From the NCBI RefSeq assembly GCF_000165795.1, contig NZ_CM001022.1, positions 310,001 to 374,000 of the forward strand: 64,000 bases of DNA, given 5' to 3'. Shown here piece by piece: positions 1 to 64,000 of the stretch. Position numbers and translations under genes: made by a program. Below the pieces are notes generated by a model, which had not been told where the DNA came from, made no database searches, and was given only the letters and a program-made list of their open reading frames with translations. Numbering within the stretch: the stretch's first letter is position 1; each line of letters opens with the position of its first letter. The stretch comes from Aminomonas paucivorans DSM 12260. GTDB lineage: Bacteria; Synergistota; Synergistia; Synergistales; Synergistaceae.

Positions 1-1043
1 TGTGCCTGGATCTGTTCCCAGAAAAGGAAGTGGTACACCAAAACATCATCCTGATCCAGAAGGGCCTCGAAAAGCCCCGGAGCGTTGGTCAGGCCGGTAT
101 TGAGAAAGTCCTTCGTTTTGCGCTCAAGGGGACGACGTCCCATGGAGGGGCCGCTACCGAAGAGTTCCGGGATTACGGTGAGATGCAAGGGATAGGCCAT
201 GCGGTCCTCCCGGAAAAGGGTATCCCCGTGATCTTTGCCCCGGCTCAACCAGCGGAGGCATTCTCGGCACAGAGGAAAGACCTTCTCCGGGGTTCCCGGC
301 ATGTTGCGGATTCCCGGCAGAAAACTTTCCTTGTCGAAGGTGGCGAAGGCGAAGACCTGGTTCAGGTTGACCGCGTGTTTCTCCTCTTGGCCGCAAAGGG
401 AACACCGCGCTTCTTTGCCCTTGGAGAGAACCACCCCCAGCTTGGCCCAGAAATAATCGGAGAAGAGCGCGTTTACGGGAGTATCGCCCGGGTAAAGGAA
501 TCGCTCTCCCGATCGGATACCGAAGACCAGGAGGAAGGAAGCGGTCTTCTTGTCCCGTTTGGCCGCATCCAAGGCATCCTTGCCCAACAGGGCCAGCTCG
601 TCCCGGTGTTGCCGGAGTCCTGTCAGGATGCGCGGGATGCTTCCCGACTGAAAAACCTGAAACGTTCCTTCCGAAGCTGAAGATTCGGTAGGGGTGGTAA
701 GGGGTGTCTCGAATTCCTTGAGAACCTTCGTTTCCAGTTTCTTCAGATAGGCTTCGTCGAAGTTCAGCTCTTTCTTCTGCATCCGCACCACCGAGGAGTA
801 GCAGTAGGAGAAGTTCGACCCCTCCGTGTCTCGATATAGATAACGGGATTTGTTGCGGGGATCCACATCCGCCAACGTCACCCTGTGGACCCCCAGAACG
901 TTCAGGGGGCGTGCGGCGGGGTCCTCCACGTCCAGCCAAATCTGGATTTCCGTGCCCTCAGCCATGGGCATCTTGGTGGCGCACTCTAGTTCGTCTCCGC
1001 CCAGGGCCTTTCCGATGTCCAGAAGCGCATTCAGCATTCCCAT
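1..1043 (-). CDS. cas8b: Type I-B CRISPR Cas8b (Csh1/TM1802-type), partial at the left edge
   Basis: Large subunit of a type I-B Cascade complex, which in this family recognises the PAM and the target DNA. The frame stays open from an ATG at 1043 to base 1, so 347 codons are visible and the C-terminus is outside the window. AAGGAGG lies 8 bases upstream of that ATG, which decides the start over the ATG two codons later. A zinc-finger-like pair is visible, C214-x2-C217 and C259-x2-C262, typical of TM1802/Csh1 proteins. The gene lies 50 bp downstream of cas6 on the same strand, as in many I-B operons; cas7, cas5 and cas3 would be expected beyond the left edge. Codon use is clearly less GC-biased than in the genes to the right, which suggests separate acquisition. 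Family assignment is by recognition of the sequence without a search. Confidence 0.8.
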   Translation of the reverse strand, partial: MGMLNALLDIGKALGGDELECATKMPMAEGTEIQIWLDVEDPAARPLNVLGVHRVTLADVDPRNKSRYLYRDTEGSNFSYCYSSVVRMQKKELNFDEAYLKKLETKVLKEFETPLTTPTESSASEGTFQVFQSGSIPRILTGLRQHRDELALLGKDALDAAKRDKKTASFLLVFGIRSGERFLYPGDTPVNALFSDYFWAKLGVVLSKGKEARCSLCGQEEKHAVNLNQVFAFATFDKESFLPGIRNMPGTPEKVFPLCRECLRWLSRGKDHGDTLFREDRMAYPLHLTVIPELFGSGPSMGRRPLERKTKDFLNTGLTNAPGLFEALLDQDDVLVYHFLFWEQIQA

Positions 1044-1093
1044 GGTCGATTCCTCCTTGTATCAGGCAATCAACAGGTCCACGAATGCACGGG

Positions 1094-1924
1094 TCAGGCG
1101 TTCACCTCCTCCGCAAGCTCCACGCAACCCCAGCCGCTGGAGTTCTTGGCCCCCAGACCCGCGTCCAGGGCCAGCTGCAGCAGTTCCGTCGGGCCCTCCA
1201 AAAGAAACGTGCCCTCCCATCCCTTGATGAGGAAGGTGTCTCGGGGAGAGAACCGACCTGTGACACGGTGTACCTTCCCGGCGGGGCGGAAACGCAGGGG
1301 GACCGAAACGTCGAGGGGGAAAGGTGTTTGGGGGGATGGGGTTTCTTCTTCTCCTGAGAGGGGGAGAGTCAAAGGGAAGGAGGCGCCGCGCAGGGCGGCG
1401 TGCTTCTTCCGGAGGTTGGCGGTGATCTGCTCCGCGAAGGTGGTTTCTTGGGGTTCGTAGTACACCGCGTAGGGTTGCCCGTCTTGTTTTTTTAATGTTG
1501 AATAACAAGTAATGGGGGAGCAGGTGTGCAGGCGAAGGCGGGTTCCCGTCGTCTTGGGGGCCGCCACCTCCACCCCAGAGCAGACCAGATCATTGTTTCC
1601 CAGGCGGAGGGATCTGCCTGCAAGAAGCCCCTGGGCACAGTCTTCCAGGATGTCCAGGACGGGAGAGGACAGGATGAAAGAAAGGGGAGGATCGAAGAGC
1701 AGGATGTCCTTCCCCATGCTGCGGGGAGGTCGGGGGCTGCGGAGGGTGGAAAAGACGAAGAGTCGAAAGGACCGCTTCTCGTAGAGGAACCCCGGGCCAT
1801 GCAGGAAATCCGCGAGCTCCTCGGAAAGCAACCCGTACACGGCGGATTGGAGGAAATGATGGTAAGCCCTGGGGAGGCGGACTTCGAGACCGCTTCGGGG
1901 GATGAGATGGATGCTCAGTCGCAT
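1094..1924 (-). CDS. cas6: CRISPR-associated endoribonuclease Cas6
   Basis: Cas6 cuts the CRISPR precursor transcript within each repeat to release crRNAs. The 276-residue length is normal for the family. The C-terminus carries the glycine-rich loop GLGAKNSSGWG about 20 residues from the end, the hallmark of the second ferredoxin-like RAMP fold. The N-terminus (MRLSIHL) has the beta strand that opens the first fold, and His/Tyr residues near the N-terminal third (YHHF) are candidates for catalysis. It is the first gene of the leftward cas operon and cas8b follows 50 bp later. Base composition is lower in GC than the chromosome to the right. No CRISPR repeats are seen in the window, so the array must lie further left or elsewhere. 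Confidence 0.88.
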   Translation of the reverse strand: MRLSIHLIPRSGLEVRLPRAYHHFLQSAVYGLLSEELADFLHGPGFLYEKRSFRLFVFSTLRSPRPPRSMGKDILLFDPPLSFILSSPVLDILEDCAQGLLAGRSLRLGNNDLVCSGVEVAAPKTTGTRLRLHTCSPITCYSTLKKQDGQPYAVYYEPQETTFAEQITANLRKKHAALRGASFPLTLPLSGEEETPSPQTPFPLDVSVPLRFRPAGKVHRVTGRFSPRDTFLIKGWEGTFLLEGPTELLQLALDAGLGAKNSSGWGCVELAEEVNA

Positions 1925-1991
1925 GAGCGCCGTCCAGAGCGCCGTTCTATTGCGTTCATTTTTAAGTACCCCCTATAGACTGCTTGATATT

Positions 1992-2020
1992 ATATTATTC
2001 TTCGTGATCTTGTTGCGCAA
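1992..2020 (-). promoter_or_regulatory. Probable promoter of the leftward cas operon
   Basis: On the minus strand TTGCGC (2020-2015) and TAATAT (1997-1992) are separated by 17 bases in a strongly AT-rich patch, and cas6 starts about 70 bases downstream. An overlapping TATAAT (1994-1989) is an alternative -10 but would need a 20-base spacer. The AT-rich block marks the border between the lower-GC cas genes and the GC-rich chromosome. Confidence 0.45.
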
Positions 2021-2183
2021 GTAGGACAAAGGGCTCAGTTTTTCCCTTTGCGTTTATCCAAAGTTTTTCTAAATTTCTCGGGCCTTCTCCCCCCTCCTTG
2101 CCCCTTCGCCTTCCACGGGGCACAATGGGCCGGTGGCCCGGGCGACGCCCGGGCGGGATCATCTCGACGGAGGGGAGACGTCC

Positions 2184-2843
2184 ATGGCCGAGAAGTTTTC
2201 CTTTGCCCGAAACAGCAGCGACCTGAGCACCGACCAGGGGTTCCAGTTCGAGTTCGTTTGCGACCGGTGCGGCACCGCCGTGCGCTCGTCCTTCCAGACC
2301 AGCGCCCTGGGGATGGCTTCGGGGGTGCTGGACGCGGCGTCCAGTCTCTTGGGGGGGCTTTTCTCCAGCGCCGCGGACGTGGGAGACCGGGTGCGCTCCG
2401 CCGCCTGGAAGCGGGCCCACGACGCGGCCTTTCAGGAGGCCTGTCGCGAGGTGCAGGGGGAGTTCGTCCAGTGCCCCCGCTGCCAGGCCTGGGTCTGCCG
2501 CTCCGGCTGCTGGAACGAGCGGAAGGGGCTGTGCAAGAGCTGCGCCCCCGATCTGGGGGTGGAGATGGCGGCGGCCCAGTCCAGCAAGGCGGTGGAGGAG
2601 GTCTGGGCCCACGCCCAGATGGCGGAGGAGGACAAGCACCTCTCCGAGGAGGAGTGGCGGGAGGGCATCCGCGCCACCTGTCCGTCCTGCGGGGCGGCCC
2701 TGCCCCGGAAGGTGAGGTTCTGCCCCCAGTGCGGAGGCAAGATCTCCCAGGCCCGACACTGCACCCAGTGCGGCGGCAAGCTGGACCCGGCGGACCGGTT
2801 CTGTCCGTCCTGCGGAGCCGTGGCCCAGACGCCGGAGGCCTAG
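2184..2843 (+). CDS. Zinc-ribbon domain protein of unknown function
   Basis: A 219-residue cytoplasmic protein with several Cys-pair zinc sites. An N-terminal CDRCG motif is followed by a glycine/alanine/serine-rich stretch (about 35-70), then a CPRC...C-x2-C cluster around residue 105, then two consecutive zinc ribbons at the C-terminus (CPSCG...CPQCG and CTQCG...CPSCG). The start is the ATG at 2184, with GGAGGGGA just upstream; a longer open frame upstream lacks a ribosome site. Double zinc ribbons at the C-terminus are common in bacterial proteins of undefined role, often as nucleic-acid or protein-binding tails. It is followed 40 bp later by a cyclophilin gene on the same strand. No specific function is assigned. 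Confidence 0.7.
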
Positions 2844-2883
2844 CCCCGGCCCATCCCTTTTGTTGAAGAGGAGGAAACCCACC

Positions 2884-3417
2884 ATGAGACTGCTGCTTCC
2901 CTTTCTTGCCCTGACCTTCTTTCTGCTGCCTCTTGGGGCGGAGGCGGATGCCAAGCCTAACCCCACCGCCACCTTCGAGACCTCCCTGGGGAAGTTCACC
3001 GTGGAGCTTTTCGCCGACAAGGCCCCCAAGACGGCGAAGAACTTCGAGACCCTGGCGAAGAAGGGCTTCTACGACGGGGTGATCTTCCACCGGGTCATCG
3101 ACAAGTTCATGATCCAGGGCGGGGACCCTACGGGCACGGGCACCGGCGGCCCGGGGTACACCATCCCCGACGAGTTCGGCCCCGGGCTGAAGCACGACGC
3201 CCCGGGGATCCTCTCCATGGCCAACGCGGGTCCCAACACCGGGGGCTCCCAATTTTTCATCACCCTGGTGCCCACTCCCTGGCTGGACGGGCACCACGCC
3301 ATCTTCGGCAAGGTGGTCTCGGGGATGGACGTGGTGAAGAAGATCGGCAAAACGAAGACCGACGGCTCCGACCGTCCCGTCACCCCCGTGACCATCAAGA
3401 AGGTCGTGGTGAAGTAG
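2884..3417 (+). CDS. Exported cyclophilin-type peptidyl-prolyl cis-trans isomerase
   Basis: Catalyses cis-trans isomerisation of prolyl bonds and so helps proteins fold outside the cytoplasm. The 177-residue protein starts at the ATG at 2884 behind GAGGAGG and has a signal peptide ([16 protein letters not shown], then AEA). The cyclophilin core follows: [44 protein letters not shown] and SQFFITL, with the catalytic Arg of FHRVI and the MIQGGDP and SQFFIT signatures intact. It is of single-domain bacterial size. It ends just before a terminator hairpin, so it may form a short transcription unit with the preceding zinc-ribbon gene. Confidence 0.93.
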
Positions 3418-3468
3418 ATTCCAGGCAGATAATCTATTGACGGAATAGCTTACATCAAGGAGATTTGT

Positions 3469-3503
3469 GGGGTCCCGTCTCGGCGGGGCCCCATTCTTTT
3501 TTT
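3469..3503 (+). terminator. Rho-independent terminator after the cyclophilin gene
   Basis: A 9-bp stem (3469-3477 with 3484-3492, one G-T pair, 6-base loop) is followed by a T-rich run at 3494-3503. The ribosome site of the next gene (AAGGAGG) begins right after the T run. Confidence 0.85.
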
Positions 3504-3520
3504 GCGAAGGAGGCGTTTCC

Positions 3521-3994
3521 ATGGAGTACCACGTGGAGGTCCGTGCGCAGGACCCGGTCCGGGTGGCCCGGTCCCGGTTCGTCACCAGCATGGCGGAGGT
3601 CTGTCAGGACATGGGCCGGGGCTACCGGGAGCTGTGGCAGAGCCTGGAGCGGGGGAAGGTGCAGGTGACGGGGGACTACGCCCTGGCGGTGTACCCGGAT
3701 CCGGCCTTCGACCCCCACCGGTTCACCGTGGAGGTGGCCTTCGAGGTGGGGCCCGACGCGACGGCGGGGGAGGGGTTCGAGGTGGCGGAGCTTCCCGGGG
3801 GGCTCTTCGCGGTGCTGCTCCACGTGGGGCCCTACGAATCCCTCGGGGGAGCCTACGAGGCGATCCTGGGCTGGGTGCCCGCCCAGGGCTACCGGTTCGC
3901 TGGCCCCATGCGGGACAAGTACCTGAACGACCCGGATCGGGTGCCTCCCGAGGAGCTGCGAACGGAGATCCAGGTTCCGGTGGAACGAGCGTAA
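3521..3994 (+). CDS. GyrI-like / AraC effector-binding domain protein
   Basis: A 157-residue stand-alone SOUL-like fold of the GyrI-like small-molecule-binding family, which binds hydrophobic cationic compounds in multidrug regulators or acts as a free-standing protein. The start is the ATG at 3521 with GAAGGAGG 8 bases upstream. Visible features are the two-fold repeat of the family: an N-terminal strand (YHVEVRAQDPVRVARSRF), the central YPDPAFDP loop, FTVEVAFEV, then GLFAVLLHVGPYESLGGAYEAI, and the closing YLNDP...P-EELRTEIQVPV, the typical C-terminal signature. There is no DNA-binding domain. It has its own unit between two terminators. Ligand and role are unknown. Confidence 0.8.
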   Translation: MEYHVEVRAQDPVRVARSRFVTSMAEVCQDMGRGYRELWQSLERGKVQVTGDYALAVYPDPAFDPHRFTVEVAFEVGPDATAGEGFEVAELPGGLFAVLLHVGPYESLGGAYEAILGWVPAQGYRFAGPMRDKYLNDPDRVPPEELRTEIQVPVERA

Positions 3995-3996
3995 GG

Positions 3997-4032
3997 GCAG
4001 GCGGGCGGGGCTTTCAGGCTCCGCCCGCCTGC
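3997..4032. terminator. Bidirectional hairpin between convergent genes
   Basis: A perfect 12-bp GC stem (3997-4008 with 4021-4032, 12-base loop) lies between the GyrI-like gene and the leftward MFS gene, directly after the stop codon at 3994. No long T run is present. Confidence 0.6.
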
Positions 4033-4036
4033 GTCA

Positions 4037-5350
4037 TCAGACCGTCTCGTCCTTGAAGGACCGGACGGTCCGCAGGGGGAGGAAGCATAGGAACAGAAGG
4101 CCGATGAGCACCCCGTAGGAGAGCAGGAATCCTCCGGGATGGTACAGCCCCGGCCTTGCCCCGGGCAGAAGCCCCAGGACGGCCCCGGTGCCCCACTGGC
4201 ACAGGATCACCGAGACGAAGACCGTCAGGTTCGCCGTCCCCAGGAGGGAGCCGATGCGCTCCCGTCCCACCAGGTCGTTCAGGGCGGCGTTGCAGAGGAT
4301 CACCGCCACGCCGGTGGTCACGCCGATGAGCCCCCCCGCGACCCCGGAGACCCACAGGGGCAGGCGCAGGGCCATGCAGGCCCAGAAGAGCACCCAGGTG
4401 CCCCCCACGGCGGCGCAGGTGCGGGCGAAGACCCCCACCCGTCCGCCCCCTCGGGCAGCCACCCGGCCCCCCCACAGGGTCCCCGCCATCATGCCCACCC
4501 CCAGGAGGGTGGCCCAGAAGCGGGCCTGGGCGGGGGAACAGCCGTAGGCGGTCTCGAACCAGGCCACACCCCAGAGGCCCTGGAGGGAGAGCAGTGCCCC
4601 CACCAGGGAAGCCCAGATGAGGGTGGCCACCCGGATGCTCCGGGATCGGGCCAGGATCCGGAAGCCCAGGGTGAGCCCCTCCAGGAGGGGGACCGGGGCG
4701 GAGGCGTCCTGCCTCTGGTGGTGCAGCACCACCGGGTCGTCCCGGCGTGTCAGGAAGAAGAAGCCCCCCAGGGCCAGGCTCACCAGGGTGAGGGCGGCGA
4801 ACACGGGCCCCCGTCCCCAGGCGTCCAGGGCGGTCCCCAGGGGGGCCACGGAGACCACCGCCCCCAGATTGCCCACCGCTACGGTGATGCCCGTGAAGGC
4901 GGCGTAGCGCTCCCGGGGGAGGGCGTTGGCCTGGTGCACCAGGACCCCGGAGAAGATGGGCGCCACCCCCAGTCCCGTGAGGAGCCGGGCGGTGCCCAGG
5001 AGGAAGGGGGTGTCCGCCACCAGGAAGAGCCCCACTCCCAGGGCGCAGATGCCCATGCCGATCCCTCCCACCTTCAGGGGGCCGAACCGGTCGTTCAGGG
5101 CGCCGCACAGGGGCTGCACCGCCCCGTAGGTGTAGAAGAAGAGGCTGGAGATGAAGCCCGTGGCGGCGGCGGTCATGCCCAGCTCCACCGCCAGGCGGGG
5201 CAGCAGCACCGCCGCGGAGATGCGGAAGAAGTTGGAGAAGAAGTAGGCCGTCACCAGGAGGCCGTAGAGGATCAGGGGGACGTGGGGGGCGAAGGGACGC
5301 AGCAGGGGGCTTCGGGGCGGGGCGGAGGTGTCCAGGGCCGGTTCGCTCAT
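4037..5350 (-). CDS. Major facilitator superfamily transporter
   Basis: A 437-residue inner-membrane carrier with about 12 predicted membrane segments. The first is LILYGLLVTAYFFSNFFRISAAVLLP, and the loop between segments 2 and 3 contains GALNDRFGPLKVGGIG, the classic MFS G-x3-D-R-x-G motif. The overall pattern resembles the nitrate/anion and sugar-phosphate-type MFS groups, but substrate cannot be read from the sequence. I chose the ATG at 5350 because AAAGGA lies 8-10 bases upstream; an ATG at 5359 is possible. The gene converges on the GyrI-like gene and lies 80 bp downstream of gspG on the same strand, but no functional link is evident. Confidence 0.85.
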   Translation of the reverse strand: MSEPALDTSAPPRSPLLRPFAPHVPLILYGLLVTAYFFSNFFRISAAVLLPRLAVELGMTAAATGFISSLFFYTYGAVQPLCGALNDRFGPLKVGGIGMGICALGVGLFLVADTPFLLGTARLLTGLGVAPIFSGVLVHQANALPRERYAAFTGITVAVGNLGAVVSVAPLGTALDAWGRGPVFAALTLVSLALGGFFFLTRRDDPVVLHHQRQDASAPVPLLEGLTLGFRILARSRSIRVATLIWASLVGALLSLQGLWGVAWFETAYGCSPAQARFWATLLGVGMMAGTLWGGRVAARGGGRVGVFARTCAAVGGTWVLFWACMALRLPLWVSGVAGGLIGVTTGVAVILCNAALNDLVGRERIGSLLGTANLTVFVSVILCQWGTGAVLGLLPGARPGLYHPGGFLLSYGVLIGLLFLCFLPLRTVRSFKDETV

Positions 5351-5431
5351 GGGATCCATCCTTTCACACGAAGAGGGCCAGGGCTTCCGGGGGGGAAGCA
5401 CTGGCCCAGAAAGGAGCTTCGGGAGGGACGC

Positions 5432-5860
5432 CTAGTCCCAGTTGGTGATGTCCTTGTTTTTGTCCTCCCCGCCCTCCTGGCCGTCGGGGCCGTAGGAGAG
5501 GAGGTCGAATTCCCCGTGGTCTCCGGGCATGCGGTAGATGAAGGGGCGTCCCCAGGGATCGTTGGGGACCTTCTTCAGGTAGCCCCCGCTGCGGTAGTTC
5601 ATGGGTTCCGGGGGCAGGCTGGGCTTGGAGACCAGGGCGTCCAGTCCCTGATCCTGGGTGGGGTAGGAACCGTTGTCCAGGTGGTAGAGGTCCAGGGCCT
5701 GCTCGACCTCCTTGATCTGCACCTGCGCGGCGGTGCGCTTCGCATCGTCGCCCCGACCGATGACCCGGGGGATGACCAGGGTGGCCAACATCCCGATGAT
5801 GACCACCACCACCATGATTTCGATGATGGTAAAACCTCGGTGACGCCGTTCTCGGAGCAT
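5432..5860 (-). CDS. gspG: Type II secretion major pseudopilin GspG, solitary
   Basis: Major pseudopilin that polymerises into the periplasmic piston of type II secretion. The 142-residue protein starts at the ATG at 5860 (AGGTGA just upstream) with a six-residue leader ending RHRG, then FTIIEIMVVVVIIGMLATLVIP, the prepilin peptidase signature with Glu at +5. The C-terminal half has family landmarks: QALDLYHLDNGSYPTQDQGLDAL, the GGYLKKVPNDPWGRPF segment and the closing DLLSYGPDGQEGGEDKNKDI, with acidic residues matching the calcium site of GspG. No other gsp gene is nearby. A general type IV pilin is less likely because the T2SG C-terminal motif is complete. Confidence 0.9.
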   Translation of the reverse strand: MLRERRHRGFTIIEIMVVVVIIGMLATLVIPRVIGRGDDAKRTAAQVQIKEVEQALDLYHLDNGSYPTQDQGLDALVSKPSLPPEPMNYRSGGYLKKVPNDPWGRPFIYRMPGDHGEFDLLSYGPDGQEGGEDKNKDITNWD

Positions 5861-5971
5861 GTCTTCACCTCGTCGGGCCTCGTGGGCCAAAGCATACGGA
5901 CCGTGCGGGTTGCTCGGTCCCCGGAACTTTCCTAGGCTAGCATGGAGCCTCTCCCCTGTCCATCGGGGGAA

Positions 5972-8500
5972 CTACTTGCCCACGATTCCCGTCCACCCCC
6001 CGGAGATGAGGGCCGCCAGGTCCGCCAGGATTCCCGGCAGGGCCAGCCCTCCCGGGGCGGCGAGGTAGCGGGGGGACCACTGGGGGTCGAACTTCTCCTT
6101 GAAACGCCGCAGCCCCTGGAAGTTGTAGAAGTGCTCCCCGTGGGCGAAGAGCCGGGCCCCCAGGCGCTGCTCCAGGGGGGCCAGGGACCGGTCCTGGAGG
6201 CCCGAAAGGGGAGCCATGCCCAGGCTGAAGGCCCCGTAGCCCTCCTCCTTGCCCCACGCCAGGAGGCGCACGAAAAGGTACTCCATGATCTCCCGGGGGG
6301 CGTCGCTTCGGTGGCGCATCAGGTCCGGGGACAGCTCCTCCCGCCCCTGGGTGGTCCAGAGATTGGCGAAGGCCTGGATGCCCCCGTCCCGCTCCGCCAG
6401 GGCCACGGGGAAGCGGCGCAGGTAGGGCTCGTCGAACCGCCCCAGGGAGAAGCCCTTTTCCCGGGTGTGCTTGGCCTCCAGCCACTGGTCGGAGATCTCC
6501 CGAAGGGTCGGGAGCAGGGACGGGACCTCCGAGGCCGGGACCACCCGGAAGGAGATGCCCTCCCGCTCCTCCAGGCGCCGCAGGACGGCCCGGAAGCGTT
6601 TCCCCGAGGAACCCTCCAGGGAGAACCGGTCCAGGGGAACCCGGGCCTCCTCCCCGATCTTCCGGGGGCGCAGCCCCAGGTCCAGGCAGAGCCCCAGGGC
6701 GGATTCCCCCACCTCGTAGAAGATCCCCCGGGCCCCGCAGCGATGGGCCCGTTCCCGGAAGGTCCAGGCCAGCTCCTCCCAGCACTCCCTGGGGCCCACG
6801 GGGTCGCCGAAGGCCACCCAGGTTCGCCCCTGCACCCCGTACTGGATGAAGGCCCGTCGGTCCGGGGAGAAGAGGAGCCGCTTGTCCCCCAGGAAGACCA
6901 GGTGTGCCTCCGCCTTCGGAGAGGCGGCCACCACGGGCTCCGCCGCCGCCAGGTCCTCCTCCGTGGCGGGTTCGGGGGACGGGCAGGCGGGACGGAGGAG
7001 CCGAAGCCCCGCCCAGCCCAGGGCCAGGACCGCCGCCCCCACGGAGGCCCGCAGGAACCGGGAGGCGTCCCCGTCCCCCTGGAGGGCGAAGGCCCACCAG
7101 AGGGCGTCCCGGTACTCCACGTGCCGGAAGGCGAAGAACCCCAGCCACAGGGAGGCCCCGAAGCCCAGGACCACCGCGGCGGTCCAGCCCGGGGAGAGGG
7201 GGTCCCCCCAGAGGGCGCAGCGGCGGTCGAACCGAACCCGCTGGGGCAGCAGAAGCAGCGCCCCCACCAGGGGGATCGCCGCGCCCAGGGGGCCGTCCCC
7301 CTTCAGGACCCCCAGGACCGCCCCCGCCCCCAGCAGGGTCACGGAAAGCAGCCAGGCCCCGTCCACCCGACGGCGCAGCCCCTCCGCCACCAGGAGCAGC
7401 CCCATCCCGGCGAGGCTGGAAAGGAAGTGGGAGGCCTCCACCAGCGCCAAGGGGCGGTTCAGGGGGTGGGGAAGGGGGATGGCCCCGGCGGCCAGCAGGT
7501 AGAGCCCTCCCGCGAAGGCGGTGAGGGAGGCGAACAGGGGGATCTGCCCCGCCAGGGGCTCCAGGACCCGCAGAGGCTCGATTCCCCGCTGCCGCAGCTC
7601 GTGGACCCCCAGCAGGGTCCCCGCCGTCCCCAGGGGGAGCAGGTAGTAGATCCCCCGGAAGGCCAGCAGGGCCCCCAGGACCTGGGGCGCGGGGATCCAG
7701 GGCTTCAGGGACAGAAGCAGCAGGGTCTCGAAGACCCCCAGCCCTCCCGGGACCTGGCTCATCACCCCGCACAGGGCCGCCGCCAGGAACAGCAGCAGGA
7801 AGTGGGGGAGGGAGAGGGCCGAGGGGGGCAGCAGGACGAAGAGCGCCCCCGCCGCCACGGTCCAGTCCAGACAGGCCAGGGCGATCTGGGCGACGTACAG
7901 GGGCAGGGGGGGCAGGCGCAGGACGTGTCCCCGCACCTCGAAACGCCGCCCCGTCGCCGCCAAGACTGCCCCCAGGGCCAGAAGGGCCAGCAGCGCCCCC
8001 CCCGCCGCGCGCAGGAGGGGAAGGGGCAGGGAGAGGAAGGGCAGCCTCGGGGGGAAGAAGGCCAGGGCGACCCCTCCCAGGGCCGCCAGCCCCATCCAGT
8101 AGGTGAGGCCGCAGAACCCCACCACCCCGGCGATCTCCAGGGGGGTCAGGCCGAAGGCGGAGTAGAGACGGAAGCGCACCCCTCCGCCGGAGAGCAGGGC
8201 CATCCCCAGGTTGTGGCTGGCGGCGTAGCCGCAGAAGGAGGCCAGGGCGGTGCGCCGGTAGGGCAGGGGGCGGTTCAGGGCCCGGAGGGCCAGGACGTCG
8301 TACCCCGTGAGGAGGACGTAGTCCGTCGCCGTCAGCGCCAGGGCGGCAAGCAGCCCCCAGGCGGGGAGGGAGCGGATCTGGCGGATCACCTCACCGGGAG
8401 GGTAGGAGAGCATCTCCCGGTGGAAGGCCCAGAGGGCCAGGGACAGAAGGGCGCCTCCCGCCAGGAGGGTCAGGTTGCGTCGCGGTTCCGGTGCGATCAT
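5972..8500 (-). CDS. mprF: Bifunctional phosphatidylglycerol aminoacyltransferase/flippase MprF
   Basis: MprF transfers an amino acid (usually lysine) from aminoacyl-tRNA to phosphatidylglycerol and flips the product to the outer leaflet, lowering negative surface charge. The 842-residue length is typical. The first ~500 residues hold about 14 membrane segments, including the UPF0104 flippase part (for example GYAASHNLGMALLSGGGVRFRLY and MSQVPGGLGVFETLLL). Residues ~560-830 form the cytosolic DUF2156 synthase domain (KRLLFSPDRRAFIQYGVQ, VAFGDPVG, FYEVGESAL, SDQWLEAK, FSLGMAPLSGL, FYNFQGLRRFKEKFDPQW). The start is the ATG at 8500 behind GGGGAGGAA. The amino acid attached cannot be told from sequence. 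The nearest neighbour on this strand is the lone gspG. Confidence 0.93.
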   Translation of the reverse strand: MIAPEPRRNLTLLAGGALLSLALWAFHREMLSYPPGEVIRQIRSLPAWGLLAALALTATDYVLLTGYDVLALRALNRPLPYRRTALASFCGYAASHNLGMALLSGGGVRFRLYSAFGLTPLEIAGVVGFCGLTYWMGLAALGGVALAFFPPRLPFLSLPLPLLRAAGGALLALLALGAVLAATGRRFEVRGHVLRLPPLPLYVAQIALACLDWTVAAGALFVLLPPSALSLPHFLLLFLAAALCGVMSQVPGGLGVFETLLLLSLKPWIPAPQVLGALLAFRGIYYLLPLGTAGTLLGVHELRQRGIEPLRVLEPLAGQIPLFASLTAFAGGLYLLAAGAIPLPHPLNRPLALVEASHFLSSLAGMGLLLVAEGLRRRVDGAWLLSVTLLGAGAVLGVLKGDGPLGAAIPLVGALLLLPQRVRFDRRCALWGDPLSPGWTAAVVLGFGASLWLGFFAFRHVEYRDALWWAFALQGDGDASRFLRASVGAAVLALGWAGLRLLRPACPSPEPATEEDLAAAEPVVAASPKAEAHLVFLGDKRLLFSPDRRAFIQYGVQGRTWVAFGDPVGPRECWEELAWTFRERAHRCGARGIFYEVGESALGLCLDLGLRPRKIGEEARVPLDRFSLEGSSGKRFRAVLRRLEEREGISFRVVPASEVPSLLPTLREISDQWLEAKHTREKGFSLGRFDEPYLRRFPVALAERDGGIQAFANLWTTQGREELSPDLMRHRSDAPREIMEYLFVRLLAWGKEEGYGAFSLGMAPLSGLQDRSLAPLEQRLGARLFAHGEHFYNFQGLRRFKEKFDPQWSPRYLAAPGGLALPGILADLAALISGGWTGIVGK

Positions 8501-8621
8501 GGAGGTTCCTCCCCGAGTCGGTTTGGTCGTTGCGGGGATCATCCTACAACCATTCGGGGAAAAGGGGGGAGGGCGTTTCCCCTATACTGGAGGGAACCGC
8601 GACCACCCCCTGCAAGGAGGC

Positions 8622-10493
8622 ATGCCCGTGACCTCATCCGTCCTCTCCGCCTGCGCCTTCGACTGCCCCGACTCCTGCGGCCTCGTTGCCACGGTGGAGG
8701 GAGGGCGCCTCCTGGGCCTCCGGGGCCGGGAGGACCACCCCTACACCAGAGGTTTCCTCTGCCCCAAGGGAAGTCGCTGGGTTCGAGACCTGGCGGCCCC
8801 GGACCGACTGACCGTCCCCCTGTGGCGGGACGGGGCGGGGTTTCGCCCCCTCTCCTGGGAGGAGGCCCTGGACCGGCTGGTCCGGGGGGTGGAGTCCGCC
8901 CTCGCCCACAGCGGCCACCTCGGGGTCCTCTGGGCCACGGGATCGGGGAACCTGCTGTTGGGCAACGGGATCCTGGACCGCTTCCCCGAGGCCCTGGGAG
9001 GGTGCACCCGGGTCCGAGGGTCCCTCTGCGGGGGGGAAGGGGGGGCGGCGCTGAAGGAATCCTACGCCCTGCGGGCCCACCTCCCCCCGGAGACGGTGCT
9101 GGCAAGCCGCCGGATCCTCCTGTGGGGGCGCAACGTCGCCGTGACCAACCCTCACTTCGTCCCCCTCCTGGTGGAGGCCCGAAGGCGGGGGGCTCTGGTG
9201 GGTTCCCTGGACGTGCGCACCACCCCCACGGGACGCTTCGCCCACCGCACCTGGACCGTCCGGCCGGGGAGCGACGGGGCCCTGGCCCGATACCTGGCGA
9301 GGCGGGCCTTCGAGGCCCGAGGCTTCCCCGATGCCCCCGGAGAGGGAGGGGAGACCTTTCTTGCCGCCCTGCGCTCCCTGGGGGAGCCGGAGGCCCGGGG
9401 GGCCACGGGGATGGGGGGGGAGGACCTGGAGGACCTGGCCCGCTTCGTCCTGGACGAAGGCCCCTTGAGCCTCTGGGCGGGATGGGCGGTACAGCGCAGC
9501 CTTCAGGGAGGGGAGACCCTCCGGTGTCTGGACGCCCTGGTGTTCCTCCTGGGAAGCCAGGGGGTCCCGGGGGGCGGCCTGGGCTTCAGCGCCGACGACG
9601 AAGCGGCCTTCCCCGCGGACCTGGGGCGCCTGCCCGGGACCCGTCCCCGGTGGATCCCCCGCCCCGCTCCCGGCCCCGCCCTCCTGGAGGCGGACCCTCC
9701 CGTGGAGGCCGCCCTCTTCCTGCGGGCCAACCCCCTCTCCCAGGCTCAGGACGCGGGGGCCCTGGGGCGGTTCCTGGAGACTTGCCCCTTCTCCGCCTGC
9801 TTCGACTGGCGCCTCTCCGTCACCGCCCGGGCCTGCCGCTTGGTGCTTCCCGTCTCTCCCTTCCCGGAGCAGCCCGGGGACTTCGTGCTGAGCTACTGGC
9901 ACGACCTGCTCCAGCGCACCAACCCCCTGGTCCCCTCTCCCGTGCCCTCGGAACGGGAGCTGCTCCTGCGCCTGGGGGCCCGGCTGGGCCTGGCGGACCC
10001 GTTCACCGAGGCCTTCGGGGAGATGGAGCGGCGCATCCTGGCCACCCCCGGGCTGGAGCCCCTGGGGGAGGGAATCTGGCGTTTCCCCCACCCCCGGGAG
10101 CACCAGGGCCCCTTCCGGTTCCCCCATCTGACGGAGGCCGTCCCGGCTCCGGAGGGACCTCCCGGCCTTCCCTGGCGGCTGGTCACCCCCCATCGGTTCG
10201 GCTCGGTGAACGGCAACGACCTCGCCCAGGCCCGGCTCCGCACGGGGCGGCTCGCCGCCTGGGTGGGACCGGCGGCCCTGGTCTCCCGGGGCTGGAAGGA
10301 AGGGGACGAGGTGGTCCTCTCCGCCCGGGGGGCGCGTCTGGAGGCGCTCCTTGCCCTGGACCCCGTTCTGCCGGAGGGCGTGGTGGTGGTGGAGTCCGGC
10401 GTCGAGGGGCTCAACGCCCTCATCCCCCCCGCCCTCACGGACCGGGGGAACAACCGCCTCTCCGACGCCTGGGTGCAGGTGGAGCGGGGGTAG
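8622..10493 (+). CDS. Compact molybdopterin-dependent oxidoreductase with one [4Fe-4S] cluster
   Basis: A 623-residue member of the DMSO reductase/formate dehydrogenase superfamily. The N-terminal cluster motif is C11-x3-C15-x3-C19-x27-C47, followed by PKG and DRLTVPL-type spacing, so one [4Fe-4S] cluster and bis-MGD binding are predicted. Later blocks include FPEALGG-type and LSLWAGWAVQRS motifs, the LFLRANPLSQAQD strand and a C-terminal cofactor cap (LVTPHRFGSVNGND, WVGPAALVSRGWKEGDEVVL). No Tat signal is present, so it should be cytosolic. It is shorter than catalytic FdhF or NarG types, and no electron-transfer subunit or molybdenum-cofactor gene is adjacent, so its partner and substrate are unknown. 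The start is the ATG at 8622 (AAGGAGG upstream). It is transcribed divergently from mprF. Confidence 0.85.
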   Translation: MPVTSSVLSACAFDCPDSCGLVATVEGGRLLGLRGREDHPYTRGFLCPKGSRWVRDLAAPDRLTVPLWRDGAGFRPLSWEEALDRLVRGVESALAHSGHLGVLWATGSGNLLLGNGILDRFPEALGGCTRVRGSLCGGEGGAALKESYALRAHLPPETVLASRRILLWGRNVAVTNPHFVPLLVEARRRGALVGSLDVRTTPTGRFAHRTWTVRPGSDGALARYLARRAFEARGFPDAPGEGGETFLAALRSLGEPEARGATGMGGEDLEDLARFVLDEGPLSLWAGWAVQRSLQGGETLRCLDALVFLLGSQGVPGGGLGFSADDEAAFPADLGRLPGTRPRWIPRPAPGPALLEADPPVEAALFLRANPLSQAQDAGALGRFLETCPFSACFDWRLSVTARACRLVLPVSPFPEQPGDFVLSYWHDLLQRTNPLVPSPVPSERELLLRLGARLGLADPFTEAFGEMERRILATPGLEPLGEGIWRFPHPREHQGPFRFPHLTEAVPAPEGPPGLPWRLVTPHRFGSVNGNDLAQARLRTGRLAAWVGPAALVSRGWKEGDEVVLSARGARLEALLALDPVLPEGVVVVESGVEGLNALIPPALTDRGNNRLSDAWVQVERG

Positions 10494-10714
10494 GGGGCTC
10501 GGCCCCGAGCGGGGAAGGGGGGCTCGAAGACGTGGACGGCTTTTCTGTGCCCGAAAACGAAGATGGCCCGTGGGGCCTTCGCCTCAGGAGGGGACAGCGG
10601 GCGACGGTGCGGACAGAAAAGGACGGGGAGCAAGAAGGGAAGCGGTTTCGCTGGCCCTCGTGGTCTTGGTCTCCCCGATAGCAGGTTGTCTTGCGAAGCA
10701 AAGGAACGGCTTGT

Positions 10715-11311
10715 CTAGAACACCCATCCCTTCGAAGCGCCGTTTTCCAGGGGGCGCAGGGGCTCCGGCGTGCCTGCCCTGGGGTATTCCGTCAGGATTT
10801 CCAGAAGGTACGACAGGACGCTCTGCGTCACCCCCGTATCCTTCAGGTCGGCCTGGGGCAACCGCAACCCTTCAAGGAGCGCCGGGAAATCCATCCGCTC
10901 CTCCCAATAGGAGGCGGAGGGATCGGAGACGTACAGGGGGTTTTGGGGGGAGGCGGCGAGTTCGATGGGGCGAAGGGCCTTGGCGGCCGCGACCCGATCC
11001 GTATGGCCCCCTTCGCGGTACGCCACGAGGGCGTACATCTCCACGCGGGTGGCGCACCGGGGGTTGACCTTGTCCACTTCCACGACGCAGGTCTTTTTTT
11101 CTCCCTTGTCCGTGATCTCCACGGCGATGCGGGGGCAGGAAGCGGTGGAGAACTCGTGGATGCGAAGGGTGATCTGCTGTTCCCCCGAGGGGGAGCAGGT
11201 GGAGACGAAGGTCTGGGATCGGATCTGTTTCTCGTGCTCCGCCGGGGTCTCCGGCTTGGGGAGGACGGAAAGGGAGTGCGGGTGGATCTGTTGCGGTCCG
11301 GAATCCGTCAC
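10715..11311 (-). CDS. Hypothetical protein of unknown family
   Basis: A 198-residue protein that I do not recognise. It starts at a GTG at 11311, supported by AAGGAGGG 7 bases upstream and by a good promoter further up. No signal peptide or membrane segment is visible. The central part looks like a beta-rich domain (QITLRIHEFSTASCPRIAVEITDKGEKKTCVVEVDKV) with three Cys, followed by a helical C-terminus ending PLENGASKGWVF. Codon use is less GC-biased than in the flanking genes, and the gene stands alone between an oxidoreductase and M20 genes. It could be a recently acquired accessory gene; no function is assigned. Confidence 0.7.
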   Translation of the reverse strand: MTDSGPQQIHPHSLSVLPKPETPAEHEKQIRSQTFVSTCSPSGEQQITLRIHEFSTASCPRIAVEITDKGEKKTCVVEVDKVNPRCATRVEMYALVAYREGGHTDRVAAAKALRPIELAASPQNPLYVSDPSASYWEERMDFPALLEGLRLPQADLKDTGVTQSVLSYLLEILTEYPRAGTPEPLRPLENGASKGWVF

Positions 11312-11373
11312 GAAGCAGCCCTCCTTCAGGAACTCCCGGGGACATGCGCACCTGCTTCACATGGCTTATGTGT

Positions 11374-11402
11374 AATCTAGTCGTATCTTTTATGTTTGTC
11401 AA
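11374..11402 (-). promoter_or_regulatory. Strong sigma-70-type promoter of the unknown gene at 10715-11311
   Basis: On the minus strand a perfect TTGACA (11402-11397) and TAGATT (11379-11374) have a 17-base spacer in an AT-rich patch. The GTG start lies about 60 bases downstream, leaving a leader of roughly 55 bases. Confidence 0.7.
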
Positions 11403-11479
11403 TCGATGCGGCGGGGTCGGGGGGCGTACTCAGGGGTATGCCCCTTGGAGGGGGAAGGTCCGAGAGGGGAAGAGGGCAG

Positions 11480-11510
11480 AAAAAACGGGGAGGGCTCAAG
11501 GGCCCTCCCC
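11480..11510 (-). terminator. Rho-independent terminator of the M20 amidohydrolase pair
   Basis: On the minus strand a perfect 9-bp stem (11510-11502 with 11495-11487, 6-base loop) is followed by C then six T residues. It lies 24 bases after the stop codon of the second M20 gene. Confidence 0.88.
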
Positions 11511-11533
11511 GAGGGAGGTGTCCTGACCGGACG

Positions 11534-12724
11534 CTACCGGGGCATCTTGTTCTTCTGGGCCTCGAAGTCCCGCCGCAGGGAGGCGCGAAGCTCCGGGTCC
11601 AGGAAGACCTTGAGGCAGGTCCGGGCCAGGGCCTGGGCTCCCACCCCCAGCATCCGGTGGGCTTCGGGCAGCAGGAGGGCCGCCTCGAACTCCCGGGTGT
11701 GGAGGGACATGCGTTCCGGGGTGATGGCCAGCTCGGGCTGGAGGGCGGGGCAGCGGTAGCTCACGTTGCCCACGTCCGTGGACCCCATGGGCCCCGGTCC
11801 CGGAACCAGGGAAACCCCCAGGTCCACCAGGATGCTTCCGATGAGGTTCTCCGCGGTGGGGTTGGGGAGCATGTCGTCGAAGCTGGCCTCGTTGTTGCGC
11901 CAGGTCACCTGGGTCCCCGTGGCCAGGGCGGCCCCCCGGGCGCAGTCGTAGACCTTCTCCATGAGCTGGTTCAGGTAGGGCCGCCAGGGGGCACGGAAGT
12001 AGAACCGGGCCTGGGCCGTCTCGGGGACGATGTTGGGGGCCACGCCCCCGGCGGAGATGATGCCGTGCATGCGCGCCTCCGGCCGCACGTGCTGGCGCAG
12101 CATGTCCACGCCGTGGAAGAGGAGCTGGACGCCGTTGAGGGCGTTGAGTCCCTCCCAGGGGGAACCGGCGGCGTGGGCGGGCTTGCCGGTGAAGGTGAAC
12201 TCCACGGAGTCCATGGCCAGGGATCGGTAGTCCACGAAGCTCTCCCCGGCGTTGCAGTGGATCATGAGGGCCAGGTCGCAGTCGTCGAAGATCCCCGCCG
12301 CCGCCATGGACACCTTGGCCCCGTTGGTCTCCTCCGCCGGGGTGCCCACCACCCGGATCTGTCCCTCCAGGTCCGGCAGGCACTCCTTCAGGGCCAGCCC
12401 CGCCAGGACGGACATGACCCCGTGGAGGTTGTGGCCGCAGGCGTGTCCGATCTCCGGCAGGGCGTCCATCTCCGTCAGCAGGGCCACGACGGGGCCCGAG
12501 CCGTGTCGGGCCACCCCCTGAAAGGCCGTGGGAAGGCCGCAGGTCGGGGCCTCCACCTGAAAGCCCCCCTCCCGGAGGCGCTCCGCCAGGAGGCGGCTGG
12601 TCTCGAATTCCTGCTCCCCCAGCTCCGGGTGGGCGTGGATCCGGTCGGCAAGCTCCGCCGCCCCGTTCAGGTGGGCGGCGAGGAAACGGTCGATGCGGGC
12701 GATGCCCTCTTCGTAGGTCAACAT
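11534..12724 (-). CDS. M20-family amidohydrolase/dipeptidase (second of a tandem pair)
   Basis: A 396-residue metal-dependent hydrolase of the M20D/amidohydrolase type (relatives: AbgB, PM20D2, N-acyl-amino-acid and dipeptide hydrolases). The di-metal site is visible: EMDALPEIGHACGHNLHG supplies Asp/His/Cys ligands, GTPAEETNGAK carries the catalytic Glu pair, and a further His lies in ALMIHCN. The dimerisation domain follows (FTFTGKPAHAAGSPWEGLNAL). The C-terminal ligand region has STDVGNVSYRCPAL. The start is the ATG at 12724 behind GAGGAGG. It is about 57 bp downstream of a clear paralogue on the same strand and ends at a strong terminator, so the two probably form one unit. The substrate is not predictable; peptides or N-acyl amino acids would suit an amino-acid fermenter. 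Confidence 0.88.
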   Translation of the reverse strand: MLTYEEGIARIDRFLAAHLNGAAELADRIHAHPELGEQEFETSRLLAERLREGGFQVEAPTCGLPTAFQGVARHGSGPVVALLTEMDALPEIGHACGHNLHGVMSVLAGLALKECLPDLEGQIRVVGTPAEETNGAKVSMAAAGIFDDCDLALMIHCNAGESFVDYRSLAMDSVEFTFTGKPAHAAGSPWEGLNALNGVQLLFHGVDMLRQHVRPEARMHGIISAGGVAPNIVPETAQARFYFRAPWRPYLNQLMEKVYDCARGAALATGTQVTWRNNEASFDDMLPNPTAENLIGSILVDLGVSLVPGPGPMGSTDVGNVSYRCPALQPELAITPERMSLHTREFEAALLLPEAHRMLGVGAQALARTCLKVFLDPELRASLRRDFEAQKNKMPR

Positions 12725-12781
12725 GGCAGGTTTCCTCCTCTTTCTTGGGTTCTGTTCCGGTAACTAGAGGTCGTTTCGGCC

Positions 12782-13945
12782 TTACCGGCGCTTCTGGAAG
12801 TCCTCCCGGACGGCGGCGCGGAGAGCCGGGTCCGCCAGGATCCGCAGGGCAGCGGCGGCCAGGGCCTCCGCTCCCCGCACCAGGGCGTCGTGTCCCTGGG
12901 GGGCGGTGGTGGCCTGGGCGAACTCCCGGGTGTGGATGGACAGGGGGAGGTCCGTGATGGACACCTCCGCCTGGAGGGCGGGACAGCGGTGGCTCACGTT
13001 GCCCACGTCCGTGGACCCCAGGGGACCCGGAGAGGGGGCGAGGGAAAAGCCCTGACGGGCCAGCTCCTCCCCCATGAGGGCTTCCGCGGGGTCGTTGGGA
13101 AGCATGTCGTCGAAGCCGTGGAGGAACTCGTGCCAGGCCACCTCGGTGCCCGTGGCCAGGGCGGCCCCCCGGGCGCAGTCGAAGACCCGCGCCACCAGGG
13201 CGTCCAGGTCGCCCCGGCGGGGGCAGCGGGGTTCCAGGCGGTACACCGCCCGGTCGGGCACGATGTTCGGGGCCTGTCCGCCCTCCAGGACGAAGCCCCC
13301 CAGGCGGACCTCCGGGCGCACGTGCTGGCGCAGCATGTCCAGGGCGTGGACGAAGAACTGCAGCCCGTTCAGGGCGTTGCGTCCCTCCCAGGGGGAGGCG
13401 GCGGCGTGGGCGGGTTTGCCGGTGAAGACGAACTCCCATCCGTCCAGGGCCAGGGAGCGGTAGTCCGCGTAGGTCTCCTGGGGGCTGGCGTGGAACATGA
13501 GGGCCAGGTCGCAGTCGTCGAAGACCCCCGCTTTCGCCTGCGTCACCTTGGCTCCGTCGGTCTCCTCCGCGGGGGTGCCCACCACCCGGATCTCTCCGGG
13601 CTGGTCGCCCAGGGCCTCCGCCGCCGCCAGGGCCGCCAGCACCGAGGCGGTGCCGTGGAGGTTGTGGCCGCAGCCGTGTCCCACCCCGGGGAGGGCGTCC
13701 ATTTCCGCCAAAAAGGCCACCACGGGGCCGCCGGAGCCTCGGCGGGCCTGAAACGCCGTGGGCAGCCCTCCGAGGGGGCGCTGGACCTCGAAGCCCTCCT
13801 CCTCCAGCCAGGAGGCGAAGAGCCGGCTGGTTTCGTGTTCCTCTCCCGACAGCTCCGGGTGCGCCGCCAGGTAGTCGCTCAAGTCCACCGCCCGTTTTGC
13901 CCGGGAGGCGATGGCTTCGTGCAGGGTTGCCCGAAAATCCCCCAT
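12782..13945 (-). CDS. M20-family amidohydrolase/dipeptidase (first of a tandem pair)
   Basis: A 387-residue paralogue of the next gene, with the same architecture and motif order: HPELSGEEHETS near the N-terminus, EMDALPGVGHGCGHNLHG metal site (Gly replaces Ala in the HACGH core), GTPAEETDGAK with the catalytic Glu pair, FTGKPAHAAASPWEGRNALNG at the start of the lid domain, and GSTDVGNVSHRCPAL near the C-terminus. It starts at the ATG at 13945, with AAGGAGAGG upstream. The close similarity over the whole length, including VDYRSLA/ADYRSLA and DMLRQHVRPE, indicates a local gene duplication followed by divergence, so the two enzymes may differ in substrate preference. Confidence 0.88.
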   Translation of the reverse strand: MGDFRATLHEAIASRAKRAVDLSDYLAAHPELSGEEHETSRLFASWLEEEGFEVQRPLGGLPTAFQARRGSGGPVVAFLAEMDALPGVGHGCGHNLHGTASVLAALAAAEALGDQPGEIRVVGTPAEETDGAKVTQAKAGVFDDCDLALMFHASPQETYADYRSLALDGWEFVFTGKPAHAAASPWEGRNALNGLQFFVHALDMLRQHVRPEVRLGGFVLEGGQAPNIVPDRAVYRLEPRCPRRGDLDALVARVFDCARGAALATGTEVAWHEFLHGFDDMLPNDPAEALMGEELARQGFSLAPSPGPLGSTDVGNVSHRCPALQAEVSITDLPLSIHTREFAQATTAPQGHDALVRGAEALAAAALRILADPALRAAVREDFQKRR

Positions 13946-14103
13946 GATCCTCTCCTTCCCGGAGCGGGAGGCCCCGCCCCGGAAACCAGCCTACTCCCCC
14001 TTTTCTCCCTTGAATAGCGCAGGGGGGCGAAGAAAAATGCGCCCCGTTTTGCGTGGCAAGTCTCTGCTACAATGATCAAAAGACACGGCGAGGGGGCGAC
14101 GGC

Positions 14104-15456
14104 ATGAGAAGGCTCTGGGTGCGTCCGGCGGTGCAGGGGGCTTTCCTCCTCTTCCTGTCCTGGGTGGGGTTTCGGCACCAGCAGCTGGGGGGCGGTCCCG
14201 GCGGGGCTCCCCCCGTGGACGCCCTGTGTCCCCTGGGGGGACTGGAGGGGCTGCACCGTCTCCTGACGCAGGGGGAATGGCTGAGGCGTCTGGCCCCCAG
14301 CTCCCTGATCCTCCTGGGGGCGGTGGTTCTGGGGACGCTGCTCTTCGGCCGGGTCTTCTGCGGCTGGATCTGTCCCCTGGGTACCCTGGGGGAAGGGATG
14401 GCCGCCCTGGGGCGTCGCCTGGGGATCCGCCCCCTTCGGGTCCCCCCGGGGGTGGACCGGCCCCTTCGGTGGCTCAAGGGGGCGGTGCTGGTGGGGATCA
14501 CCCTGTGGGCCTGGCGGGCGGGCACCCTGGCCTGGAGGGACTATGACCCCTGGGTGGCCTGGATGCACCTGTCCGCCGGTTGGGAGGAGGTGGGGGAGCG
14601 CCCCTGGGCCTACGTCGTCCTGGCGGGGGCGGTGCTTTTAGCTTCCCTGTGGATCGAGCGGTTCTGGTGCCGCTACCTCTGTCCTCTGGGGGCCCTGTTG
14701 GCTCCCCTCCAGCGTCTGGCCTGGTGGAAGGTGGTGCGGGTCCCGGATCGGTGCATCCGCTGCGGGGCCTGCGACCGGGCTTGCCCGGTGGGCTTAGAGC
14801 CCCTGGGGACGGAGCGGGTTCGCTCCGGGGAGTGTCTGGCCTGCGGGCGCTGCGTCTGCGCCTGCCCCGCCCCGGGGGCCCTGGCCTTCACGGGGGTGCA
14901 GGGACGGACCCTCTCCCCTCTTCGACTGGGGCTCGCGGGGGTGGGGCTCTTTCTGCTGGTCTGGGCGGGGGCCCGGGCCACGGGGATCTGGGCCACCTTC
15001 GCGCCGCCCCGGCAGGAGAGCGTCCAGACCTCCCCGGGGGAGGGGATCTACGGCTGGATGACCCTGGAGGAGGTGTCCCGGACCCTGGGAATCCCTGCGG
15101 AACGGCTGATCCTCCTGGGGGGACTGGATCCCGGGGTCTCCCGGGACGTGCCCCTGAAGAAGCTCCCCGGGGTGGACGACGAGGCCTTTCGGGCCCGGGT
15201 GGCGGCGGCCCTTGCGGGGGCCCCCGAAGGGGACCGGAAAAGCCCCCCGCCGAACCCCGACGAGGTGCGGGGCAGCCAGACCCTGCGGGAGGTGGCGGTC
15301 CTCTTCGGGGTGGAGGAGGCGGCGCTGCTGGAGGAGGCGGGCTGGCCCCGCACGGTGTCGCCGGACCGGCCCCTCAAGGAGTCCGCGGCGGCCCTGGGCT
15401 CCGATGTCCAGGCGCTTCGGGACGCCCTGAAGAGGCTGACGGAGGGGGTCCCCTGA
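14104..15456 (+). CDS. NapH/CcoG-like polytopic membrane ferredoxin with duplicated C-terminal domain
   Basis: A 450-residue membrane iron-sulfur protein. It has about five membrane segments, two membrane-associated CP motifs typical of NapH-like proteins (FCGWICPLG and WCRYLCPLG), and then two [4Fe-4S] ferredoxin motifs (CIRCGACDRACP, CLACGRCVCACP). A further membrane segment is followed by a soluble C-terminal part (~315-450) with two copies of a small helical unit: MTLEEVSRTLGIPAERLILLGGLDP...PLKKL and QTLREVAVLFGVEEAALLEEAGWP...PLKES. It should carry electrons between membrane carriers and soluble partners, but the partners are not encoded nearby. The start is the ATG at 14104. Downstream signalling genes on the same strand seem unrelated. 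Confidence 0.82.
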   Translation: MRRLWVRPAVQGAFLLFLSWVGFRHQQLGGGPGGAPPVDALCPLGGLEGLHRLLTQGEWLRRLAPSSLILLGAVVLGTLLFGRVFCGWICPLGTLGEGMAALGRRLGIRPLRVPPGVDRPLRWLKGAVLVGITLWAWRAGTLAWRDYDPWVAWMHLSAGWEEVGERPWAYVVLAGAVLLASLWIERFWCRYLCPLGALLAPLQRLAWWKVVRVPDRCIRCGACDRACPVGLEPLGTERVRSGECLACGRCVCACPAPGALAFTGVQGRTLSPLRLGLAGVGLFLLVWAGARATGIWATFAPPRQESVQTSPGEGIYGWMTLEEVSRTLGIPAERLILLGGLDPGVSRDVPLKKLPGVDDEAFRARVAAALAGAPEGDRKSPPPNPDEVRGSQTLREVAVLFGVEEAALLEEAGWPRTVSPDRPLKESAAALGSDVQALRDALKRLTEGVP

Positions 15457-15528
15457 GGCGGCTGGACGGGGCGGCGGTGCACGACGTAACATGACGGGGT
15501 TTGCATCCAGGAAGGCGGGAGGCCGGGC

Positions 15529-16779
15529 ATGGGAAAGATCGGGGTGCAGCACCTCAAGGAAGGCATGGTCCTGGCTGCGGACCTTCTGGCCCCCAACGGG
15601 AGGTTCATCCTTCCCCGGGGAGCGGTCCTGAAGGAGGGCCAGTTTCCCACTCTCAAGGCCTGGGGGGTGGTGGAGGCGGACGTGGAGATCCCCGGGGAGG
15701 CGGGGGAGGGAGGGGAGCCCGAGGGGCTGCCCCGCTCCCTGCTGGAGCGCTCCCGGGGGCTGGTGGACCGTTACTTCCCCGCCTCTCGGCGCACCGGGCT
15801 TCCCATGGAGGAACTCTACCGCATCTGCGTGCGCCGCACCGCGGAGCGCATGGCCCAGGGGCTTCCCCTGCCCGGGGAGGAGGAGGGGCTGGTGGACCCG
15901 GAGTTCCGGGGGGCCGCCCTGCCCCGAAGCAAGGGAGGGGAGCTTTCCCCCCGGGACCTGGTGCAGAACGACCGCTTCCTGGCCTCCTTCCCGGACGTGT
16001 ACTTTCGCATCACCGAGGTGTTGAACTCCCCCACCAGCTCCGTGGCCCACATCTCCGAGGTGGTGAGCAAGGACCCCAGCCTCTCCGCCAAGCTGCTGAA
16101 GCTGGTGAACAGCTCCTTCTACGGCTTTGCCTCCCGCATCGATTCCGTCTCCCGGGCGGTGGTGCTCATCGGAGGCAACGAGCTGTCCACCCTGGCCCTG
16201 GGGATCTCCCTGCTCGCCGCCTTCAAGGACGTGCCGGAGGCCTACGTCACCATGCGCTCCTTCTGGATGCACTCCGTGTCCTGCGGGGTCTTCGCCCGGC
16301 TCCTGTCCACCCGTCGGGACGCCTCCAAGGAGGAGCACTTCTTCCTGGCGGGGCTGCTCCACGACCTGGGACGGTTGATCCTCTACCGGAGGGTCCCCTT
16401 CAGCATGGCCCAGGCCCTCCAGGAGGCGATCCGGCGAGGGGTGGGGGTGCACCAGGCGGAGCGGGAGCTTCTGGGGTTCGACCACGCTTCGGTGGGGTAC
16501 CAGCTCCTGAAAGACTGGAAGATCCCCCCCTCCCTGGCGGAGGCGGTGCGCTTCCACCACCAGCCCGGGGCGGCTTCGGACCCCTACGAGCCCGGGGTGC
16601 TCCACGTGGCGGACCTTCTGGCCCTGGGGTGTCGCTTCGGCTCCAGCGGCAGCTTCGTGATCCCGGAGCTGGACCTGGATTCCTGGGACCTCCTGGGGCT
16701 TTCCCCCAACGCCCTGGATTCCCTGATTCTCCAGGCGGAGCGGCAGATCCGGGAAGTCTCCGGCATGTTCTTCGGCTAG
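15529..16779 (+). CDS. HDOD-domain signalling protein
   Basis: A 416-residue cytosolic protein. The first ~100 residues (EGMVLAADLLAPNGRFILPRGAVL) resemble the small N-terminal domain often seen before HD-type signalling domains. The HDOD domain occupies about 145-345: FPDVYFRITEVLNSP, SKDPSLSAKLLKLVNSSFYG, AVVLIGGNELSTLALGISLL, FWMHSVSCG, then LAGLLHDLGRLIL and a later HH pair (RFHHQPG). HDOD proteins are usually non-catalytic signal-transduction scaffolds in motility, c-di-GMP or stress circuits, although this one keeps an HD-like LHDLG. It starts at the ATG at 15529 and is followed 11 bp later by a GGDEF/HD-GYP protein, so the two are probably co-transcribed and act in one circuit. Confidence 0.88.
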   Translation: MGKIGVQHLKEGMVLAADLLAPNGRFILPRGAVLKEGQFPTLKAWGVVEADVEIPGEAGEGGEPEGLPRSLLERSRGLVDRYFPASRRTGLPMEELYRICVRRTAERMAQGLPLPGEEEGLVDPEFRGAALPRSKGGELSPRDLVQNDRFLASFPDVYFRITEVLNSPTSSVAHISEVVSKDPSLSAKLLKLVNSSFYGFASRIDSVSRAVVLIGGNELSTLALGISLLAAFKDVPEAYVTMRSFWMHSVSCGVFARLLSTRRDASKEEHFFLAGLLHDLGRLILYRRVPFSMAQALQEAIRRGVGVHQAERELLGFDHASVGYQLLKDWKIPPSLAEAVRFHHQPGAASDPYEPGVLHVADLLALGCRFGSSGSFVIPELDLDSWDLLGLSPNALDSLILQAERQIREVSGMFFG

Positions 16780-16790
16780 GAGGGATGGGG

Positions 16791-18896
16791 ATGGACGACC
16801 ACCAGAAGATCCGCTTCCTGGAGGAACGCCTGGCCCAGGCGAACCGGGAGAGGATGGAGGCCATCACCGCCCTGGAAATGGCCCTGGACCTGCACCGCTA
16901 CCTGCCCACCCTGGACGAGGGCACGAACGCCGAATCCCTCCTGGAGGAGGCCTCTCCCCGCATCCGGGCTGTGCTTCCCTTCCGGGCCTTCGCCTTCTAC
17001 CTGGTGGGGGAGGGGTTCCCCAGCTTCGACCGGATCTACTGCGACCCCGTCTCCTGGTCCGCCTTCGTGGAGCGGGAAAAGACCCTGTTGGTGGAGGACG
17101 GTTCCTTCTCCTGGGCCATCGACCGGCGCAAGGTGGTGGCCGTCACCTCCTCCGGCCGGGAAGAGAAGATCCTCCTCCACGTGCTGGCCACGCCGAGCCG
17201 GGTGTTGGGCATGTTCCTGGGGGTGCTGGACCCCAAGACGGAGATTCCCGACGTGTCCCTTATCTTCCTTTCCGTGGTGCTCAACTCCGTGGCCTCCCTG
17301 ATCCAGAACCTCCAGCTCTTCCGGCTGGTCCAGGGGCTCAACGGGGAGCTGGTGGAGCGGGTCTTCGCCCTGGAGCGGTCCGGCCGGAACCTCCAGAAGG
17401 AGCGGAGGGAGCTGCAGGGCAAGGCCCAGGCGGCGGAGGAGGACCGGGACCACGCCAACCGGACCCTGCTGCAGGAGATGGCCCAGCGCCGACGGATGGA
17501 GGAGGTCCTCCGCAGCCAGGAGGAGCAGATCCGGGCGCTCTTCGAGTCCTCCCCCGATTCCATCGTGGTCCTGGGGCGGGACGGGACGTGTCTGTACGCC
17601 AACGGGGCCTTCCTGGAACGCACCGGTTCCTCGGAGGAGCGGGTGCGGGGTCAGGGTCTGGAGGAACTGCTCTCGGAGACTCCGGACCAGGTCCCCTTCT
17701 GGCGGGAGGCCCTGGACGAGGTCTTCGCCTCCGGCCGGACCGTCCGAAGGGAGACCCGGATGGTCTTCCACGGGCGGGCGGTGTGCCTGGAGTCCACCCT
17801 GTCCCCCATCCGGGGGAAGGGGGACGAGGTGTGCGCCGTGGGGGTCATCTGGAGAGACGTGACGGAGCGCCGCCTGGCGGAGGAGCGGATCCGGTTCCTG
17901 AGCTACCACGACCCCCTCACGGGGCTGTACAACCGCCGCTATTTCGAGGAGGAGCTGGTCCGGGTGGACACCCCCCGGCAGCTTCCCATGAGCCTGCTCA
18001 TCGGGGACGTGGACGGGCTCAAGCTCACCAACGATGCCTTTGGCCACCAGGAGGGGGACAGGCTTCTGGTGGACGCGGCGGAGCGCATCCGCAAGGTCCT
18101 TCGGGGGGAGGACATCCTGGCCCGCTGGGGAGGGGACGAGTTCGTGGTGGTGCTGCCCCGCACCGACGCCGCCACCGCCCGGGCCGTGGCGGAGCGGATC
18201 TCCCGGTACGACGAGGCCCGGATCCCCATCCCCTGCCGCATCACCTTCGGGGCGGCCACCAAGGATCGGGAGGACCAGGACCTGGGGCAGGTGCTCCGGG
18301 AGGCGGAGGACCGAATGTACGCCCGCAAGCTCCTGGAGCGGGAGGGGGTGCGGCGGCAGATTCTGTCCGCCCTCATGGACCGGCTGCGCCGCAGCACCTT
18401 CGAGAGCGAGGCCCACACGGAAGGGGTGGGGGGAGCGGCGCGGCGGGTGGGAGAGCTGCTTCGCCTTCCCCAGGAGGAGATGCGCTGGCTGGAGCTGTTG
18501 TGCTGCTACCACGACGTGGGGATGATCGACCTGCCCGAGGCGGTGCTGCGCAAGCCCGGTCCCCTGGACACGGGGGAGTGGGAGATGGTGCGCAAGCATC
18601 CGGAGCTGGGGTACCGCATCGCCCTGTCCTCTTCCTCCGACCTGGCTCCGGTGGCGGAGACGATCCTGTGCCACCACGAGCGCTTCGACGGCACCGGCTA
18701 CCCCCAGGGGCGCAGGGGGGAGGAGATCCCCCTGCTGTCCCGGATCCTGGCCATCGCGGATTCCTACGAGGTGCTCACCTCCGGGCGCCCCTACCGCCCC
18801 GCCCTGTCCCCCCGGAAGGCCCGGGAGGAGATCCTCCGGGGGGCCGGGTCCCGCTACGACCCGGAGCTGGTGCGCCTCTTCCTGTCCGAGCCCTGA
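16791..18896 (+). CDS. PAS-GGDEF-HD-GYP c-di-GMP signalling protein
   Basis: A 701-residue cytosolic protein with opposing c-di-GMP domains. Order: N-terminal GAF-like region (~45-190), coiled coil (~190-245), PAS (~250-360), GGDEF with intact GGDEF signature at 447-451, then HD-GYP (~530-700) with YHD at 573-575 and HHERFDGTGYP from 628. The GGDEF half should make c-di-GMP and the HD-GYP half should break it down; such pairs often use one domain as a regulator of the other. The HxxGH-type helix (HTEGVGGAARRVGE) precedes the HD. The ATG at 16791 is preferred over 16785 because AGGAGG is 7 bases before it. The frame is open upstream but that portion is non-coding shadow. Co-transcribed with the HDOD gene. 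Confidence 0.92.
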   Translation: MDDHQKIRFLEERLAQANRERMEAITALEMALDLHRYLPTLDEGTNAESLLEEASPRIRAVLPFRAFAFYLVGEGFPSFDRIYCDPVSWSAFVEREKTLLVEDGSFSWAIDRRKVVAVTSSGREEKILLHVLATPSRVLGMFLGVLDPKTEIPDVSLIFLSVVLNSVASLIQNLQLFRLVQGLNGELVERVFALERSGRNLQKERRELQGKAQAAEEDRDHANRTLLQEMAQRRRMEEVLRSQEEQIRALFESSPDSIVVLGRDGTCLYANGAFLERTGSSEERVRGQGLEELLSETPDQVPFWREALDEVFASGRTVRRETRMVFHGRAVCLESTLSPIRGKGDEVCAVGVIWRDVTERRLAEERIRFLSYHDPLTGLYNRRYFEEELVRVDTPRQLPMSLLIGDVDGLKLTNDAFGHQEGDRLLVDAAERIRKVLRGEDILARWGGDEFVVVLPRTDAATARAVAERISRYDEARIPIPCRITFGAATKDREDQDLGQVLREAEDRMYARKLLEREGVRRQILSALMDRLRRSTFESEAHTEGVGGAARRVGELLRLPQEEMRWLELLCCYHDVGMIDLPEAVLRKPGPLDTGEWEMVRKHPELGYRIALSSSSDLAPVAETILCHHERFDGTGYPQGRRGEEIPLLSRILAIADSYEVLTSGRPYRPALSPRKAREEILRGAGSRYDPELVRLFLSEP

Positions 18897-18900
18897 AGGA

Positions 18901-20352
18901 TCACTTCCTCCAACAGGCGGGGTGGAGCAGCACCGCCACGGTGAACAGCTCCAGCCTCCCCATGAGCATGGCGAGGCTGTAGATCCACTTGGCCCCGCCG
19001 GGAAGGGCCGCGTAGTTTTCCGCAGGCCCCACGTTGCCCAGCCCCGGACCGATGTTCCCCAGGGTGGCGGCGGCTCCCGAGAGGGCGGTGAGGATGTCCA
19101 CCCCCAGGGCGCAGACCCCCAGGGTGCAGAGGGCGAGGGCGCCTATGTACAGGGAGAAGAAGGCCCCGATGGCGCTCACCAGCCGGGGAGGCAGGGCCTG
19201 GTGTCCCAGGCGGATGGGTACCACCGCCCGGGGGTGGAGCAGGAGGAACAGCTCGTGCCCCACGTGACGGCACAGCACCAGGAGCCGCACGTTCTTCATG
19301 GCCCCCCCGGTGGACCCGGCGCAGCCCCCCACGAACATCAGGAGCAGCAGGAGGAACTGGGCCGCGTAGGGCCAGTTCTCGTAGTTCGCCGTGGCGAACC
19401 CCGTGGTGGTGAGGATGCTCACCACCTGAAACGCCGCCGCCCGGACCCGCTCCTCCAGGTGGGGGTAGAGCCCCCCCCCGGCCAGGAAGGACACCGTGAG
19501 GACCACGCAACCCAGGGTGATGAGGGCGTAGAACCGGAACTCCGGGTCCTTCAGAAAGGCCCCGGGGTGTCCCGTGAGGGCCAGGTAGTGGAGGGTGAAG
19601 TTGGCTCCCGCCAGGAACATGAAGAGGATGATGACCCACTGGAGGTAGGGGCTGGAGAAGTGCCCCACGCTGGAGTTGTAGGTGGAGAACCCCCCGGTGG
19701 CCATGGTGCCGAACATGTGGGTCAGGGCGTCGAAGAGGTTCATCCCCCCCGCCATCATCAGGGCGGTCTGGGCCAGGGAGAGGAACACGTAGACCCCCCA
19801 CAGAAGCAGGGCTGTCTGCTGCACCCGGGGGGTGAGCTTCTCCGGCACCGGCCCGGGGACCTCCGCCCGGAAGAGCTGTCCCCCCCCCATGCCCAGCACC
19901 GGCATCACCGCCAGGGTGAGCACGATGATCCCCATCCCCCCCAGCCAGTGGGTGAGGCTGCGCCAGAAGAGGAGGCCCCGGGGGACGACCTCGATGTCCG
20001 TCAGCACCGAAGAACCGGTGGTGGTGAAGCCCGACATGGTCTCGAAGAAGGCGTCGGTGTAGGTGGGGACGGCGTGGGCGAACCAGAAGGGCAGGGCCCC
20101 CACGGCGGAGGCGGCGATCCAGGAGAGGGTCACTGCGGCGAAGGCCTCCCGCAGCCCCATGTCCGAGGATTGCCCCCGGCGTCCCAGGAAGAACAGGGCC
20201 CCGGAGGCGGCGAACCCGCTCATCATGGACAGGGCCAGGGCGTCCCGGTCCGACGTGTGGTCCCAGAGGGCCCAGCCCAGGGGCCAGAGCATCCACAGGG
20301 TCACCACCCCCGTGAGCAGCCCCAAAAACTTGGCGACCACGGGAAACCTCAC
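18901..20352 (-). CDS. trkH: Trk potassium uptake transmembrane subunit TrkH
   Basis: Membrane channel subunit of the Trk K+ uptake system. The 483-residue protein has four pseudo-repeats, each with a pore-loop glycine: TTTGSSV, GTMATGGF, TTTGFAT and ATLGNIGPG, which together form the selectivity filter. Other TrkH landmarks are HWLGGMGIIVL and FVGGCAGSTGGAMKN. It begins at a GTG at 20352 whose GTGA overlaps the TGA stop of trkA, so translation is coupled. It ends 5 bases from the convergent HD-GYP gene. Confidence 0.95.
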   Translation of the reverse strand: MRFPVVAKFLGLLTGVVTLWMLWPLGWALWDHTSDRDALALSMMSGFAASGALFFLGRRGQSSDMGLREAFAAVTLSWIAASAVGALPFWFAHAVPTYTDAFFETMSGFTTTGSSVLTDIEVVPRGLLFWRSLTHWLGGMGIIVLTLAVMPVLGMGGGQLFRAEVPGPVPEKLTPRVQQTALLLWGVYVFLSLAQTALMMAGGMNLFDALTHMFGTMATGGFSTYNSSVGHFSSPYLQWVIILFMFLAGANFTLHYLALTGHPGAFLKDPEFRFYALITLGCVVLTVSFLAGGGLYPHLEERVRAAAFQVVSILTTTGFATANYENWPYAAQFLLLLLMFVGGCAGSTGGAMKNVRLLVLCRHVGHELFLLLHPRAVVPIRLGHQALPPRLVSAIGAFFSLYIGALALCTLGVCALGVDILTALSGAAATLGNIGPGLGNVGPAENYAALPGGAKWIYSLAMLMGRLELFTVAVLLHPACWRK

Positions 20353-21716
20353 GCCTCCTCCACCCCCAGGATCCGCACCGCGTCGGGCATGTCGTGGGTG
20401 GCGGCGAAGAGCACCGCCCGGTCCCCCGCCTGGAGGAGGGTGGCTCCCGTGGGGATGAAGGCCTCCTCCCCCCGGATGACGATCCCCAGCAGCACCCCCT
20501 GCGGCAGGGGGAGGTCCTGCAGGGAGACCCCCACGGCGGGGCTCGTCTCCGGCAGGGTGACCTCCAGGGTCTCCGCGCCGATCTGGTCCAGCACCGCCAG
20601 GACCTTGGAGCCCGCAGGATAGCGCACGTTGCGGATGATGCCCTCCGAGAGGGCCAGGTTGCGGTTCACCACCGCGTCCAGGGGAAGCCGGTCCGCCATC
20701 TTCAGGTAGGAGTGGCGCTTCACCACGGCGATGCTCTTGGCGGCCCCCAGGTGTTTGCCCAGCACTGCCAGGAGGAGGTTCTTCTCGTCCTCTCCCGTGG
20801 CTGCCACGAAGCCGTCCGCGTCCTCGATGCCTTCGTGACGCAGCAGGTCCTCGTCCGCCCCGTCCCCCCAGAGCACCGTGGTGCGCTCCAGCTCCTGGGA
20901 CAGGCGTTTGCACTTTCCCCGGTCCTGGTCCAGGAGGCGCACGTCCACCCCCCCGCGGTGTTCCAGCAGCCGGGCCACCTGGAAGCCCACCTTGCCGCCC
21001 CCCACCAGGAACACCCGGCGCAGCTTGCGGCGGCGGCGGGGCTGGAAGATCTGCTCCAGTTCCTCCACCTGGTCCCGGTAGCACACGGAGTAGCACAGGT
21101 CCCCCTCCCGGAGGGAGTCCCCCGCCCGAGGGACGAAGCCCTTACCCTCCCGATCAATGAAGGCCACCAGGGTGATGAGGTTGGGGTACATGCGCCGGAG
21201 GGCGTGGAGGGGCACCTCGCAGGCCGGGGAGTCCGGGGCGATGCGGAACACGTAGAGTCCCGCCTTCCCCGCCAGCAGCTCCGTGGCGTGCACCGCCGAA
21301 CGGATCTGGAGCAGTTCCTCCACCTCCCGGGCCACGGAGCGCTCCGGGGAGATCATCAGGTCGATCCCCAGGTCCTTCGCCCAGGTGCCCGTGTCGGTGA
21401 ACTCCAGCCCCACCGCCCGGGCGATGACCTTGTGGATCCCCATCCGCCGGGCCACCCAGCACGCCAGGATGTTCACCTCGTCCCGGTTGGTGCAGGCGAT
21501 GAGCAGGTCCACCCCCGAATCGGGGTGCACCCCCGCCCGTTCGAGAACCTGGGGGCGGGCCCCGTTGCCCCGGACCAGCATCACGTCCAGCTCCTGCTCC
21601 GCCTTGTAGGCCCGATCCTCGTCTTCCTCCACCACCACCAGATCGTGCCCGTCCTGGGACAGGCTCTTCGCCACGCTGAAGCCCACTTCTCCTGCGCCCA
21701 CCAACACGATCTTCAA
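20349..21716 (-). CDS. trkA: Trk potassium uptake regulatory subunit TrkA
   Basis: Cytosolic gating subunit that binds NAD(H)/nucleotides and controls TrkH. The 455-residue protein holds two copies of RCK: an N-terminal Rossmann fold (MKIVLVGAGEVGFSVAKSL), a first TrkA-C domain ending near residue 225, a second Rossmann fold (RRVFLVGGGKVGFQVARLLE, then DGADEDLLRHEGIEDADGFVAATGEDEKN), and a second TrkA-C domain. Acidic residues at the ends of the second strands (VVVEEDEDR, VRLLDQDRGK) favour NAD(H). The start is the ATG at 21716. Gene order trkA-trkH with a 4-base overlap indicates one operon. Confidence 0.95.
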   Translation of the reverse strand: MKIVLVGAGEVGFSVAKSLSQDGHDLVVVEEDEDRAYKAEQELDVMLVRGNGARPQVLERAGVHPDSGVDLLIACTNRDEVNILACWVARRMGIHKVIARAVGLEFTDTGTWAKDLGIDLMISPERSVAREVEELLQIRSAVHATELLAGKAGLYVFRIAPDSPACEVPLHALRRMYPNLITLVAFIDREGKGFVPRAGDSLREGDLCYSVCYRDQVEELEQIFQPRRRRKLRRVFLVGGGKVGFQVARLLEHRGGVDVRLLDQDRGKCKRLSQELERTTVLWGDGADEDLLRHEGIEDADGFVAATGEDEKNLLLAVLGKHLGAAKSIAVVKRHSYLKMADRLPLDAVVNRNLALSEGIIRNVRYPAGSKVLAVLDQIGAETLEVTLPETSPAVGVSLQDLPLPQGVLLGIVIRGEEAFIPTGATLLQAGDRAVLFAATHDMPDAVRILGVEEA

Positions 21717-22265
21717 GAGGGGTCACTCCCCGACTCGTGAAATCATCCAGGCAGGGAGGGCGCTTTCGCTCCCTCCCCACCGGGCTTATCCTATCATCTG
21801 GCGGGCAAACGGGCGCCTCGCAGGGAATCCGATGAGAGCAGGGGGCAGGACCGCAAGGGGAGAAGGACCCTCCGCTCCGCCTCTTTTGGGGGCGCCGAGC
21901 CGTGCCGCGGCGGATCCCCCCGTTCCCGCCCTCCCTTCGGAGCTTCGACCCTTCCGGGAACACCTGCACCGAAGCGCCCGCTTCCGGCGGATGGATCGCC
22001 GGGGGGGTGCTTTCGTTTCTCCTGTTGTTTCGGGTGGCACGGATCCCCGTCCCCGCCTCCTTCTCCTGCCTGGCGCGCTGCTTCGGGCGTCCCCGCCCCG
22101 GGTGCTGCTTTGCGACAACCCTTTTGTTCCCGGGCCTACCCCGAATCTCCTGGTCCCGGGCTCCCCTAGTCCCCTCCTCGTTCCCTTCGGCCCTCCCCCG
22201 GTAGGGGGCGGCGGAGTCGGTGGAATTTTCTCGCAGCAAATGCCCTCCTTGTTTTTTCAAGCCCC
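21717..22265. other. Long intergenic stretch with no recognisable gene
   Basis: About 550 bases between the divergent trkA and GntR genes. Open frames exist on both strands, but their translations are proline/arginine-rich, match no family I know, and lack ribosome sites. Near 21750-21780 there is an imperfect GC hairpin close to the trkA start, without a T run. I see no tRNA, repeat or mobile-element end. It is unusually long for this compact region and may hold the trkA control region. Confidence 0.5.
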
Positions 22266-22294
22266 TTGACGTTCCCTGGAGTTTCTACTAGCCT
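22266..22294 (+). promoter_or_regulatory. Probable promoter of the GntR/saccharopine dehydrogenase unit
   Basis: TTGACG (22266-22271) and TAGCCT (22289-22294) are separated by 17 bases. The -10 is weak. A perfect palindrome sits just downstream at the expected transcription start. Confidence 0.5.
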
Positions 22295-22300
22295 GGGATG

Positions 22301-22320
22301 CATCTTGGGATCCCAAAATG
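22301..22320. promoter_or_regulatory. Palindromic operator, probably for the adjacent GntR regulator
   Basis: A 20-base inverted repeat matching at 9 of 10 positions per arm, with the perfect 12-base core TTGGGATCCCAA (22305-22316). It lies 6 bases after the -10 box and 28 bases before the GntR start, the right place for auto-repression. The core resembles the centre of the candidate operator at 44486-44509. Confidence 0.6.
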
Positions 22321-22348
22321 GACTCATTGAAGAGAGGGGGAGGCGGTC

Positions 22349-23020
22349 ATGCCGCGAAGCCGGGCCGAAGAGGACGCCCGTTCGGAAATCATCCGGCTGG
22401 TGATGCACCGGACCCTTTCTCCCGGGGAACGGGTGGTGGAGCAGGCCCTGGCGGAGCAGATGGAACTCAGCCGGACCCCGGTGCGCAACGCCCTTCGGGA
22501 GCTGATCGCAGAGGGTTTTTTGGAGCGCCTGGACCCCAAGGGTGCCCGGGTCCCGGTGCTCTCTCCGGAGGACATGAAGCGTCTCTTCCAGGCCCGGGGC
22601 GAGGCGGAGGGGCTGGCTGCCCGGGAGGCGGCGGAGGCGATCACGGAGGAGGAGCTGGAACGTCTTCGCGTGCTCTTCGCCCGGGAGGAGGCGGTCTACC
22701 GGAGCTGGAGCATCGACGGGTTCACGGAGGTGAACTGTGCCTTCCATCGGGGCGTTGCCGAGGGGAGCCACAGTCCCTATCTGGTCCGGTTCGTCCAACA
22801 ATGTTTTTGGCGTTCCCAGGTGTACGTCTTCTTCTTCGACCAGTTCTACTTGGGGTATCGGGAGTACGAGGGGACCCGGGTTCCTCCCGGATACGACTTC
22901 AGCCACGAGGCCCACCGGGGAGTCCTGGAGGCCCTGGCGGACCGGGATGCTCCCCGGGCCCGGCGTCTGATGGAGGGGCACGTGCGGGAGACCTACGAGG
23001 CCCTGTTGCGGCGGGAGTGA
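22349..23020 (+). CDS. GntR-family transcriptional regulator (FadR/FCD subfamily)
   Basis: A 223-residue DNA-binding regulator. The N-terminal winged helix contains RSEIIRLVMHRTLSPGERVVEQALAEQM and the recognition-helix signature ELSRTPVRNALRELIAEGFLER. The C-terminal all-helical FCD effector domain (~85-220) has the metal/ligand histidines in CAFHRGVAEGS and in DFSHEAHRGVLEALADRD. FCD regulators usually sense carboxylates or amino-acid catabolites and repress nearby catabolic genes. It starts at the ATG at 22349 and is followed 14 bp later by saccharopine dehydrogenase on the same strand, so it probably controls lysine/saccharopine-related catabolism and itself. Confidence 0.9.
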   Translation: MPRSRAEEDARSEIIRLVMHRTLSPGERVVEQALAEQMELSRTPVRNALRELIAEGFLERLDPKGARVPVLSPEDMKRLFQARGEAEGLAAREAAEAITEEELERLRVLFAREEAVYRSWSIDGFTEVNCAFHRGVAEGSHSPYLVRFVQQCFWRSQVYVFFFDQFYLGYREYEGTRVPPGYDFSHEAHRGVLEALADRDAPRARRLMEGHVRETYEALLRRE

Positions 23021-23034
23021 GGAAGGAGGAGGGC

Positions 23035-24372
23035 ATGGTGCGTCGAGTGCTGGTCCTGGGGGCGGGGCGCGTGGCGGGTCCCTGCATCGCCCATCTGGCG
23101 AAGCGGGAGGACGTGGAGGTCCATGCGGCGGATCGGGACCCTTCCAGGTTGGAGGCGCTTCGGTTTCCCCGGGTGGTCCCCCGGCTCTGCGGGGATCTGT
23201 CGGACCCGGGTTCCCTGGTGCGGGAGCTTCGGCCGGAGGTGGTGGTGAACCTCCTGCCCGCCCCCACCATGGCCTCCGTGGCCCATGCCTGCCTGGAGGC
23301 TCGAGCCCACATGGTGAACGCCTCCTACATCAAGGACCCTCTGTCGCGCCTGGATGGGGCCGTCCGGGAGGCGGGGCTGCTCTTCCTGTGCGAGATGGGC
23401 CTCGATCCGGGGATCGACCACATGGCCGCCTGCCGGACCGTGGGGGAGATCCACCGGCGGGGGGGCAAGGTGGCGGCGTTCTGGTCCGCCTGCGGGGCCC
23501 TGCCGGATCGGTCCTCCGACACGAACCCCCTGGGTTACAAGCTCTCCTGGTCCCCCCGGGACCTGCTGGGGGTATGCCGCCGGGAGGCCCGTTTTCTGCG
23601 GGACGGGAAGGAGACGGTGCTTCCGGGGGGAGAGCCCTTCCGACACGCCACCCTGGTAGAGGTGGAGGGGCTCGGGTGGTTCGAGGAGTACGCCAACGCC
23701 GATTCCCTGCCCTACCGGGAGCGCTACGGCATCCCGGAGGTGCGGGACCTCTACCGCTGTACCCTCCGGTACCCCGGATGGAGCGAGCTGGTCCGCTATC
23801 TGCTGGATCTGGGGTGGTTTGAGGAGGGCGAGCGGGATCTGCGGGGCCGTTCCCTCTGGGACCTGACGGCGGAGAGGGTCGGCGACGCGCCCCAGGAAGG
23901 GCGAAAAGGGGCGGCGGCCCGGCGCCTGGGTTGCCCCGTCTGGGCTGCCGCCTTGGCGGTCCTGGAGTGGCTGGGAGTCTTCTCCGACGCCCCCTGTCCC
24001 CTGGAGCGGGGGAGCCTTCGGGACGTTCTGGAGCGGGTTTTCCTGGAAAAGCTGTCCTTCCTCCCGGGAGAGCAGGACCTGGTAGTGCTCCAGCACCGTT
24101 TCGCGGTGGAGTACCCCGACGGCCGAAAGCCGGAGACCTGGGTCTCCACCCTGGTGGATCGGGGGACGGAGGGGGAGGAGACCTCCATCGCCCGAACCAC
24201 CGGACTTCCCGCCGCCATGGGGACGGAACTCATCCTGGAGGGGCTTGCCCTCCGGGGGGTGCACGCCCCCGTGGCCCCGGAGGTGTTCGTTCCGGCCCTG
24301 GAGCTTCTGGCGGCTCGGGGGCTTCGGTTTCTGGAGACGGTGCTTCCGGGGCGCAAGGTCCCGGGAAGATGA
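23035..24372 (+). CDS. Saccharopine dehydrogenase family protein (Lys9/reductase type)
   Basis: A 445-residue NAD(P)-dependent dehydrogenase. The N-terminal Rossmann fold is MVRRVLVLGAGRVAGPCIAHLA, followed by HAADRDPSRL. The middle has blocks seen in glutamate-forming saccharopine dehydrogenase: VVNLLPAPTMASVAHACLEARAH, VNASYIKD and LCEMGLDPGIDHMAA, then GYKLSWSPRDLL and YRCTLRYPGWSELVRYLLDLG. It should interconvert saccharopine with glutamate and aminoadipate semialdehyde, a step of lysine degradation, or a related imine-forming reaction. It starts at the ATG at 23035 behind GGAAGGAGGAGG, 14 bp after the GntR gene. No lysine-ketoglutarate reductase is adjacent, so the exact substrate is open. 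Confidence 0.87.
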   Translation: MVRRVLVLGAGRVAGPCIAHLAKREDVEVHAADRDPSRLEALRFPRVVPRLCGDLSDPGSLVRELRPEVVVNLLPAPTMASVAHACLEARAHMVNASYIKDPLSRLDGAVREAGLLFLCEMGLDPGIDHMAACRTVGEIHRRGGKVAAFWSACGALPDRSSDTNPLGYKLSWSPRDLLGVCRREARFLRDGKETVLPGGEPFRHATLVEVEGLGWFEEYANADSLPYRERYGIPEVRDLYRCTLRYPGWSELVRYLLDLGWFEEGERDLRGRSLWDLTAERVGDAPQEGRKGAAARRLGCPVWAAALAVLEWLGVFSDAPCPLERGSLRDVLERVFLEKLSFLPGEQDLVVLQHRFAVEYPDGRKPETWVSTLVDRGTEGEETSIARTTGLPAAMGTELILEGLALRGVHAPVAPEVFVPALELLAARGLRFLETVLPGRKVPGR

Positions 24373-24601
24373 CCCCACGGGAGGGATGAGGCGTCGCGGA
24401 GTCGCCAAGGGAAGGTCCGGGCAGGGGGACGCCCCGGCCCGGACGGCAGGCGGTTCTCCCGGGACCCGGTTTCGGGGGAGCTTGCGGGGAAGGCCGATCC
24501 GACGGGACAGAGGGAACCGGCCGCAGAAGGATCCGAAGACGCGCATCCCGGTGAGCCCGGGTCCCGCTTTCGGGAACAGAGAAGACAGAGGGGGGTTTTC
24601 C

Positions 24602-25753
24602 ATGAGGAGGTTCGGTTGGTTGTGGGCGTGGCTTCTGGTGGGGATGACCGCGGGGGCCGCCTGGGCGGCGGATCCCATCGTCCTCGGGAAACTGGCGGCC
24701 CTCACGGGATCCGGGGCCACCTGGGGGGAACACTACCAGAACATCTCCATCCTGGCGGTGGAGGAGATCAACGCCAAGGGCGGCCTGTTGGGGCGTCCGG
24801 TGGAGCTGGTGATCTACGACACCAAGGGACGCCCCGAGGACACGGTGAACGCGGCGCGGCGGATGATCGAGAAGGACAAGGTGGTGGCCATCGCGGGGAC
24901 CAACTACAGCGGCCTGCAGATCGCCATCCGTCCCCTGAGCGAGCGGGCCCAGGTGCCCATTCTGGCCACCTCCGCCACGAACCCCGCGGTGACCGTGGAC
25001 GCCAAGACGGGCAAACCCTACCCGTACTCCTTCCGGATCTGCTTCACCGATCCCTACCAGGGGACCATCATGGCGGAGTTCGCCTACAGGAAGCTGAAGC
25101 TCGCCAAGGCGGCGATCTTCCACGACGTGGGGAGCGACTACGCCGAGGGGATGAAGCAGTTCTTCGTGGAGCGGTACGCCAAGCTGGGGGGCAAGGTGGC
25201 GGGAACCTACGGCTACCGGGACGGGGACGTGGACTTCCGGGCCCAGATCACCAACGCCAAGGTCTCCGGGGCCCAGGTGGTCATCCTCCCGGGGCTGTAC
25301 AAGGAGATGGCCCTCATCATCAAGCAGGCCGCGGAGATGGGCTGGAACCCCGTCTTCATCGGCGGGGACGGCTACAGCCCCGCCATGTACGAGATCGCCG
25401 GGAAGGCCATGGAGAACACCTACTGGGTGACCCACATCGCCTTCGACGATCCGGTCCTCAAGCCCCTCATCGCCAAGTACACCAAGCGGTTCGGCAAGCC
25501 TCCGGTGGAGATCGTCTCCATTACCCTGGGGTACGACGCCATGTACGCCCTCTTCGACGCCATCCGCCGGGCGGGCACCACCGACGGGGCGGCGGTGGCC
25601 AAGGCCTTATCCCAGACCAAGGGGCTCCAGCTGGTGGACTTCAAGCTCACCATGGACCCGAAGACCCACGATCCCTTCAACAAGCCCGCGGCCATCCTGA
25701 AGATCGTGGACGGCAAGGAGACCCTCTTCGAGAAGGTGACTCCGGGGGACTAG
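24602..25753 (+). CDS. Branched-chain/amide-type amino acid ABC transporter substrate-binding protein
   Basis: A 383-residue periplasmic binding protein of the Leu/Ile/Val family (type I fold). The signal peptide is MRRFGWLWAWLLVGMTAGAAWA, cleaved before ADPIVLG. Motifs of the family include IVLGKLAALTGSGATWG, the AVEEINAKGGLLGRPVELVIYDTKG block, VAIAGTNYSGLQIA and PILATSATNPAVT, then FRICFTDPYQGTIMAEF and IFHDVGSDYAEGMKQFF. It is intact but no permease or ATPase gene is near, so it must share a transporter encoded elsewhere or act as a sensor. It starts at the ATG at 24602. A 229-base gap from the saccharopine gene suggests its own promoter, although the three genes may work together. Confidence 0.92.
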   Translation: MRRFGWLWAWLLVGMTAGAAWAADPIVLGKLAALTGSGATWGEHYQNISILAVEEINAKGGLLGRPVELVIYDTKGRPEDTVNAARRMIEKDKVVAIAGTNYSGLQIAIRPLSERAQVPILATSATNPAVTVDAKTGKPYPYSFRICFTDPYQGTIMAEFAYRKLKLAKAAIFHDVGSDYAEGMKQFFVERYAKLGGKVAGTYGYRDGDVDFRAQITNAKVSGAQVVILPGLYKEMALIIKQAAEMGWNPVFIGGDGYSPAMYEIAGKAMENTYWVTHIAFDDPVLKPLIAKYTKRFGKPPVEIVSITLGYDAMYALFDAIRRAGTTDGAAVAKALSQTKGLQLVDFKLTMDPKTHDPFNKPAAILKIVDGKETLFEKVTPGD

Positions 25754-25776
25754 TTCCCGGGGAAAGGAGCTGGACC

Positions 25777-26688
25777 ATGACAGAAGAAAGAGGTTCCGCG
25801 GGGACGGACGTGGTGCACCCCGAGGCGTGGTGGAAGGACCTTCCCCGGAAGGCCTACGGGGAGCTGGAGAAGGTGGGGACCTTCCAGGGGTGGTTCGAAG
25901 TCTACCGGGTGGCCCCGTGCGTCTTCGCCCTCTACGAGGACGGGCAGTTCGAGGAGACCCTGAGCTACCTGATCCTGGGCAAGGAACGGGCGGTCCTGCT
26001 GGACACGGGGGACGGCATCGGGGACATCCGGGCCCTGACGGAGGAGCTGACGGACCTGCCCGTCTCGGTGGTGAACACCCACCACCACATCGACCACGTG
26101 GCCCAGAACTACCGGTTCGACGACGTGGCCCTCTTCGACGATCCCTACGCCCGAAGGGCCGCAGAGAAGGGGTTTTCCCACGAAGAGGCGGCGGAACTGA
26201 TCCGGGAGGGGCTGGTGCGCAAACCCTTCCCTGCGGGATTCGACCCGGCGACCTACCACATGCCTCCCTTCCGGGTCACCCGGTGGCTGCACCAGGGGGA
26301 CGAGATCGACCTGGGGGGGCGGGTCCTGGAGGTGATCCATACCCCCGGGCATTCCAGCGATTCCATCTGTCTCCTGGATCGGGGGGCACGGCTGCTCTGG
26401 ACGGGGGACCTCTTCTACACCGGGTCGGTGTATACCTACCTGCCCGGGGGAAACCTGGACCAGTTCGTGGAGAGCTACGAGAAGATCCTGGGGCGGTGGG
26501 ACGAATACGACCGGCTTCTGCCCAGCCACAACGAGCCCTGGGTGGAAAAGGAGCTGCTCCGAGAGGCCCACGGGCTGGCGGTGCAGGTGCGTTCGGGAGG
26601 GGGGATCCCCCAGGTGGGGGCAGGGGGGGTGCGGAAGTACCAGGGAAGCCGCTTTGCCCTCATCGTGGGACCTGAGAACGCTCCCTAG
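25777..26688 (+). CDS. Metallo-beta-lactamase-fold hydrolase
   Basis: A 303-residue metal-dependent hydrolase. The metal motif NTHHHIDHVAQN supplies H-x-H-x-D-H; further ligands are the His in VIHTPGHSSDS and Asp in LLWTGDLFYTG, and a final His in LLPSHNEPW. All seven ligands for a two-metal site seem present. Substrate is unknown; this group includes hydrolases of esters, lactones and thioesters. It starts at the ATG at 25777 with GAAAGGAG upstream, 23 bases after the binding-protein gene, so the two are probably co-transcribed. A hairpin follows its stop. Confidence 0.87.
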   Translation: MTEERGSAGTDVVHPEAWWKDLPRKAYGELEKVGTFQGWFEVYRVAPCVFALYEDGQFEETLSYLILGKERAVLLDTGDGIGDIRALTEELTDLPVSVVNTHHHIDHVAQNYRFDDVALFDDPYARRAAEKGFSHEEAAELIREGLVRKPFPAGFDPATYHMPPFRVTRWLHQGDEIDLGGRVLEVIHTPGHSSDSICLLDRGARLLWTGDLFYTGSVYTYLPGGNLDQFVESYEKILGRWDEYDRLLPSHNEPWVEKELLREAHGLAVQVRSGGGIPQVGAGGVRKYQGSRFALIVGPENAP

Positions 26689-26722
26689 ACGTCTCGGGGA
26701 CGAGGCGAAGGCACAGGAAGAA

Positions 26723-26750
26723 GGCGGGGTCCCGATCTCGGGGCCCCGCC
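26723..26750. terminator. Hairpin between convergent genes
   Basis: A 12-bp GC stem (26723-26734 with 26739-26750, one G-T pair, 4-base loop) lies between the MBL gene and the leftward GGDEF gene. There is no clear T run, so it may act in both directions or only stabilise ends. Confidence 0.6.
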
Positions 26751-26769
26751 TCGTTACCGGTCAGGAGAG

Positions 26770-28650
26770 TCACTCCGCGAAGGGGTTGGCCGTCTCGTAG
26801 CGGTTGCGTCCCCGGGACTTGGCCTGGTAGAGGGCCAGGTCCGCCCGGCGCATGAGGTCCAGGGTGCCGGTGCCGTGCTCCGGGAAGAGGGCGATCCCGA
26901 GGCTTGCGGTGACGGACACGGCGGTGTCCTCCAGGACGAAGGGGGCACGGAAGGCCTCCAGGATGCGCCCTGCCGCCCGCTCCGCGTCCTCCGGCCTGCC
27001 GAGGCCGGGGAGGAGGAAGGTGAACTCGTCTCCCCCCATGCGGGCCACCGTGTCCTGGGCCCGAAGGGTCTCCTTGAGGCGAAGGGCCACCTCCGCCAGG
27101 ATCCGGTCCCCCACCAGATGCCCCAGATGGTCGTTGATCTCCTTGAAGTGGTCCAGATCCATGAAGAGTACCCCCAAGCGTTCCCCGGTCCGCTCCGCCC
27201 GGGCCAGGGCCTGGTCGAGGCGGTCCAGGAAGAGGGGGCGGTTGGGCAGCCCCGTGAGGGCGTCGTGGGTGGCCTGGTGGGCGATGGTCTCCTCGTGGTT
27301 CCGTCGGTCCGTGATGTCCTGGAGGGAGCCGGCGATGCGCAAGGGACGTCCCGCAGTGTCGAAGAGTCCCTGCCCCCGGGCCAGGACCCAGAACACCTTC
27401 CCGTCCTTGCGGACCATGCGGTGTTCCACCCGGTAGTCCTCCCGCCGGTGGTTGAAGTAGTCCGAAAGGGTCCGGGCCACCAGGGGCAGATCCTCGGGGT
27501 GTATCCGGTCGAGGCAGGAACGGGGGACGTCTTCCAGCTCCTCGGGGGCGTAGCCCAGCATGGCCTTGAACCGATGGGAGAAGAAGGCCTTCCGGTTCGG
27601 GATGTCCCAGTCCCAGATTCCCTCGTCGGTCCCCTGGATGGCCAGCTGCCAGCGCTCCTCGCTCTCCCGGAGACGGTGTTCCGTCTCCTTCAGTTCCGTG
27701 ATGTCCGAGTTGGTTCCCACCATGCGCAGGGGGTTTCCCTCCTCGTCCCGTCCCACCACCAACCCCCGGCCCAGGATCCACCGCCAGGAGCCGTCCTTGT
27801 GGCGGGCCCGGAAGGTGACGCGGTGCTGGGATTCCCCCGTGACCAGGCGTTCGGCGATGGTCCGGAGGACCTCCTCCCGGTCCTCCGGGTGGAGCAGGGC
27901 CTTCCAGGCTTCGCTGGTGCCGGGGAACTCCCCGGGCTCGTAGCCCAGCATGGTGTAGTACCGGGGGCTGAAGTAGGTTTCTCCGGTGACGAGGTCCCAG
28001 TCCCACAGGCCGTCCTGGGCTCCCTCCAGGGCGAACTGGAGTCGCTGCCGGCTGCTCTCCAGTTCCGATCCCAGGGCGCGGAGTTCCGTGACGTCCTGCA
28101 GGGTGCCGAAGAGGCGGGTCACCCTCCCCGTAGGGTCCTCCAGGGCCTCGCCGATCGCCCGGACCACCCGGTCGCTTCCGTCGGGCAGGCGGATGGGGTG
28201 CTCGAAGTGGAAGGATCCGCCCCGAAGGGGCAGAGTCTCCTCGTGCTTTCGAAGGGTTGCCACGTCCTGGGGGGCCATCCGGGTGCACAGGGTTTCCTCC
28301 CCCGCAGGGGCCTCCGGGGGCAGGTCCAGGAGGCGGCGGATGCCCCGGGACCACCGGGTCTGGCGAAAGGGCGGATCCAGGGACCAGGTTCCCAGGCGCA
28401 CCTGGGCCTCCGCGCGGTCCGCGTCCTCCAGGAGAGCTTCGATCCGCTTCTGGCCCTTCTGGGCCCGGTCGGACCGGAACCAGAGGAACCCCGCCAGTCC
28501 CAGGGCCGAGAGCGAGAGAGCCAGGCGGAGGGACGCGACCCTTTCCGAAGACCCGGCGGTGGGGGCCCAGCCTTCCCGTGCCCCGATCTCCAGCAGGACC
28601 TCCAGGGCCAGGGAGGCGGTCAGGGCGAGGAAGCAGAGGCGGCGCTTCAA
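26770..28650 (-). CDS. Membrane-anchored triple-PAS GGDEF diguanylate cyclase
   Basis: A 626-residue protein. Two N-terminal membrane segments (RRLCFLALTASLALEVLLEIGA and LRLALSLSALGLAGFLWF) precede three PAS/PAC units at about 75-195, 200-325 and 330-455 (closing motifs FGTLQDVTELR, VGTNSDITELK, AGSLQDITDRR). The GGDEF domain follows at about 460-620 with HDALTGLPNR and an intact GGDEF at 539-543, so it should make c-di-GMP. The spacing between membrane anchor and PAS units suits a sensor of redox state or a small ligand, but no cofactor motif can be read. It is the last gene of a leftward set after ybaK and a nitroreductase. Confidence 0.9.
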   Translation of the reverse strand: MKRRLCFLALTASLALEVLLEIGAREGWAPTAGSSERVASLRLALSLSALGLAGFLWFRSDRAQKGQKRIEALLEDADRAEAQVRLGTWSLDPPFRQTRWSRGIRRLLDLPPEAPAGEETLCTRMAPQDVATLRKHEETLPLRGGSFHFEHPIRLPDGSDRVVRAIGEALEDPTGRVTRLFGTLQDVTELRALGSELESSRQRLQFALEGAQDGLWDWDLVTGETYFSPRYYTMLGYEPGEFPGTSEAWKALLHPEDREEVLRTIAERLVTGESQHRVTFRARHKDGSWRWILGRGLVVGRDEEGNPLRMVGTNSDITELKETEHRLRESEERWQLAIQGTDEGIWDWDIPNRKAFFSHRFKAMLGYAPEELEDVPRSCLDRIHPEDLPLVARTLSDYFNHRREDYRVEHRMVRKDGKVFWVLARGQGLFDTAGRPLRIAGSLQDITDRRNHEETIAHQATHDALTGLPNRPLFLDRLDQALARAERTGERLGVLFMDLDHFKEINDHLGHLVGDRILAEVALRLKETLRAQDTVARMGGDEFTFLLPGLGRPEDAERAAGRILEAFRAPFVLEDTAVSVTASLGIALFPEHGTGTLDLMRRADLALYQAKSRGRNRYETANPFAE

Positions 28651-28660
28651 GCGGGGGCCC

Positions 28661-29143
28661 TCAGTCCCCGGCCCTGCGGGCCAGGGGGGCCCAAGTCCCC
28701 TCGCAGGCTCGTCGCAGGTCCTCCGGAGCCAGGTAGACCTGGATGCCCCGCAGCCCCGCGCTGACGGAGATGAAGGGAAAGGCGCGGGCGCTTTCGTCCA
28801 GGAAGACGGGGTACTTCTTCTTCATCCCCAGGGGGGAGCAGCCGCCCCGGAGGTAGCCCGTGAGGGGCTGCACCTCCTTCAGGGGGACCAGGTCCACCTT
28901 CTTGTTCCCGGAGACCGAGGCCAGGGCCTTGGGGTCCAGCTCCCCGCCCCCGGGGAGCACCGCCACGATCACCCCGGTGCGGTCCCCCCGGGCCACCAGG
29001 GTCTTGAACACCTGGTTCAGGGGCAGTCCCACCTCCCGGGCCACGTGCTCCGCCGAGAGGTCCGATTCGTCCACGGGGTATTCCTGGAGGGTGTGGGGGA
29101 TCTTGAGCCCCTCCAGGAGGCGGGCGGCGTTGGTCTTCTTCAT
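28661..29143 (-). CDS. ybaK: Cys-tRNA(Pro)/tRNA deacylase YbaK
   Basis: A 160-residue trans-editing enzyme that hydrolyses mischarged Cys-tRNA(Pro). Family landmarks: the N-terminal MKKTNAARLLEGLKIPHTLQEYPVDE, AEHVAREVGLPLNQVFKTLVARGD with the catalytic Lys in VFKTLV, the VAVLPGGGELDPKALA strand, and PLTGYLRGGCSPLGMKKKYPVFLDES with the GGCSPLG signature. It starts at the ATG at 29143, which overlaps the stop of the upstream nitroreductase gene (ATGA). It is complete and of normal length. Confidence 0.93.
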   Translation of the reverse strand: MKKTNAARLLEGLKIPHTLQEYPVDESDLSAEHVAREVGLPLNQVFKTLVARGDRTGVIVAVLPGGGELDPKALASVSGNKKVDLVPLKEVQPLTGYLRGGCSPLGMKKKYPVFLDESARAFPFISVSAGLRGIQVYLAPEDLRRACEGTWAPLARRAGD

Positions 29144-29646
29144 CTTTCCCAGGTCTCCCGGTGGATGCGGGAGGGGTCCGGTTCCTCCGGGTGGGGGGCT
29201 TTGGTCTCCTCCGGCCAGCCCAGGGCCACCAGCGCAAAGGGGATCACCGTCTGGGGCAGGTGCGCCCAGCGGCGGCAGCCCTCTATGAGGGATTCCTTGG
29301 GGTAGACCCCCAGCCAGCAGGAGCCGATGCCCCGGGCCGTGGCCGCCACCAGGAGGTTCTCCGTGGCCGCCGCCAGGTCCTGGGGGAGGAAGTCGTCGTC
29401 CTTGGAGGCGGGTTCGCCGCACACCAGCACCGCCGCGGCGGCGGTGCGCATCATGCTGGAATAGGGATGGAAGGCGGGAATCTCCTCCAGCCGGTCCTTC
29501 CGGGTGGAGACCACGAAGTGCCAGGGCCGCTGGTTGTGCGCCGAGGGGGCCGCCAAGGCCGCCGCCAGGAGGGCGCTCAGGTCCTCTTCCTCCAGGGGGC
29601 GAGGGGCGAATCGTCGGATGCTTCGGCGGGCCAGGATGGGGTTCAT
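29140..29646 (-). CDS. Nitroreductase-family flavoprotein
   Basis: A 168-residue FMN-dependent oxidoreductase of the short nitroreductase type. The N-terminus LARRSIRRFAPRPLEEEDLSALLAAALAAPSAHNQRPWHFVV has the FMN-phosphate-binding RRS-RRF and the APSAHNQRPW signature; later ATENLLVAATARGIGSCWLGVYP and the IPFALVALGWP strand complete the fold. It reduces an unknown electron-poor substrate with NAD(P)H. It starts at the ATG at 29646 (GGAGGTG upstream) and overlaps ybaK by 4 bases, so the two are translationally coupled. A TATAAT on the minus strand at 29689-29684 could be the -10 of its promoter. Confidence 0.9.
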   Translation of the reverse strand: MNPILARRSIRRFAPRPLEEEDLSALLAAALAAPSAHNQRPWHFVVSTRKDRLEEIPAFHPYSSMMRTAAAAVLVCGEPASKDDDFLPQDLAAATENLLVAATARGIGSCWLGVYPKESLIEGCRRWAHLPQTVIPFALVALGWPEETKAPHPEEPDPSRIHRETWER

Positions 29647-29743
29647 GACAGCACCTCCGAGGGTCGATATAGTGGATGTCGGGATTATACCGCTCTTTCG
29701 GGGTGTGGCGGCGCCACAATGCACGGAGAAAGGGGGGCGAGGC

Positions 29744-30988
29744 ATGACCGGTTCTCAAGACGCTTCGGCTGTACCCCCTGCCCCGAATCCCGGCTTCAAG
29801 GGGTCGGCGGAGGGAGGAGCCGTTTGCCTGGAAAACCTGCAGTCCCTGCTTCACGTCGCCTCGGATCTGCTCTTCGTCCTGGACGGGGAGGGGCGGATCC
29901 TGGAGGTGGGTCGCCAGGCCCACCAGTCCTTGGACTTTCCCCGGGAGGAGCTTCTGGGGCGTCCCTTCGCGGACTTCATCGTCCCCCCGCGCCGGGAGGA
30001 GTTTCGCGTGGCCCTGGGGGAAGACCCGCTTCTGCCTATGAACCGGTTCCCCCTGGTGTCCCGAGACGGGGCCCCCCTGGAGATGGAGCTTCACCTTTCC
30101 CGGGGAAGCTGGGACGGGAAGCAGGCCCTCTTCGTGGCCGCCCGGGACCTGCGGGAGCGCCTTCGGGCGGAGGCCCAGGCGAACCTGTACATCCGGGAGA
30201 TCGAGCGGACCAACCGGGAGCTGGCGGCGGCCCACGCCCGGATCGACGCGGACATGGCCAAGGCGGCGCGGCTCCACGGCAAGCTTCTTCCCCAAAGCCA
30301 TCCCCCCTTCCCCGGTCTGGACCTGTGGGCCTTCTACCAGCCCGCGGAGCGTCTGGGGGGGGACTTCTACCAGATCCTGCCCTTCCGGAACCAGCTGTTG
30401 GTGTACGTGGTGGACGTGAGCGGTCACGGCCTGGACGGGGCGCTGCTGTCCCTGTTCGTGCGGGAGTGGGTCCTGGCCTACCTGGAGCGGTTGGGTCCGG
30501 AGGACCGGCCCCTGGAGCCGGAGGCCCTGGTGGGGTTCGTGGCGGAGCAGTTCGCCCGGGAGCCCCTGCCGGAGGAGTACTTCCTGTGTCTCCAGGTGCT
30601 GGCCGTGGACCTAACCCGGGGGGTGGCGCGCCTGGCCAACGCGGGCAGCCACGTGCGGCCCCTCTGGAGCGGTCCCGGCAGGCGTGCCCGCTACCTGGAC
30701 TGCGTCGGGGCGCCGGTGGCGGGTTTGCCCGGGGCCCTGCACCTCCAGGCCCTGCGCGTGGCCTTTTGTCCCGGGGAACGGATCCTGCTGTGCACCGACG
30801 GGCTGGTGGAGGAACGGGCGGAGGGAATCTTCTACGGGACGGACCGCCTGCTGCGCCGCTTCGAGGAGACCCTGACCCTTTCCGCCCGCCAGACGGTGGA
30901 GGCCATTCTGGTGGACTTCGAGTCCTTTGCGGGGCGCCGCCGGGGGCGGGACGACCTGACGCTTCTCTGCGTGAAGCGGGAAGCCTGA
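29744..30988 (+). CDS. PAS-PP2C serine phosphatase (RsbU/SpoIIE type)
   Basis: A 414-residue protein phosphatase of a partner-switching system. A PAS domain occupies about 35-145 (DLLFVLDGEGRILEVG, FADFIVPPRREEF). A short coiled coil (YIREIERTNRELAAAHARID) leads to the PP2C domain (~170-412): KLLPQSHPPFPGLDLWAFYQPAERLGGDFYQIL, VVDVSGHGLDGALLS, LANAGSHVRPLW, LLCTDGLVEERA and the final GRDDLTLLCV. The metal-binding Asp residues (GGDFY, DVSGHG, CTDGL, RDDLT) are intact. It should dephosphorylate an anti-sigma-factor antagonist, plausibly the STAS protein of the convergent set at 31035-31337. The start is the ATG at 29744. Confidence 0.92.
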   Translation: MTGSQDASAVPPAPNPGFKGSAEGGAVCLENLQSLLHVASDLLFVLDGEGRILEVGRQAHQSLDFPREELLGRPFADFIVPPRREEFRVALGEDPLLPMNRFPLVSRDGAPLEMELHLSRGSWDGKQALFVAARDLRERLRAEAQANLYIREIERTNRELAAAHARIDADMAKAARLHGKLLPQSHPPFPGLDLWAFYQPAERLGGDFYQILPFRNQLLVYVVDVSGHGLDGALLSLFVREWVLAYLERLGPEDRPLEPEALVGFVAEQFAREPLPEEYFLCLQVLAVDLTRGVARLANAGSHVRPLWSGPGRRARYLDCVGAPVAGLPGALHLQALRVAFCPGERILLCTDGLVEERAEGIFYGTDRLLRRFEETLTLSARQTVEAILVDFESFAGRRRGRDDLTLLCVKREA

Positions 30989-31014
30989 GGGCCGGGCACC
31001 TTTCCGCCCGGCCC
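30989..31014. terminator. Hairpin after the PP2C phosphatase gene
   Basis: A perfect 9-bp stem (30989-30997 with 31006-31014, 8-base loop) begins directly after the stop codon and lies between convergent genes. It has no T run. Confidence 0.55.
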
Positions 31015-31034
31015 CCGGAAGACGGCCCCTGGTC

Positions 31035-31337
31035 CTACCGAGGGGCGAAGACCCGGTCCAGCCGGGTGAGTTCGAAGATCTCCTTCACCATCCCCGTCAT
31101 GCCCGAAACGGTCACCTGCCCTCCCCCCGCCGCGGCCCGCTTCTGCACGCTGATGAGCACCCCGAGGCCGGCGCTGTCGATGTAGTCCAGCCGGGCGAAG
31201 TCGAAGTGGAACAGGATGGCCCCTCCGTCCACCTCCCGCAGCAGCTTTTCCCGCAGCTCCGTGGCCTCTTCCACGTAGAGCTGTCCCTGCAGGGAGATGT
31301 CCACCCTCTGTCCGCTGCGTTTCGTCGTGAAGCTCAT
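31035..31337 (-). CDS. STAS-domain anti-sigma factor antagonist (SpoIIAA/RsbV type)
   Basis: A 100-residue single STAS domain. In partner switching the unphosphorylated form binds an anti-sigma kinase and releases the target; phosphorylation of a conserved Ser blocks this. That Ser is visible in LDYIDSAGLGVLISVQKRA. Strand QRVDISLQGQLYVEEATELREKL matches the family N-terminus. It starts at the ATG at 31337 with GGGGGTGG upstream, 12 bp after the chemoreceptor gene, and its likely kinase is the HATPase gene at 33438-33854 on the same strand. The PP2C phosphatase converges on it. Confidence 0.92.
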   Translation of the reverse strand: MSFTTKRSGQRVDISLQGQLYVEEATELREKLLREVDGGAILFHFDFARLDYIDSAGLGVLISVQKRAAAGGGQVTVSGMTGMVKEIFELTRLDRVFAPR

Positions 31338-31348
31338 CGTCCCACCCC

Positions 31349-33412
31349 CTATGCCTGGAAACGGTCCACCAGGGTTTTCATTTCGTCCGCCATGGCGCTG
31401 ATCTCCTCGGCGGAGCTGGCCACGTTCTCCATGGCCGCCGAGGTCTGTTCCGTGCTGGCCGCCAGGTTCTCCACGTTGGCGTCCACGTGTTCGATGGTGG
31501 TGGCGGTGCGGTTGATGAGGCTCACGATCCGGTCGGACTTGGCCACCTCGTCGCTGGTGGTGACGAGGATGCGTCCGATGTCCTCCACCGTGTGGCGCAC
31601 CGCCTCCAGGATCTGCTCCAGGGACTCCCCCGCCTCGTGGGTGACCCGGTTGCCCTCCTCTACCTGGGCCCGGCTATCCCTCATGGCCGCCACGGCCTTG
31701 GAGGTGCTGGCGGAGACCTTGCCCACCAGCTCCGCCACCTCTCCGGCCCCCTGGTGGGACTGTTCCGCCAGCTTGCGCACCTCTTCCGCCACCACCGCGA
31801 AGCCTCGTCCCGCCTCTCCCGCCCGGGCTGCCTCGATGGCCGCGTTCAGGGCCAGGAGGTTCGTCTGGTCCGCCAGGCCCGTGATGGTGTCGCTGATGAG
31901 CCCGATGCGCTCGGAGTACTGCCCCAGCTCCTGGATCAGGGCTTCGGTGCGCTCCGTGATGCCTCGGATGTCCTCCATGCGCACCACCGTCTGGGAGACC
32001 ATATTTCTTCCGTTGTCGGCGGTCTGGAGGGTGACCTTGGAATTTTCCGTGGCGGAGTGCGCCAGGTTCTGGGAGATCTGGAGGAGGGAGGAGAGTTCCA
32101 GGAGGACCTGGGCCCCCTCCGCCGCCGCCGCCGAACCGTGTTTGGACTCCTTGGCCAGTTCCTGGTTGCCCTCGGCGATGTCGTTCACCGTGGAGGTGAC
32201 CTCCTCCCCGGAGGCGGCGGTCTCCTGGGCCGCCGCGGCCAGTTCCTCCGCCGCCGCCTTGATGCGCTTGACGATGTGCTGCAGGTCCTCCGTCATGGCG
32301 TCGAACCCCGACCCCAGGACCCCCAGCTCGTCGGTGGCCTGGATGTGCGCCCGCACCTTCAGGTCTCCCTCGGCGATGCGACCGAAGCACGCCACCAGCT
32401 GCTTCAGGGGGGTCACGATGCGCTGGCTCGCCCAGAGGCCCACCACCACGCACACCGCCAGGACCCCTATCCCCAGCCCCACCACCAGGGTCAGGAGGCG
32501 ATTGCGGGTCTGGAGTTCCTCGGTGCGATCCTGTCCGGCCCCCACGATGCCCAGAATCTTCCCGTCGGGGCCCTTGAGGGGGCCGTAGGAGGTCAGGTAG
32601 GGGGTTCCCAGGATCATCCGCTGGTCCGTCACGGTCTTGCCTTCCTGGAGCACCGCCTGGGCGGTCTTCGCGTCCAGCTTGGTCTTGGACTGGCTCTGCC
32701 CGGCCTGGGTGAGGGAGGTGGTGACCCGCTCGTCCCCCAGGAAGACCGTGGCCACCACGCCGTACTGTTTCGCCGCCTCCTGGGCAAGCCGATCGCTGCC
32801 GCTGATGGCGAAGCCCGTGGAGATCGCCCCCACCAGGATTCCTGCGGGGTCCACCAGGGGTGCTCCCGCCCGGGCGGAGAGGAGCACCTCCGTGCCCTGT
32901 TCCAGTCCCGCCGCGGGGGTGCCCTTCAGGGCTCCCTGGATGTTGTGCTGCCCCGCGATGGAGTCGCCGAACTTCTCCGGTTCGTGGGTCCGGGCCAGCA
33001 CCGTGCCGGAGGCGTCCGTCACCGTCAGGAGGTCCAGCTTGGCCTCTTTGGCGATGGGGCCCAGAAACCTCAACAGCCCCTCCCGGTCCTTCGCCGCCGC
33101 CAGACGGGACACCTCCGGGTTGGCCGCCAGGAGCACCGCCAGGGACAGGGCCTCGTCGGAGGCCTTTTCCAGGGTGCCCCGGATGCCCCCGGTGGTGCGC
33201 TCCACCTTGGCGACGAACTGAGCCGCCAGGAAGGCGTTGAAGAAATGGAAGGTGACGGACAGGGCCGTGACCAGGGCGAAGAGCACCAGCAGGGAGAAGG
33301 CGGCGATGAGCTTCAGCTTCAGAGGCCTTCGGACCCGGGCTTCCGGCGTGCGGGAAGCCGTCTCGGGGGGGGGGATGGCAGGGAGTTGCCGGTTTCCGTC
33401 TCGATCCTTCAT
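31349..33412 (-). CDS. Methyl-accepting chemotaxis protein with periplasmic Cache sensor
   Basis: A 687-residue chemoreceptor. Cytoplasmic N-tail with PAIPPPE, first membrane segment about 33-58, periplasmic double-Cache-like sensor 60-300 ([67 protein letters not shown]), second segment 306-328, HAMP about 328-380, then the long helical signalling domain with the hairpin-tip signature [26 protein letters not shown]. No C-terminal CheR-binding pentapeptide is present. The start is the ATG at 33412 behind AGGAGGTG. It lies between the HATPase kinase gene (25 bp upstream) and the STAS gene (11 bp downstream) in one operon, which is odd for a chemoreceptor and hints that it feeds into partner switching. 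Confidence 0.92.
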
Positions 33413-33437
33413 GGCGCACCTCCTCCTGGAATGGGAG

Positions 33438-33854
33438 CTAGGACTGGGCGTTTCCCTCTGGGGCGATCTTCCGTCGGATCAGCACGAGTTCGTTTCCCCG
33501 TTCGTTGTAGCGGACCTGGTCCACCAGGGACCGGATGATCCACAGGCCCCGGCCGGAACTCTCCAGGGGAGCCGGGGGGGTCCCACGATAAAGCAGGGGA
33601 GAGGGATCGAACCCCTCTCCCTCGTCCCGGACCACGATCTTCACGCAAGGTTGGTCGCAGATGTCCTCCTCCCCGATCTGGAGGGTCACCGGTCCTCGGG
33701 AGGAACGGCCTCCATGGGTCAGGGCGTTGTTGGTCGCTTCGTTGAGAGCCACGAAGAGAGGGGCGGCGATTTCGGGGGCCACCTGTTCCAGGTGCTCCCG
33801 TATGGGTTCCCGGAGCAGCGCGAACTCCGCCATGTCCGAGAAGACGTACCTCAC
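33438..33854 (-). CDS. Anti-sigma-factor-type serine kinase (RsbW/HATPase_c_2)
   Basis: A 138-residue GHKL-fold ATP-binding protein. Boxes: N box [13 protein letters not shown]1 box [12 protein letters not shown] and G2 box [14 protein letters not shown]. In this family the protein either phosphorylates a STAS antagonist or sequesters a sigma factor. I prefer the GTG at 33854, preceded by GGGGGAGGG with 6-base spacing; a TTG at 33905 would add 17 residues without a good site. It is the first gene of a leftward set kinase-chemoreceptor-STAS. No sigma-factor gene is nearby, so the output may be another protein such as a cyclase or motility factor. Confidence 0.85.
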
Positions 33855-34051
33855 GGCAATCCCTCCCCCGGTCCCCCTCGGCTGCAACGAGGCGTCAAGG
33901 GACAAAGAAGTCCTTGTGAGTCTTTAGGGCGATAACAGGATAGCGCACACCGCAAGAATTAAGTAGAGGGGAGGATCGAATTTCCCGCAGGGGGATGAAG
34001 GCGCTAGAATGCCCCTGCGGGGGAACCCGAGGCAACGGAGGAGGGGAAGGC

Positions 34052-34453
34052 ATGGTTCGCGGCTGCTTTGACGGGGCCTCCCGGGGCAACCCCGGAGAGG
34101 CCTGCGCGGGGGCGTTTCTGGAGGACCAGGACGGGAAGGTGCTCTGGGAGTGCTCCCAGTACCTGGGGGTGCGCACCAACAACGAGGCGGAGTACGAGGC
34201 GCTGCTGCGGCTTCTGGAGGAGGCGCGGCGGCGGGGGGTGGCGGAGCTGGAGGTCTGCGGGGACAGCCGGCTGGTGGTGTGCCAGGTGAACCGGCAGTGG
34301 AAGATCAACCTGCCCCACCTGCGGGAGCTGGCGTCGCGGGCCTGGGAACTCATGGAGGGCATGAAGGTGACCCTGCGGTGGGTGCCCCGGGAGCAGAACG
34401 CCCGGGCGGACGCCCTGTCCAACCGGGCCCTGGACGAGCGGAAGCGGGGCTAG
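34052..34453 (+). CDS. RNase HI-family protein (reverse-transcriptase-like RNase H domain)
   Basis: A 133-residue RNase H fold of the short type that lacks the basic handle. All four acidic catalytic residues are visible: D7 in CFDGASRGNPG, E45 in NNEAEYEAL, D71 in GDSRLV and D120 in RADALSNRAL. It should cut RNA in RNA-DNA hybrids, although some relatives have other roles. It starts at the ATG at 34052 behind GGAGGAGGGG. Its TAG stop overlaps the stop of the convergent EamA gene by two bases, an extremely tight arrangement. Confidence 0.9.
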   Translation: MVRGCFDGASRGNPGEACAGAFLEDQDGKVLWECSQYLGVRTNNEAEYEALLRLLEEARRRGVAELEVCGDSRLVVCQVNRQWKINLPHLRELASRAWELMEGMKVTLRWVPREQNARADALSNRALDERKRG

Positions 34454-35343
34454 GCCGCCTCGGCCTCCCTCCGCAGGAAGGTCTCCCACTCCGTGAGGAG
34501 CACCCCCCCGAGGATCAGCAGCCCCCCCAGGACGGCCCGGGGGCTCCAGGGGTCCAGCCCCAGCCACACGGCGATGAGGTAGCCGAAGGGGCTCTCCAGG
34601 GACATGATCACCGCCGCGTGGGACTCCGGGGTGAACCTCTGGGCGGTGCACTGCACCAGGAAGGCCACCACCGTCCCCCCCAGGGAGACGAAGAGCAGCT
34701 CCCCCCAGGCGACGGCCCCCAGGGCCAGAGAGGGCAGGGGCTCCAGGAGCAGGGCCAGGACGGTGAGAAAGAGGGCCGCGAAGGCCAGGTGCAGGGTGGT
34801 GAGGGTGAGGGGGTCGATGCGCCGGGCCAGCCAGCCGATGGCCAAAACCTGGCAGGCGCAGCCCAGGGCCAGGACGGCGTTGTAGAGGTCTCCCGCCACG
34901 AAGCGCATCCCCGGGGTGAAGGCCATGATCCCCAGGCCCAGGGAGACCACCAGGGCCCCCCCGAAGGCGAAGAGGCTGGGGCGTCTCCGGTAGAGGAGCC
35001 ATAGGAGGAAGGGCACCTGCACCACGTAGGTTCCGGAGATGAAGGCCTGTTTCCCCGGGCTGCTGGCCGCCAGGCCCAGGGCGAGGAGGACGAAGACCCC
35101 CGTCATGAGGGCTCCCAGGGCCAGGGAACCCCTCCAGGCCTCCCGGTCCGCCTCCCGGACCCGTCGGCGGAAGAGGACCAGCAGGAAGAGGGCGCTCAGG
35201 GACAGGCGAAGGGCCACCATCCACAGGGGGGAGAGGACCTCCAGAAGATGGGCGCAGAAGGGAAATCCCGCGCCCCAGACCACCGCCACGAGAAACAGGG
35301 ACAGGTCCGCCGCCAGGACGGCCCGTCGGGAAGAAGGGTTCAT
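34450..35343 (-). CDS. EamA/DMT-family transporter
   Basis: A 297-residue drug/metabolite transporter with ten predicted membrane segments in two EamA repeats (~15-145 and ~155-290). Repeat landmarks include LVAVVWGAGFPFCAHLL near the start and ESHAAVIMSLESPFGYLIAVWLGL near the C-terminus, the conserved Glu-containing motif of DMT carriers. It probably exports amino acids or metabolites; substrate is unknown. It starts at the ATG at 35343 (AAAGGAG upstream). It is divergent to the serine dehydratase gene 87 bp away, so an amino-acid-linked role is possible. Confidence 0.88.
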   Translation of the reverse strand: MNPSSRRAVLAADLSLFLVAVVWGAGFPFCAHLLEVLSPLWMVALRLSLSALFLLVLFRRRVREADREAWRGSLALGALMTGVFVLLALGLAASSPGKQAFISGTYVVQVPFLLWLLYRRRPSLFAFGGALVVSLGLGIMAFTPGMRFVAGDLYNAVLALGCACQVLAIGWLARRIDPLTLTTLHLAFAALFLTVLALLLEPLPSLALGAVAWGELLFVSLGGTVVAFLVQCTAQRFTPESHAAVIMSLESPFGYLIAVWLGLDPWSPRAVLGGLLILGGVLLTEWETFLRREAEAA

Positions 35344-35430
35344 GAAGGGCTCCTTTCCAGAGAAGACATGCAAGTATACCACGTTGAGCCCCCTGAGGGG
35401 AGCCGCGAGTCCAAGGAGGAGGCGCAGGGC

Positions 35431-36972
35431 ATGAAACGGATCAGTCTGCTGAACCACGTGTTGGGGCCGGTGATGCGGGGGCCTTCCAGCTCCCACACCG
35501 CCGGGTCCTACCACATCGGTCGGATGCTGCGGGACCTGTTCGGGGAGACCCCCCGGGAAGCCCGCTTCTCCTTCGACGTGAAGGGATCCTACGGGGTCTG
35601 CTACCATCACCAGGCCAGCGACCGGGCCTTTCTGGCGGGACTGCTGGGCTGGGACCTGCTGGATCGGCGCTTCGCCGAGGCCCTGGACCGGGCGCCGGGG
35701 GAGGGGTTGGACGCCTCCTTCGAGGTGGTGCCCCTTCCGGGGGAGGACCTGCACCCCAACGAGGTGGCGTTTCGCCTCCGGGGGCCCGGGGGGGAGCTGT
35801 CCGGCCGGGCCCGCTCCGTGGGGGGCGGCATGGTGCGGGTGACGGAGCTGCAGGGGTACCTCGCGGACCTGAACGGGGAGGACCACGTCCTCCTGGCAGC
35901 GGGGCCGGAAGGGGCGGTGCGCGCCGCCCTGGAAGGGGTTGCCCCCCGGCTTCGGGTGGTCCCGGGGGAGCGGGGGGTCCTGGGGATCGCCGAGGCTCCC
36001 GAGCCCTGGTCGAAGGAGATCCTGGCGGACCTGGCGGGTCGGGCGGCCCGGGGGCAGCTGGCCTGGGTCCGGACCTGCCGTCCCCTGCAGTTTCCCCTGA
36101 AAGGGGCGCCCCTGGCGGAGTCTGCGGAAGACCTGCTGCGTCTGGCAAAGGAGAGGGACGGCCGCCTTGCCAGCGCCGCCCTGGCCCACGAGGCCTCCCT
36201 TCTGGGGCTCTCGGAGGAGGCCCTCCTGAAAGAGATGACCCGACGCCTGGGGATCTTCCGGGAGGCGGTGCGCCGGGGGCTGGAGGGAGACCTTTCGGGA
36301 AAGCTTCAGCTCCTGCCCCCCTACGCGGGGACCCTGGAGGCGGCCCGCCGGGAGGGGCGGGCCCCCACCGGGGGCATCGGCCTGTCCGCGGCCATCCGGG
36401 CCATGGCGGCCATGCACGCCTGCGGGGCCCTGGAGGTGGTGTGCGCCGCCCCCACGGGAGGGGCCGCGGGGGCCCTGCCGGGGGTCTTCGTCGCCCTGGA
36501 GGAGGAGCGGGGCCTGCCGGAGGAGGTCCTGGCCCGGGGGCTCTTCGCCGCCGCGGCGGTGGGGCTGGTGCTGGCCGCCCGGGGCACCTTCGCCGCCGAG
36601 GAGGCGGGGTGCCAGGTGGAGATCGGCGCTGCCGGGGCCATGGCCGCGGCGGGGGTGGTGGAGGTCTTCGGGGGCACCGCCCTCCAGGCCCTGGACGCGG
36701 GGGCCATCGGTTTCCAGAACACCATGGGCTCCGTGTGCGACCCCGTGGGGGGGATGGTGGAGATCCCCTGCCACACCCGCAACGCCGCCCTGGCGGCCTC
36801 CGCCTTCGTCCTGGCGGACCTGGTCCTGGCGGGGTGTCCCAACCCCATCCCCCTGGACGAGACGGTGGACGCGGTGATGGACGTGGGGCGTCGCCTGCCC
36901 CCGGAGCTGCGCTGCACCGCCCTGGGGGGGCTTGCCCTCTGTCCCTCCGCGGTGCGTCTGGCGGGGCGCTGA
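35431..36972 (+). CDS. sdaA: L-serine dehydratase, iron-sulfur type, single chain (beta-alpha fusion)
   Basis: Converts L-serine to pyruvate and ammonia with a [4Fe-4S] cluster, a main fermentative step. The 513-residue chain joins the beta domain (~1-180: LLNHVLGPVMRGPSSSHTAGSYHIGRM, FDVKGSY, HPNEVAF) to the catalytic alpha domain (~225-510: PTGGIGLSAAIRAMAAMHACG, VVCAAPTGGAAGALPG, EEAGCQVEIGAAGAMAAAG, GSVCDPVGGMVEIPC). Cys residues in VVCAAPTGG, GCQVEIG and VCDPVGG are the expected cluster ligands. The start is the ATG at 35431 behind AAGGAGGAGG. It ends before a long hairpin and converges on nhaC. Gram-positive anaerobes often split these domains into two genes; here they are fused. Confidence 0.93.
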   Translation: MKRISLLNHVLGPVMRGPSSSHTAGSYHIGRMLRDLFGETPREARFSFDVKGSYGVCYHHQASDRAFLAGLLGWDLLDRRFAEALDRAPGEGLDASFEVVPLPGEDLHPNEVAFRLRGPGGELSGRARSVGGGMVRVTELQGYLADLNGEDHVLLAAGPEGAVRAALEGVAPRLRVVPGERGVLGIAEAPEPWSKEILADLAGRAARGQLAWVRTCRPLQFPLKGAPLAESAEDLLRLAKERDGRLASAALAHEASLLGLSEEALLKEMTRRLGIFREAVRRGLEGDLSGKLQLLPPYAGTLEAARREGRAPTGGIGLSAAIRAMAAMHACGALEVVCAAPTGGAAGALPGVFVALEEERGLPEEVLARGLFAAAAVGLVLAARGTFAAEEAGCQVEIGAAGAMAAAGVVEVFGGTALQALDAGAIGFQNTMGSVCDPVGGMVEIPCHTRNAALAASAFVLADLVLAGCPNPIPLDETVDAVMDVGRRLPPELRCTALGGLALCPSAVRLAGR

Positions 36973-36994
36973 AGGGTTTTCGACAGGAAGACGT

Positions 36995-37029
36995 GCGAAG
37001 GGCCGACGCCGGTTGCGTCGGCCCTTCGC
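36995..37029. terminator. Strong hairpin between convergent sdaA and nhaC
   Basis: A perfect 15-bp stem (36995-37009 with 37015-37029, 5-base loop), among the longest hairpins noticed in the window, placed 22 bases after sdaA. No T run follows on either strand. Confidence 0.65.
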
Positions 37030-37084
37030 GGCAGGGGAGGTGCAGGGGTCCGAGGGCCCCGAGGCAAATCGAAGGAAAACGGGT

Positions 37085-38620
37085 CTAGCGGATGTCCTCC
37101 AGAAGGGTGCGTCGTTCCACCCGGTCCTTGCCGTCCTTGCCCCAGAAGATGCCGATGCCCAGGTAGGTGAGGACGATGGCCATGATGGGGTTGAGCCAGT
37201 TCACCATGGCGTAGGGGCCGTAGACCAGGGGGGAGACCCCCAGCACGGACGTCTGGTAGGCGCCGCAGGTGTTCCAGGGGATGAGGGCGGAGGTGAGGGT
37301 CCCCGCGTCCTCCAGGGACCGGGAGAGCATCCGGGGCGCCAGCCCCGACCGGTCGAACATGGCCTTGAACATCCGTCCGGGCACCACGATGGAGAGGTAT
37401 TGGTCCCCCAGGAAGGCGTTGGAGAAGATGCAGGACACGATCACCGCCGTGATGAGTCCTCCCGCCCGCTTGACCCCCTTGGTGAGGGCGCCCAGGAGCA
37501 CCTCCAGGAAACCGCAGCGCTCCAGGAAGCCCCCCAGGGTGAGGGCGCAGATGACCATGGAGACGGACCACATCATGGACTGCATGCCTCCCCGGCTCAC
37601 CAGCTTGGAGATCATGCCCCCCACGTCCTTGGCCATCTCCGGGGCGATGCCTGCCAGGTGCTGCTTCGCCAGGAGGGCCGCCACGGCGGCGTTGTCCGCC
37701 GCGTCCGCCAGCTCCTGGGAGAAGAGGGCGGAATAGCCGCCCTGGGAGACCCCCCATGCGTCGCCCAGGGAAGCCCCCTGCATCAGGCACATGACGAAGG
37801 CGGTGCCGATGCCCGCGAAGATGCCCGGCAGGGCGGGGATCTTCAGGGCAGCCATGGAGATGACCACCAGGGGAGGCAGGAAGCAGAGGGGGGAGATGGG
37901 GAACTCCGCCCCCAACACCGCCTGGATGGCCTGGATCCGGCTGGCGTCCAGGGTGCCTCCGGCGAACCTCATGCCCATCACCGTCAGCACCACCGCCACG
38001 ATGGCGTAGGTGGGGCCGGTGGTCCAGAGCATGGCCTTGATGTGGTCGAAGAGGTTGGACCCCGAGACCGCCGGGGCCAGGTTGGTGGTGTCCGACAGGG
38101 GGCTCATCTTGTCCCCGAAGTAGGCCCCGGAGATGATGACCCCCGCCGTGAGGGGCACGGGAACCCCCAGGCCGTTGCCGATGCCCAGCATGGCCACGCC
38201 GATGGTGCCGGTGGTCTGCCAGCTGGATCCGGTGGCCAGGGCGATGATGGAGCAGATCAGCAGGGTCGCCAGGGGAAAGAAGGAAGGCTTCAGGATGAAC
38301 AGGCCGTAGTAGATGAGCCCCGGCACCACCCCGGAGAGGATCCAGGTCCCCACCAGGATGCCCACGCTCATGAGGATCATGTTGGCCTGCATGGCCGCCA
38401 TGATGCTTTGGATCGCCGACTCCTCCAGGTCCGCCCAGGAGTGCTTGAGGACGAAGCGGGCCACCAGGGCCACGAAGATCGCGGCGGTCACGATGGGCAT
38501 GTGGACCTCCGCCTCCACGAAGATGGTGCCGTAGGAAATGATGAGAGCCACCACCAGGAACACGATCAGGGACATGCCAAAGCTCGGAAGCTGACGCTGG
38601 TTTGAAGTACCCTTCTCCAT
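37085..38620 (-). CDS. nhaC: NhaC-family Na+/H+ antiporter
   Basis: A 511-residue inner-membrane antiporter with about 12 membrane segments. Family motifs include the LATGSSWQTTGTIGVAMLGIG region, the GAYFGDKMSPLSDTTNLAPAV signature (conserved GD-K-SPLSDTTNLA of the ion-translocation path), and the late SNAFLGDQYLSIVVPGRMF and LEDAGTLTSALIPWNTCGAYQ blocks. It exchanges sodium (or a substrate coupled to sodium) for protons. I chose the ATG at 38620, about ten bases after AGGAGGT; a GTG at 38632 overlaps that site. It stands alone and converges on sdaA. Confidence 0.92.
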   Translation of the reverse strand: MEKGTSNQRQLPSFGMSLIVFLVVALIISYGTIFVEAEVHMPIVTAAIFVALVARFVLKHSWADLEESAIQSIMAAMQANMILMSVGILVGTWILSGVVPGLIYYGLFILKPSFFPLATLLICSIIALATGSSWQTTGTIGVAMLGIGNGLGVPVPLTAGVIISGAYFGDKMSPLSDTTNLAPAVSGSNLFDHIKAMLWTTGPTYAIVAVVLTVMGMRFAGGTLDASRIQAIQAVLGAEFPISPLCFLPPLVVISMAALKIPALPGIFAGIGTAFVMCLMQGASLGDAWGVSQGGYSALFSQELADAADNAAVAALLAKQHLAGIAPEMAKDVGGMISKLVSRGGMQSMMWSVSMVICALTLGGFLERCGFLEVLLGALTKGVKRAGGLITAVIVSCIFSNAFLGDQYLSIVVPGRMFKAMFDRSGLAPRMLSRSLEDAGTLTSALIPWNTCGAYQTSVLGVSPLVYGPYAMVNWLNPIMAIVLTYLGIGIFWGKDGKDRVERRTLLEDIR

Positions 38621-38688
38621 ATCAGGTCCCACCTCCTCGGGTCGTCTCGTTCCAGATTCCTAGCCGGTGTGACGCCGCGCCGGGGGTC

Positions 38689-39828
38689 CTAGAGGATCGC
38701 CCGGACCATGGCCCATTCCCGGAACCCCGTGAGAACCCGCCAGGGCCCGGAGAGCATCCGATCCACCTCCTCGTCTCCCGTGTCCAGGCGCAGGACGCCC
38801 CCCAGGGACTGGAGCTTTCCCGGAGTGGCCACGGGCAGGATGTTCCTTCGTCCCAGACGGTGCAGCACCGCCGGGCTGAACTGCTGGTTGCCCCGACCGA
38901 AGAGGAACCCCTGTCCCCCGATGGGGGTGACCAGGGCCAGGGTTCGGGGGTGTCGGTCCAGCAGGTCCAGGAGGTCCCGTTCGTTCAGATCCCGGGCCAG
39001 GAGGCGGTCCTCCAGGAGGGCATCCACTCCCAGGAGGGTTCCCTCCAGCCCCAGCTCGTCCAGAACCGCCCGGGGGGTGGTGCCGGGCCCCACCAGGGTC
39101 AGGCGCTTCGGGTCCCGGATCTCCAGAAACCCCTGGGCCAGAGCGGCCTGCTGTGCCCGGTCGCTGGCGGGGGTGCCGCTCTTGAGTCCCTGCACCCGTC
39201 CCCGCTGGTAGGGGACCCGGAGGAACCCGAAGAGCCGGGCGGAAACCCGACCCTGTCGGTAGGCCTCCTCGTCCAGGTCCATCACCTCCAGCTCCCGCTC
39301 CTGCCGGGCCTTGCCCTCCAGGAACGAGACCGCCAGCCTGCCCGCGCTGGCCGGGTCCGTGGCGAAGACGGCGGAGTGGATCTTCACCCCCGCGGGGATG
39401 CCCACTGCGGGGATGCGGGTTTCCAAAGTCTCCGCCACGTCCCGGGCGGTTCCGTCCCCCCCGGCGAAGAGCACCAGGCTTGCCCCCGCGTCCTCCAGCA
39501 GGGCCGCCCCCCGGGCCGTGTCCTCCCCCCGGGTGGGTCGATCCGGGGCGGGGAACAGGGGCTGCACGGAGAAGCCCATCTCCCGGGCCAGGTCCTCCCC
39601 CATGGGGCCGGGGCCGCAGAGCAGGAGGATCCGGTCCGCCAGGGGGCGAAGCTCCTCCAGGGCGCGGCGCACCCGGGCCTGGGCCCGGGGAACCGCGCCC
39701 CTCGCGCGGGCTTCCGCCAGCACCGAATCGCCGTCGGTGCCCTTGAGCCCCACCGCTCCCCCCATGCCCGCCACGGGGTTCACCAGGAGTCCCACCCGCA
39801 GGGGGGCGGGGAAGCGACCCTCCGTCAC
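38689..39828 (-). CDS. ATP-NAD/AcoX-type kinase
   Basis: A 379-residue protein of the ATP-NAD kinase superfamily (long type, as in AcoX). The N-terminus VGLLVNPVAGMGG and the central LVLFAGGDGTARDVAE (GGDGT at 123-127, the ATP/NAD-binding signature) are intact. VGIPAGVKIHSAVFA and the later VTPIGGQGFLFGRGNQQFSP complete the fold. It may phosphorylate NAD or another small molecule; genes of this type are often found next to catabolic dehydrogenase operons but their role is poorly known. It begins at a GTG at 39828 that overlaps the TGA of the SDR gene before it, so translation is coupled. It is the last gene of the GcvP-like operon. Confidence 0.85.
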   Translation of the reverse strand: MTEGRFPAPLRVGLLVNPVAGMGGAVGLKGTDGDSVLAEARARGAVPRAQARVRRALEELRPLADRILLLCGPGPMGEDLAREMGFSVQPLFPAPDRPTRGEDTARGAALLEDAGASLVLFAGGDGTARDVAETLETRIPAVGIPAGVKIHSAVFATDPASAGRLAVSFLEGKARQERELEVMDLDEEAYRQGRVSARLFGFLRVPYQRGRVQGLKSGTPASDRAQQAALAQGFLEIRDPKRLTLVGPGTTPRAVLDELGLEGTLLGVDALLEDRLLARDLNERDLLDLLDRHPRTLALVTPIGGQGFLFGRGNQQFSPAVLHRLGRRNILPVATPGKLQSLGGVLRLDTGDEEVDRMLSGPWRVLTGFREWAMVRAIL

Positions 39829-40577
39829 GGATAGAGTCCCGCGGTCTCCCCGCCGTCCAGGCGCAGGTCCGCCCCGGTGAAGTACCGGGCGTCGTCGGAG
39901 GCCAGGAAGGCGAAGAGCGCCGCCACCTCCTCCGGCTCGGCGTGACGCTTCATGGGGATGCCCTCGTTCACCCGGGCCAGCATCTCCGGGGTGTACTCCG
40001 CCTTCTGCATGGGGGTGAGGACGTATCCCGGGCAGACGCAGTTCACCCGCACCGTCGGGGCCAGCTCCAGGGCCAGGGTCTTGGTGAGGAGGATCACCCC
40101 CGCCTTGGAGGCGTTGTAGTCCCCATACCAGCGGTGCCCTTCCGTCCCGTTGCTGGAGGCGGTCATGAGGATCACCCCGGAGCCCTGGGCGACCATGCGC
40201 CGCCCCGCCTCACGGGAGCAGAGGAACATGCCCCCCAGGTTGATCCCCATCACCCGGTTCCACTGCTCGTAGGGGATGTCCAGGCAGGGGTTGCGCACAC
40301 TGATCCCCGCGTTGGACACCAGCACGTCGATGCCCCCCAGGGTGCGATCCAGGGCCTCGAAGGCTCCTCGAACCTCCTCCTCCGAGGACACGTCCGCCCG
40401 AGCGCCCCCCGCGAAGGAGGAGTCCTCCAGGGCCGCGTCCAGCGCCGCCCCGTCCCGGTCCACCAGGAAAACCCGGCTTCCCTCGGCGGCGAAGCGCTTC
40501 GCCGTGGCCAGGCCGATGCCGCTGGCCGCCCCGGTCACCAGGACCCGCTTGTCCTCCAGTTCCTCGTACCGCGCCAT
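39825..40577 (-). CDS. Short-chain dehydrogenase/reductase (second SDR of the GcvP-like operon)
   Basis: A 250-residue classical SDR. TGAASGIG binds the dinucleotide; FLVDRDG after strand 2 ends in Asp, favouring NAD(H). NAG is present (VLVSNAG), with the catalytic Ser in LMTASSNG and the YNASK Tyr-Lys pair. The C-terminus LRLDGGETAGLYP is typical. It oxidises or reduces a hydroxy/keto substrate that cannot be named. It starts at the ATG at 40577, 26 bp after the GcvPB-like gene, and its stop overlaps the start of the kinase gene. It is clearly different in sequence from the first SDR of the operon at 43640-44407, so the two probably act on different intermediates. Confidence 0.88.
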   Translation of the reverse strand: MARYEELEDKRVLVTGAASGIGLATAKRFAAEGSRVFLVDRDGAALDAALEDSSFAGGARADVSSEEEVRGAFEALDRTLGGIDVLVSNAGISVRNPCLDIPYEQWNRVMGINLGGMFLCSREAGRRMVAQGSGVILMTASSNGTEGHRWYGDYNASKAGVILLTKTLALELAPTVRVNCVCPGYVLTPMQKAEYTPEMLARVNEGIPMKRHAEPEEVAALFAFLASDDARYFTGADLRLDGGETAGLYP

Positions 40578-40603
40578 GGAGACTCCCCCTTCCCTCGGGA
40601 CGT

Positions 40604-42181
40604 CTAGCTTCGGGGCTCGAAGTAGCCCCGGTACTTCCTCTGGTAGGCCCGCCAGGTGATGGCCCAGCGCTTCGGGTCCTCCAGGGCGTCGTGGTCCACA
40701 TGGTGGATGGTGCTGCGATGGGGGGCATGCTTCAGGATCTCCGGGTTCTCCCGAGCCTCCCGGGCGATGCGCTCCAGCACCGCCACGTATTCGTCCATCT
40801 CCTCCACGGAGTAGGACTCCGTGGGTTCGACCGTGAAGGGTTGGGGCACCAGCCAGGGTTCGTGGCTGCTCCAGATGTGCATGCCGTAGTCGAAGATCCG
40901 GTTCTGCACGTCCCCGATGCCGCACCCCGTGGCGTCCATCAGATCCTGCATGCTGTAGCGCACCTGCTCCATCCGGTGCTCTCCCTTCGCGTAGGGAGCC
41001 TCGAAGCCGGGGATCTGAAGGATCTTGCGGAAGATGTAGTTGTTGTTGAGGATGGAGACCCGGGCCACCTCGCGCAGCCCCTCGTCCCCCAGGCTCAGGA
41101 TCCAGGCGTAGGCCCGCACGATGGCGGGCAGTACCCCGTAGTAGTCCTTGATGCGGTTCTCCCGGTCCACTCCCTGGTACTGGAGGAAGAACCGGCCCTG
41201 GGCGTCCTTGTCCACCACCGGGGCGGGCAGGAAGGGCACCAGGTGCTCCCGAACCCCGAACACGCCGCTGCCCGGGCCGCCGCAGCCGTGGGGGGAGGAG
41301 AAGGTCTTGTGCAGGTTGAAGAAGCACAGGTCGAAGCCTGCCTCCTTGGCCCGGGTGATGCCCAGGATGCCGTTGGCGTTGGCCTGGTCGTAGCTGCACA
41401 GCCCCCCCACGGAGTGCACCAGGTCCGTCATCTCCCGGATGTGGGGGTTGTAGATCCCGATGTCCTCGGGGTTGGTGATGAGCAGGGCGGCGGTGCGCTC
41501 GTTCACCGCGGCCTTGAAGGCCTCCAGGTCCGGGCGCCCCGTCACCGGGTCGGGGTAGACGGTGACCACCTTGAAGCCCTTGATCTTCGCCACCGCCGGG
41601 TTGGAGGGGTGGGAGAAGATGGTGGTGACGATCTCGTCCTTCTGGCCGCTCAGGCCCTGGGCGTCCACCCAGTTGCGGATCACCGAGCCGATGCCCAGGA
41701 TGGCCTGGGAGCCCCCGCCGGGGTGCAGGCAGAACCGATCGAGTCCGGACACTTCCTTCAGGAAGCGCTCCGTCTCGTGGAGGATCTCCAGGGCTCCCTG
41801 CACCGTGGAGGGGTCCTGCAGGGGGTGCAGCTCCGCCAGCTTGGGGGAGGCGGCGAACTGGTCGTTGATCTTGGGGCTGTACTTCATGGTGCAGGTGCCC
41901 TGGCCGATGTCCACGTTCAGGTCCGCCCCCAGGTTCTCCTGGGAGAGGCGCAGGTAGTGCCGCAGCACCCGCATCTGGGCCATCTCCGGCAGCGCCGGGG
42001 GGGTCTTCCGCCTCATGCCCTCGGGCAGATCCCGAAGGGGGTCGCCGCAGGCCGCCGCGGCGGGACCCGGAGCGGGCACCTGGACGCCCCGCTCCCCGGG
42101 GGAGGAAAGCTCGAAGAGGATGGGTTCGTCCCACCGGGCCTGGTGGAAGTCCCGGGGTTCCGTCTTGGGGTTGGTCTTCAT
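40604..42181 (-). CDS. Divergent GcvPB-like PLP-dependent decarboxylase subunit
   Basis: A 525-residue homologue of glycine dehydrogenase subunit 2, with an N-terminal extension of about 50 residues. The PLP lysine is K292 in FNLHKTFSSPHG, and TVQGALE and TCTMKYSPK are kept. Compared with the canonical family (from memory), other sites differ: QPAAGAQGE is HPGGGSQAI at 153-161, DSAHGTNPASA is FSHPSNPAVA at 189-198, TNPNTLG is TNPEDIG at 236-242, DGANLNA is DQANANG at 265-271 and HGGGGPG is HGCGGPG. It should be a PLP decarboxylase, but glycine as substrate is doubtful. It lies 13 bp after the GcvPA-like gene and no gcvT or gcvH is nearby. Standard annotation would call it gcvPB. Confidence 0.85.
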   Translation of the reverse strand: MKTNPKTEPRDFHQARWDEPILFELSSPGERGVQVPAPGPAAAACGDPLRDLPEGMRRKTPPALPEMAQMRVLRHYLRLSQENLGADLNVDIGQGTCTMKYSPKINDQFAASPKLAELHPLQDPSTVQGALEILHETERFLKEVSGLDRFCLHPGGGSQAILGIGSVIRNWVDAQGLSGQKDEIVTTIFSHPSNPAVAKIKGFKVVTVYPDPVTGRPDLEAFKAAVNERTAALLITNPEDIGIYNPHIREMTDLVHSVGGLCSYDQANANGILGITRAKEAGFDLCFFNLHKTFSSPHGCGGPGSGVFGVREHLVPFLPAPVVDKDAQGRFFLQYQGVDRENRIKDYYGVLPAIVRAYAWILSLGDEGLREVARVSILNNNYIFRKILQIPGFEAPYAKGEHRMEQVRYSMQDLMDATGCGIGDVQNRIFDYGMHIWSSHEPWLVPQPFTVEPTESYSVEEMDEYVAVLERIAREARENPEILKHAPHRSTIHHVDHDALEDPKRWAITWRAYQRKYRGYFEPRS

Positions 42182-42194
42182 GGGGGTCTCCTCC

Positions 42195-43586
42195 CTATCC
42201 CTTCAGGCAGGCGGCCAGCTCCGAGGCCAGCCGGTCCAGGTCCGCGTCGGTGTGCAGCTCCGAGGTGCAGTACAGGGCGCTCTGCCCCAGGGAGGGGAAT
42301 TCTTCGGACAGGTCCTGACCGCCGTAGATGTTCCGCTCCAGGAGCCGCCGGTTGATCTCCTTCACCGAAAGCCCCGTGCCGTCGAAGTTCACCGGGAACT
42401 CCCGGAAGGGGGTCCCGGTGAGGGCGGGGGCCTTCACCCCGGGAAGCTCGTTCAGGCGCTTTGCCAGGTATCGGGCCCGCTGCATGAGCCCCGTCCCCAG
42501 CTCCTGCATTCCTTTGGGGCCCATGAGGGCCAGGTAGACCCCCGCGGTGATGCCCCACAGGGCCGCGGCGGTGCCCACGAACTCCTTGCCGTCCTCCCGC
42601 TTGGCGAAGGAGGTGCGCTCCCAGGCCACGTCCCCGAAGCCCCATTCCCCCTTCTCCGTGGGGGCGACGCCGAAGAGCCGGGAGGGGTACTCCTGCACGA
42701 ACCGTTCCTCGTCGGCGGAGGCGATGAAGCCCCCCCGGCCGCCGCCGTAGTACATGTGGATGCCCAGAGGCTGGATCTCCCCGCAGGTCAGGTCCGCCCC
42801 GTAGCCGCTGGGAGGGGTGAGCACCCCCAGGGAGGCGGGATCCGCGAAGACCGTCAGCAGCCCCCCGACGGCGTGGGCCGCATCGGCCATCTGTTGTCCC
42901 AGGGTCCCGATGCCCCCCAGAAAGGAGGGGTTCTCGAAGTAGACCGAGGCGGTGGAGGAGGAGAGCTTCCGGTTCAGGTCCTCCAGGTCCGCCTCCCCCG
43001 TGGCGGCGTGGAAGCCGAAGAGGGTCACCTTCACGTCCGGGCGCAGATAGTTGCGGATCACCCGGAGCCGGTCGGGGTTCGTGGCGGCGCTGACCAGCAC
43101 CTCGTCCCGCCCGGTGATGCGGCAGGCCATGCGCAGCGCCGTGGCGGCGGCCTGGGAGCCGTCGTAGGTGGGCACGTTCACCACCTCCGTCTCCAGCAGC
43201 TCCGCCATGAGGCTCTCGTACTCGAAGAGGGCCTGGAAGCGCCCGTGGTCCTCATAGGGCTCCCCGGCGTAGGCGGTGAGGAACTCCGACCGCCGGTTCA
43301 CCTCGTCGCACACCGCCGGGACCTGGGCCTGGTAGCAGCCCCCTCCCAGGAAGCTCAGAGCCTCGTCGCAGGTTCGGTTGCGGTCCAGGACCCCCATGAC
43401 GTGGCGGCGCAGCGCCGCCTCGGAGGCCAGGGGTGCGGGCAGGTCCATGCGGCCCCGGAAGCGCAGGGCCTCGGGGATGCAGGCGTAGAATTCCTCGATG
43501 TCCCGGGCGCCGATGGATTCCAGCATCCGGCGCTGGATCGCCGGGTCCGAGTTGGGGATGTAGGGGTGCACGAACGTCTCGCTCAT
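42195..43586 (-). CDS. Divergent GcvPA-like decarboxylase subunit
   Basis: A 463-residue homologue of glycine dehydrogenase subunit 1, the partner that completes the two-chain decarboxylase. The N-terminus keeps YIPNSDPAIQRRMLESIG and IPEALRF. SFLGGGCYQAQVPAVCDEVNRRSEF aligns with the canonical SFLGGG...Y-H..P block, but the expected TPYQPEISQGTLQ loop is replaced by YAGEPYEDHGRFQ at 106-118, close to the active site in this family. VPTYDGSQAAATALRMA and the GRGGFIA segment are recognisable. It starts at the ATG at 43586 with TAAGGAGG upstream. Tight spacing with the GcvPB-like gene implies a heterodimer. The same caution about substrate applies. Confidence 0.85.
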   Translation of the reverse strand: MSETFVHPYIPNSDPAIQRRMLESIGARDIEEFYACIPEALRFRGRMDLPAPLASEAALRRHVMGVLDRNRTCDEALSFLGGGCYQAQVPAVCDEVNRRSEFLTAYAGEPYEDHGRFQALFEYESLMAELLETEVVNVPTYDGSQAAATALRMACRITGRDEVLVSAATNPDRLRVIRNYLRPDVKVTLFGFHAATGEADLEDLNRKLSSSTASVYFENPSFLGGIGTLGQQMADAAHAVGGLLTVFADPASLGVLTPPSGYGADLTCGEIQPLGIHMYYGGGRGGFIASADEERFVQEYPSRLFGVAPTEKGEWGFGDVAWERTSFAKREDGKEFVGTAAALWGITAGVYLALMGPKGMQELGTGLMQRARYLAKRLNELPGVKAPALTGTPFREFPVNFDGTGLSVKEINRRLLERNIYGGQDLSEEFPSLGQSALYCTSELHTDADLDRLASELAACLKG

Positions 43587-43639
43587 GGTGGTCCTCCTTA
43601 GCGTTGGAAGGTTGAGGGAAGCAGGGGAAGGCCCGCCGG

Positions 43640-44407
43640 TCAGGCGGTGCCGCCCCCGTCGATGACCAGGATGGAGCCGCTGGCCCAGGGGGAGAGATCG
43701 CTCAGGAAGAAGTACACCGCCTTGGCGATGTCCTCCGGGGTGCCCAGGCGGTGGATGGGGCGTTCGGCGCTCTCCGCCAGCCACTTGTCCAGGTCGTAGC
43801 CCAGCTGCCGGGCCTCGTCCCGCAGCAGGGGGGTGTCCACGTCCCCGGGGCAGACGCAGTTCACCCGGATGTTCTGGGCTCCGTGGTCGATGGCCAGGGC
43901 TCGGGTGAGGTTCACCACCCCGCCTTTGGCGGCGCAGTAGGACACCGCGGTGGGGCCGCCCTTGACGCCCCAGCCGGAGCCGATGAGCACCACGCTGCCC
44001 CCGCCTCCCTGGGCCAGGACGGGCATGACGTGTTTGGCCATCAGGTAGGCACCCTTGAGGCTCACGTCCACCACCAGGTTCCAATCCTTCTCCTCCAGAT
44101 CCGGGGCGCTCTTGCGGCGGATCACCCCGGCGCAGTGCACGAAGCCGTAGAGCCCCCCGAAGGTCGCCAGGGCGCCCTCCACGGCGGCCTTCACCGAGGC
44201 CTCGTCCGCCACGTTGCACCGGAAGAACCGGGCCTTGCCTCCCGAGGTGGCCTCGAACTCCCGCCCCTTGACCTCGTCCAGGTCGAACACCGCCACGGAG
44301 GCCCCCACGCCCAGAAGAAATTCCGCGCAGCCCCGGCCGATGCCCGAGGCTCCTCCCGTGACCGCCACCGTCTTGCCGGAAAGACCGAATTGCCGCTCCC
44401 AGTTCAT
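43640..44407 (-). CDS. Short-chain dehydrogenase/reductase (first gene of the GcvP-like operon)
   Basis: A 255-residue SDR. TGGASGIG forms the dinucleotide loop and VFDLDEVKG after strand 2 suggests NAD(H). The usual NNAG is HCAG (GFVHCAGVIRRK). The catalytic Ser lies in VLIGSGWG and Tyr-Lys in SYCAAKGG, so the active site is complete. The end, SILVIDGGGTA, is typical. It starts at the ATG at 44407 with GAGGAGGGG upstream and is directly behind the operon promoter. Its position as first gene of the operon suggests it performs an entry or balancing redox step for the GcvP-like enzyme. Confidence 0.9.
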   Translation of the reverse strand: MNWERQFGLSGKTVAVTGGASGIGRGCAEFLLGVGASVAVFDLDEVKGREFEATSGGKARFFRCNVADEASVKAAVEGALATFGGLYGFVHCAGVIRRKSAPDLEEKDWNLVVDVSLKGAYLMAKHVMPVLAQGGGGSVVLIGSGWGVKGGPTAVSYCAAKGGVVNLTRALAIDHGAQNIRVNCVCPGDVDTPLLRDEARQLGYDLDKWLAESAERPIHRLGTPEDIAKAVYFFLSDLSPWASGSILVIDGGGTA

Positions 44408-44485
44408 GTGCCGTCCCCTCCTCGCGATAGGTCCCCGGGAACCGGGGAGCCCAGAAATAATCGAAAAACCAAGATAGAACAGAGA

Positions 44486-44509
44486 GTATCCTTGGTATCC
44501 AGTGAATAC
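44486..44509. promoter_or_regulatory. Candidate operator for the divergent GntR regulator
   Basis: Inverted GTATcC/GaATAC arms bracket a TTGGTATCCAGT centre, and GTATCC also occurs as a direct repeat. It begins just downstream of the -10 box of the leftward operon, where a repressor would block initiation. The centre resembles the TTGGGATCCCAA palindrome of the other GntR unit. Confidence 0.45.
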
Positions 44510-44515
44510 AAATCA

Positions 44516-44544
44516 GTTTTATCCTCTCTCCGTCCCCTTGTCAA
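44516..44544 (-). promoter_or_regulatory. Promoter of the SDR/GcvP-like operon
   Basis: On the minus strand a perfect TTGACA (44544-44539) and TAAAAC (44521-44516) are 17 bases apart, about 110 bases before the first SDR start. The 349-base divergent region between 44408 and 44755 holds this promoter, the operator candidate, the opposing promoter and a lower-GC leader; no small gene is seen in it. Confidence 0.65.
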
Positions 44545-44671
44545 GACGGTCCGCCCGAAGGGGGAGCAAGGCGATCGTATAGGGGTGTCGGGCCGGGGCA
44601 TCACGGCGGGGTGGCGGCGGGTGTGGGGGAGGGGGCGGTCCTGTCCCAGGGGGTCCGTTCCCGTCGGGGCT

Positions 44672-44700
44672 TTGACAGACCGGAGGGCTTTCCTTATGGT
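44672..44700 (+). promoter_or_regulatory. Promoter of the divergent GntR gene
   Basis: TTGACA (44672-44677, perfect) and TATGGT (44695-44700) are 17 bases apart, 55 bases before the GntR start codon. Confidence 0.65.
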
Positions 44701-44755
44701 AGGCACCGCAAGGCCGTTTCGAGACCCCCATGACCTGGGAGGGAGAAGGAAGCCC

Positions 44756-45421
44756 ATGGAAAACCACATCTACTCCTCCGCGGCGGACTACGCCTACGGC
44801 AGGCTTCGGCGGGACATCATCCTCAAGCGCCTGGAGCCGGGGCAGCGTCTCTCCGAGGCGGGGCTGGCGGAACAGCTGGAGGTGAGCCGGACCCCGGTTC
44901 GGGAGGCCCTGCGGCGCCTGGGAGCGGAGGGGCTGGTGGTCCTGGTGCCCAACAGCGGGGTCTGGGTGGCCTCCCCGTCCCTGCAGGAGATGGTGGACAC
45001 CTTCGACGTGCGGGAGGGGCTGGAGTGCATGGCGGTGGAGCGGGCGGCCCGCAACGCCACGCCCCTGCAACTCTGTCGCCTGGAGGAGTGCATCGAGAGG
45101 GAGGAGGAGGTCTTCCGGATCCGGGACTTCGAGGAGTACCTGGAGGTGAACACCGCCTTCCACCGCACCCTTGCGGAATCGGGGGGCAACCGGGTGCTGG
45201 CGGACTACGTGGAGAAGCTCCTGGCCCGCACCTTCGTCTTCATGGTGTTCTACGAGGACTTCTTCGAGCGCAGCGGCAACCCCAGTCTGGAGGACCACCG
45301 ACACCTTCTGGCGGCGCTGCGGCGCAAGGACGGGGAGGCTGCGGTGGCCCTCATGCGCGCCCACGTCCAGACCTCCGCGGAGGATCTGCGACGTACCCTC
45401 CAGGGGCACGAGGTGCCCTGA
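44756..45421 (+). CDS. GntR-family regulator (FadR/FCD) of the GcvP-like operon
   Basis: A 221-residue regulator. The winged-helix domain includes YGRLRRDIILKRLEPGQRLSEAGLAEQLEVSRTPVREALRRLGAEGLV, a full GntR signature. The FCD domain (~80-215) has Asp/His metal-site candidates in TFDVREGLE, NTAFHRTLAES and SLEDHRHLLAALRRKD. It starts at the ATG at 44756. It is divergent from the SDR-GcvPA-GcvPB-SDR-kinase operon with both promoters in one 349-base region, so it very likely represses that operon until a substrate or intermediate binds. It is only a distant paralogue of the regulator at 22349-23020. Confidence 0.9.
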   Translation: MENHIYSSAADYAYGRLRRDIILKRLEPGQRLSEAGLAEQLEVSRTPVREALRRLGAEGLVVLVPNSGVWVASPSLQEMVDTFDVREGLECMAVERAARNATPLQLCRLEECIEREEEVFRIRDFEEYLEVNTAFHRTLAESGGNRVLADYVEKLLARTFVFMVFYEDFFERSGNPSLEDHRHLLAALRRKDGEAAVALMRAHVQTSAEDLRRTLQGHEVP

Positions 45422-45455
45422 CCCCTCCCCCCGAACGCCCCGATCCCGGTTCGGC

Positions 45456-46790
45456 CTAACCCTCCCGTTTCCCCTCCAGCAGGCCCTGGGCGGCGAGGCG
45501 GTTTCTCACCGTCTCCTCCTGCTTCTTCATGGCCCGAATCGCCCCCAGCCCCGAGGCCACCGTGGCCAACCCTCCCAGGAAGAGAGCTTCCGGGGTCCCC
45601 CAGACCTTCCCCAGCGCCCCGGTGAAGAGACTGCCGAAGGGGGCCATGCCCATCACCGCCAGGATGTACAGCCCCATGACCCGGCTTCGCTTGTCGTCGT
45701 CCACAAGAAGCTGCAGCAGGGTGTTGGCCCCCACCAGGGAGAGGACCATAAAGAAGCCCGCGAAGCCCACCGAGACCATGGAGAGGATCAGGTGCCGGGA
45801 GAGGGCGAAGGCGGCGATGGCCGCCCCGAAGGCCGTTGCCGCCCGGGGGACCAGTCGGTCCAGGCCCTGGGGGGACCGGCGCCGCGCCATGAGGAGGGAC
45901 CCGGTGATCCCCCCGATGCCCGTGGCGGCGGTGAGGAACCCCAGGGTCTGGCTGTCCCCGCCCAACACGTCCCGGGCCACGGCGGGAAGCATCACCAGGT
46001 AGGAGAAGGCGAACCAGGAGAGGGCGCTCAACAGGAGAAGCAGCAACCGAATGGGGACGTTTTCCATGCTGTAGCGCCACCCCTCCCGGAGGTCCCCCAG
46101 GGTACCGTGGGCGGAGGGGGACGGTCCCTCCTGGGGGGGGAGGCGGAGGGCCAGAATGGCCATGAGGGTGGCGGAGTAGGTCAGGGCGTTGGCCAGGAAG
46201 CAGGGGCCTTCCCCCATCCGGGCGATGGCGAACCCCGCCACCGAGGGGCCCACCAGCCGGGCCACGTTGAACAGGGAGGAGTTCAGGGCCAGGGCGTTGC
46301 CCAGGTCCTCTTTCTGGTCCACCAGCTGGGGCACCAGGGAGTGTCGGGTGGGCATCTCGAAGGCGTTCACCACCCCCAGAAAGAGGTTCAGGACCACCAG
46401 CTGGGCGTAGGAGACGAGCCCCGTCAGGGTGAGGGCCGCCAGGGCCAGGGACTGGAAGCAGCATAGGGCCTGGCAGAGGAAGAAGGTGTTCTTCAGGTTC
46501 CACCGTTCCAGCAGGGCCCCGGTGAAGGGGGTCAGAAGCAGGAGGGGGATGGAGCCGGCGAAGTCCACCACCCCCAGGGCCAGGGGCGAGCGGGTCAGGC
46601 GGTACACCAGCCAGCCCGTGGCCACCTTCTGCATCCAGAAGCCCGTGAGGGACACCGCCTGTCCCGCGAAGAACAGCCGGTAGTTGCGGGAACCCAGGGC
46701 ACGAAAGAGCGAGGTCGCGTCGTCCTGCCCCACCGGCGGGACGGTTTCGGGGGTTTCCGGGGCGGAAGAAGATGGATGATCCGACGGCAT
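45456..46790 (-). CDS. MFS transporter (EntS/MFS_3 type)
   Basis: A 444-residue 12-segment carrier. The N-terminus FRALGSRNYRLFFAGQAVSLTGFWMQKVATGWLVYRLTRSPLALGVV is characteristic of the MFS_3/EntS exporters, as is FTGALLERWNLK after segment 2, and NALALNSSLFNVARLVGPSVAGF in the middle. EntS exports a siderophore, but relatives here have unknown substrates and no siderophore genes are seen. It starts at the ATG at 46790, with AAGGAGG 8 bases before. It converges on the GntR gene and is divergent to a small unknown gene. Confidence 0.87.
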   Translation of the reverse strand: MPSDHPSSSAPETPETVPPVGQDDATSLFRALGSRNYRLFFAGQAVSLTGFWMQKVATGWLVYRLTRSPLALGVVDFAGSIPLLLLTPFTGALLERWNLKNTFFLCQALCCFQSLALAALTLTGLVSYAQLVVLNLFLGVVNAFEMPTRHSLVPQLVDQKEDLGNALALNSSLFNVARLVGPSVAGFAIARMGEGPCFLANALTYSATLMAILALRLPPQEGPSPSAHGTLGDLREGWRYSMENVPIRLLLLLLSALSWFAFSYLVMLPAVARDVLGGDSQTLGFLTAATGIGGITGSLLMARRRSPQGLDRLVPRAATAFGAAIAAFALSRHLILSMVSVGFAGFFMVLSLVGANTLLQLLVDDDKRSRVMGLYILAVMGMAPFGSLFTGALGKVWGTPEALFLGGLATVASGLGAIRAMKKQEETVRNRLAAQGLLEGKREG

Positions 46791-46884
46791 GAGGTTCCTC
46801 CTTGCGGGGCACTTCCTGCTAGGATACTCCCAGATAGGAGGATCGCAGGGCCGCAGGATGCCCTGCCTTCCGAGGAGGTGCGCG

Positions 46885-47322
46885 ATGGAACGGACGAAGA
46901 CGGAAGACCGAATCCGACGCTGTTCCCAGAACGCGGAGCGGCTGGTGGCTTCCCTGTCCACCCTGGCGGATCGGATCGACGCGGCCCGCCGGGGGGGCAA
47001 CGCGGAACTCCTGGAGCACTACCAGAAGGAGTTCGACCAGGCCTCCCTGAAGTTCATGGGAAACGTGGAGGCCATCCTGGACGACTACTATGTCCTCAAG
47101 GGAAAGAAGCGCTCCCGTCTGGCCAACGAGCCCCTGGACCGGGACGAGCTGGTGCGTCTCCAGCGGACCGTGCAGACCCTGGTGCTCTCCGCCCCGGCGG
47201 CGGTCCCTTCGGGGGCCCTGGACGTGGTGGCCGCAGACACGGAGGAGATCCTTCGGGAACCTCCCTTTGCCCCTCCTCTCGTCAAGCCCGGCAAGGGGCC
47301 CAAGGTGGATCTGAGAGGGTAG
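46885..47322 (+). CDS. Hypothetical helical protein
   Basis: A 145-residue soluble protein that I do not recognise. It is strongly helical and charged: residues 1-80 (RCSQNAERLVASLSTLADRIDAARRGG, EHYQKEFDQASLKFMGNVEAILDDYY) look like a helical hairpin or coiled coil, and the C-terminus is proline-rich. There is no signal peptide or membrane segment. The ATG at 46885 has GAGGAGGTG just upstream, and codon use fits the neighbourhood, so it is likely real. It converges on an EamA gene with only four bases between stops. Confidence 0.7.
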   Translation: MERTKTEDRIRRCSQNAERLVASLSTLADRIDAARRGGNAELLEHYQKEFDQASLKFMGNVEAILDDYYVLKGKKRSRLANEPLDRDELVRLQRTVQTLVLSAPAAVPSGALDVVAADTEEILREPPFAPPLVKPGKGPKVDLRG

Positions 47323-47326
47323 CCGG

Positions 47327-48229
47327 TCAGCTCAGGCCGATGGCCGCAGACCCCAGCGCCACCAGGACGATGCCTCCCCATTGATAGGGACGCAGCCGGT
47401 CTCCCAGGAAGAGGGTGGCCACCAGGGCGGTGAGGAGGGGGCTCGCGGCGGTGATGGGGGTCACCAGGGAGGCGGGGGCCAGGGTCAGGGCCAGGGCGAA
47501 GGCGAAGCCCCCCAAGGCCAGCCCCGCCGCTCCCGCCCCTGCCAGGGCCGCCCAGGAGCGCAGGGGAACCCGGCGGATCTGCCCCCGCAGGTCCGGCCGT
47601 CCCCGGGTCTGGAGGAGCCAGATGCTCCACGCCAGCACCACCAGCAGGGAGGAGCGCCAGAAGTTCACCCCCAGGGGGGTGAAGCCCCCTGTCGTGACCA
47701 GCCATTTGGTGAGGGGGATGCTCAGGCCCCAGCAGAGGGCCGCCGCCAGGGCACAGAGGTAGCCCCTCAGGGGAAGCCTCCGGTGAACCTCCGATTCCCG
47801 GGGCTCCAGGCGCAGCAGCACCAGCCCCGCCACGATGATCCCCGTGGCCGCAAGGGCCAGGAGGGACGGCCGTTCCCCCAGCCACAGCACGGAGATCAGG
47901 GTCACCACCAGGGGGTAGGAACTGGAGACGGCCACCGCACGACTCACCCCGATCTGCCGGATCGCCGCGAAGTAGAGCACGTCCCCCAGGATGTTCCCCA
48001 GGAGCACGTTGGCGAAGAGGGGCAGGCCCACCCGGCCTGGGGCGGGGGGGATGAGGCTTCCCGGGTCCAGGGCAAACAGCAGGATCGCGGAGGCCCCCCA
48101 GAACCCCAGGGAGCGGACGGGGTTGACCTCGTCCGGGGCGACGCCCACCATGCCCAGACGCAACAGAAGCGGCGACGCGGCCCACAGCCCCGCCGTCCCC
48201 AGACTCAGGACCAGCCCCCAGAACCCCAT
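47327..48229 (-). CDS. EamA/DMT-family transporter
   Basis: A 300-residue, ten-segment drug/metabolite transporter. Two EamA repeats are visible (~1-135 and ~155-295); AIRQIGVSRAVAVSSSYPLVVTLISVLWLGERPS ends the first and LTLAPASLVTPITAASPLLTALVATLFLGDRLRPYQWGGIVLVALG ends the second, both with the conserved Glu/Asp-Arg motif. Substrate is unknown. The start at the ATG at 48229 follows GGGAAGGA. It is unlike the EamA protein at 34450-35343, so it is not a local duplicate. Confidence 0.9.
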   Translation of the reverse strand: MGFWGLVLSLGTAGLWAASPLLLRLGMVGVAPDEVNPVRSLGFWGASAILLFALDPGSLIPPAPGRVGLPLFANVLLGNILGDVLYFAAIRQIGVSRAVAVSSSYPLVVTLISVLWLGERPSLLALAATGIIVAGLVLLRLEPRESEVHRRLPLRGYLCALAAALCWGLSIPLTKWLVTTGGFTPLGVNFWRSSLLVVLAWSIWLLQTRGRPDLRGQIRRVPLRSWAALAGAGAAGLALGGFAFALALTLAPASLVTPITAASPLLTALVATLFLGDRLRPYQWGGIVLVALGSAAIGLS

Positions 48230-48438
48230 GGATCCTTCCCCTTCCCCGATGCGGACAATGGAACCAGAATAGGCCCTTCTCCCGTACAGGTCAAAGGACA
48301 ATCCGGTTCGATCCATACTTTTGAAAGATTCTGTCCCCCGATCGCTTCTCCCTTGTGTTAATCTGTGCGGGTCCCGCTTTCCCCTTGGGGGGCGGAAACC
48401 GCGGGTGGGACGCAGATAGGACGAAGGAGTGACGGAAC

Positions 48439-48882
48439 ATGGACGGAACGATGCCTTCCCTGAAGGTCTCCCTGGGGCGGGGGTGGCGGTTGGGGCTGGA
48501 CACCACCTGGATGCTGGTGAAGATCACCCTGCCGGTGTACGTGGCGGTGTCCCTCCTGGGGGCCACCCCGGTTCTGGGGTGGGTGGCCCGGGCCTGCGAG
48601 CCTCTCATGGACCTCTTCGGCCTTCCCGGAGAGGCCGCCATGGTGCTGGTGGTGGGCAACGCCCTGAACCTCTACGCCGCCATCGGGGCCATGAAGGCCC
48701 TCTCCCTGACCCACGCCCAGGTGACCATCCTGGCGCTGATGCTCTCCTTCTCCCACAACCTCTTCGTGGAGACCGCCCTGTGCCGCAAGCTGGGGCTCTC
48801 CATCCCCCTGGTGGTGGGGGTGCGCCTCCTGATGGCCGTCGCGGCGGGGTTGTCCCTGCGGGCCCTCCTGGGGGCGGCGTGA
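48439..48882 (+). CDS. Gate-domain (nucleoside-recognition-like) membrane protein, first of a pair
   Basis: A 147-residue protein with about four membrane segments. The pattern WMLVKITLPVYVAVSLLGATPVLGWVARACEPLMDLFGLPGEAAMVLVVGNALNLYAAIGAM matches half of the Gate domain found in nucleoside transporters, FeoB and the SpmA/SpmB spore-maturation proteins. It starts at the ATG at 48439 (GAAGGAG upstream). Its TGA overlaps the ATG of the next gene, which encodes the matching second half, so the two proteins most likely form a heteromeric membrane complex. Function is unknown. Confidence 0.82.
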   Translation: MDGTMPSLKVSLGRGWRLGLDTTWMLVKITLPVYVAVSLLGATPVLGWVARACEPLMDLFGLPGEAAMVLVVGNALNLYAAIGAMKALSLTHAQVTILALMLSFSHNLFVETALCRKLGLSIPLVVGVRLLMAVAAGLSLRALLGAA

Positions 48883-49346
48883 TGGATCTGCTGCTTCGGG
48901 TGGCCTGGGGGGGGTTGCGCTCCGTGGTCACCCTGGGGGTCATCGTCATTCCCCTCATGGTGCTGATGCAGCTGGCCCGGGATTACCGGGTCCTGGAACG
49001 GCTCCTGGGGCTCTTCTCCCCCTTCGCCCGGCTGCTGGGGATCTCCCGGCGGGCGAGCCTGCCCCTGGTGGTGGGGCTGGCCTTCGGGCTGGCCTACGGG
49101 GCGGGGGTGATCGTCCAGGCCTCCCGGGAGGGGGGGCTCTCCCTGAAGGATCGGTTTCTGCTGGTGCTCTTCCTGGTGGGGTGCCACGCGGTGGTGGAGG
49201 ACACCCTGGTGTTCGTGGCGGTGGGGGCCAACGGGTGGGTGCTCCTGCTCTCCCGTCTGGGAGCGGCGGTGGGGCTCACCGCCCTGGCGGCCCGGTGCCT
49301 TCCTGACGGGGTCTTTCGGGAGGGGGAACCCCTGGGGGGAGCCTGA
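48882..49346 (+). CDS. Gate-domain (nucleoside-recognition-like) membrane protein, second of a pair
   Basis: A 154-residue partner of the preceding protein, with about four membrane segments. SVVTLGVIVIPLMVLMQLARDYRVLERLLGLFSPFARLLGISRRASLPLVVGLAFGLAYGAGVIVQ is the second Gate-domain half, and FLVGCHAVVEDTLVF recalls SpmB-like proteins. It starts at the ATG at 48882 in a TGATG overlap, so expression is coupled. It might transport a small solute; spore formation is not suggested by anything else here. Confidence 0.82.
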   Translation: MDLLLRVAWGGLRSVVTLGVIVIPLMVLMQLARDYRVLERLLGLFSPFARLLGISRRASLPLVVGLAFGLAYGAGVIVQASREGGLSLKDRFLLVLFLVGCHAVVEDTLVFVAVGANGWVLLLSRLGAAVGLTALAARCLPDGVFREGEPLGGA

Positions 49347-49365
49347 AGCGGCAGCTCGTCGTCCC

Positions 49366-49395
49366 GTGACAGGGGTTGCCCTCTGCACCTATAAT
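49366..49395 (+). promoter_or_regulatory. Promoter of the PAS-GGDEF-EAL gene
   Basis: GTGACA (49366-49371) and a perfect TATAAT (49390-49395) are 18 bases apart, about 40 bases before the GTG start. Confidence 0.65.
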
Positions 49396-49436
49396 TGGGC
49401 AAAGGGATCCTCGTATCCGCCTAGGGGGTGGGGTTC

Positions 49437-51869
49437 GTGTCCGACCGTCCTGTCCAACCTTCCGATCTCCTGACGTTGCTCGAAGACGCGGTGGTGGGGG
49501 TCTTCCGTTCCACCCCCGAGGGTGCCTTCCTGTGGCTCAACGCAGCCCTGGCCCGGCTGTTCGGCTTCGAGTCCGTGGAGTCCTTCATGGAGGCCCGGGG
49601 GGAGGACGCCCGGGTCCTCTACGGGGATCCCCGGGATCGGGAGCAGATGCTGAAGGCCATGGGGAAGCAGGACCGGCTGCTCCAGTTCGAGATGGACATG
49701 CGGCGCCGGGACGGTTCCGCCATGGTGGTGCGCCTCTCCTGCCGCCTGGTGCGGGACGAACGAGGAGAGCCCCGCTTTCTGGAGGGCTTCGCGGAGGACG
49801 TGACGGCCCAGCGGCGCATGAAGGAGGAGCTGGAGTCCCGAACCCGGGAGATGGAAGCCATCCTCCGGGCCCTTCCCGACGCCATGCTGGTGGTGGACCC
49901 CCGAGGGAAGCTCCTGGCGGCCCGCCCCGGGGCCCAGATGCCCCTGCCCGGGGAGGGCCCCCTGGAGGATCGCCCCCTGGAGGAGGTCTTTCCCCGGGAG
50001 CTGGCCGAACCCATCCGGGAGACGGTGGAGCGGGTCCTGGATCAGGGGGGGCGGCACCTCTTCGAGGGAGCCTGGGAGTCCAGGGGGCAGTCGGTGCATC
50101 AGGAGGGGCTCTGCTGCCCCCTGGACGGAAACCGGGTGCTCTGCCTGCTTCGGGACGTCTCCTCCACCCGCCGCGTGGCCTCCTCCCTGGGCATCGCCCA
50201 GGGAATCATCGCCCTGGCCCGGGAGGGCATCCTGGTGTGCGACGCCCGGGGGTTCATCGAACAGGTGAACCCGGCCTTCGAGGCCATCACGGGGTACACC
50301 TCCGCCGAGGCGGTGGGGAAGACCCCGCGGATCCTCCGGTCGGAGCGCCATGACGAGGATTTCTACCGGGGCTTCTGGGATGCCCTCCGCCGGGAGGGGA
50401 CCTGGGGAGGGGAGATCTGGAACCGCCGGAAGAACGGGGAGATCTACCCCCAGTGGCTGGCGGTGGCGGCCCTCCAGGACGAGGGGACCGGGACGGTGCG
50501 CTACGTGGGGGTGTTCAGCGACCTGACGGAGCTGAAGACCAAGGACGCCCAGATCCTCCACCAGGCCTACTACGACAAGCTCACGGGGCTGGCGAACCGC
50601 CACCTCCTCCAGGATCGCCTTCGGGTGGAGCTGCGGGCCTGCGCCCGGGAGAACCGTCGGCTGGGGCTGCTCTTCCTCGACCTGGACCGGTTCAAGATCC
50701 TCAACAGCACCCTGGGCTACCTCATGGGGGACCAGGTGCTGGTGGAGACGGGGCAGCGTCTTTCCGCCGCCGTGGGGGACCAGGCCACGGTGTCCCGCAC
50801 CGGGGAGGACGGTTTCGCGGTGCTCCTGCCGGACCTGGAAAGCCCCGGACATGCGGGGGGAGAGGCCCGGCGGATTCTGGAGGCCCTCCAGGTCCCCTTC
50901 TCGGGCCCCGAAGGGCCGGTGTACGTCACCGCCAGCCTGGGCATCGCGGTGTTCCCCGAGGACGGGGAAGAGTCGGACATGTTGATCCGCAAGGCCGACG
51001 GGGCCCTCTACCGGGCCAAGGCCCGGGGGGGCAACGGCTACTCCTTCGCCTCCGAGGACCTGGACCGGGACTTCGCCCGACGCATGAACCTGGAGGTGGG
51101 CCTCCGGAAGGCCCTGGAGGAGGACCAGCTCCTCCTGTACTACCAGCCCATCCTGGAGCTTCGGGAGGGGCGTCTCGTGGGCCTGGAGGCGCTGCTGCGC
51201 TGGTCCGAGGCCCCCGGGCGCTTCGTCCCCCCCGACGAGTTCATCCCCCTGGCGGAGGAGATCGGCCTGATCCAGCCCCTGGGGGCCTGGGTCTTCCGCA
51301 ACGCCCTGAAGCAGCTGCGCTCCTGGGAGGACAAGGGCTTTCGGGATTTCACCCTCTGCGTCAACGTCTCCCCCCTCCAGATCCGGGACCCCCACTTCCC
51401 GGAATCCCTGGAGGAGGCCCTGCGGGAGACCGGGGCGAACCCGAAGAGGCTGGTCCTGGAGATCACGGAACAGTGTCTCCTGGGGGAACGGGCGCCCTTG
51501 CGGGAGCTGTTCCTGCGCCTGCACCGCCTGGGGATCCGGGTGTACATCGACGACTTCGGCACGGGGTATTCCTCCCTGAGCTACCTGAAGGACTTTGCCC
51601 TGGACGGACTGAAGGTGGACCGCTCCTTCCTCCAGGGGGTGCCGGAGAACCAGCGCAACCGCTCCCTGGTGGAGGCCATGCTGGCCATGGCCCGGGGGCT
51701 GGGGTTGGAGTCGGTGGTGGAAGGGGTGGAGGAGGAGGGGCAGATGGACCTGCTGCGGCGACTGGGGTATCCCCAGGTGCAGGGTTTTCTGTTCAGCCGC
51801 CCCCTTCCCGCGGAGTCCCTGGAATCCCTGCTGCAGAAGGGAAGGATCCCCCTGCCGGGGAGGGCGTAG
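49437..51869 (+). CDS. PAS-PAS-GGDEF-EAL protein, probable c-di-GMP phosphodiesterase
   Basis: An 810-residue cytosolic protein. PAS units lie at about 10-125 and 265-375, with a weaker PAS-like region between; the GGDEF domain (~380-540) is degenerate, reading GEDGF at 456-460 instead of GGDEF, so cyclase activity is unlikely and it may bind GTP as an allosteric domain. The EAL domain (~560-805) is intact: EAL at 584-586, EITEQ, the DDFGTGYSS loop, KVDRSF and the VVEGVEEE block, so c-di-GMP hydrolysis is predicted. I chose the GTG at 49437, 8 bases after AGGGGG; a GTG at 49428 is possible. It has its own promoter. Confidence 0.92.
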   Translation: MSDRPVQPSDLLTLLEDAVVGVFRSTPEGAFLWLNAALARLFGFESVESFMEARGEDARVLYGDPRDREQMLKAMGKQDRLLQFEMDMRRRDGSAMVVRLSCRLVRDERGEPRFLEGFAEDVTAQRRMKEELESRTREMEAILRALPDAMLVVDPRGKLLAARPGAQMPLPGEGPLEDRPLEEVFPRELAEPIRETVERVLDQGGRHLFEGAWESRGQSVHQEGLCCPLDGNRVLCLLRDVSSTRRVASSLGIAQGIIALAREGILVCDARGFIEQVNPAFEAITGYTSAEAVGKTPRILRSERHDEDFYRGFWDALRREGTWGGEIWNRRKNGEIYPQWLAVAALQDEGTGTVRYVGVFSDLTELKTKDAQILHQAYYDKLTGLANRHLLQDRLRVELRACARENRRLGLLFLDLDRFKILNSTLGYLMGDQVLVETGQRLSAAVGDQATVSRTGEDGFAVLLPDLESPGHAGGEARRILEALQVPFSGPEGPVYVTASLGIAVFPEDGEESDMLIRKADGALYRAKARGGNGYSFASEDLDRDFARRMNLEVGLRKALEEDQLLLYYQPILELREGRLVGLEALLRWSEAPGRFVPPDEFIPLAEEIGLIQPLGAWVFRNALKQLRSWEDKGFRDFTLCVNVSPLQIRDPHFPESLEEALRETGANPKRLVLEITEQCLLGERAPLRELFLRLHRLGIRVYIDDFGTGYSSLSYLKDFALDGLKVDRSFLQGVPENQRNRSLVEAMLAMARGLGLESVVEGVEEEGQMDLLRRLGYPQVQGFLFSRPLPAESLESLLQKGRIPLPGRA

Positions 51870-51915
51870 CCCCCTTCCCTCCAGGGGGCGGGGCGCTCCT
51901 GGACCCCCTGCGGGT

Positions 51916-51944
51916 TTGACGCCCTCCCCCCGGGCGGAGAGAAT
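51916..51944 (+). promoter_or_regulatory. Possible promoter of the phosphoesterase gene
   Basis: TTGACG (51916-51921) and GAGAAT (51939-51944) are 17 bases apart, 45 bases before the ATG at 51989. The -10 box is weak. Confidence 0.4.
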
Positions 51945-51988
51945 GGTAAACCCCGGCGCTTCCTGCGGGGGCGAAGGGGGAAGGGCGG

Positions 51989-53188
51989 ATGATCGAACGG
52001 GCTCGGGCGGGGTACCTGGGTATCCTGGGCACGGTGGTCCTGGGGGTTGCTGCGGTCCTGGGGTTCTACGGCCGCTTCGTCCACCCCCTTCCCGGCCTCC
52101 CCTGGCCCCTCCTCTTGGTTCCTTTGGGGGCGCTCCTGACGGCTCCCCTCTTCCCCCCCTCCTCCTGGAAGGGGCGCCTGCGCCTCTGGAAGGACCCCCT
52201 TACCCTGGGAGCCTACCTTCTGCTGGCAGGGCTCTTTTTCTTCCTGGCCTTCCTCCTGTCCCTTCTGGGGCTGGACCTGCTCCTCCGCCCCCCGGGCCTC
52301 CTGGGGCGGCTGTTCTTCCCCCTCTCCCTCCTGGCCCCCCTGGGGCGTCTCCTTCCCGCCCCGCCGGGGGACCTGCTCCTGGCCCTGGGACTGGCGACGG
52401 CGGCCACCCTCTGGGGGGTGGTGGAGGCCGCCTGGGTGCGGGTGGTGCGGGTGACCCTGCGCTCCCCCCGGATCCCCCCGGGGACGGAGCGGCTTCGGGT
52501 CGTCCAGATTTCGGACCTGCACCTGGGGCTGATCCACGACCTGCGGTTCCTGCACCGTCTGGTGCGGAAGATCCGCCTCCTCAAGCCGGACCTTCTGGTC
52601 TCCACGGGGGACCTGGTGGACGGCTCCCTGGAGGGGCAGGAGGACGTGGCGGACCTGATCCGGGAGATCCGCCCCCGCCTGGGGGCCCTGGCGGTGACGG
52701 GGAACCACGAATTCTACGCGGGGCTGGAGGAGGCCCTGGCGTTCCATCGGCGCTGCGGTTTCCGGGTGCTGCGGAATGAGGCGGTGCGGGTGGGGCCCCT
52801 GTGGGTGGCGGGGGTGGACGACCCGGGGGGCAAGTACGGCCCCACCGCCCCTCGGGCGGACGAGGAGGGGCTGCTGGAGGGCTGGGGGGAAGGGGGGAGG
52901 CGCCCCTATGTGCTCTTTCTGAAGCACCGCCCGGTGGTTCGGCGGGGCACCCTGGGGCGGTTCGACCTGATGCTTTCGGGGCACGTCCACGGGGGGCAGG
53001 TGTTTCCCTGGAACCTCCTGGCCCGGTCGGCCTATCGCTACGCCCGGGGGCTCAAGCGCCTCCGGGGGGCGGGACGGGGGGCCTTCCTCTACGTCAGCGC
53101 CGGAACGGGCACCTGGGGCCCCCCGGTGCGTCTCTTCGCCCCTCCGGAGGTGACGGTGTTCGACCTGTTCCCGGCGAAGCGCCGGTAG
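51989..53188 (+). CDS. Membrane-anchored metallophosphoesterase
   Basis: A 399-residue protein. Four N-terminal membrane segments (~10-150) lead to a calcineurin-like catalytic domain (~165-395) with all metal motifs: VVQISDLHLG, STGDLVDG, TGNHEFYAG and SGHVHGGQVF. Relatives of this arrangement (YkuE/YaeI-like) are thought to act on membrane-linked phosphoesters such as UDP-sugar lipids, but the substrate is uncertain. It starts at the ATG at 51989 and its stop directly abuts the stop of the convergent cardiolipin synthase gene. Confidence 0.88.
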   Translation: MIERARAGYLGILGTVVLGVAAVLGFYGRFVHPLPGLPWPLLLVPLGALLTAPLFPPSSWKGRLRLWKDPLTLGAYLLLAGLFFFLAFLLSLLGLDLLLRPPGLLGRLFFPLSLLAPLGRLLPAPPGDLLLALGLATAATLWGVVEAAWVRVVRVTLRSPRIPPGTERLRVVQISDLHLGLIHDLRFLHRLVRKIRLLKPDLLVSTGDLVDGSLEGQEDVADLIREIRPRLGALAVTGNHEFYAGLEEALAFHRRCGFRVLRNEAVRVGPLWVAGVDDPGGKYGPTAPRADEEGLLEGWGEGGRRPYVLFLKHRPVVRRGTLGRFDLMLSGHVHGGQVFPWNLLARSAYRYARGLKRLRGAGRGAFLYVSAGTGTWGPPVRLFAPPEVTVFDLFPAKRR

Positions 53189-54826
53189 CTAGAGCTGGGG
53201 GGAGAGCAGGCGGCAGAGGGATTCCAGGAACCGCTCCTTCAGGGGACGGCAGCGGCGCTCCTCCAGGGTGAACTCCCGGCTGTGGGCCAGGTCCTGGACG
53301 AAATCCGCCTCCAGCCGCTCCGTCACCCCCCGGTCGTAGAGAAACGCCTGGACCTCGTAGTTGATCTCCAGGCTCCGCAGGTCCATGTTGGCGGTGCCCA
53401 CGGAGGCCACCTCCCCGTCCACCAGGACGATCTTGGAGTGGATGAACCCGTTCTGGTAGCTGTAGACCCGGATCCCCGCCCCCAGCAGGTCGTCCAGGTT
53501 GCCCCGGGAGGCCCAGTAGACCATCTTGTGGTCCGCCTTGCCGGGGATGATGATCCGCACGTCCAGGCCGCTCAGGGCCGCCACCTTCAGTGCCCCGATG
53601 AGATCCGGGCTGGGCACCAGGTAGGGGGTGGTGATCCAGATGCGTCGCCGGGCCCCGGAGATGAGGGAGAAGTAGCCCTGGAGGATGGCCTCCCAGATGG
53701 AGTCGGGGCCGCTGGTGGCGATCTGAAGGGGTTTTTCGGGGTAGATCTCCTCCACGCAGGGAAACAGGTCCGCCCCCTCCAGGGGTTTGCGGGTGCAGAA
53801 CCGCCAGTCCCGCAGGAAGATCTCCTGGAGCTTCGAGACCCCCTCCCCCCGGAGGCGCAGGTGGGTGTCCCGCCAGTGGCCCATCTCCGGGTTGCGCCCC
53901 AGGTACATGTCCCCGATGTTGAGCCCTCCCACGAAGCCCGTGTGCCCGTCCACCACCAGGATCTTCCGGTGGTTCCGGTAGTTGAACTCCCGGCGGAACA
54001 TGGGGAACGAGGCGGGCAGGAAGGGATGGGCCTCCACCCCCGCCTCCTGGAGGCTGTTCAGGTAGTCCTTCCCCAGCTTCCAGCTTCCCACCCCGTCGTA
54101 GACCACCCGCACCGCCACCCCCGCCCGGGAGCGTTCCTCCAGCACCTCCCGGATCTCGTTGCCGATGCCGTCGTTGGCGATGGCGAAGTACTCCAGGTGG
54201 ATGAAGTACCTCGCCTCCCGGAGGGCTCCCAGGATGGCCCCGAAGGTGGCGTCCCCGTCGGTGAGCACCGTCACCTCGTTGTGGGCCAGAAGGGGGGTTC
54301 GGGAGTTGCGCAGCAGCAGCCGCACCGTCCGGTCGAAGGGAGGGGCCACCGGGGGAAGGAACGGGGCGTCCCCCTCCGCCAGCTTCCTGGCCTGGACCTC
54401 CGACAGCTCCGTGAGGGCGGAGGAGGCGGAAGGGGTGCACCGGCGGAACCAGCGCATGGCGACGAAGCGCGGTCCCACCAGGAAGTACAGCAGCAGCCCC
54501 ACCAGGGGGAGGAGCACCAGCACCAGGAGCCATGCCACGGTCCGGTCGGGGTTCTTGTTCTCCAGAAGGATGACCCCCCCGGTGACCAGGACGTACAGCC
54601 CCACCAGCTCCGGGCTCAACAGGACGTCCTTCAGGTCCCGCAGGGCCGTCCGCAGGTAGCCCAGCAGTTCCCCCAACAGCCCCCCGCTGGCCAGGGAATC
54701 CCGCAGCAGGCCCCCCGCCCGCTGGAGGGTGGGCAGGTGGGCGGCCACGAAGGCCGCCGCCCCCAGAAACGCCAGGAGAAGCAGAACCTCCAGCAGATGG
54801 GTGGAGCGTCGGGGACGGGGTTTCAT
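53189..54826 (-). CDS. cls: Cardiolipin synthase (phospholipase D type)
   Basis: Joins two phosphatidylglycerol molecules into cardiolipin. The 545-residue protein has an N-terminal membrane anchor (LLEVLLLLAFLGAAAFVAAHL), two further segments (VTGGVILLENKNPDRTVAWLLVLVLLPLVGLLLYFLVG, the conserved N-x-D-x2-VAW-LL block), then two HKD motifs: NHRKILVVDGHTGFVGG and IHSKIVLVDGEVASVGTAN. It starts at the ATG at 54826, one base after the gdhA stop, so it is almost certainly co-transcribed and perhaps translationally coupled with gdhA, an unusual partner. Confidence 0.94.
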   Translation of the reverse strand: MKPRPRRSTHLLEVLLLLAFLGAAAFVAAHLPTLQRAGGLLRDSLASGGLLGELLGYLRTALRDLKDVLLSPELVGLYVLVTGGVILLENKNPDRTVAWLLVLVLLPLVGLLLYFLVGPRFVAMRWFRRCTPSASSALTELSEVQARKLAEGDAPFLPPVAPPFDRTVRLLLRNSRTPLLAHNEVTVLTDGDATFGAILGALREARYFIHLEYFAIANDGIGNEIREVLEERSRAGVAVRVVYDGVGSWKLGKDYLNSLQEAGVEAHPFLPASFPMFRREFNYRNHRKILVVDGHTGFVGGLNIGDMYLGRNPEMGHWRDTHLRLRGEGVSKLQEIFLRDWRFCTRKPLEGADLFPCVEEIYPEKPLQIATSGPDSIWEAILQGYFSLISGARRRIWITTPYLVPSPDLIGALKVAALSGLDVRIIIPGKADHKMVYWASRGNLDDLLGAGIRVYSYQNGFIHSKIVLVDGEVASVGTANMDLRSLEINYEVQAFLYDRGVTERLEADFVQDLAHSREFTLEERRCRPLKERFLESLCRLLSPQL

Positions 54827-54827
54827 C

Positions 54828-56075
54828 CTAGGGCCAGATCCCCTTGAGCCTCATGGCCCGAAGCACCTTCCCCACCCCCCGCACGAAGGCGGCGGTGCGC
54901 AGGGGGATGCGGAACTGTTCCGAGAGGGTCCAGGTCTCCCGCAGGGCCCCGGAGAGGCGTTCGTCCAGCCGTCGGAGCACCTCCGTCTCCGACCAGAAGT
55001 CCCCGGTGCGCCCCTGGATCCACTCGAAGCAGCTCACCGTGACCCCCCCGGAGTTGGCCAGCACGTCCGGGGCCACCAGGACCCCCTTGTCCTCCAGGAT
55101 CCGGTCCGCCTCGGGGGTGGTGGGGGCGTTGGCCAGCTCCAGGACCACCTTGGCCTTCACGGAGTCCGCGTTGTGTTCCGTGAGGGCGCACTCCAGGGCG
55201 GCGGGGACCACCACGTCCACGTCCAGGGCGAAGATCTCCTCCCCCGTCAGGTCCTCCGCCCCGGGGAAGTGGCGCAGCAGCCCCGTGAGCAGCTTGTGTT
55301 CCCCCAGGGATTTGGGATCCAGCCCCCCGGGGGCGTAGACCCCCCCGTGGCTGTCCGAGACCGCCACCACCTTCATCCCCTGGGCGGCGAAGGCCTGGTG
55401 GGCGGTGATCCCCAGGCTCCCGTAGCCCTGGATGGCCACCCGGACGTCCCGGGGATCCATCCCCAGCTCCCGGAGCAGCTCCCGGAGCACGAAGGCCCCC
55501 CCGTGGGCCCCCGAGGCGTTCCGCCCCTGGGAGCCCCCCACCTCCAGGGGTTTGCCCGTGTAGGCCGCCGGGACGCTGTCTCCCCGGACCTTTTCGTAGG
55601 TGTCCTGGAACCAGGCCATGGTCTGGGGGTTGGTGTTGATGTCCGGGGCGGGGATCTCCAGGTCCGGCCCGGTGGTGCTCGCGGTGGCCAGGGCGTAGGC
55701 CCGGCTCAGGCGCTCCAGCTCTTCCCCGTCCAGGTCCTGGGGGTGCACCCGCACGCCCCCCTTGGAGCCCCCGAAGGGCAGCCCCGCGGTGGCGCACTTC
55801 ACGGTCATCCAGGCGGACAGGGCGGCGATCTCCTCCCGGGAGGCGTCCCGGTAGAACCGCACCCCTCCCTTGTAGGGGCCCAGGGCGTTGTTGTGGTGGC
55901 TCCGCCAGGCCTTGAAGAGGCGGAGGGACCCGTCGGCGAGGCGAAGGGGCAGGGTGTACTCCGTCACCTCCTTGGGCTCCCGGAACAGAGGTAGCAGCTC
56001 CGCGTTGGCCCCCAGGTAGGGCTCCGCCCGATCCACCTGCTTCAGAAACATGGCATAGAGGTCGTAGTTCGCCAC
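54828..56075 (-). CDS. gdhA: Glutamate dehydrogenase
   Basis: Interconverts glutamate and 2-oxoglutarate plus ammonia, central to amino-acid fermentation. The 415-residue length fits the short (hexameric, clostridial/archaeal) type. Key sites: GPYKGGVRFY and MTVKCATAGLPFGGSKGGV with the catalytic lysines, PAPDINTNPQTMAW with the catalytic Asp, and the Rossmann motif VAIQGYGSLGITAHQAF, then VAVSDSHGGVY, with Asp favouring NAD(H). The late ELANAPTTPEAD and VLANSGGVTVSCFEW blocks are complete. It starts at a GTG at 56075 preceded by GGGGGAAG; a clear promoter lies upstream. It leads a two-gene unit with cls. Confidence 0.95.
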   Translation of the reverse strand: MANYDLYAMFLKQVDRAEPYLGANAELLPLFREPKEVTEYTLPLRLADGSLRLFKAWRSHHNNALGPYKGGVRFYRDASREEIAALSAWMTVKCATAGLPFGGSKGGVRVHPQDLDGEELERLSRAYALATASTTGPDLEIPAPDINTNPQTMAWFQDTYEKVRGDSVPAAYTGKPLEVGGSQGRNASGAHGGAFVLRELLRELGMDPRDVRVAIQGYGSLGITAHQAFAAQGMKVVAVSDSHGGVYAPGGLDPKSLGEHKLLTGLLRHFPGAEDLTGEEIFALDVDVVVPAALECALTEHNADSVKAKVVLELANAPTTPEADRILEDKGVLVAPDVLANSGGVTVSCFEWIQGRTGDFWSETEVLRRLDERLSGALRETWTLSEQFRIPLRTAAFVRGVGKVLRAMRLKGIWP

Positions 56076-56116
56076 GAGGCACTTCCCCCTTTCGTTTCCT
56101 TAAGACCGGTAGCAGC

Positions 56117-56146
56117 AGTATAGAGGTAGGGAGAAGCTCGGGACAA
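56117..56146 (-). promoter_or_regulatory. Promoter of gdhA-cls
   Basis: On the minus strand TTGTCC (56146-56141) and TATACT (56122-56117) are 18 bases apart, about 40 bases before the gdhA start. Confidence 0.6.
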
Positions 56147-56231
56147 GGTTTGGGCTGCCGCGGCGACGCCGTCGTGCTATGCTCTGGCAAAGGCTCGAAG
56201 GGGCGCCGGGCCGGAAGGGGAGGGATGGACC

Positions 56232-57131
56232 ATGAGGGATCGACGGATGGGGAAGGGCTGGATCCTGCTTCTTGCCCTGTGCTGCTGTATCGCGGGGCTG
56301 CCCGCCTGGGCCGAGGAGGGGATGCCGCTTCCCGCGGCGGCGAAGGGGTTGGCGGAGGATCTGACGAACCGGGTGGACAAGGAAAACCTGGCGGCCCAGG
56401 ACCCCCAGGACCTGGAGGGCCTGGCGGTGTACAACCTCTGGAAGGCCCTGGCGGAGTCCCGCACCCTGGGGGAGGCGAAGCGCTACTCCACCCGGGCGGC
56501 GGTGTACGGCTGGGCGCTCTACGTCCGAGCGGGAGGCAGCCTGTGGCAGATGGGCAAGCTCCCCGGGTCGGGGGATCAGATCATCCTCACCCTGGAGGGG
56601 AAGAAGCGCCACGGTCCCACCTTCGACCTCTACCTGGAGGGGCTCATGATCGGCATGATGGGCCTGGCGAACCGCACCCTGGGCAAGCCCGAGGCGCCGG
56701 AGTGGGCCCTGGTGGCCTACGTGCTCCAGGAGACGGAGCGGCTCTTCCGGGTGCACCCCTTCCGCAAGTCCGGGTCCTTCTCCCCCCTCTTCGGGGAGTA
56801 CGGCCAGGTCTACTATTACCTGCGCCTGGCGGCCCGCAACCGGGGCATCCTGCCGGAGCTGGAGGTGAACGTCCCCTCGGTGGTGAAGTACATGGAGGCG
56901 GGGGAGGACCCGTTCTTCCGGGCTGCCTTCTCCGCGGAGCTGGCCGTGGGGGTCCTGAAGGAGGACAAGTCCCGGGCCACGGAGTACTTCCGCCTCTACC
57001 TGAAGAACGCCGAGGCGTGCAAGCAGCGTTGGCGGGTGGTTCCCCTGCCCCTGCTTTACGGCGGCCAGGACCCCCCGGAGAACGAACGGATGGTGGAGTC
57101 CTTGGCCCGAAAGACCCTGGCGGGAAACTGA
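56232..57131 (+). CDS. Exported hypothetical protein
   Basis: A 299-residue protein of unknown family. The signal peptide (MGKGWILLLALCCCIAGLPAWA) is followed by EEGMPLP, a good signal peptidase I site. The mature part looks mainly helical, with repeated YxxL/LxLA-type helices (EGLAVYNLWKALAESRTLGEAKRYSTRAAVYGWALYV, DLYLEGLMIGMMGLANRTLG, GQVYYYLRLAARNRG, ATEYFRLYLKNAEACKQRW), reminiscent of a TPR-like solenoid, but no family signature is clear. The ATG at 56232 has GGAGGG 8 bases before it. It should be periplasmic. It stands alone between gdhA and the decarboxylase beta subunit. Confidence 0.72.
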   Translation: MRDRRMGKGWILLLALCCCIAGLPAWAEEGMPLPAAAKGLAEDLTNRVDKENLAAQDPQDLEGLAVYNLWKALAESRTLGEAKRYSTRAAVYGWALYVRAGGSLWQMGKLPGSGDQIILTLEGKKRHGPTFDLYLEGLMIGMMGLANRTLGKPEAPEWALVAYVLQETERLFRVHPFRKSGSFSPLFGEYGQVYYYLRLAARNRGILPELEVNVPSVVKYMEAGEDPFFRAAFSAELAVGVLKEDKSRATEYFRLYLKNAEACKQRWRVVPLPLLYGGQDPPENERMVESLARKTLAGN

Positions 57132-57153
57132 TCCGAAGGGGCAGAAGGAGACG

Positions 57154-57187
57154 AGAGGGGGCCCGGCGAGGATGCCGGGCCCCCTCT
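57154..57187. terminator. Hairpin between convergent genes
   Basis: A perfect 14-bp GC stem (57154-57167 with 57174-57187, 6-base loop) 22 bases after the exported-protein gene, opposite the end of the decarboxylase beta gene. No T run. Confidence 0.65.
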
Positions 57188-57217
57188 GCGCGTCCTTTCG
57201 GAGGAAACGAAGGTCTT

Positions 57218-58357
57218 CTAGCTGAGGATGGCCAGAAGGATCCCCCCCGCCAGAACGGAGCCGATCTGTCCGGAGACGTTGGCCCCGATGGCGTGCATGA
57301 GGAGGAAGTTGCTCTTGTCCGCTTCCTGTCCCAGTCTCTGGATGACCCGGGCGGACATGGGGAAGGCGGAAATCCCCGCGGCCCCCACCATGGGGTTCAC
57401 CTTCAGGTGCGCCGGGAGGAAGAGGTTCAGCAGCTTGGCGGAGAACACCCCCCCCGCCGTGTCCAGGACGAAGGCGATGAGCCCCATGCCGATGATCATG
57501 AGGGTGGAGAGGTTGATGAACTTGTCCCCCGTCATGGTGGCGGAGATGGTGAAGCCCAGGAGGATGGTGACGATGTTGGCCAGTTCGTTCTGGGCCGACT
57601 GGGAGAGGCGCTCCGTGACGCCGCTGACCCGCAGCAGGTTGCCGAACATGAGGAAGCCCAGCAGAGCCACGGAGGCGGGGGCGATGATCCCCGCCAGCAG
57701 AGTCACGGCGATGGGGAAGACGATGAGGAGCCGCCGGGGCACCTCCCGCTGGACGTAGGGCATCCGCATGGCCCGTTCCTTCTTGGTGGTGAGGAGCTTG
57801 ATCACCGGGGGCTGGATGAGGGGCACCAGGGCCATGTAGGTGTAGGCCGCCACGGAGATGGGGCCCAAGAGGTGCGGGGCGAAGCGGTTGGCCACGTAGA
57901 TGGAGGTGGGACCGTCGGCGGCGCCGATGATGCCGATGGAGGCCGCCTCGTGGAGGTTGAAGCCCAAAAGCAGCGCCAGCCCCAGGGTGAGGAAGATCCC
58001 CACCTGGGCGGTGAGGCCGAAGAGGAAGACCTTGGGGTTGGAGAGCAGGGGGGTGAAGTCGCACATGGCCCCCACGGCGATGAAGATGAGCAGGGGGAAG
58101 AGCTCCGTGCTGATTCCCGCGTGGAAGAGCAAGGTCAGCGCTCCCTCGGTGAGCTTGCCTCCCGCCATCTGGTCCAGGGCGGAGGTGAAGGGGATGTTCA
58201 CCAGGATGGTGCCGAAGCCCATGGGAAGGAGCAGGTTGGGTTCGAACTCCTTGACGATGGCCAGGTACATCAGCGCCGCCCCGACCCCCATCATGATGAG
58301 CTGCTTGTACGTGAACGCCAGGATCACCGACGTGAACTGCGAGATCAGATGCTCCAT
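57218..58357 (-). CDS. oadB: Na+-translocating decarboxylase beta subunit, solitary
   Basis: A 379-residue membrane subunit that couples decarboxylation of a carboxy-biotin carrier (oxaloacetate, methylmalonyl-CoA, glutaconyl-CoA or malonate systems) to sodium export. Nine or so membrane segments are visible, with family blocks LLLPMGFGTILVNIPF, FIAVGAMCDFTPLLSNPKVFLFGLTAQVG, ASIGIIGAADGPTSIYV (the ion-binding region with its Asp), GFLMFGNLLRVSGVTERLS and LDTAGGVFSAKLLNLFLPAHLKVNPMVGAAGISAFPMSARV. No alpha, gamma or biotin-carrier gene is adjacent, so partners must lie elsewhere. It starts at the ATG at 58357 behind GGGAGTGGAG. Confidence 0.93.
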   Translation of the reverse strand: MEHLISQFTSVILAFTYKQLIMMGVGAALMYLAIVKEFEPNLLLPMGFGTILVNIPFTSALDQMAGGKLTEGALTLLFHAGISTELFPLLIFIAVGAMCDFTPLLSNPKVFLFGLTAQVGIFLTLGLALLLGFNLHEAASIGIIGAADGPTSIYVANRFAPHLLGPISVAAYTYMALVPLIQPPVIKLLTTKKERAMRMPYVQREVPRRLLIVFPIAVTLLAGIIAPASVALLGFLMFGNLLRVSGVTERLSQSAQNELANIVTILLGFTISATMTGDKFINLSTLMIIGMGLIAFVLDTAGGVFSAKLLNLFLPAHLKVNPMVGAAGISAFPMSARVIQRLGQEADKSNFLLMHAIGANVSGQIGSVLAGGILLAILS

Positions 58358-58523
58358 TCGTCTCCACTCCCTGAGGGTTCATCTTTTATGCGTCCGGTCC
58401 GGCGGGACCCCGTATTCTTAAGCCAACCTCCCCGGTCTGTAAAGCCCCGGAAGGAAGTCGGAAGGCTTTGAGTTTTCGAGGGATTCCCCTCCCTTCGCAC
58501 CCGGAGGGAGGGGCGATCCTCTG

Positions 58524-58624
58524 GAGATTTTGAAAAATCCCGCAAGATGGACATCTTGATCGTTTCATGGCATGCAATGCCCAATTCTTTGGGAAAAGCA
58601 GGTCCACCGGGGAGTTTCCCTCGG
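58524..58624. other. Cluster of five short hairpins in an AT-rich leader region
   Basis: The 392-base gap 58358-58749 between oadB and the TerC gene contains no credible gene. Within it, five small inverted repeats follow one another: 58526-58539, 58543-58558 (CAAGAT/ATCTTG), 58569-58581 (GGCAT/ATGCC), 58580-58593 (CCCAA/TTGGG) and 58607-58624. A TAAAAT box near 58654 could serve a promoter for the TerC gene. TerC/YkoY relatives are often controlled by a manganese riboswitch, but I do not see the conserved bases of that class here. Confidence 0.45.
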
Positions 58625-58749
58625 GATTCGATGAATTGATCTTGCTCTTGCAATAAAATGACAAGTTCACCCGGGGTGGCTATCATCCTTTCCCGGAGGG
58701 GGGCTCTTCTCCGAATCTTCCGCCTCGGGCGGACTGGAGCGTGGAATCC

Positions 58750-59421
58750 ATGATGGAATGGCTCCTGGCATTGGGCAGCATCATGTTGGTCAACGTGGTC
58801 CTGAGCGGGGACAATGCGGTGGTCATCGCCCTGGCAAGCCGCAACCTCCCGGAGAAGCAGCGGAAGACGGCGGTTTTGGTGGGCAGCGGGGGGGCCATCG
58901 TGCTGCGGGTCCTGCTGACCCTCGTGGCGGTGGCGCTGCTCCGGATCTCCTACATCCAGTTCTTCGGCGGGGTCCTGTTGATCTGGATCGCCGCCAAGCT
59001 CCTCATGGAAAGTCGGGAAGAGGACGAGGCCATCCAGGGTTCCGGCAGGCTCGGGGCGGCGGTGCGCACCATCATCCTGGCGGACCTGGTGATGAGCCTG
59101 GACAACACCCTGGCCATCGCGGCGGTGGCCCACGGGAACCTGGTCCTGCTGGGGGTGGGGCTGACCCTCTCGGTCCCCCTCATCATCTTCGGCGCCCAGC
59201 TCATCGCCAAGGTGATGGACCGGTTCCCCCTCATCGTCTACGCCGGGGCGGGGCTCATCGCCTGGACGGCGGGGAAGATGATGGCGGAGGACCCGAAGCT
59301 GGGGCACCTGATGGTGAACTATGTGCCCGAATGGGTGATCCCCGGGGTGGTGACCCTGGGGGTCATGGCGCTGGGGTACGGGTGGAACCGGCTGCGCCGT
59401 CCCGCCCGGGAGGCGGCCTAG
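58750..59421 (+). CDS. TerC-family membrane protein (YjbE/YkoY-like metal exporter)
   Basis: A 223-residue protein with seven predicted membrane segments. The two signature motifs with membrane Asp residues are VNVVLSGDNAVVIALASRNLP and ILADLVMSLDNTLAIAAVAHGN, placed in symmetric repeats as in the TerC family. Members export manganese or help metallate exported proteins. I chose the ATG at 58750, ten bases after GGAG; the GTG at 58741 and ATG at 58753 are alternatives. It sits alone behind the hairpin-rich leader and ends at a good terminator. Confidence 0.88.
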   Translation: MMEWLLALGSIMLVNVVLSGDNAVVIALASRNLPEKQRKTAVLVGSGGAIVLRVLLTLVAVALLRISYIQFFGGVLLIWIAAKLLMESREEDEAIQGSGRLGAAVRTIILADLVMSLDNTLAIAAVAHGNLVLLGVGLTLSVPLIIFGAQLIAKVMDRFPLIVYAGAGLIAWTAGKMMAEDPKLGHLMVNYVPEWVIPGVVTLGVMALGYGWNRLRRPAREAA

Positions 59422-59468
59422 GGCCGGGACCTCCGGTCTTCCCCAAGGGGATGGAGAGGACATCCTGG

Positions 59469-59506
59469 GCGGGGGGCGGCCTCATGGGCTGCCCCCCGCT
59501 TTTCTT
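59469..59506 (+). terminator. Rho-independent terminator after the TerC-family gene
   Basis: A 12-bp stem (59469-59480 with 59488-59499, one G-T pair, 7-base loop) is followed by TTTTCTT. The -35 box of the next gene begins within this tail. Confidence 0.85.
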
Positions 59507-59534
59507 GACCCCGGGGGAGGGGGCACGCTAGAGT
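59505..59534 (+). promoter_or_regulatory. Probable promoter of the GH18 gene
   Basis: TTGACC (59505-59510) and TAGAGT (59529-59534) are 18 bases apart, about 78 bases before the ATG at 59612. Confidence 0.5.
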
Positions 59535-59611
59535 GGCCCCCGAGACGAACGGGATCGGTTTCCCCGGGGCCTTCCGGGCCTGTGGGGAAGGGATGGAAAG
59601 GAAGTGGACGG

Positions 59612-61033
59612 ATGAGAGGCATGGTACGCGCCCTGCTGGGGGTGCTTCTGGGAGCGGTCCTGGCCTCGGGGGCCTTCGGGGAGGAGCCCGTGGTCCTGCG
59701 GATGGGGGCCTTCGACGGGAACCTCATCGAGGTGGGGCAGGGACTGGCCCAGGGGGAGGATCTGTGGGTCCCCGTGGGGGTCCTGCGTCGTCTGGGGGCG
59801 AACGTGGCTACCGACGACCCCGCGAGACGGGTCTGGGTGGAGCCCGGGACGAACCTGTCGTTGCCCGAGGGGGTCGTCCTTCCCCCCGGAGAGGGGCTGC
59901 GGCTCAACGCCCGGGCCAAGTCGGTCAGCGGGGATCTGTACCTGCGGGTCCGGGGCTGGGAGCGGGCCCTGGGGGTCCGGGGGGACCGGGGGGACGACGG
60001 GTCCTGGACCCTGCGTCGCCTGGAGGGTCCCGGAGACCTGCCGGAGGCCTCCCTTCCCCTGTCCTTCGATCGGACCGCCCTGCCGGAGCGCTTCCTGTTG
60101 GCCTGGGATCCGGTCTTCCGGGTGAACCCGGACCAGGATCCGGAGTTCCCCCAGGGGCTCGACGTGATCTCCCCCTCCTGGTTCGTGGTGCAGCCCGACG
60201 GGGAGGTGGAGAACAACGGCTCCGTCGCCTACGTGCGGGGGGCCCACCTTCGGGGGGCCCAGGTGTGGGCCCTGGTGCACAACGGTTTCAAAGCCGACCG
60301 GACCCGCGTCTTCCTGAACGACCCCCGGGCGGTGGCCCGGACGGTGGCCCGGCTGGCGGCCTACGTGGAGCTGCTGGACCTGGACGGGATCAACCTGGAC
60401 TTCGAGAACATCGCCGACCAGGACCGGGACGCCTACACTGCCTTCGTGGGGCGGGTGGCGGAGGCGCTGCACCGCCAGGGCCGGAAGGTCTCCGTGGACG
60501 TGACGGTGCTCTCCAACAAGCCCTACTGGTCCACCTGCTACGACCGGAAGGCCCTGGGGGAGCTGGTGGACTACGTCATGGTGATGACCTACGACGAGCA
60601 CTGGCGCACCAGCCCCCGGGCGGGGTCCGTGGCCTCCCTGCCCTGGGTGGAGCGGGGGGTGCAGTCCCTCCTGCAGCTGGTGCCGGCGAACAAGGTGCTC
60701 CTGGGGGTGCCCTTCTACACCCGGGAGTGGGAGGAGACCCCCCGGGGAGGAGGGGTTTCGGTGCGTTCCAAGGCCCTCTCCATGGCTTCGGCGGACCAGC
60801 GGATCGCGGAGAACGGGGCCCCGGTGGTGTGGCTTCCCTCGGCGGGGCAGCATTACGCGGAATACCGCAAGGGGGGGCGCCGCTACCGCATCTGGCTGGA
60901 AAACGAGCAGTCCCTGGAGCTGAAGACCTCCCTGGTGCGTCGCTACGGCCTGGCGGGGGTGGCGGCCTGGCGCAAGGGCTTCGAGAAGCCCACGGTGTGG
61001 CCGGTGCTCCACCGGAACGTGAAGGGGCTCTAG
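59612..61033 (+). CDS. Exported glycoside hydrolase family 18-like protein
   Basis: A 473-residue secreted protein. Signal peptide (MVRALLGVLLGAVLASGAFG, then EEP); residues ~25-95 resemble a copper-amine-oxidase-N/stalk-like domain (DLWVPVGVLRRLGANVATDDPARRVWV), and ~150-470 form a GH18 TIM barrel: LDVISPSWFVV, VWALVHN, LDLDGINLDFENI with the catalytic D-x-D-x-E, YVMVMTYDEHW and KVLLGVPFYTREW. This set is like the YaaH/SleL spore-cortex and cell-wall glucosaminidases, so it probably acts on peptidoglycan. AAAGGAAG 7 bases upstream decides the ATG at 59612 over a GTG at 59582. Confidence 0.88.
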   Translation: MRGMVRALLGVLLGAVLASGAFGEEPVVLRMGAFDGNLIEVGQGLAQGEDLWVPVGVLRRLGANVATDDPARRVWVEPGTNLSLPEGVVLPPGEGLRLNARAKSVSGDLYLRVRGWERALGVRGDRGDDGSWTLRRLEGPGDLPEASLPLSFDRTALPERFLLAWDPVFRVNPDQDPEFPQGLDVISPSWFVVQPDGEVENNGSVAYVRGAHLRGAQVWALVHNGFKADRTRVFLNDPRAVARTVARLAAYVELLDLDGINLDFENIADQDRDAYTAFVGRVAEALHRQGRKVSVDVTVLSNKPYWSTCYDRKALGELVDYVMVMTYDEHWRTSPRAGSVASLPWVERGVQSLLQLVPANKVLLGVPFYTREWEETPRGGGVSVRSKALSMASADQRIAENGAPVVWLPSAGQHYAEYRKGGRRYRIWLENEQSLELKTSLVRRYGLAGVAAWRKGFEKPTVWPVLHRNVKGL

Positions 61034-61059
61034 GGGAGAGGATCCGCGCGGGGGGCGTC

Positions 61060-61076
61060 CGAGGGGGCGCCCCTCG
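61060..61076. terminator. Hairpin between convergent genes
   Basis: A 7-bp stem (61060-61066 with 61070-61076, 3-base loop) lies between the GH18 gene and the leftward hydrolase gene. No T run, so its role is uncertain. Confidence 0.4.
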
Positions 61077-61082
61077 CCTCGT

Positions 61083-61958
61083 TCAGAGCGCCTCCGCCAG
61101 GGGGAGGAGGCGCTCTTCCAGGACCCGGCCGAAGGCCTCCGGTTCCTCGAAGAAGGGGAAATGCCCCGAGGCCCGGAAGGGGATCCAGTCCTTCCGGGGG
61201 GCCTCCAGGTCCCGAAGCCAGCGGTGCGCCAGTCCCGGAGGGGTCACCAGGTCGTGGAGTCCCTGGGCCAGCAGGACCGGCACGGGCAGGCGGCGCACCG
61301 AAGCCACCGGAGGGCCCTGGAAGCGGAAGTGCCGGGCGGAGAACCAGGCTCCCCGGAGGAGCCCCGGCAGGTCCCGAAGCCGGTAGGTCCGGGAGGCGGC
61401 GAAGGCCTTCCAGAGGAGCAGGGGGGTGGACCGGCGGTGGAACACCCCCCCGAAGCGCAGCAGGTGTCCGTAGAGGTCCCCGGTCCTTCGGGGAAGCCGC
61501 AGCCCCCGGGAGGCCAGGAAGGCCCTCTGGGTTCTCCGGGCCCGGGGGTCGTCCACCACTTGTCCCACCCCCAGCAGGGCCGAGAAGGGTTCCGGGTCCC
61601 GCAGGATCATCCCTACCCCCAGCTCGCTCCCCCAGGAATGGCCCAGAAGAGCTACCTTACGTCCCCCGAAGTCGCTTCCCAGACGGCGGGCCACCTCCAC
61701 CCCGTCCTCCGCCAGGCGGCGAGGACACAGGGTCTCCGGGGGCACCCGGGGAGACCAGGAGCGCCCCGCCCCCCGCTGGTCCCAGTGGGCCACCAGGAAC
61801 CGGGCCTCCATCTCCCGGGGGAAGCCCCCGGCAAGACAGCTCAGGGGTCTTCCGGGACCCCCGTGGAGCACCAGCAGGGGAGGCCCCTGGGGGTTGCCCC
61901 TCAGGAGGACGTGCTGGTCGATCCCTCCGATCTCCCAGCGGACCCAACGGGAGATCAC
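61083..61958 (-). CDS. Alpha/beta hydrolase, proline iminopeptidase-like
   Basis: A 291-residue alpha/beta-hydrolase of the S33 (proline iminopeptidase) type. The oxyanion motif LVLHGGPG, the AHWDQRGAGRS block, the nucleophile elbow LLGHSWGSELG (Ser nucleophile), the late Asp in AQGLHDLVTPP and His in RASGHFPFFEEP complete the triad. It should cut N-terminal proline from peptides or hydrolyse a related amide or ester. The start is uncertain: I use a GTG at 61958, because the ATG at 61985 has no ribosome site and lies in the probable BirA operator; using it would add nine residues. It is divergent from bioY. Confidence 0.85.
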   Translation of the reverse strand: MISRWVRWEIGGIDQHVLLRGNPQGPPLLVLHGGPGRPLSCLAGGFPREMEARFLVAHWDQRGAGRSWSPRVPPETLCPRRLAEDGVEVARRLGSDFGGRKVALLGHSWGSELGVGMILRDPEPFSALLGVGQVVDDPRARRTQRAFLASRGLRLPRRTGDLYGHLLRFGGVFHRRSTPLLLWKAFAASRTYRLRDLPGLLRGAWFSARHFRFQGPPVASVRRLPVPVLLAQGLHDLVTPPGLAHRWLRDLEAPRKDWIPFRASGHFPFFEEPEAFGRVLEERLLPLAEAL

Positions 61959-61974
61959 GCCCCGGGTACCCCAC

Positions 61975-62005
61975 GTGTCAACCATTCAAAAAAAATCATT
62001 GACAT
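61975..62005. promoter_or_regulatory. Candidate BirA operator of the biotin operon
   Basis: A perfect inverted repeat, TGTCAA at 61976-61981 and TTGACA at 61999-62004, is separated by a 17-base A-rich spacer; the left arm extends to TGTCAACC. This matches the form of BirA sites (TGTnAACC, AT-rich spacer, GGTTnACA), although the right arm reads CATTGACA. The right arm is also the -35 box of the bioY promoter. Confidence 0.62.
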
Positions 62006-62027
62006 AACGCCCCCTCGGAGGTACGGT
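61999..62027 (+). promoter_or_regulatory. Promoter of bioY-bioB-bioD
   Basis: A perfect TTGACA (61999-62004) and TACGGT (62022-62027) are 17 bases apart. The ATG of bioY is 31 bases further. Overlap with the inverted repeat implies repression by steric blocking. Confidence 0.65.
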
Positions 62028-62057
62028 CCCCGCATCTCGTTGTCGGAGGTGGGATCC

Positions 62058-62636
62058 ATGGAGATCAGAGAGCCGGTCCCCGTTTCGCCGGTTCCCGCAG
62101 GTTCGGCCACCCGGTTCTGGGTGCGGGCGGGGCTTTTCGCCGCCCTGACGGCGGTAGGGGCGTTCCTGCGGGTGCCCCTGCCCTTCGTTCCCTTCACCCT
62201 GCAGTACTTTTTCTGCGCCCTGGCGGGGTTCCTGCTGGGGGCCAAGGGGGGCTTCGCTTCCCAGGGGATCTACCTGGCCCTGGGGCTGGCGGGGCTGCCC
62301 GTGTTCACCGCCGGGGGCGGCCCCGCCTACGTGTTCCAGCCCTCCTTCGGCTATCTCCTGGGTTTTCTGGCCGCCGCCCCCCTGGTGGGATGCCTTGCCC
62401 GGGGTCCCCTGACCCTCCTGAAGGCCTACGGGGTTGCCCTGGCGGGGGTGCTGGGGGTCTACGCCCTGGGGGTGCCCTGGCTTTGGGGGGTCTTCAACCT
62501 CCACCTGGGGGATCCCCGGACGGTGCGCTGGGCGGTCACCTACGGCTTTCTGGCTCCCCTGGGGGGAGACCTGGTGCTCTGCGGCCTCATCGCCCTGGGG
62601 GCGGTGCGGCTGCGGCGGCTGGGGGTCTTCCGATGA
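62058..62636 (+). CDS. bioY: Biotin transporter substrate-binding subunit BioY
   Basis: The S-component that captures biotin for an ECF-type or stand-alone uptake system. The 192-residue protein has six membrane segments. Signature blocks are VGAFLRVPLPFVPFTLQYFFCALAGFLLGAKGGFASQGIYLALGLAGLPVF, GGGPAYVFQPSFGYLLGFLAAAPLVG and the C-terminal YGFLAPLGGDLVLCG. It starts at the ATG at 62058 behind GGAGGT, and its TGA overlaps the bioB ATG. No bioM/bioN energy genes are near. Probably repressed by BirA through the site upstream. Confidence 0.94.
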   Translation: MEIREPVPVSPVPAGSATRFWVRAGLFAALTAVGAFLRVPLPFVPFTLQYFFCALAGFLLGAKGGFASQGIYLALGLAGLPVFTAGGGPAYVFQPSFGYLLGFLAAAPLVGCLARGPLTLLKAYGVALAGVLGVYALGVPWLWGVFNLHLGDPRTVRWAVTYGFLAPLGGDLVLCGLIALGAVRLRRLGVFR

Positions 62637-63598
62637 GCCCCGGGGAGGTCCGCTCCCTGGTGGATCGGGTCGTCTCCCGGGGGGAGGGGGTCTGTCGGGA
62701 GGAGGCCCTGGCGCTTCGGGACGCTCCCCTCCCGGATCTGCTGGAGGGGGCTTCCCGGATCCGGGAGGCCTTCTCGGGGCGGACTCTCCAGCTCTGCGCC
62801 ATCGTCCCCTTTGCCTCCGGGGCCTGCGGGGAGGACTGCGCCTTCTGCGCCCAGTCCGCCCGCTGGAACACCCGGTGCGTCCCCCGACGGATGGAGGACG
62901 AGGAGGTGCTGGCGGCGGCCCGGCGGGCTCGGAGCCGGGGGGCCCGGTTCTTCTCCCTGGTGGTCTCCGGCCGGGTCCCGGAGGAGGGACTGTTCCGTCG
63001 GATGGTGTCCCTGATCCGGCGGCTTCGGAAGGAGACGGACCTGCACCTGTGCGCCTCCCCGGGGCTGGTGGACGAGGCTCAGGCCCGGGAGCTGGCGGAG
63101 GCGGGGCTTCGGCGGCTTCACGGCAACCTGGAGACGGGGCCCGGGTTCTTCCCCCGGGTCTGCACCACCCACCGGTTCGAAGACAAGCTCCGTTCCCTGG
63201 CGGCGGCCCGGGCGGCGGGGCTGGAGGTGTGCTCCGGGGGGCTTTTGGGGATGGGGGAGGGGTGGGAGGACCGGGTAGACCTGGCCCTGGCGGTGCGGGA
63301 GGCCGGGGCGGTCTCCGTGCCCCTGAACGTGCTGGTGCCCCTCCCCGGCACGCCCCTGGAGAGCCGCCCCTCCCTGGAGCCGGGAGAGTTCCTGCGCGTC
63401 GCCTCGGTCTTCCGGTTCGTGCTGCCCCGAGCGCGGATCCGCTTCGCCGGGGGACGGGCCCGGGTGGGATCGGACCAGGAGGCGGCCCTCCTGGGGCCCG
63501 TGGACGGGGTGCTGGCGGGGGACTACCTCACCACCCCCGGGCCGGGGTGGGAACAGGACCGACAGCTCTTCGCCCGGCTGGGACGGGAGGTGGGGTGA
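62633..63598 (+). CDS. bioB: Biotin synthase (radical SAM)
   Basis: Inserts sulfur into dethiobiotin to make biotin. The 321-residue protein has the radical-SAM motif C65-x3-C69-x2-C72 (ACGEDCAFCAQSA, with the CAQS that is typical of BioB). ARFFSLVVSGR, HLCASPGLV, LRRLHGNLET, TTHRFEDKLRSLAAARAAGLEVCSGGLLGMGE and the PLNVLVPLPGTPLE block follow in family order. Cys residues in LCASPG and EVCSGG are candidates for the second iron-sulfur cluster. It starts at an ATG at 62633 within the end of bioY and overlaps bioD by one base (TGATG), so all three are coupled. Confidence 0.92.
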   Translation: MSPGEVRSLVDRVVSRGEGVCREEALALRDAPLPDLLEGASRIREAFSGRTLQLCAIVPFASGACGEDCAFCAQSARWNTRCVPRRMEDEEVLAAARRARSRGARFFSLVVSGRVPEEGLFRRMVSLIRRLRKETDLHLCASPGLVDEAQARELAEAGLRRLHGNLETGPGFFPRVCTTHRFEDKLRSLAAARAAGLEVCSGGLLGMGEGWEDRVDLALAVREAGAVSVPLNVLVPLPGTPLESRPSLEPGEFLRVASVFRFVLPRARIRFAGGRARVGSDQEAALLGPVDGVLAGDYLTTPGPGWEQDRQLFARLGREVG

Positions 63599-64000
63599 TG
63601 GGGCGGGCCTTCTGGGTGCTGGGAACGGGCACCGACGTGGGGAAGACCTTCGTTTCGGGCTTTCTGGTGGCGGGGCTGCGTCGCCGGGGCCGGGAGGCGG
63701 GGTACTACAAGCCCGTGGCCAGCGGGGGGGTGCGCACCCCGGGGGGCCTGGCGGCCGCCGACGCCCTCTGGGCGGCGGAAGCCTCGGGGCTGGGGGACGA
63801 CCCCGTCTCCCTGGGGGGGTGCGTCTACGAGACCCCCGTCTCCCCCCACCTGGCGGCGCGGCTGGAGGGGCGCCCCGTGGACCGGGGGCGCATGGACGAG
63901 GAACTGGCCCGGTGGCGGACGATCCGGGATCCCCTGGTGGTGGAGGGGGCGGGGGGGCTGGCGGTGCCCCTGGACGACCGGGGCACCCTGATGGCGGACC
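63598..64000 (+). CDS. bioD: Dethiobiotin synthetase BioD, partial at the right edge
   Basis: ATP-dependent carboxylase that closes the ureido ring of dethiobiotin from DAPA. The frame is open from the ATG at 63598 (TGATG overlap with bioB) to the last base, giving 134 codons; about 90-110 residues are missing. Visible motifs are the P-loop GTGTDVGKT at 9-17, YYKPVASGG with the substrate Lys around residue 37, and LVVEGAGGLAVPLDD, the Walker-B-like segment with the substrate Glu. bioA/bioF/bioW are not seen, so the source of DAPA is unknown. Confidence 0.94.
   Translation, partial: MGRAFWVLGTGTDVGKTFVSGFLVAGLRRRGREAGYYKPVASGGVRTPGGLAAADALWAAEASGLGDDPVSLGGCVYETPVSPHLAARLEGRPVDRGRMDEELARWRTIRDPLVVEGAGGLAVPLDDRGTLMAD

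Follow-up and report, generated by a model that had tools for sequence, protein, structure and literature searches.

The closest described systems are the two-subunit P-proteins of the glycine cleavage system (GCS), GcvPA/GcvPB, represented by the Thermus thermophilus enzyme (1WYT/1WYU) and by an integrative model of GCSPA-GCSPB (9A73). In human GLDC, Y161 and Y164 are listed as active-site residues, and docking, which is itself a prediction, has given predicted H-protein contact positions (PMC7259800). The window analyzed here (64,000 nucleotides of Aminomonas paucivorans DSM 12260, contig NZ_CM001022.1, positions 310,001 to 374,000) encodes a related pair, hereafter PA' and PB'. It shares with GcvPA/GcvPB the fold, the PA-PB gene order, the PLP lysine of the HKTF motif, the PLP-core His and Asp, and the TNP, CTMKY, and QG elements. 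It differs from them by replaced substrate-side loops in both subunits, by the lack of a GcvH or GcvT partner, and by its operon. The open PMC literature, to which the search was confined, yielded no description of this family.

A P-protein pair with an intact PLP core

PB' is a GcvPB-like PLP subunit of 525 amino acids, encoded on the minus strand (40604-42181) from an ATG at 42181 with a strong ribosome binding site upstream. In profile searches, it scores 528 bits against NCBIfam NF003346 (cut-off 441), and it matches the solved Thermus P-protein chain 1WYT_B with E = 3.7e-84. By sequence, it is a true GcvPB homologue. Its partner PA' (42195-43586, minus strand, 463 amino acids), lying 13 bp upstream, reaches 453.8 bits against NF001696 (cut-off 364) and matches 1WYT_A with E = 4e-63. 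The homology of both subunits, together with the PLP lysine and core, relates the pair to GCS P-proteins at the sequence level, but the canonical signatures AHGTNPAS, TNPNTLG, DGANLNA, and YTPYQ are missing from it.

An earlier note, made from the sequence alone, had listed the kept and altered motifs of PB', and each was found where the note had placed it. The kept ones are HKTF (291), TVQGALE (126), and CTMKYSPK (97), and the altered ones are PGGGSQAI (154), SHPSNPAV (190), TNPEDIG (236), and DQANANG (265). K292, the predicted Schiff-base lysine (codon 41306-41308, minus strand), is retained, as the note had said. Its view that the changed loops hold PLP was, however, overstated, as K292, H191, D265, and T236-N237-P238 are intact in PB' and identical in all the PB sequences aligned (106 module-type, 9 divergent, and 7 canonical). 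Since this core is kept, the changes lie on the substrate and acceptor side.

Class-specific residues in both subunits

In the same alignment, the four signatures named above differ from those of GcvPB, and three of them are near-invariant in a separate PB clade. Residues S190, P192, E239, D240, and Q266 are found in 100% of the 106 module-type PBs, where the 7 canonical sequences have A, G, N, T, and G, respectively. Further residues are invariant in the module-type PBs (G93, Q94, T96, T187, W360, R403, E405, Q406, R408, W437, S439, H440, P448, and T450) and are different, or not conserved, in the canonical ones. C300 and Y457 also belong to the residues near the PLP core that are fixed differently in the module-type sequences. 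PGGGSQAI, on the other hand, is 70-80% conserved among them and not invariant. Given such module-wide invariance, the changes are not due to chance or error.

The partner subunit is affected as well. The active-site loop of PA' (residues 103-116, 43239-43280, minus strand) reads LTAYAGEPYEDHGR, the canonical counterpart being TAYTPYQPEVSQG. The canonical YTPYQPExxQG is thus replaced by AYAGEPYEDHG, a class-specific change from T-P-Y-Q-P-E-x-S-Q-G to A-G-E-P-Y-E-D-H-G. When aligned with human GLDC (chain numbering plus 43, anchored on K754), PA' keeps the equivalent of Y161, while that of Y164 is deleted. Among the docking-predicted H-protein contacts, Q366, R373, and K376 are changed in the window protein to Trp, Lys, and Asp, respectively. 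The coordinated re-specification of the active site proposed in the earlier note is, therefore, borne out by class-specific residues in PA as well as in PB: as judged from the alignments, the substrate and acceptor side has been rebuilt in both subunits.

The AlphaFold model of PB' alone (pLDDT 70) is too weak to place R403 and R408 or to model the pocket. A Foldseek search with it returned P-proteins as the best matches, followed by sphingosine-1-phosphate (S1P) lyases and cysteine desulfurases.

Phylogeny and distribution

The 188 Synergistota genomes searched contain two kinds of PB, namely members of the family (roughly 50-85% identity) and canonical GcvPB, to which PB' is only 32-41% identical. 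In an IQ-TREE phylogeny of 45 sequences, 10 canonical PBs (including 1WYT and 9UZ6) are split from 35 family members with 100/100 support and long branches. The AU test rejects a tree in which the window protein is constrained to the canonical clade (p-AU 7e-8) and, less strongly, one in which its five closest relatives are moved there with it (p-AU 0.021). PB' thus falls outside the solved glycine dehydrogenases, rather than inside verified ones as would have spoken against the earlier note, and these sequence comparisons assign it to a distinct clade of PB homologues.

A contig scan gave 571 confirmed relatives, not separated into family and canonical sequences, so that canonical GcvPB may be among them. 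The best 80 of these 571 are all at least 57% identical and are spread over many lineages of bacteria and Asgard archaea. In sampled genomes, the family occurs in 17 out of 396 from a Chloroflexota class, 14 out of 379 from a Desulfobacterota class, and 26 out of 388 from a Bacillota phylum. A divergent branch of the family shows 47-53% identity.

The operon and its partner proteins

PB' is the third gene of an operon on the minus strand, in the order SDR1, PA', PB', SDR2, NADKL, and an NhaC transporter. The spacing is tight: in addition to the 13 bp between PA' and PB', the start of NADKL overlaps the stop of SDR2. The NhaC-family transporter (37085-38632, minus strand; TIGR00931, 436.9 bits) is likely the last gene. 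A divergent GntR/FCD gene (44756-45421, plus strand; PF00392, PF07729) is, from its position, the likely operon regulator. Facing the operon at 35248-36972 (plus strand), one ORF encodes a fused L-serine dehydratase (beta and alpha domains), which scores under the single-chain L-serine ammonia-lyase cut-off.

SDR1 (43640-44407, 255 amino acids) and SDR2 (39825-40577, 250 amino acids), both on the minus strand and matching PF13561/PF00106, are predicted NAD+-dependent dehydrogenases. They resemble the meso-2,3-butanediol and dihydroanticapsin dehydrogenase SDRs by their Rossmann fold, Ser-Tyr-Lys residues, and beta-2 Asp, but miss the equivalog cut-offs shown, only the broad PRK07231 subfamily being passed, by SDR2. 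Asp42 and Arg98 of SDR1 are invariant in 69 orthologues, as are the beta-2 Asp and the Arg of SDR2 in 51 (its conservation numbering beginning 5 codons downstream of the assigned start); in each set, the Arg following the NAG motif is invariant. By the usual SDR rule, an Asp ending the second strand denotes NAD+ use, so both enzymes are predicted to be of the NAD+ type.

NADKL (38689-39828, minus strand, GTG start) is a 379-residue protein of the NAD-kinase/DAGK superfamily. Like NAD kinases, it carries both Pfam domains over their cut-offs (PF01513, 65.7 bits; PF20143, 36.7 bits) and GGDGT, which is invariant in the NADKL alignment; its own invariant GGQG..GRGNQQ and conserved DTGD set it apart from NAD kinase and DAGK. 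No sequence match was found in the PDB, nor any in NCBIfam. Foldseek of its AlphaFold model (pLDDT 91.6) suggests a likeness to the DAGK families, which give the best, though weak and partial, matches (TM-scores 0.2-0.35), sphingosine kinase ranking lower. Two other identities were considered. That of AcoX was rejected for the one presumed AcoX-type sequence compared (from L135), with which only the GGDGT stretch aligns (E = 0.13). A role as NADP+ supplier for the SDRs is disfavored, as both carry the NAD+-type Asp.

Gene context in other genomes

Gene context was counted for 72 module-type loci flanked on either side by 4 kb or more, 26 divergent loci, and 5 canonical loci. The module-type operon is conserved in many lineages of bacteria and Asgard archaea. 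At the module-type loci, PA is nearby in 72 of 72, NADKL in 64, and an SDR in 63, and GcvH and GcvT are each near none. The canonical loci show the reverse, with PA, GcvH, and GcvT in 5/5 and neither NADKL nor SDR in any. The divergent loci have NADKL (21/26), SDR (13/26), LplA (5/26), Lpd (5/26), and GcvH (1/26).

In some Bacillota (L216, L218, L220, and L228), the divergent PA-PB adjoins lipS1-lipS2-lplA-lpd and canonical GCS genes. At L216, for example, the pair lies between LipS1-LipS2-LplA-Lpd on one side and NADKL, a permease, UPF0340 (TIGR01440), and GcvH on the other. Such neighborhoods suggest that the divergent branch is functionally linked to glycine or lipoate metabolism.

Other neighbors vary. 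A cis-3-hydroxy-L-proline dehydratase (505 bits, cut-off 500) lies inside the operon at L063, and a neighbor of the trans-3-hydroxyproline dehydratase/proline racemase family, below cut-off, is found at L107. In one member of the Bacillota (L046:12768-14159, plus strand), a dimethylamine methyltransferase gene, mtbB, is directly downstream of NADKL, with a corrinoid protein adjoining; an in-frame TAG after residue 349 is its probable pyrrolysine codon. At L113, L133, and L138 (genomes G011 and G013), the divergent PA-PB-NADKL adjoins, on the same strand, a propanediol-type microcompartment operon that also encodes an Fe-ADH and two proteins resembling TIGR01440 and radical SAM members, respectively. 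An ornithine aminotransferase and an M20 hydrolase are neighbors at L252, and family neighborhoods elsewhere hold amino-acid, peptide, TRAP, ABC, and NhaC transporters, permeases, and M20 hydrolases. Taken together, the neighbors point to amino-acid-like substrates, although the lineages disagree and no single substrate is indicated. Several genes were considered as substrate markers and set aside, each occurring in few lineages only: the MtbB/MttB methyltransferases (L046 and L088; L059 by clustering), the 3-hydroxyproline dehydratases (L063; weaker in L107), the propanediol (PDU) microcompartment (L113, L133, and L138), ornithine aminotransferase with M20 hydrolase (L252; L250 and L255 by eye), and genes of the creatininase family (L217; weakly in L069).

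The host genome lacks a glycine cleavage system

The A. paucivorans genome is one contig of 2,630,170 bases (2.63 Mb) and 99.96% complete. Profile searches, which worked on their controls (most control genomes being positive), found in it no GcvH (PF01597), no GcvT (PF01571), and no lipoate ligase/LipB domain (LplA/LipB; PF21948). Its sole Biotin_lipoyl (PF00364) match is a biotin carrier with the motif EAMKMENEI, and PA'-PB' is the only P-protein pair, no second GcvP pair being present. Ordinary GcvH-dependent glycine decarboxylation is, therefore, excluded there, and the suggestion of the earlier note that the acceptor is other than lipoyl-GcvH is supported for this genome. More broadly, 32 Synergistota genomes that carry the family (family member at E ≤ 1e-150) are near-complete (at least 95%); 12 of them, spanning nine genus codes, have no GcvH above the profile cut-off.

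A. paucivorans is reported to produce acetate from glycine by fermentation (PMC3035310). The host genome, which has no glycine cleavage system, carries two glycine reductase GrdB genes (G000:C1:1712035 and 2479651; L261 and L262).

Candidate functions

It is highly improbable that PA'-PB' is a normal GcvH-dependent glycine decarboxylase whose signatures have drifted. Both subunits do score above the curated GcvPA and GcvPB cut-offs, with the PLP core kept, but the near-complete host genome has none of GcvH, GcvT, lipoate ligase, or a lipoyl domain, PB' sits in a separate clade, and the changes are invariant across phyla instead of drifting. Moreover, genomes such as G011, G018, and G109 hold the family pair alongside a canonical gcvT-gcvH-gcvPAB set. 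For this host, the normal system is rejected for want of a carrier, barring an unrecognized lipoyl one. The pair might instead still decarboxylate glycine, or run the reaction in reverse, with the aminomethyl group going to a carrier other than lipoyl-GcvH. In its favor, an electron-yielding glycine oxidation is missing from this glycine-fermenting organism with two GrdB genes and no GCS, and the divergent branch adjoins GCS and lipoate genes (at the four Bacillota loci above). Nevertheless, both subunits have lost the canonical residues on the substrate side, new arginines are present and the Y164 equivalent is gone, the operon has no recurrent carrier gene, and the yeast extract that the organism needs could supply electrons via other amino acids; this reading is, on balance, unlikely.

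About equally doubtful is a PLP C-C lyase (retro-aldol or retro-Claisen) acting on a phosphorylated amino alcohol or hydroxy-amino acid, in which an SDR would set the oxidation state, NADKL would phosphorylate, and PA'-PB' would cleave, R403 and R408 binding the phosphate. By analogy, this would parallel the sphingoid-base set of SDR, DAGK-type kinase, and PLP lyase. The constancy of the SDR-PA-PB-NADKL set and the invariant new arginines are in its favor, as are, in the predicted models, the DAGK families being nearest to NADKL, with sphingosine kinase lower in the list, and S1P lyases coming next after P-proteins for PB'. The TM-scores between NADKL and DAGK are low, however, and any P-protein might have S1P lyase as its next closest type I fold.

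The explanation preferred here, which we hold to be somewhat likelier true than false, is that PA'-PB' is a heteromeric PLP-dependent C-C-cleaving complex of the P-protein superfamily, working outside any GCS, in a GntR-regulated, NAD+-linked and transporter-fed operon for the catabolism of a hydroxylated amino acid or a similar amine. It draws on the clade separation, on the class-specific residues of PB and PA (including the new invariant R403 and R408, and the lost Y164 equivalent), and on the lack of a lipoyl carrier in the host and of GcvH in 12 of the 32 family-bearing Synergistota genomes. The gene context also contributes, through the transporters, the M20 hydrolases, the cis-3-hydroxy-L-proline dehydratase in one operon, and the beta-2 Asp of the SDRs. 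In the mechanism proposed, K292 would carry PLP and form an aldimine with the substrate amino group. A bond between the alpha carbon and a neighboring carbon would then be broken, most likely by decarboxylation, which is what the parent enzyme does. The resulting carbanion would be protonated or handed to a small non-lipoyl acceptor, the pocket presumably having no need for a lipoyl arm. The two NAD+-type SDRs would oxidize a hydroxyl group on either substrate or product, and NADKL would act as a kinase on a small hydroxylated partner. The SDRs, PA'-PB', NADKL, the transporter, and the GntR regulator would thus form one catabolic operon. Against this preferred explanation, the SDRs and NADKL might instead belong to a neighboring reaction, the divergent branch, beside LplA/Lpd or GcvH at some loci, may still use lipoyl-H-protein, and the neighbor genes vary between lineages.

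Annotation and significance

The earlier note had also warned that the label of glycine dehydrogenase would hide this protein, and it does hide the pair: both subunits pass curated cut-offs (528 against 441 bits for NF003346, 454 against 364 for NF001696), so that a non-canonical family is annotated automatically as glycine dehydrogenase. Annotation and metabolic models take its genes for a glycine cleavage system. As the best 80 of the 571 relatives span many lineages, organisms are probably being credited with glycine or one-carbon pathways that they do not have.

A wider claim, to which we give a little less than an even chance, is that of a cross-domain class, annotated everywhere as glycine dehydrogenase, in which a P-protein has become a PLP lyase or decarboxylase that is independent of lipoate and acts on a new substrate. 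It would work alongside two SDRs and a kinase of a new family, in a catabolic pathway so far undescribed. If true, this would add a pathway to the amino-acid fermentation of sediments and digesters, and would constitute a case of a lipoyl-dependent enzyme re-used without lipoate.
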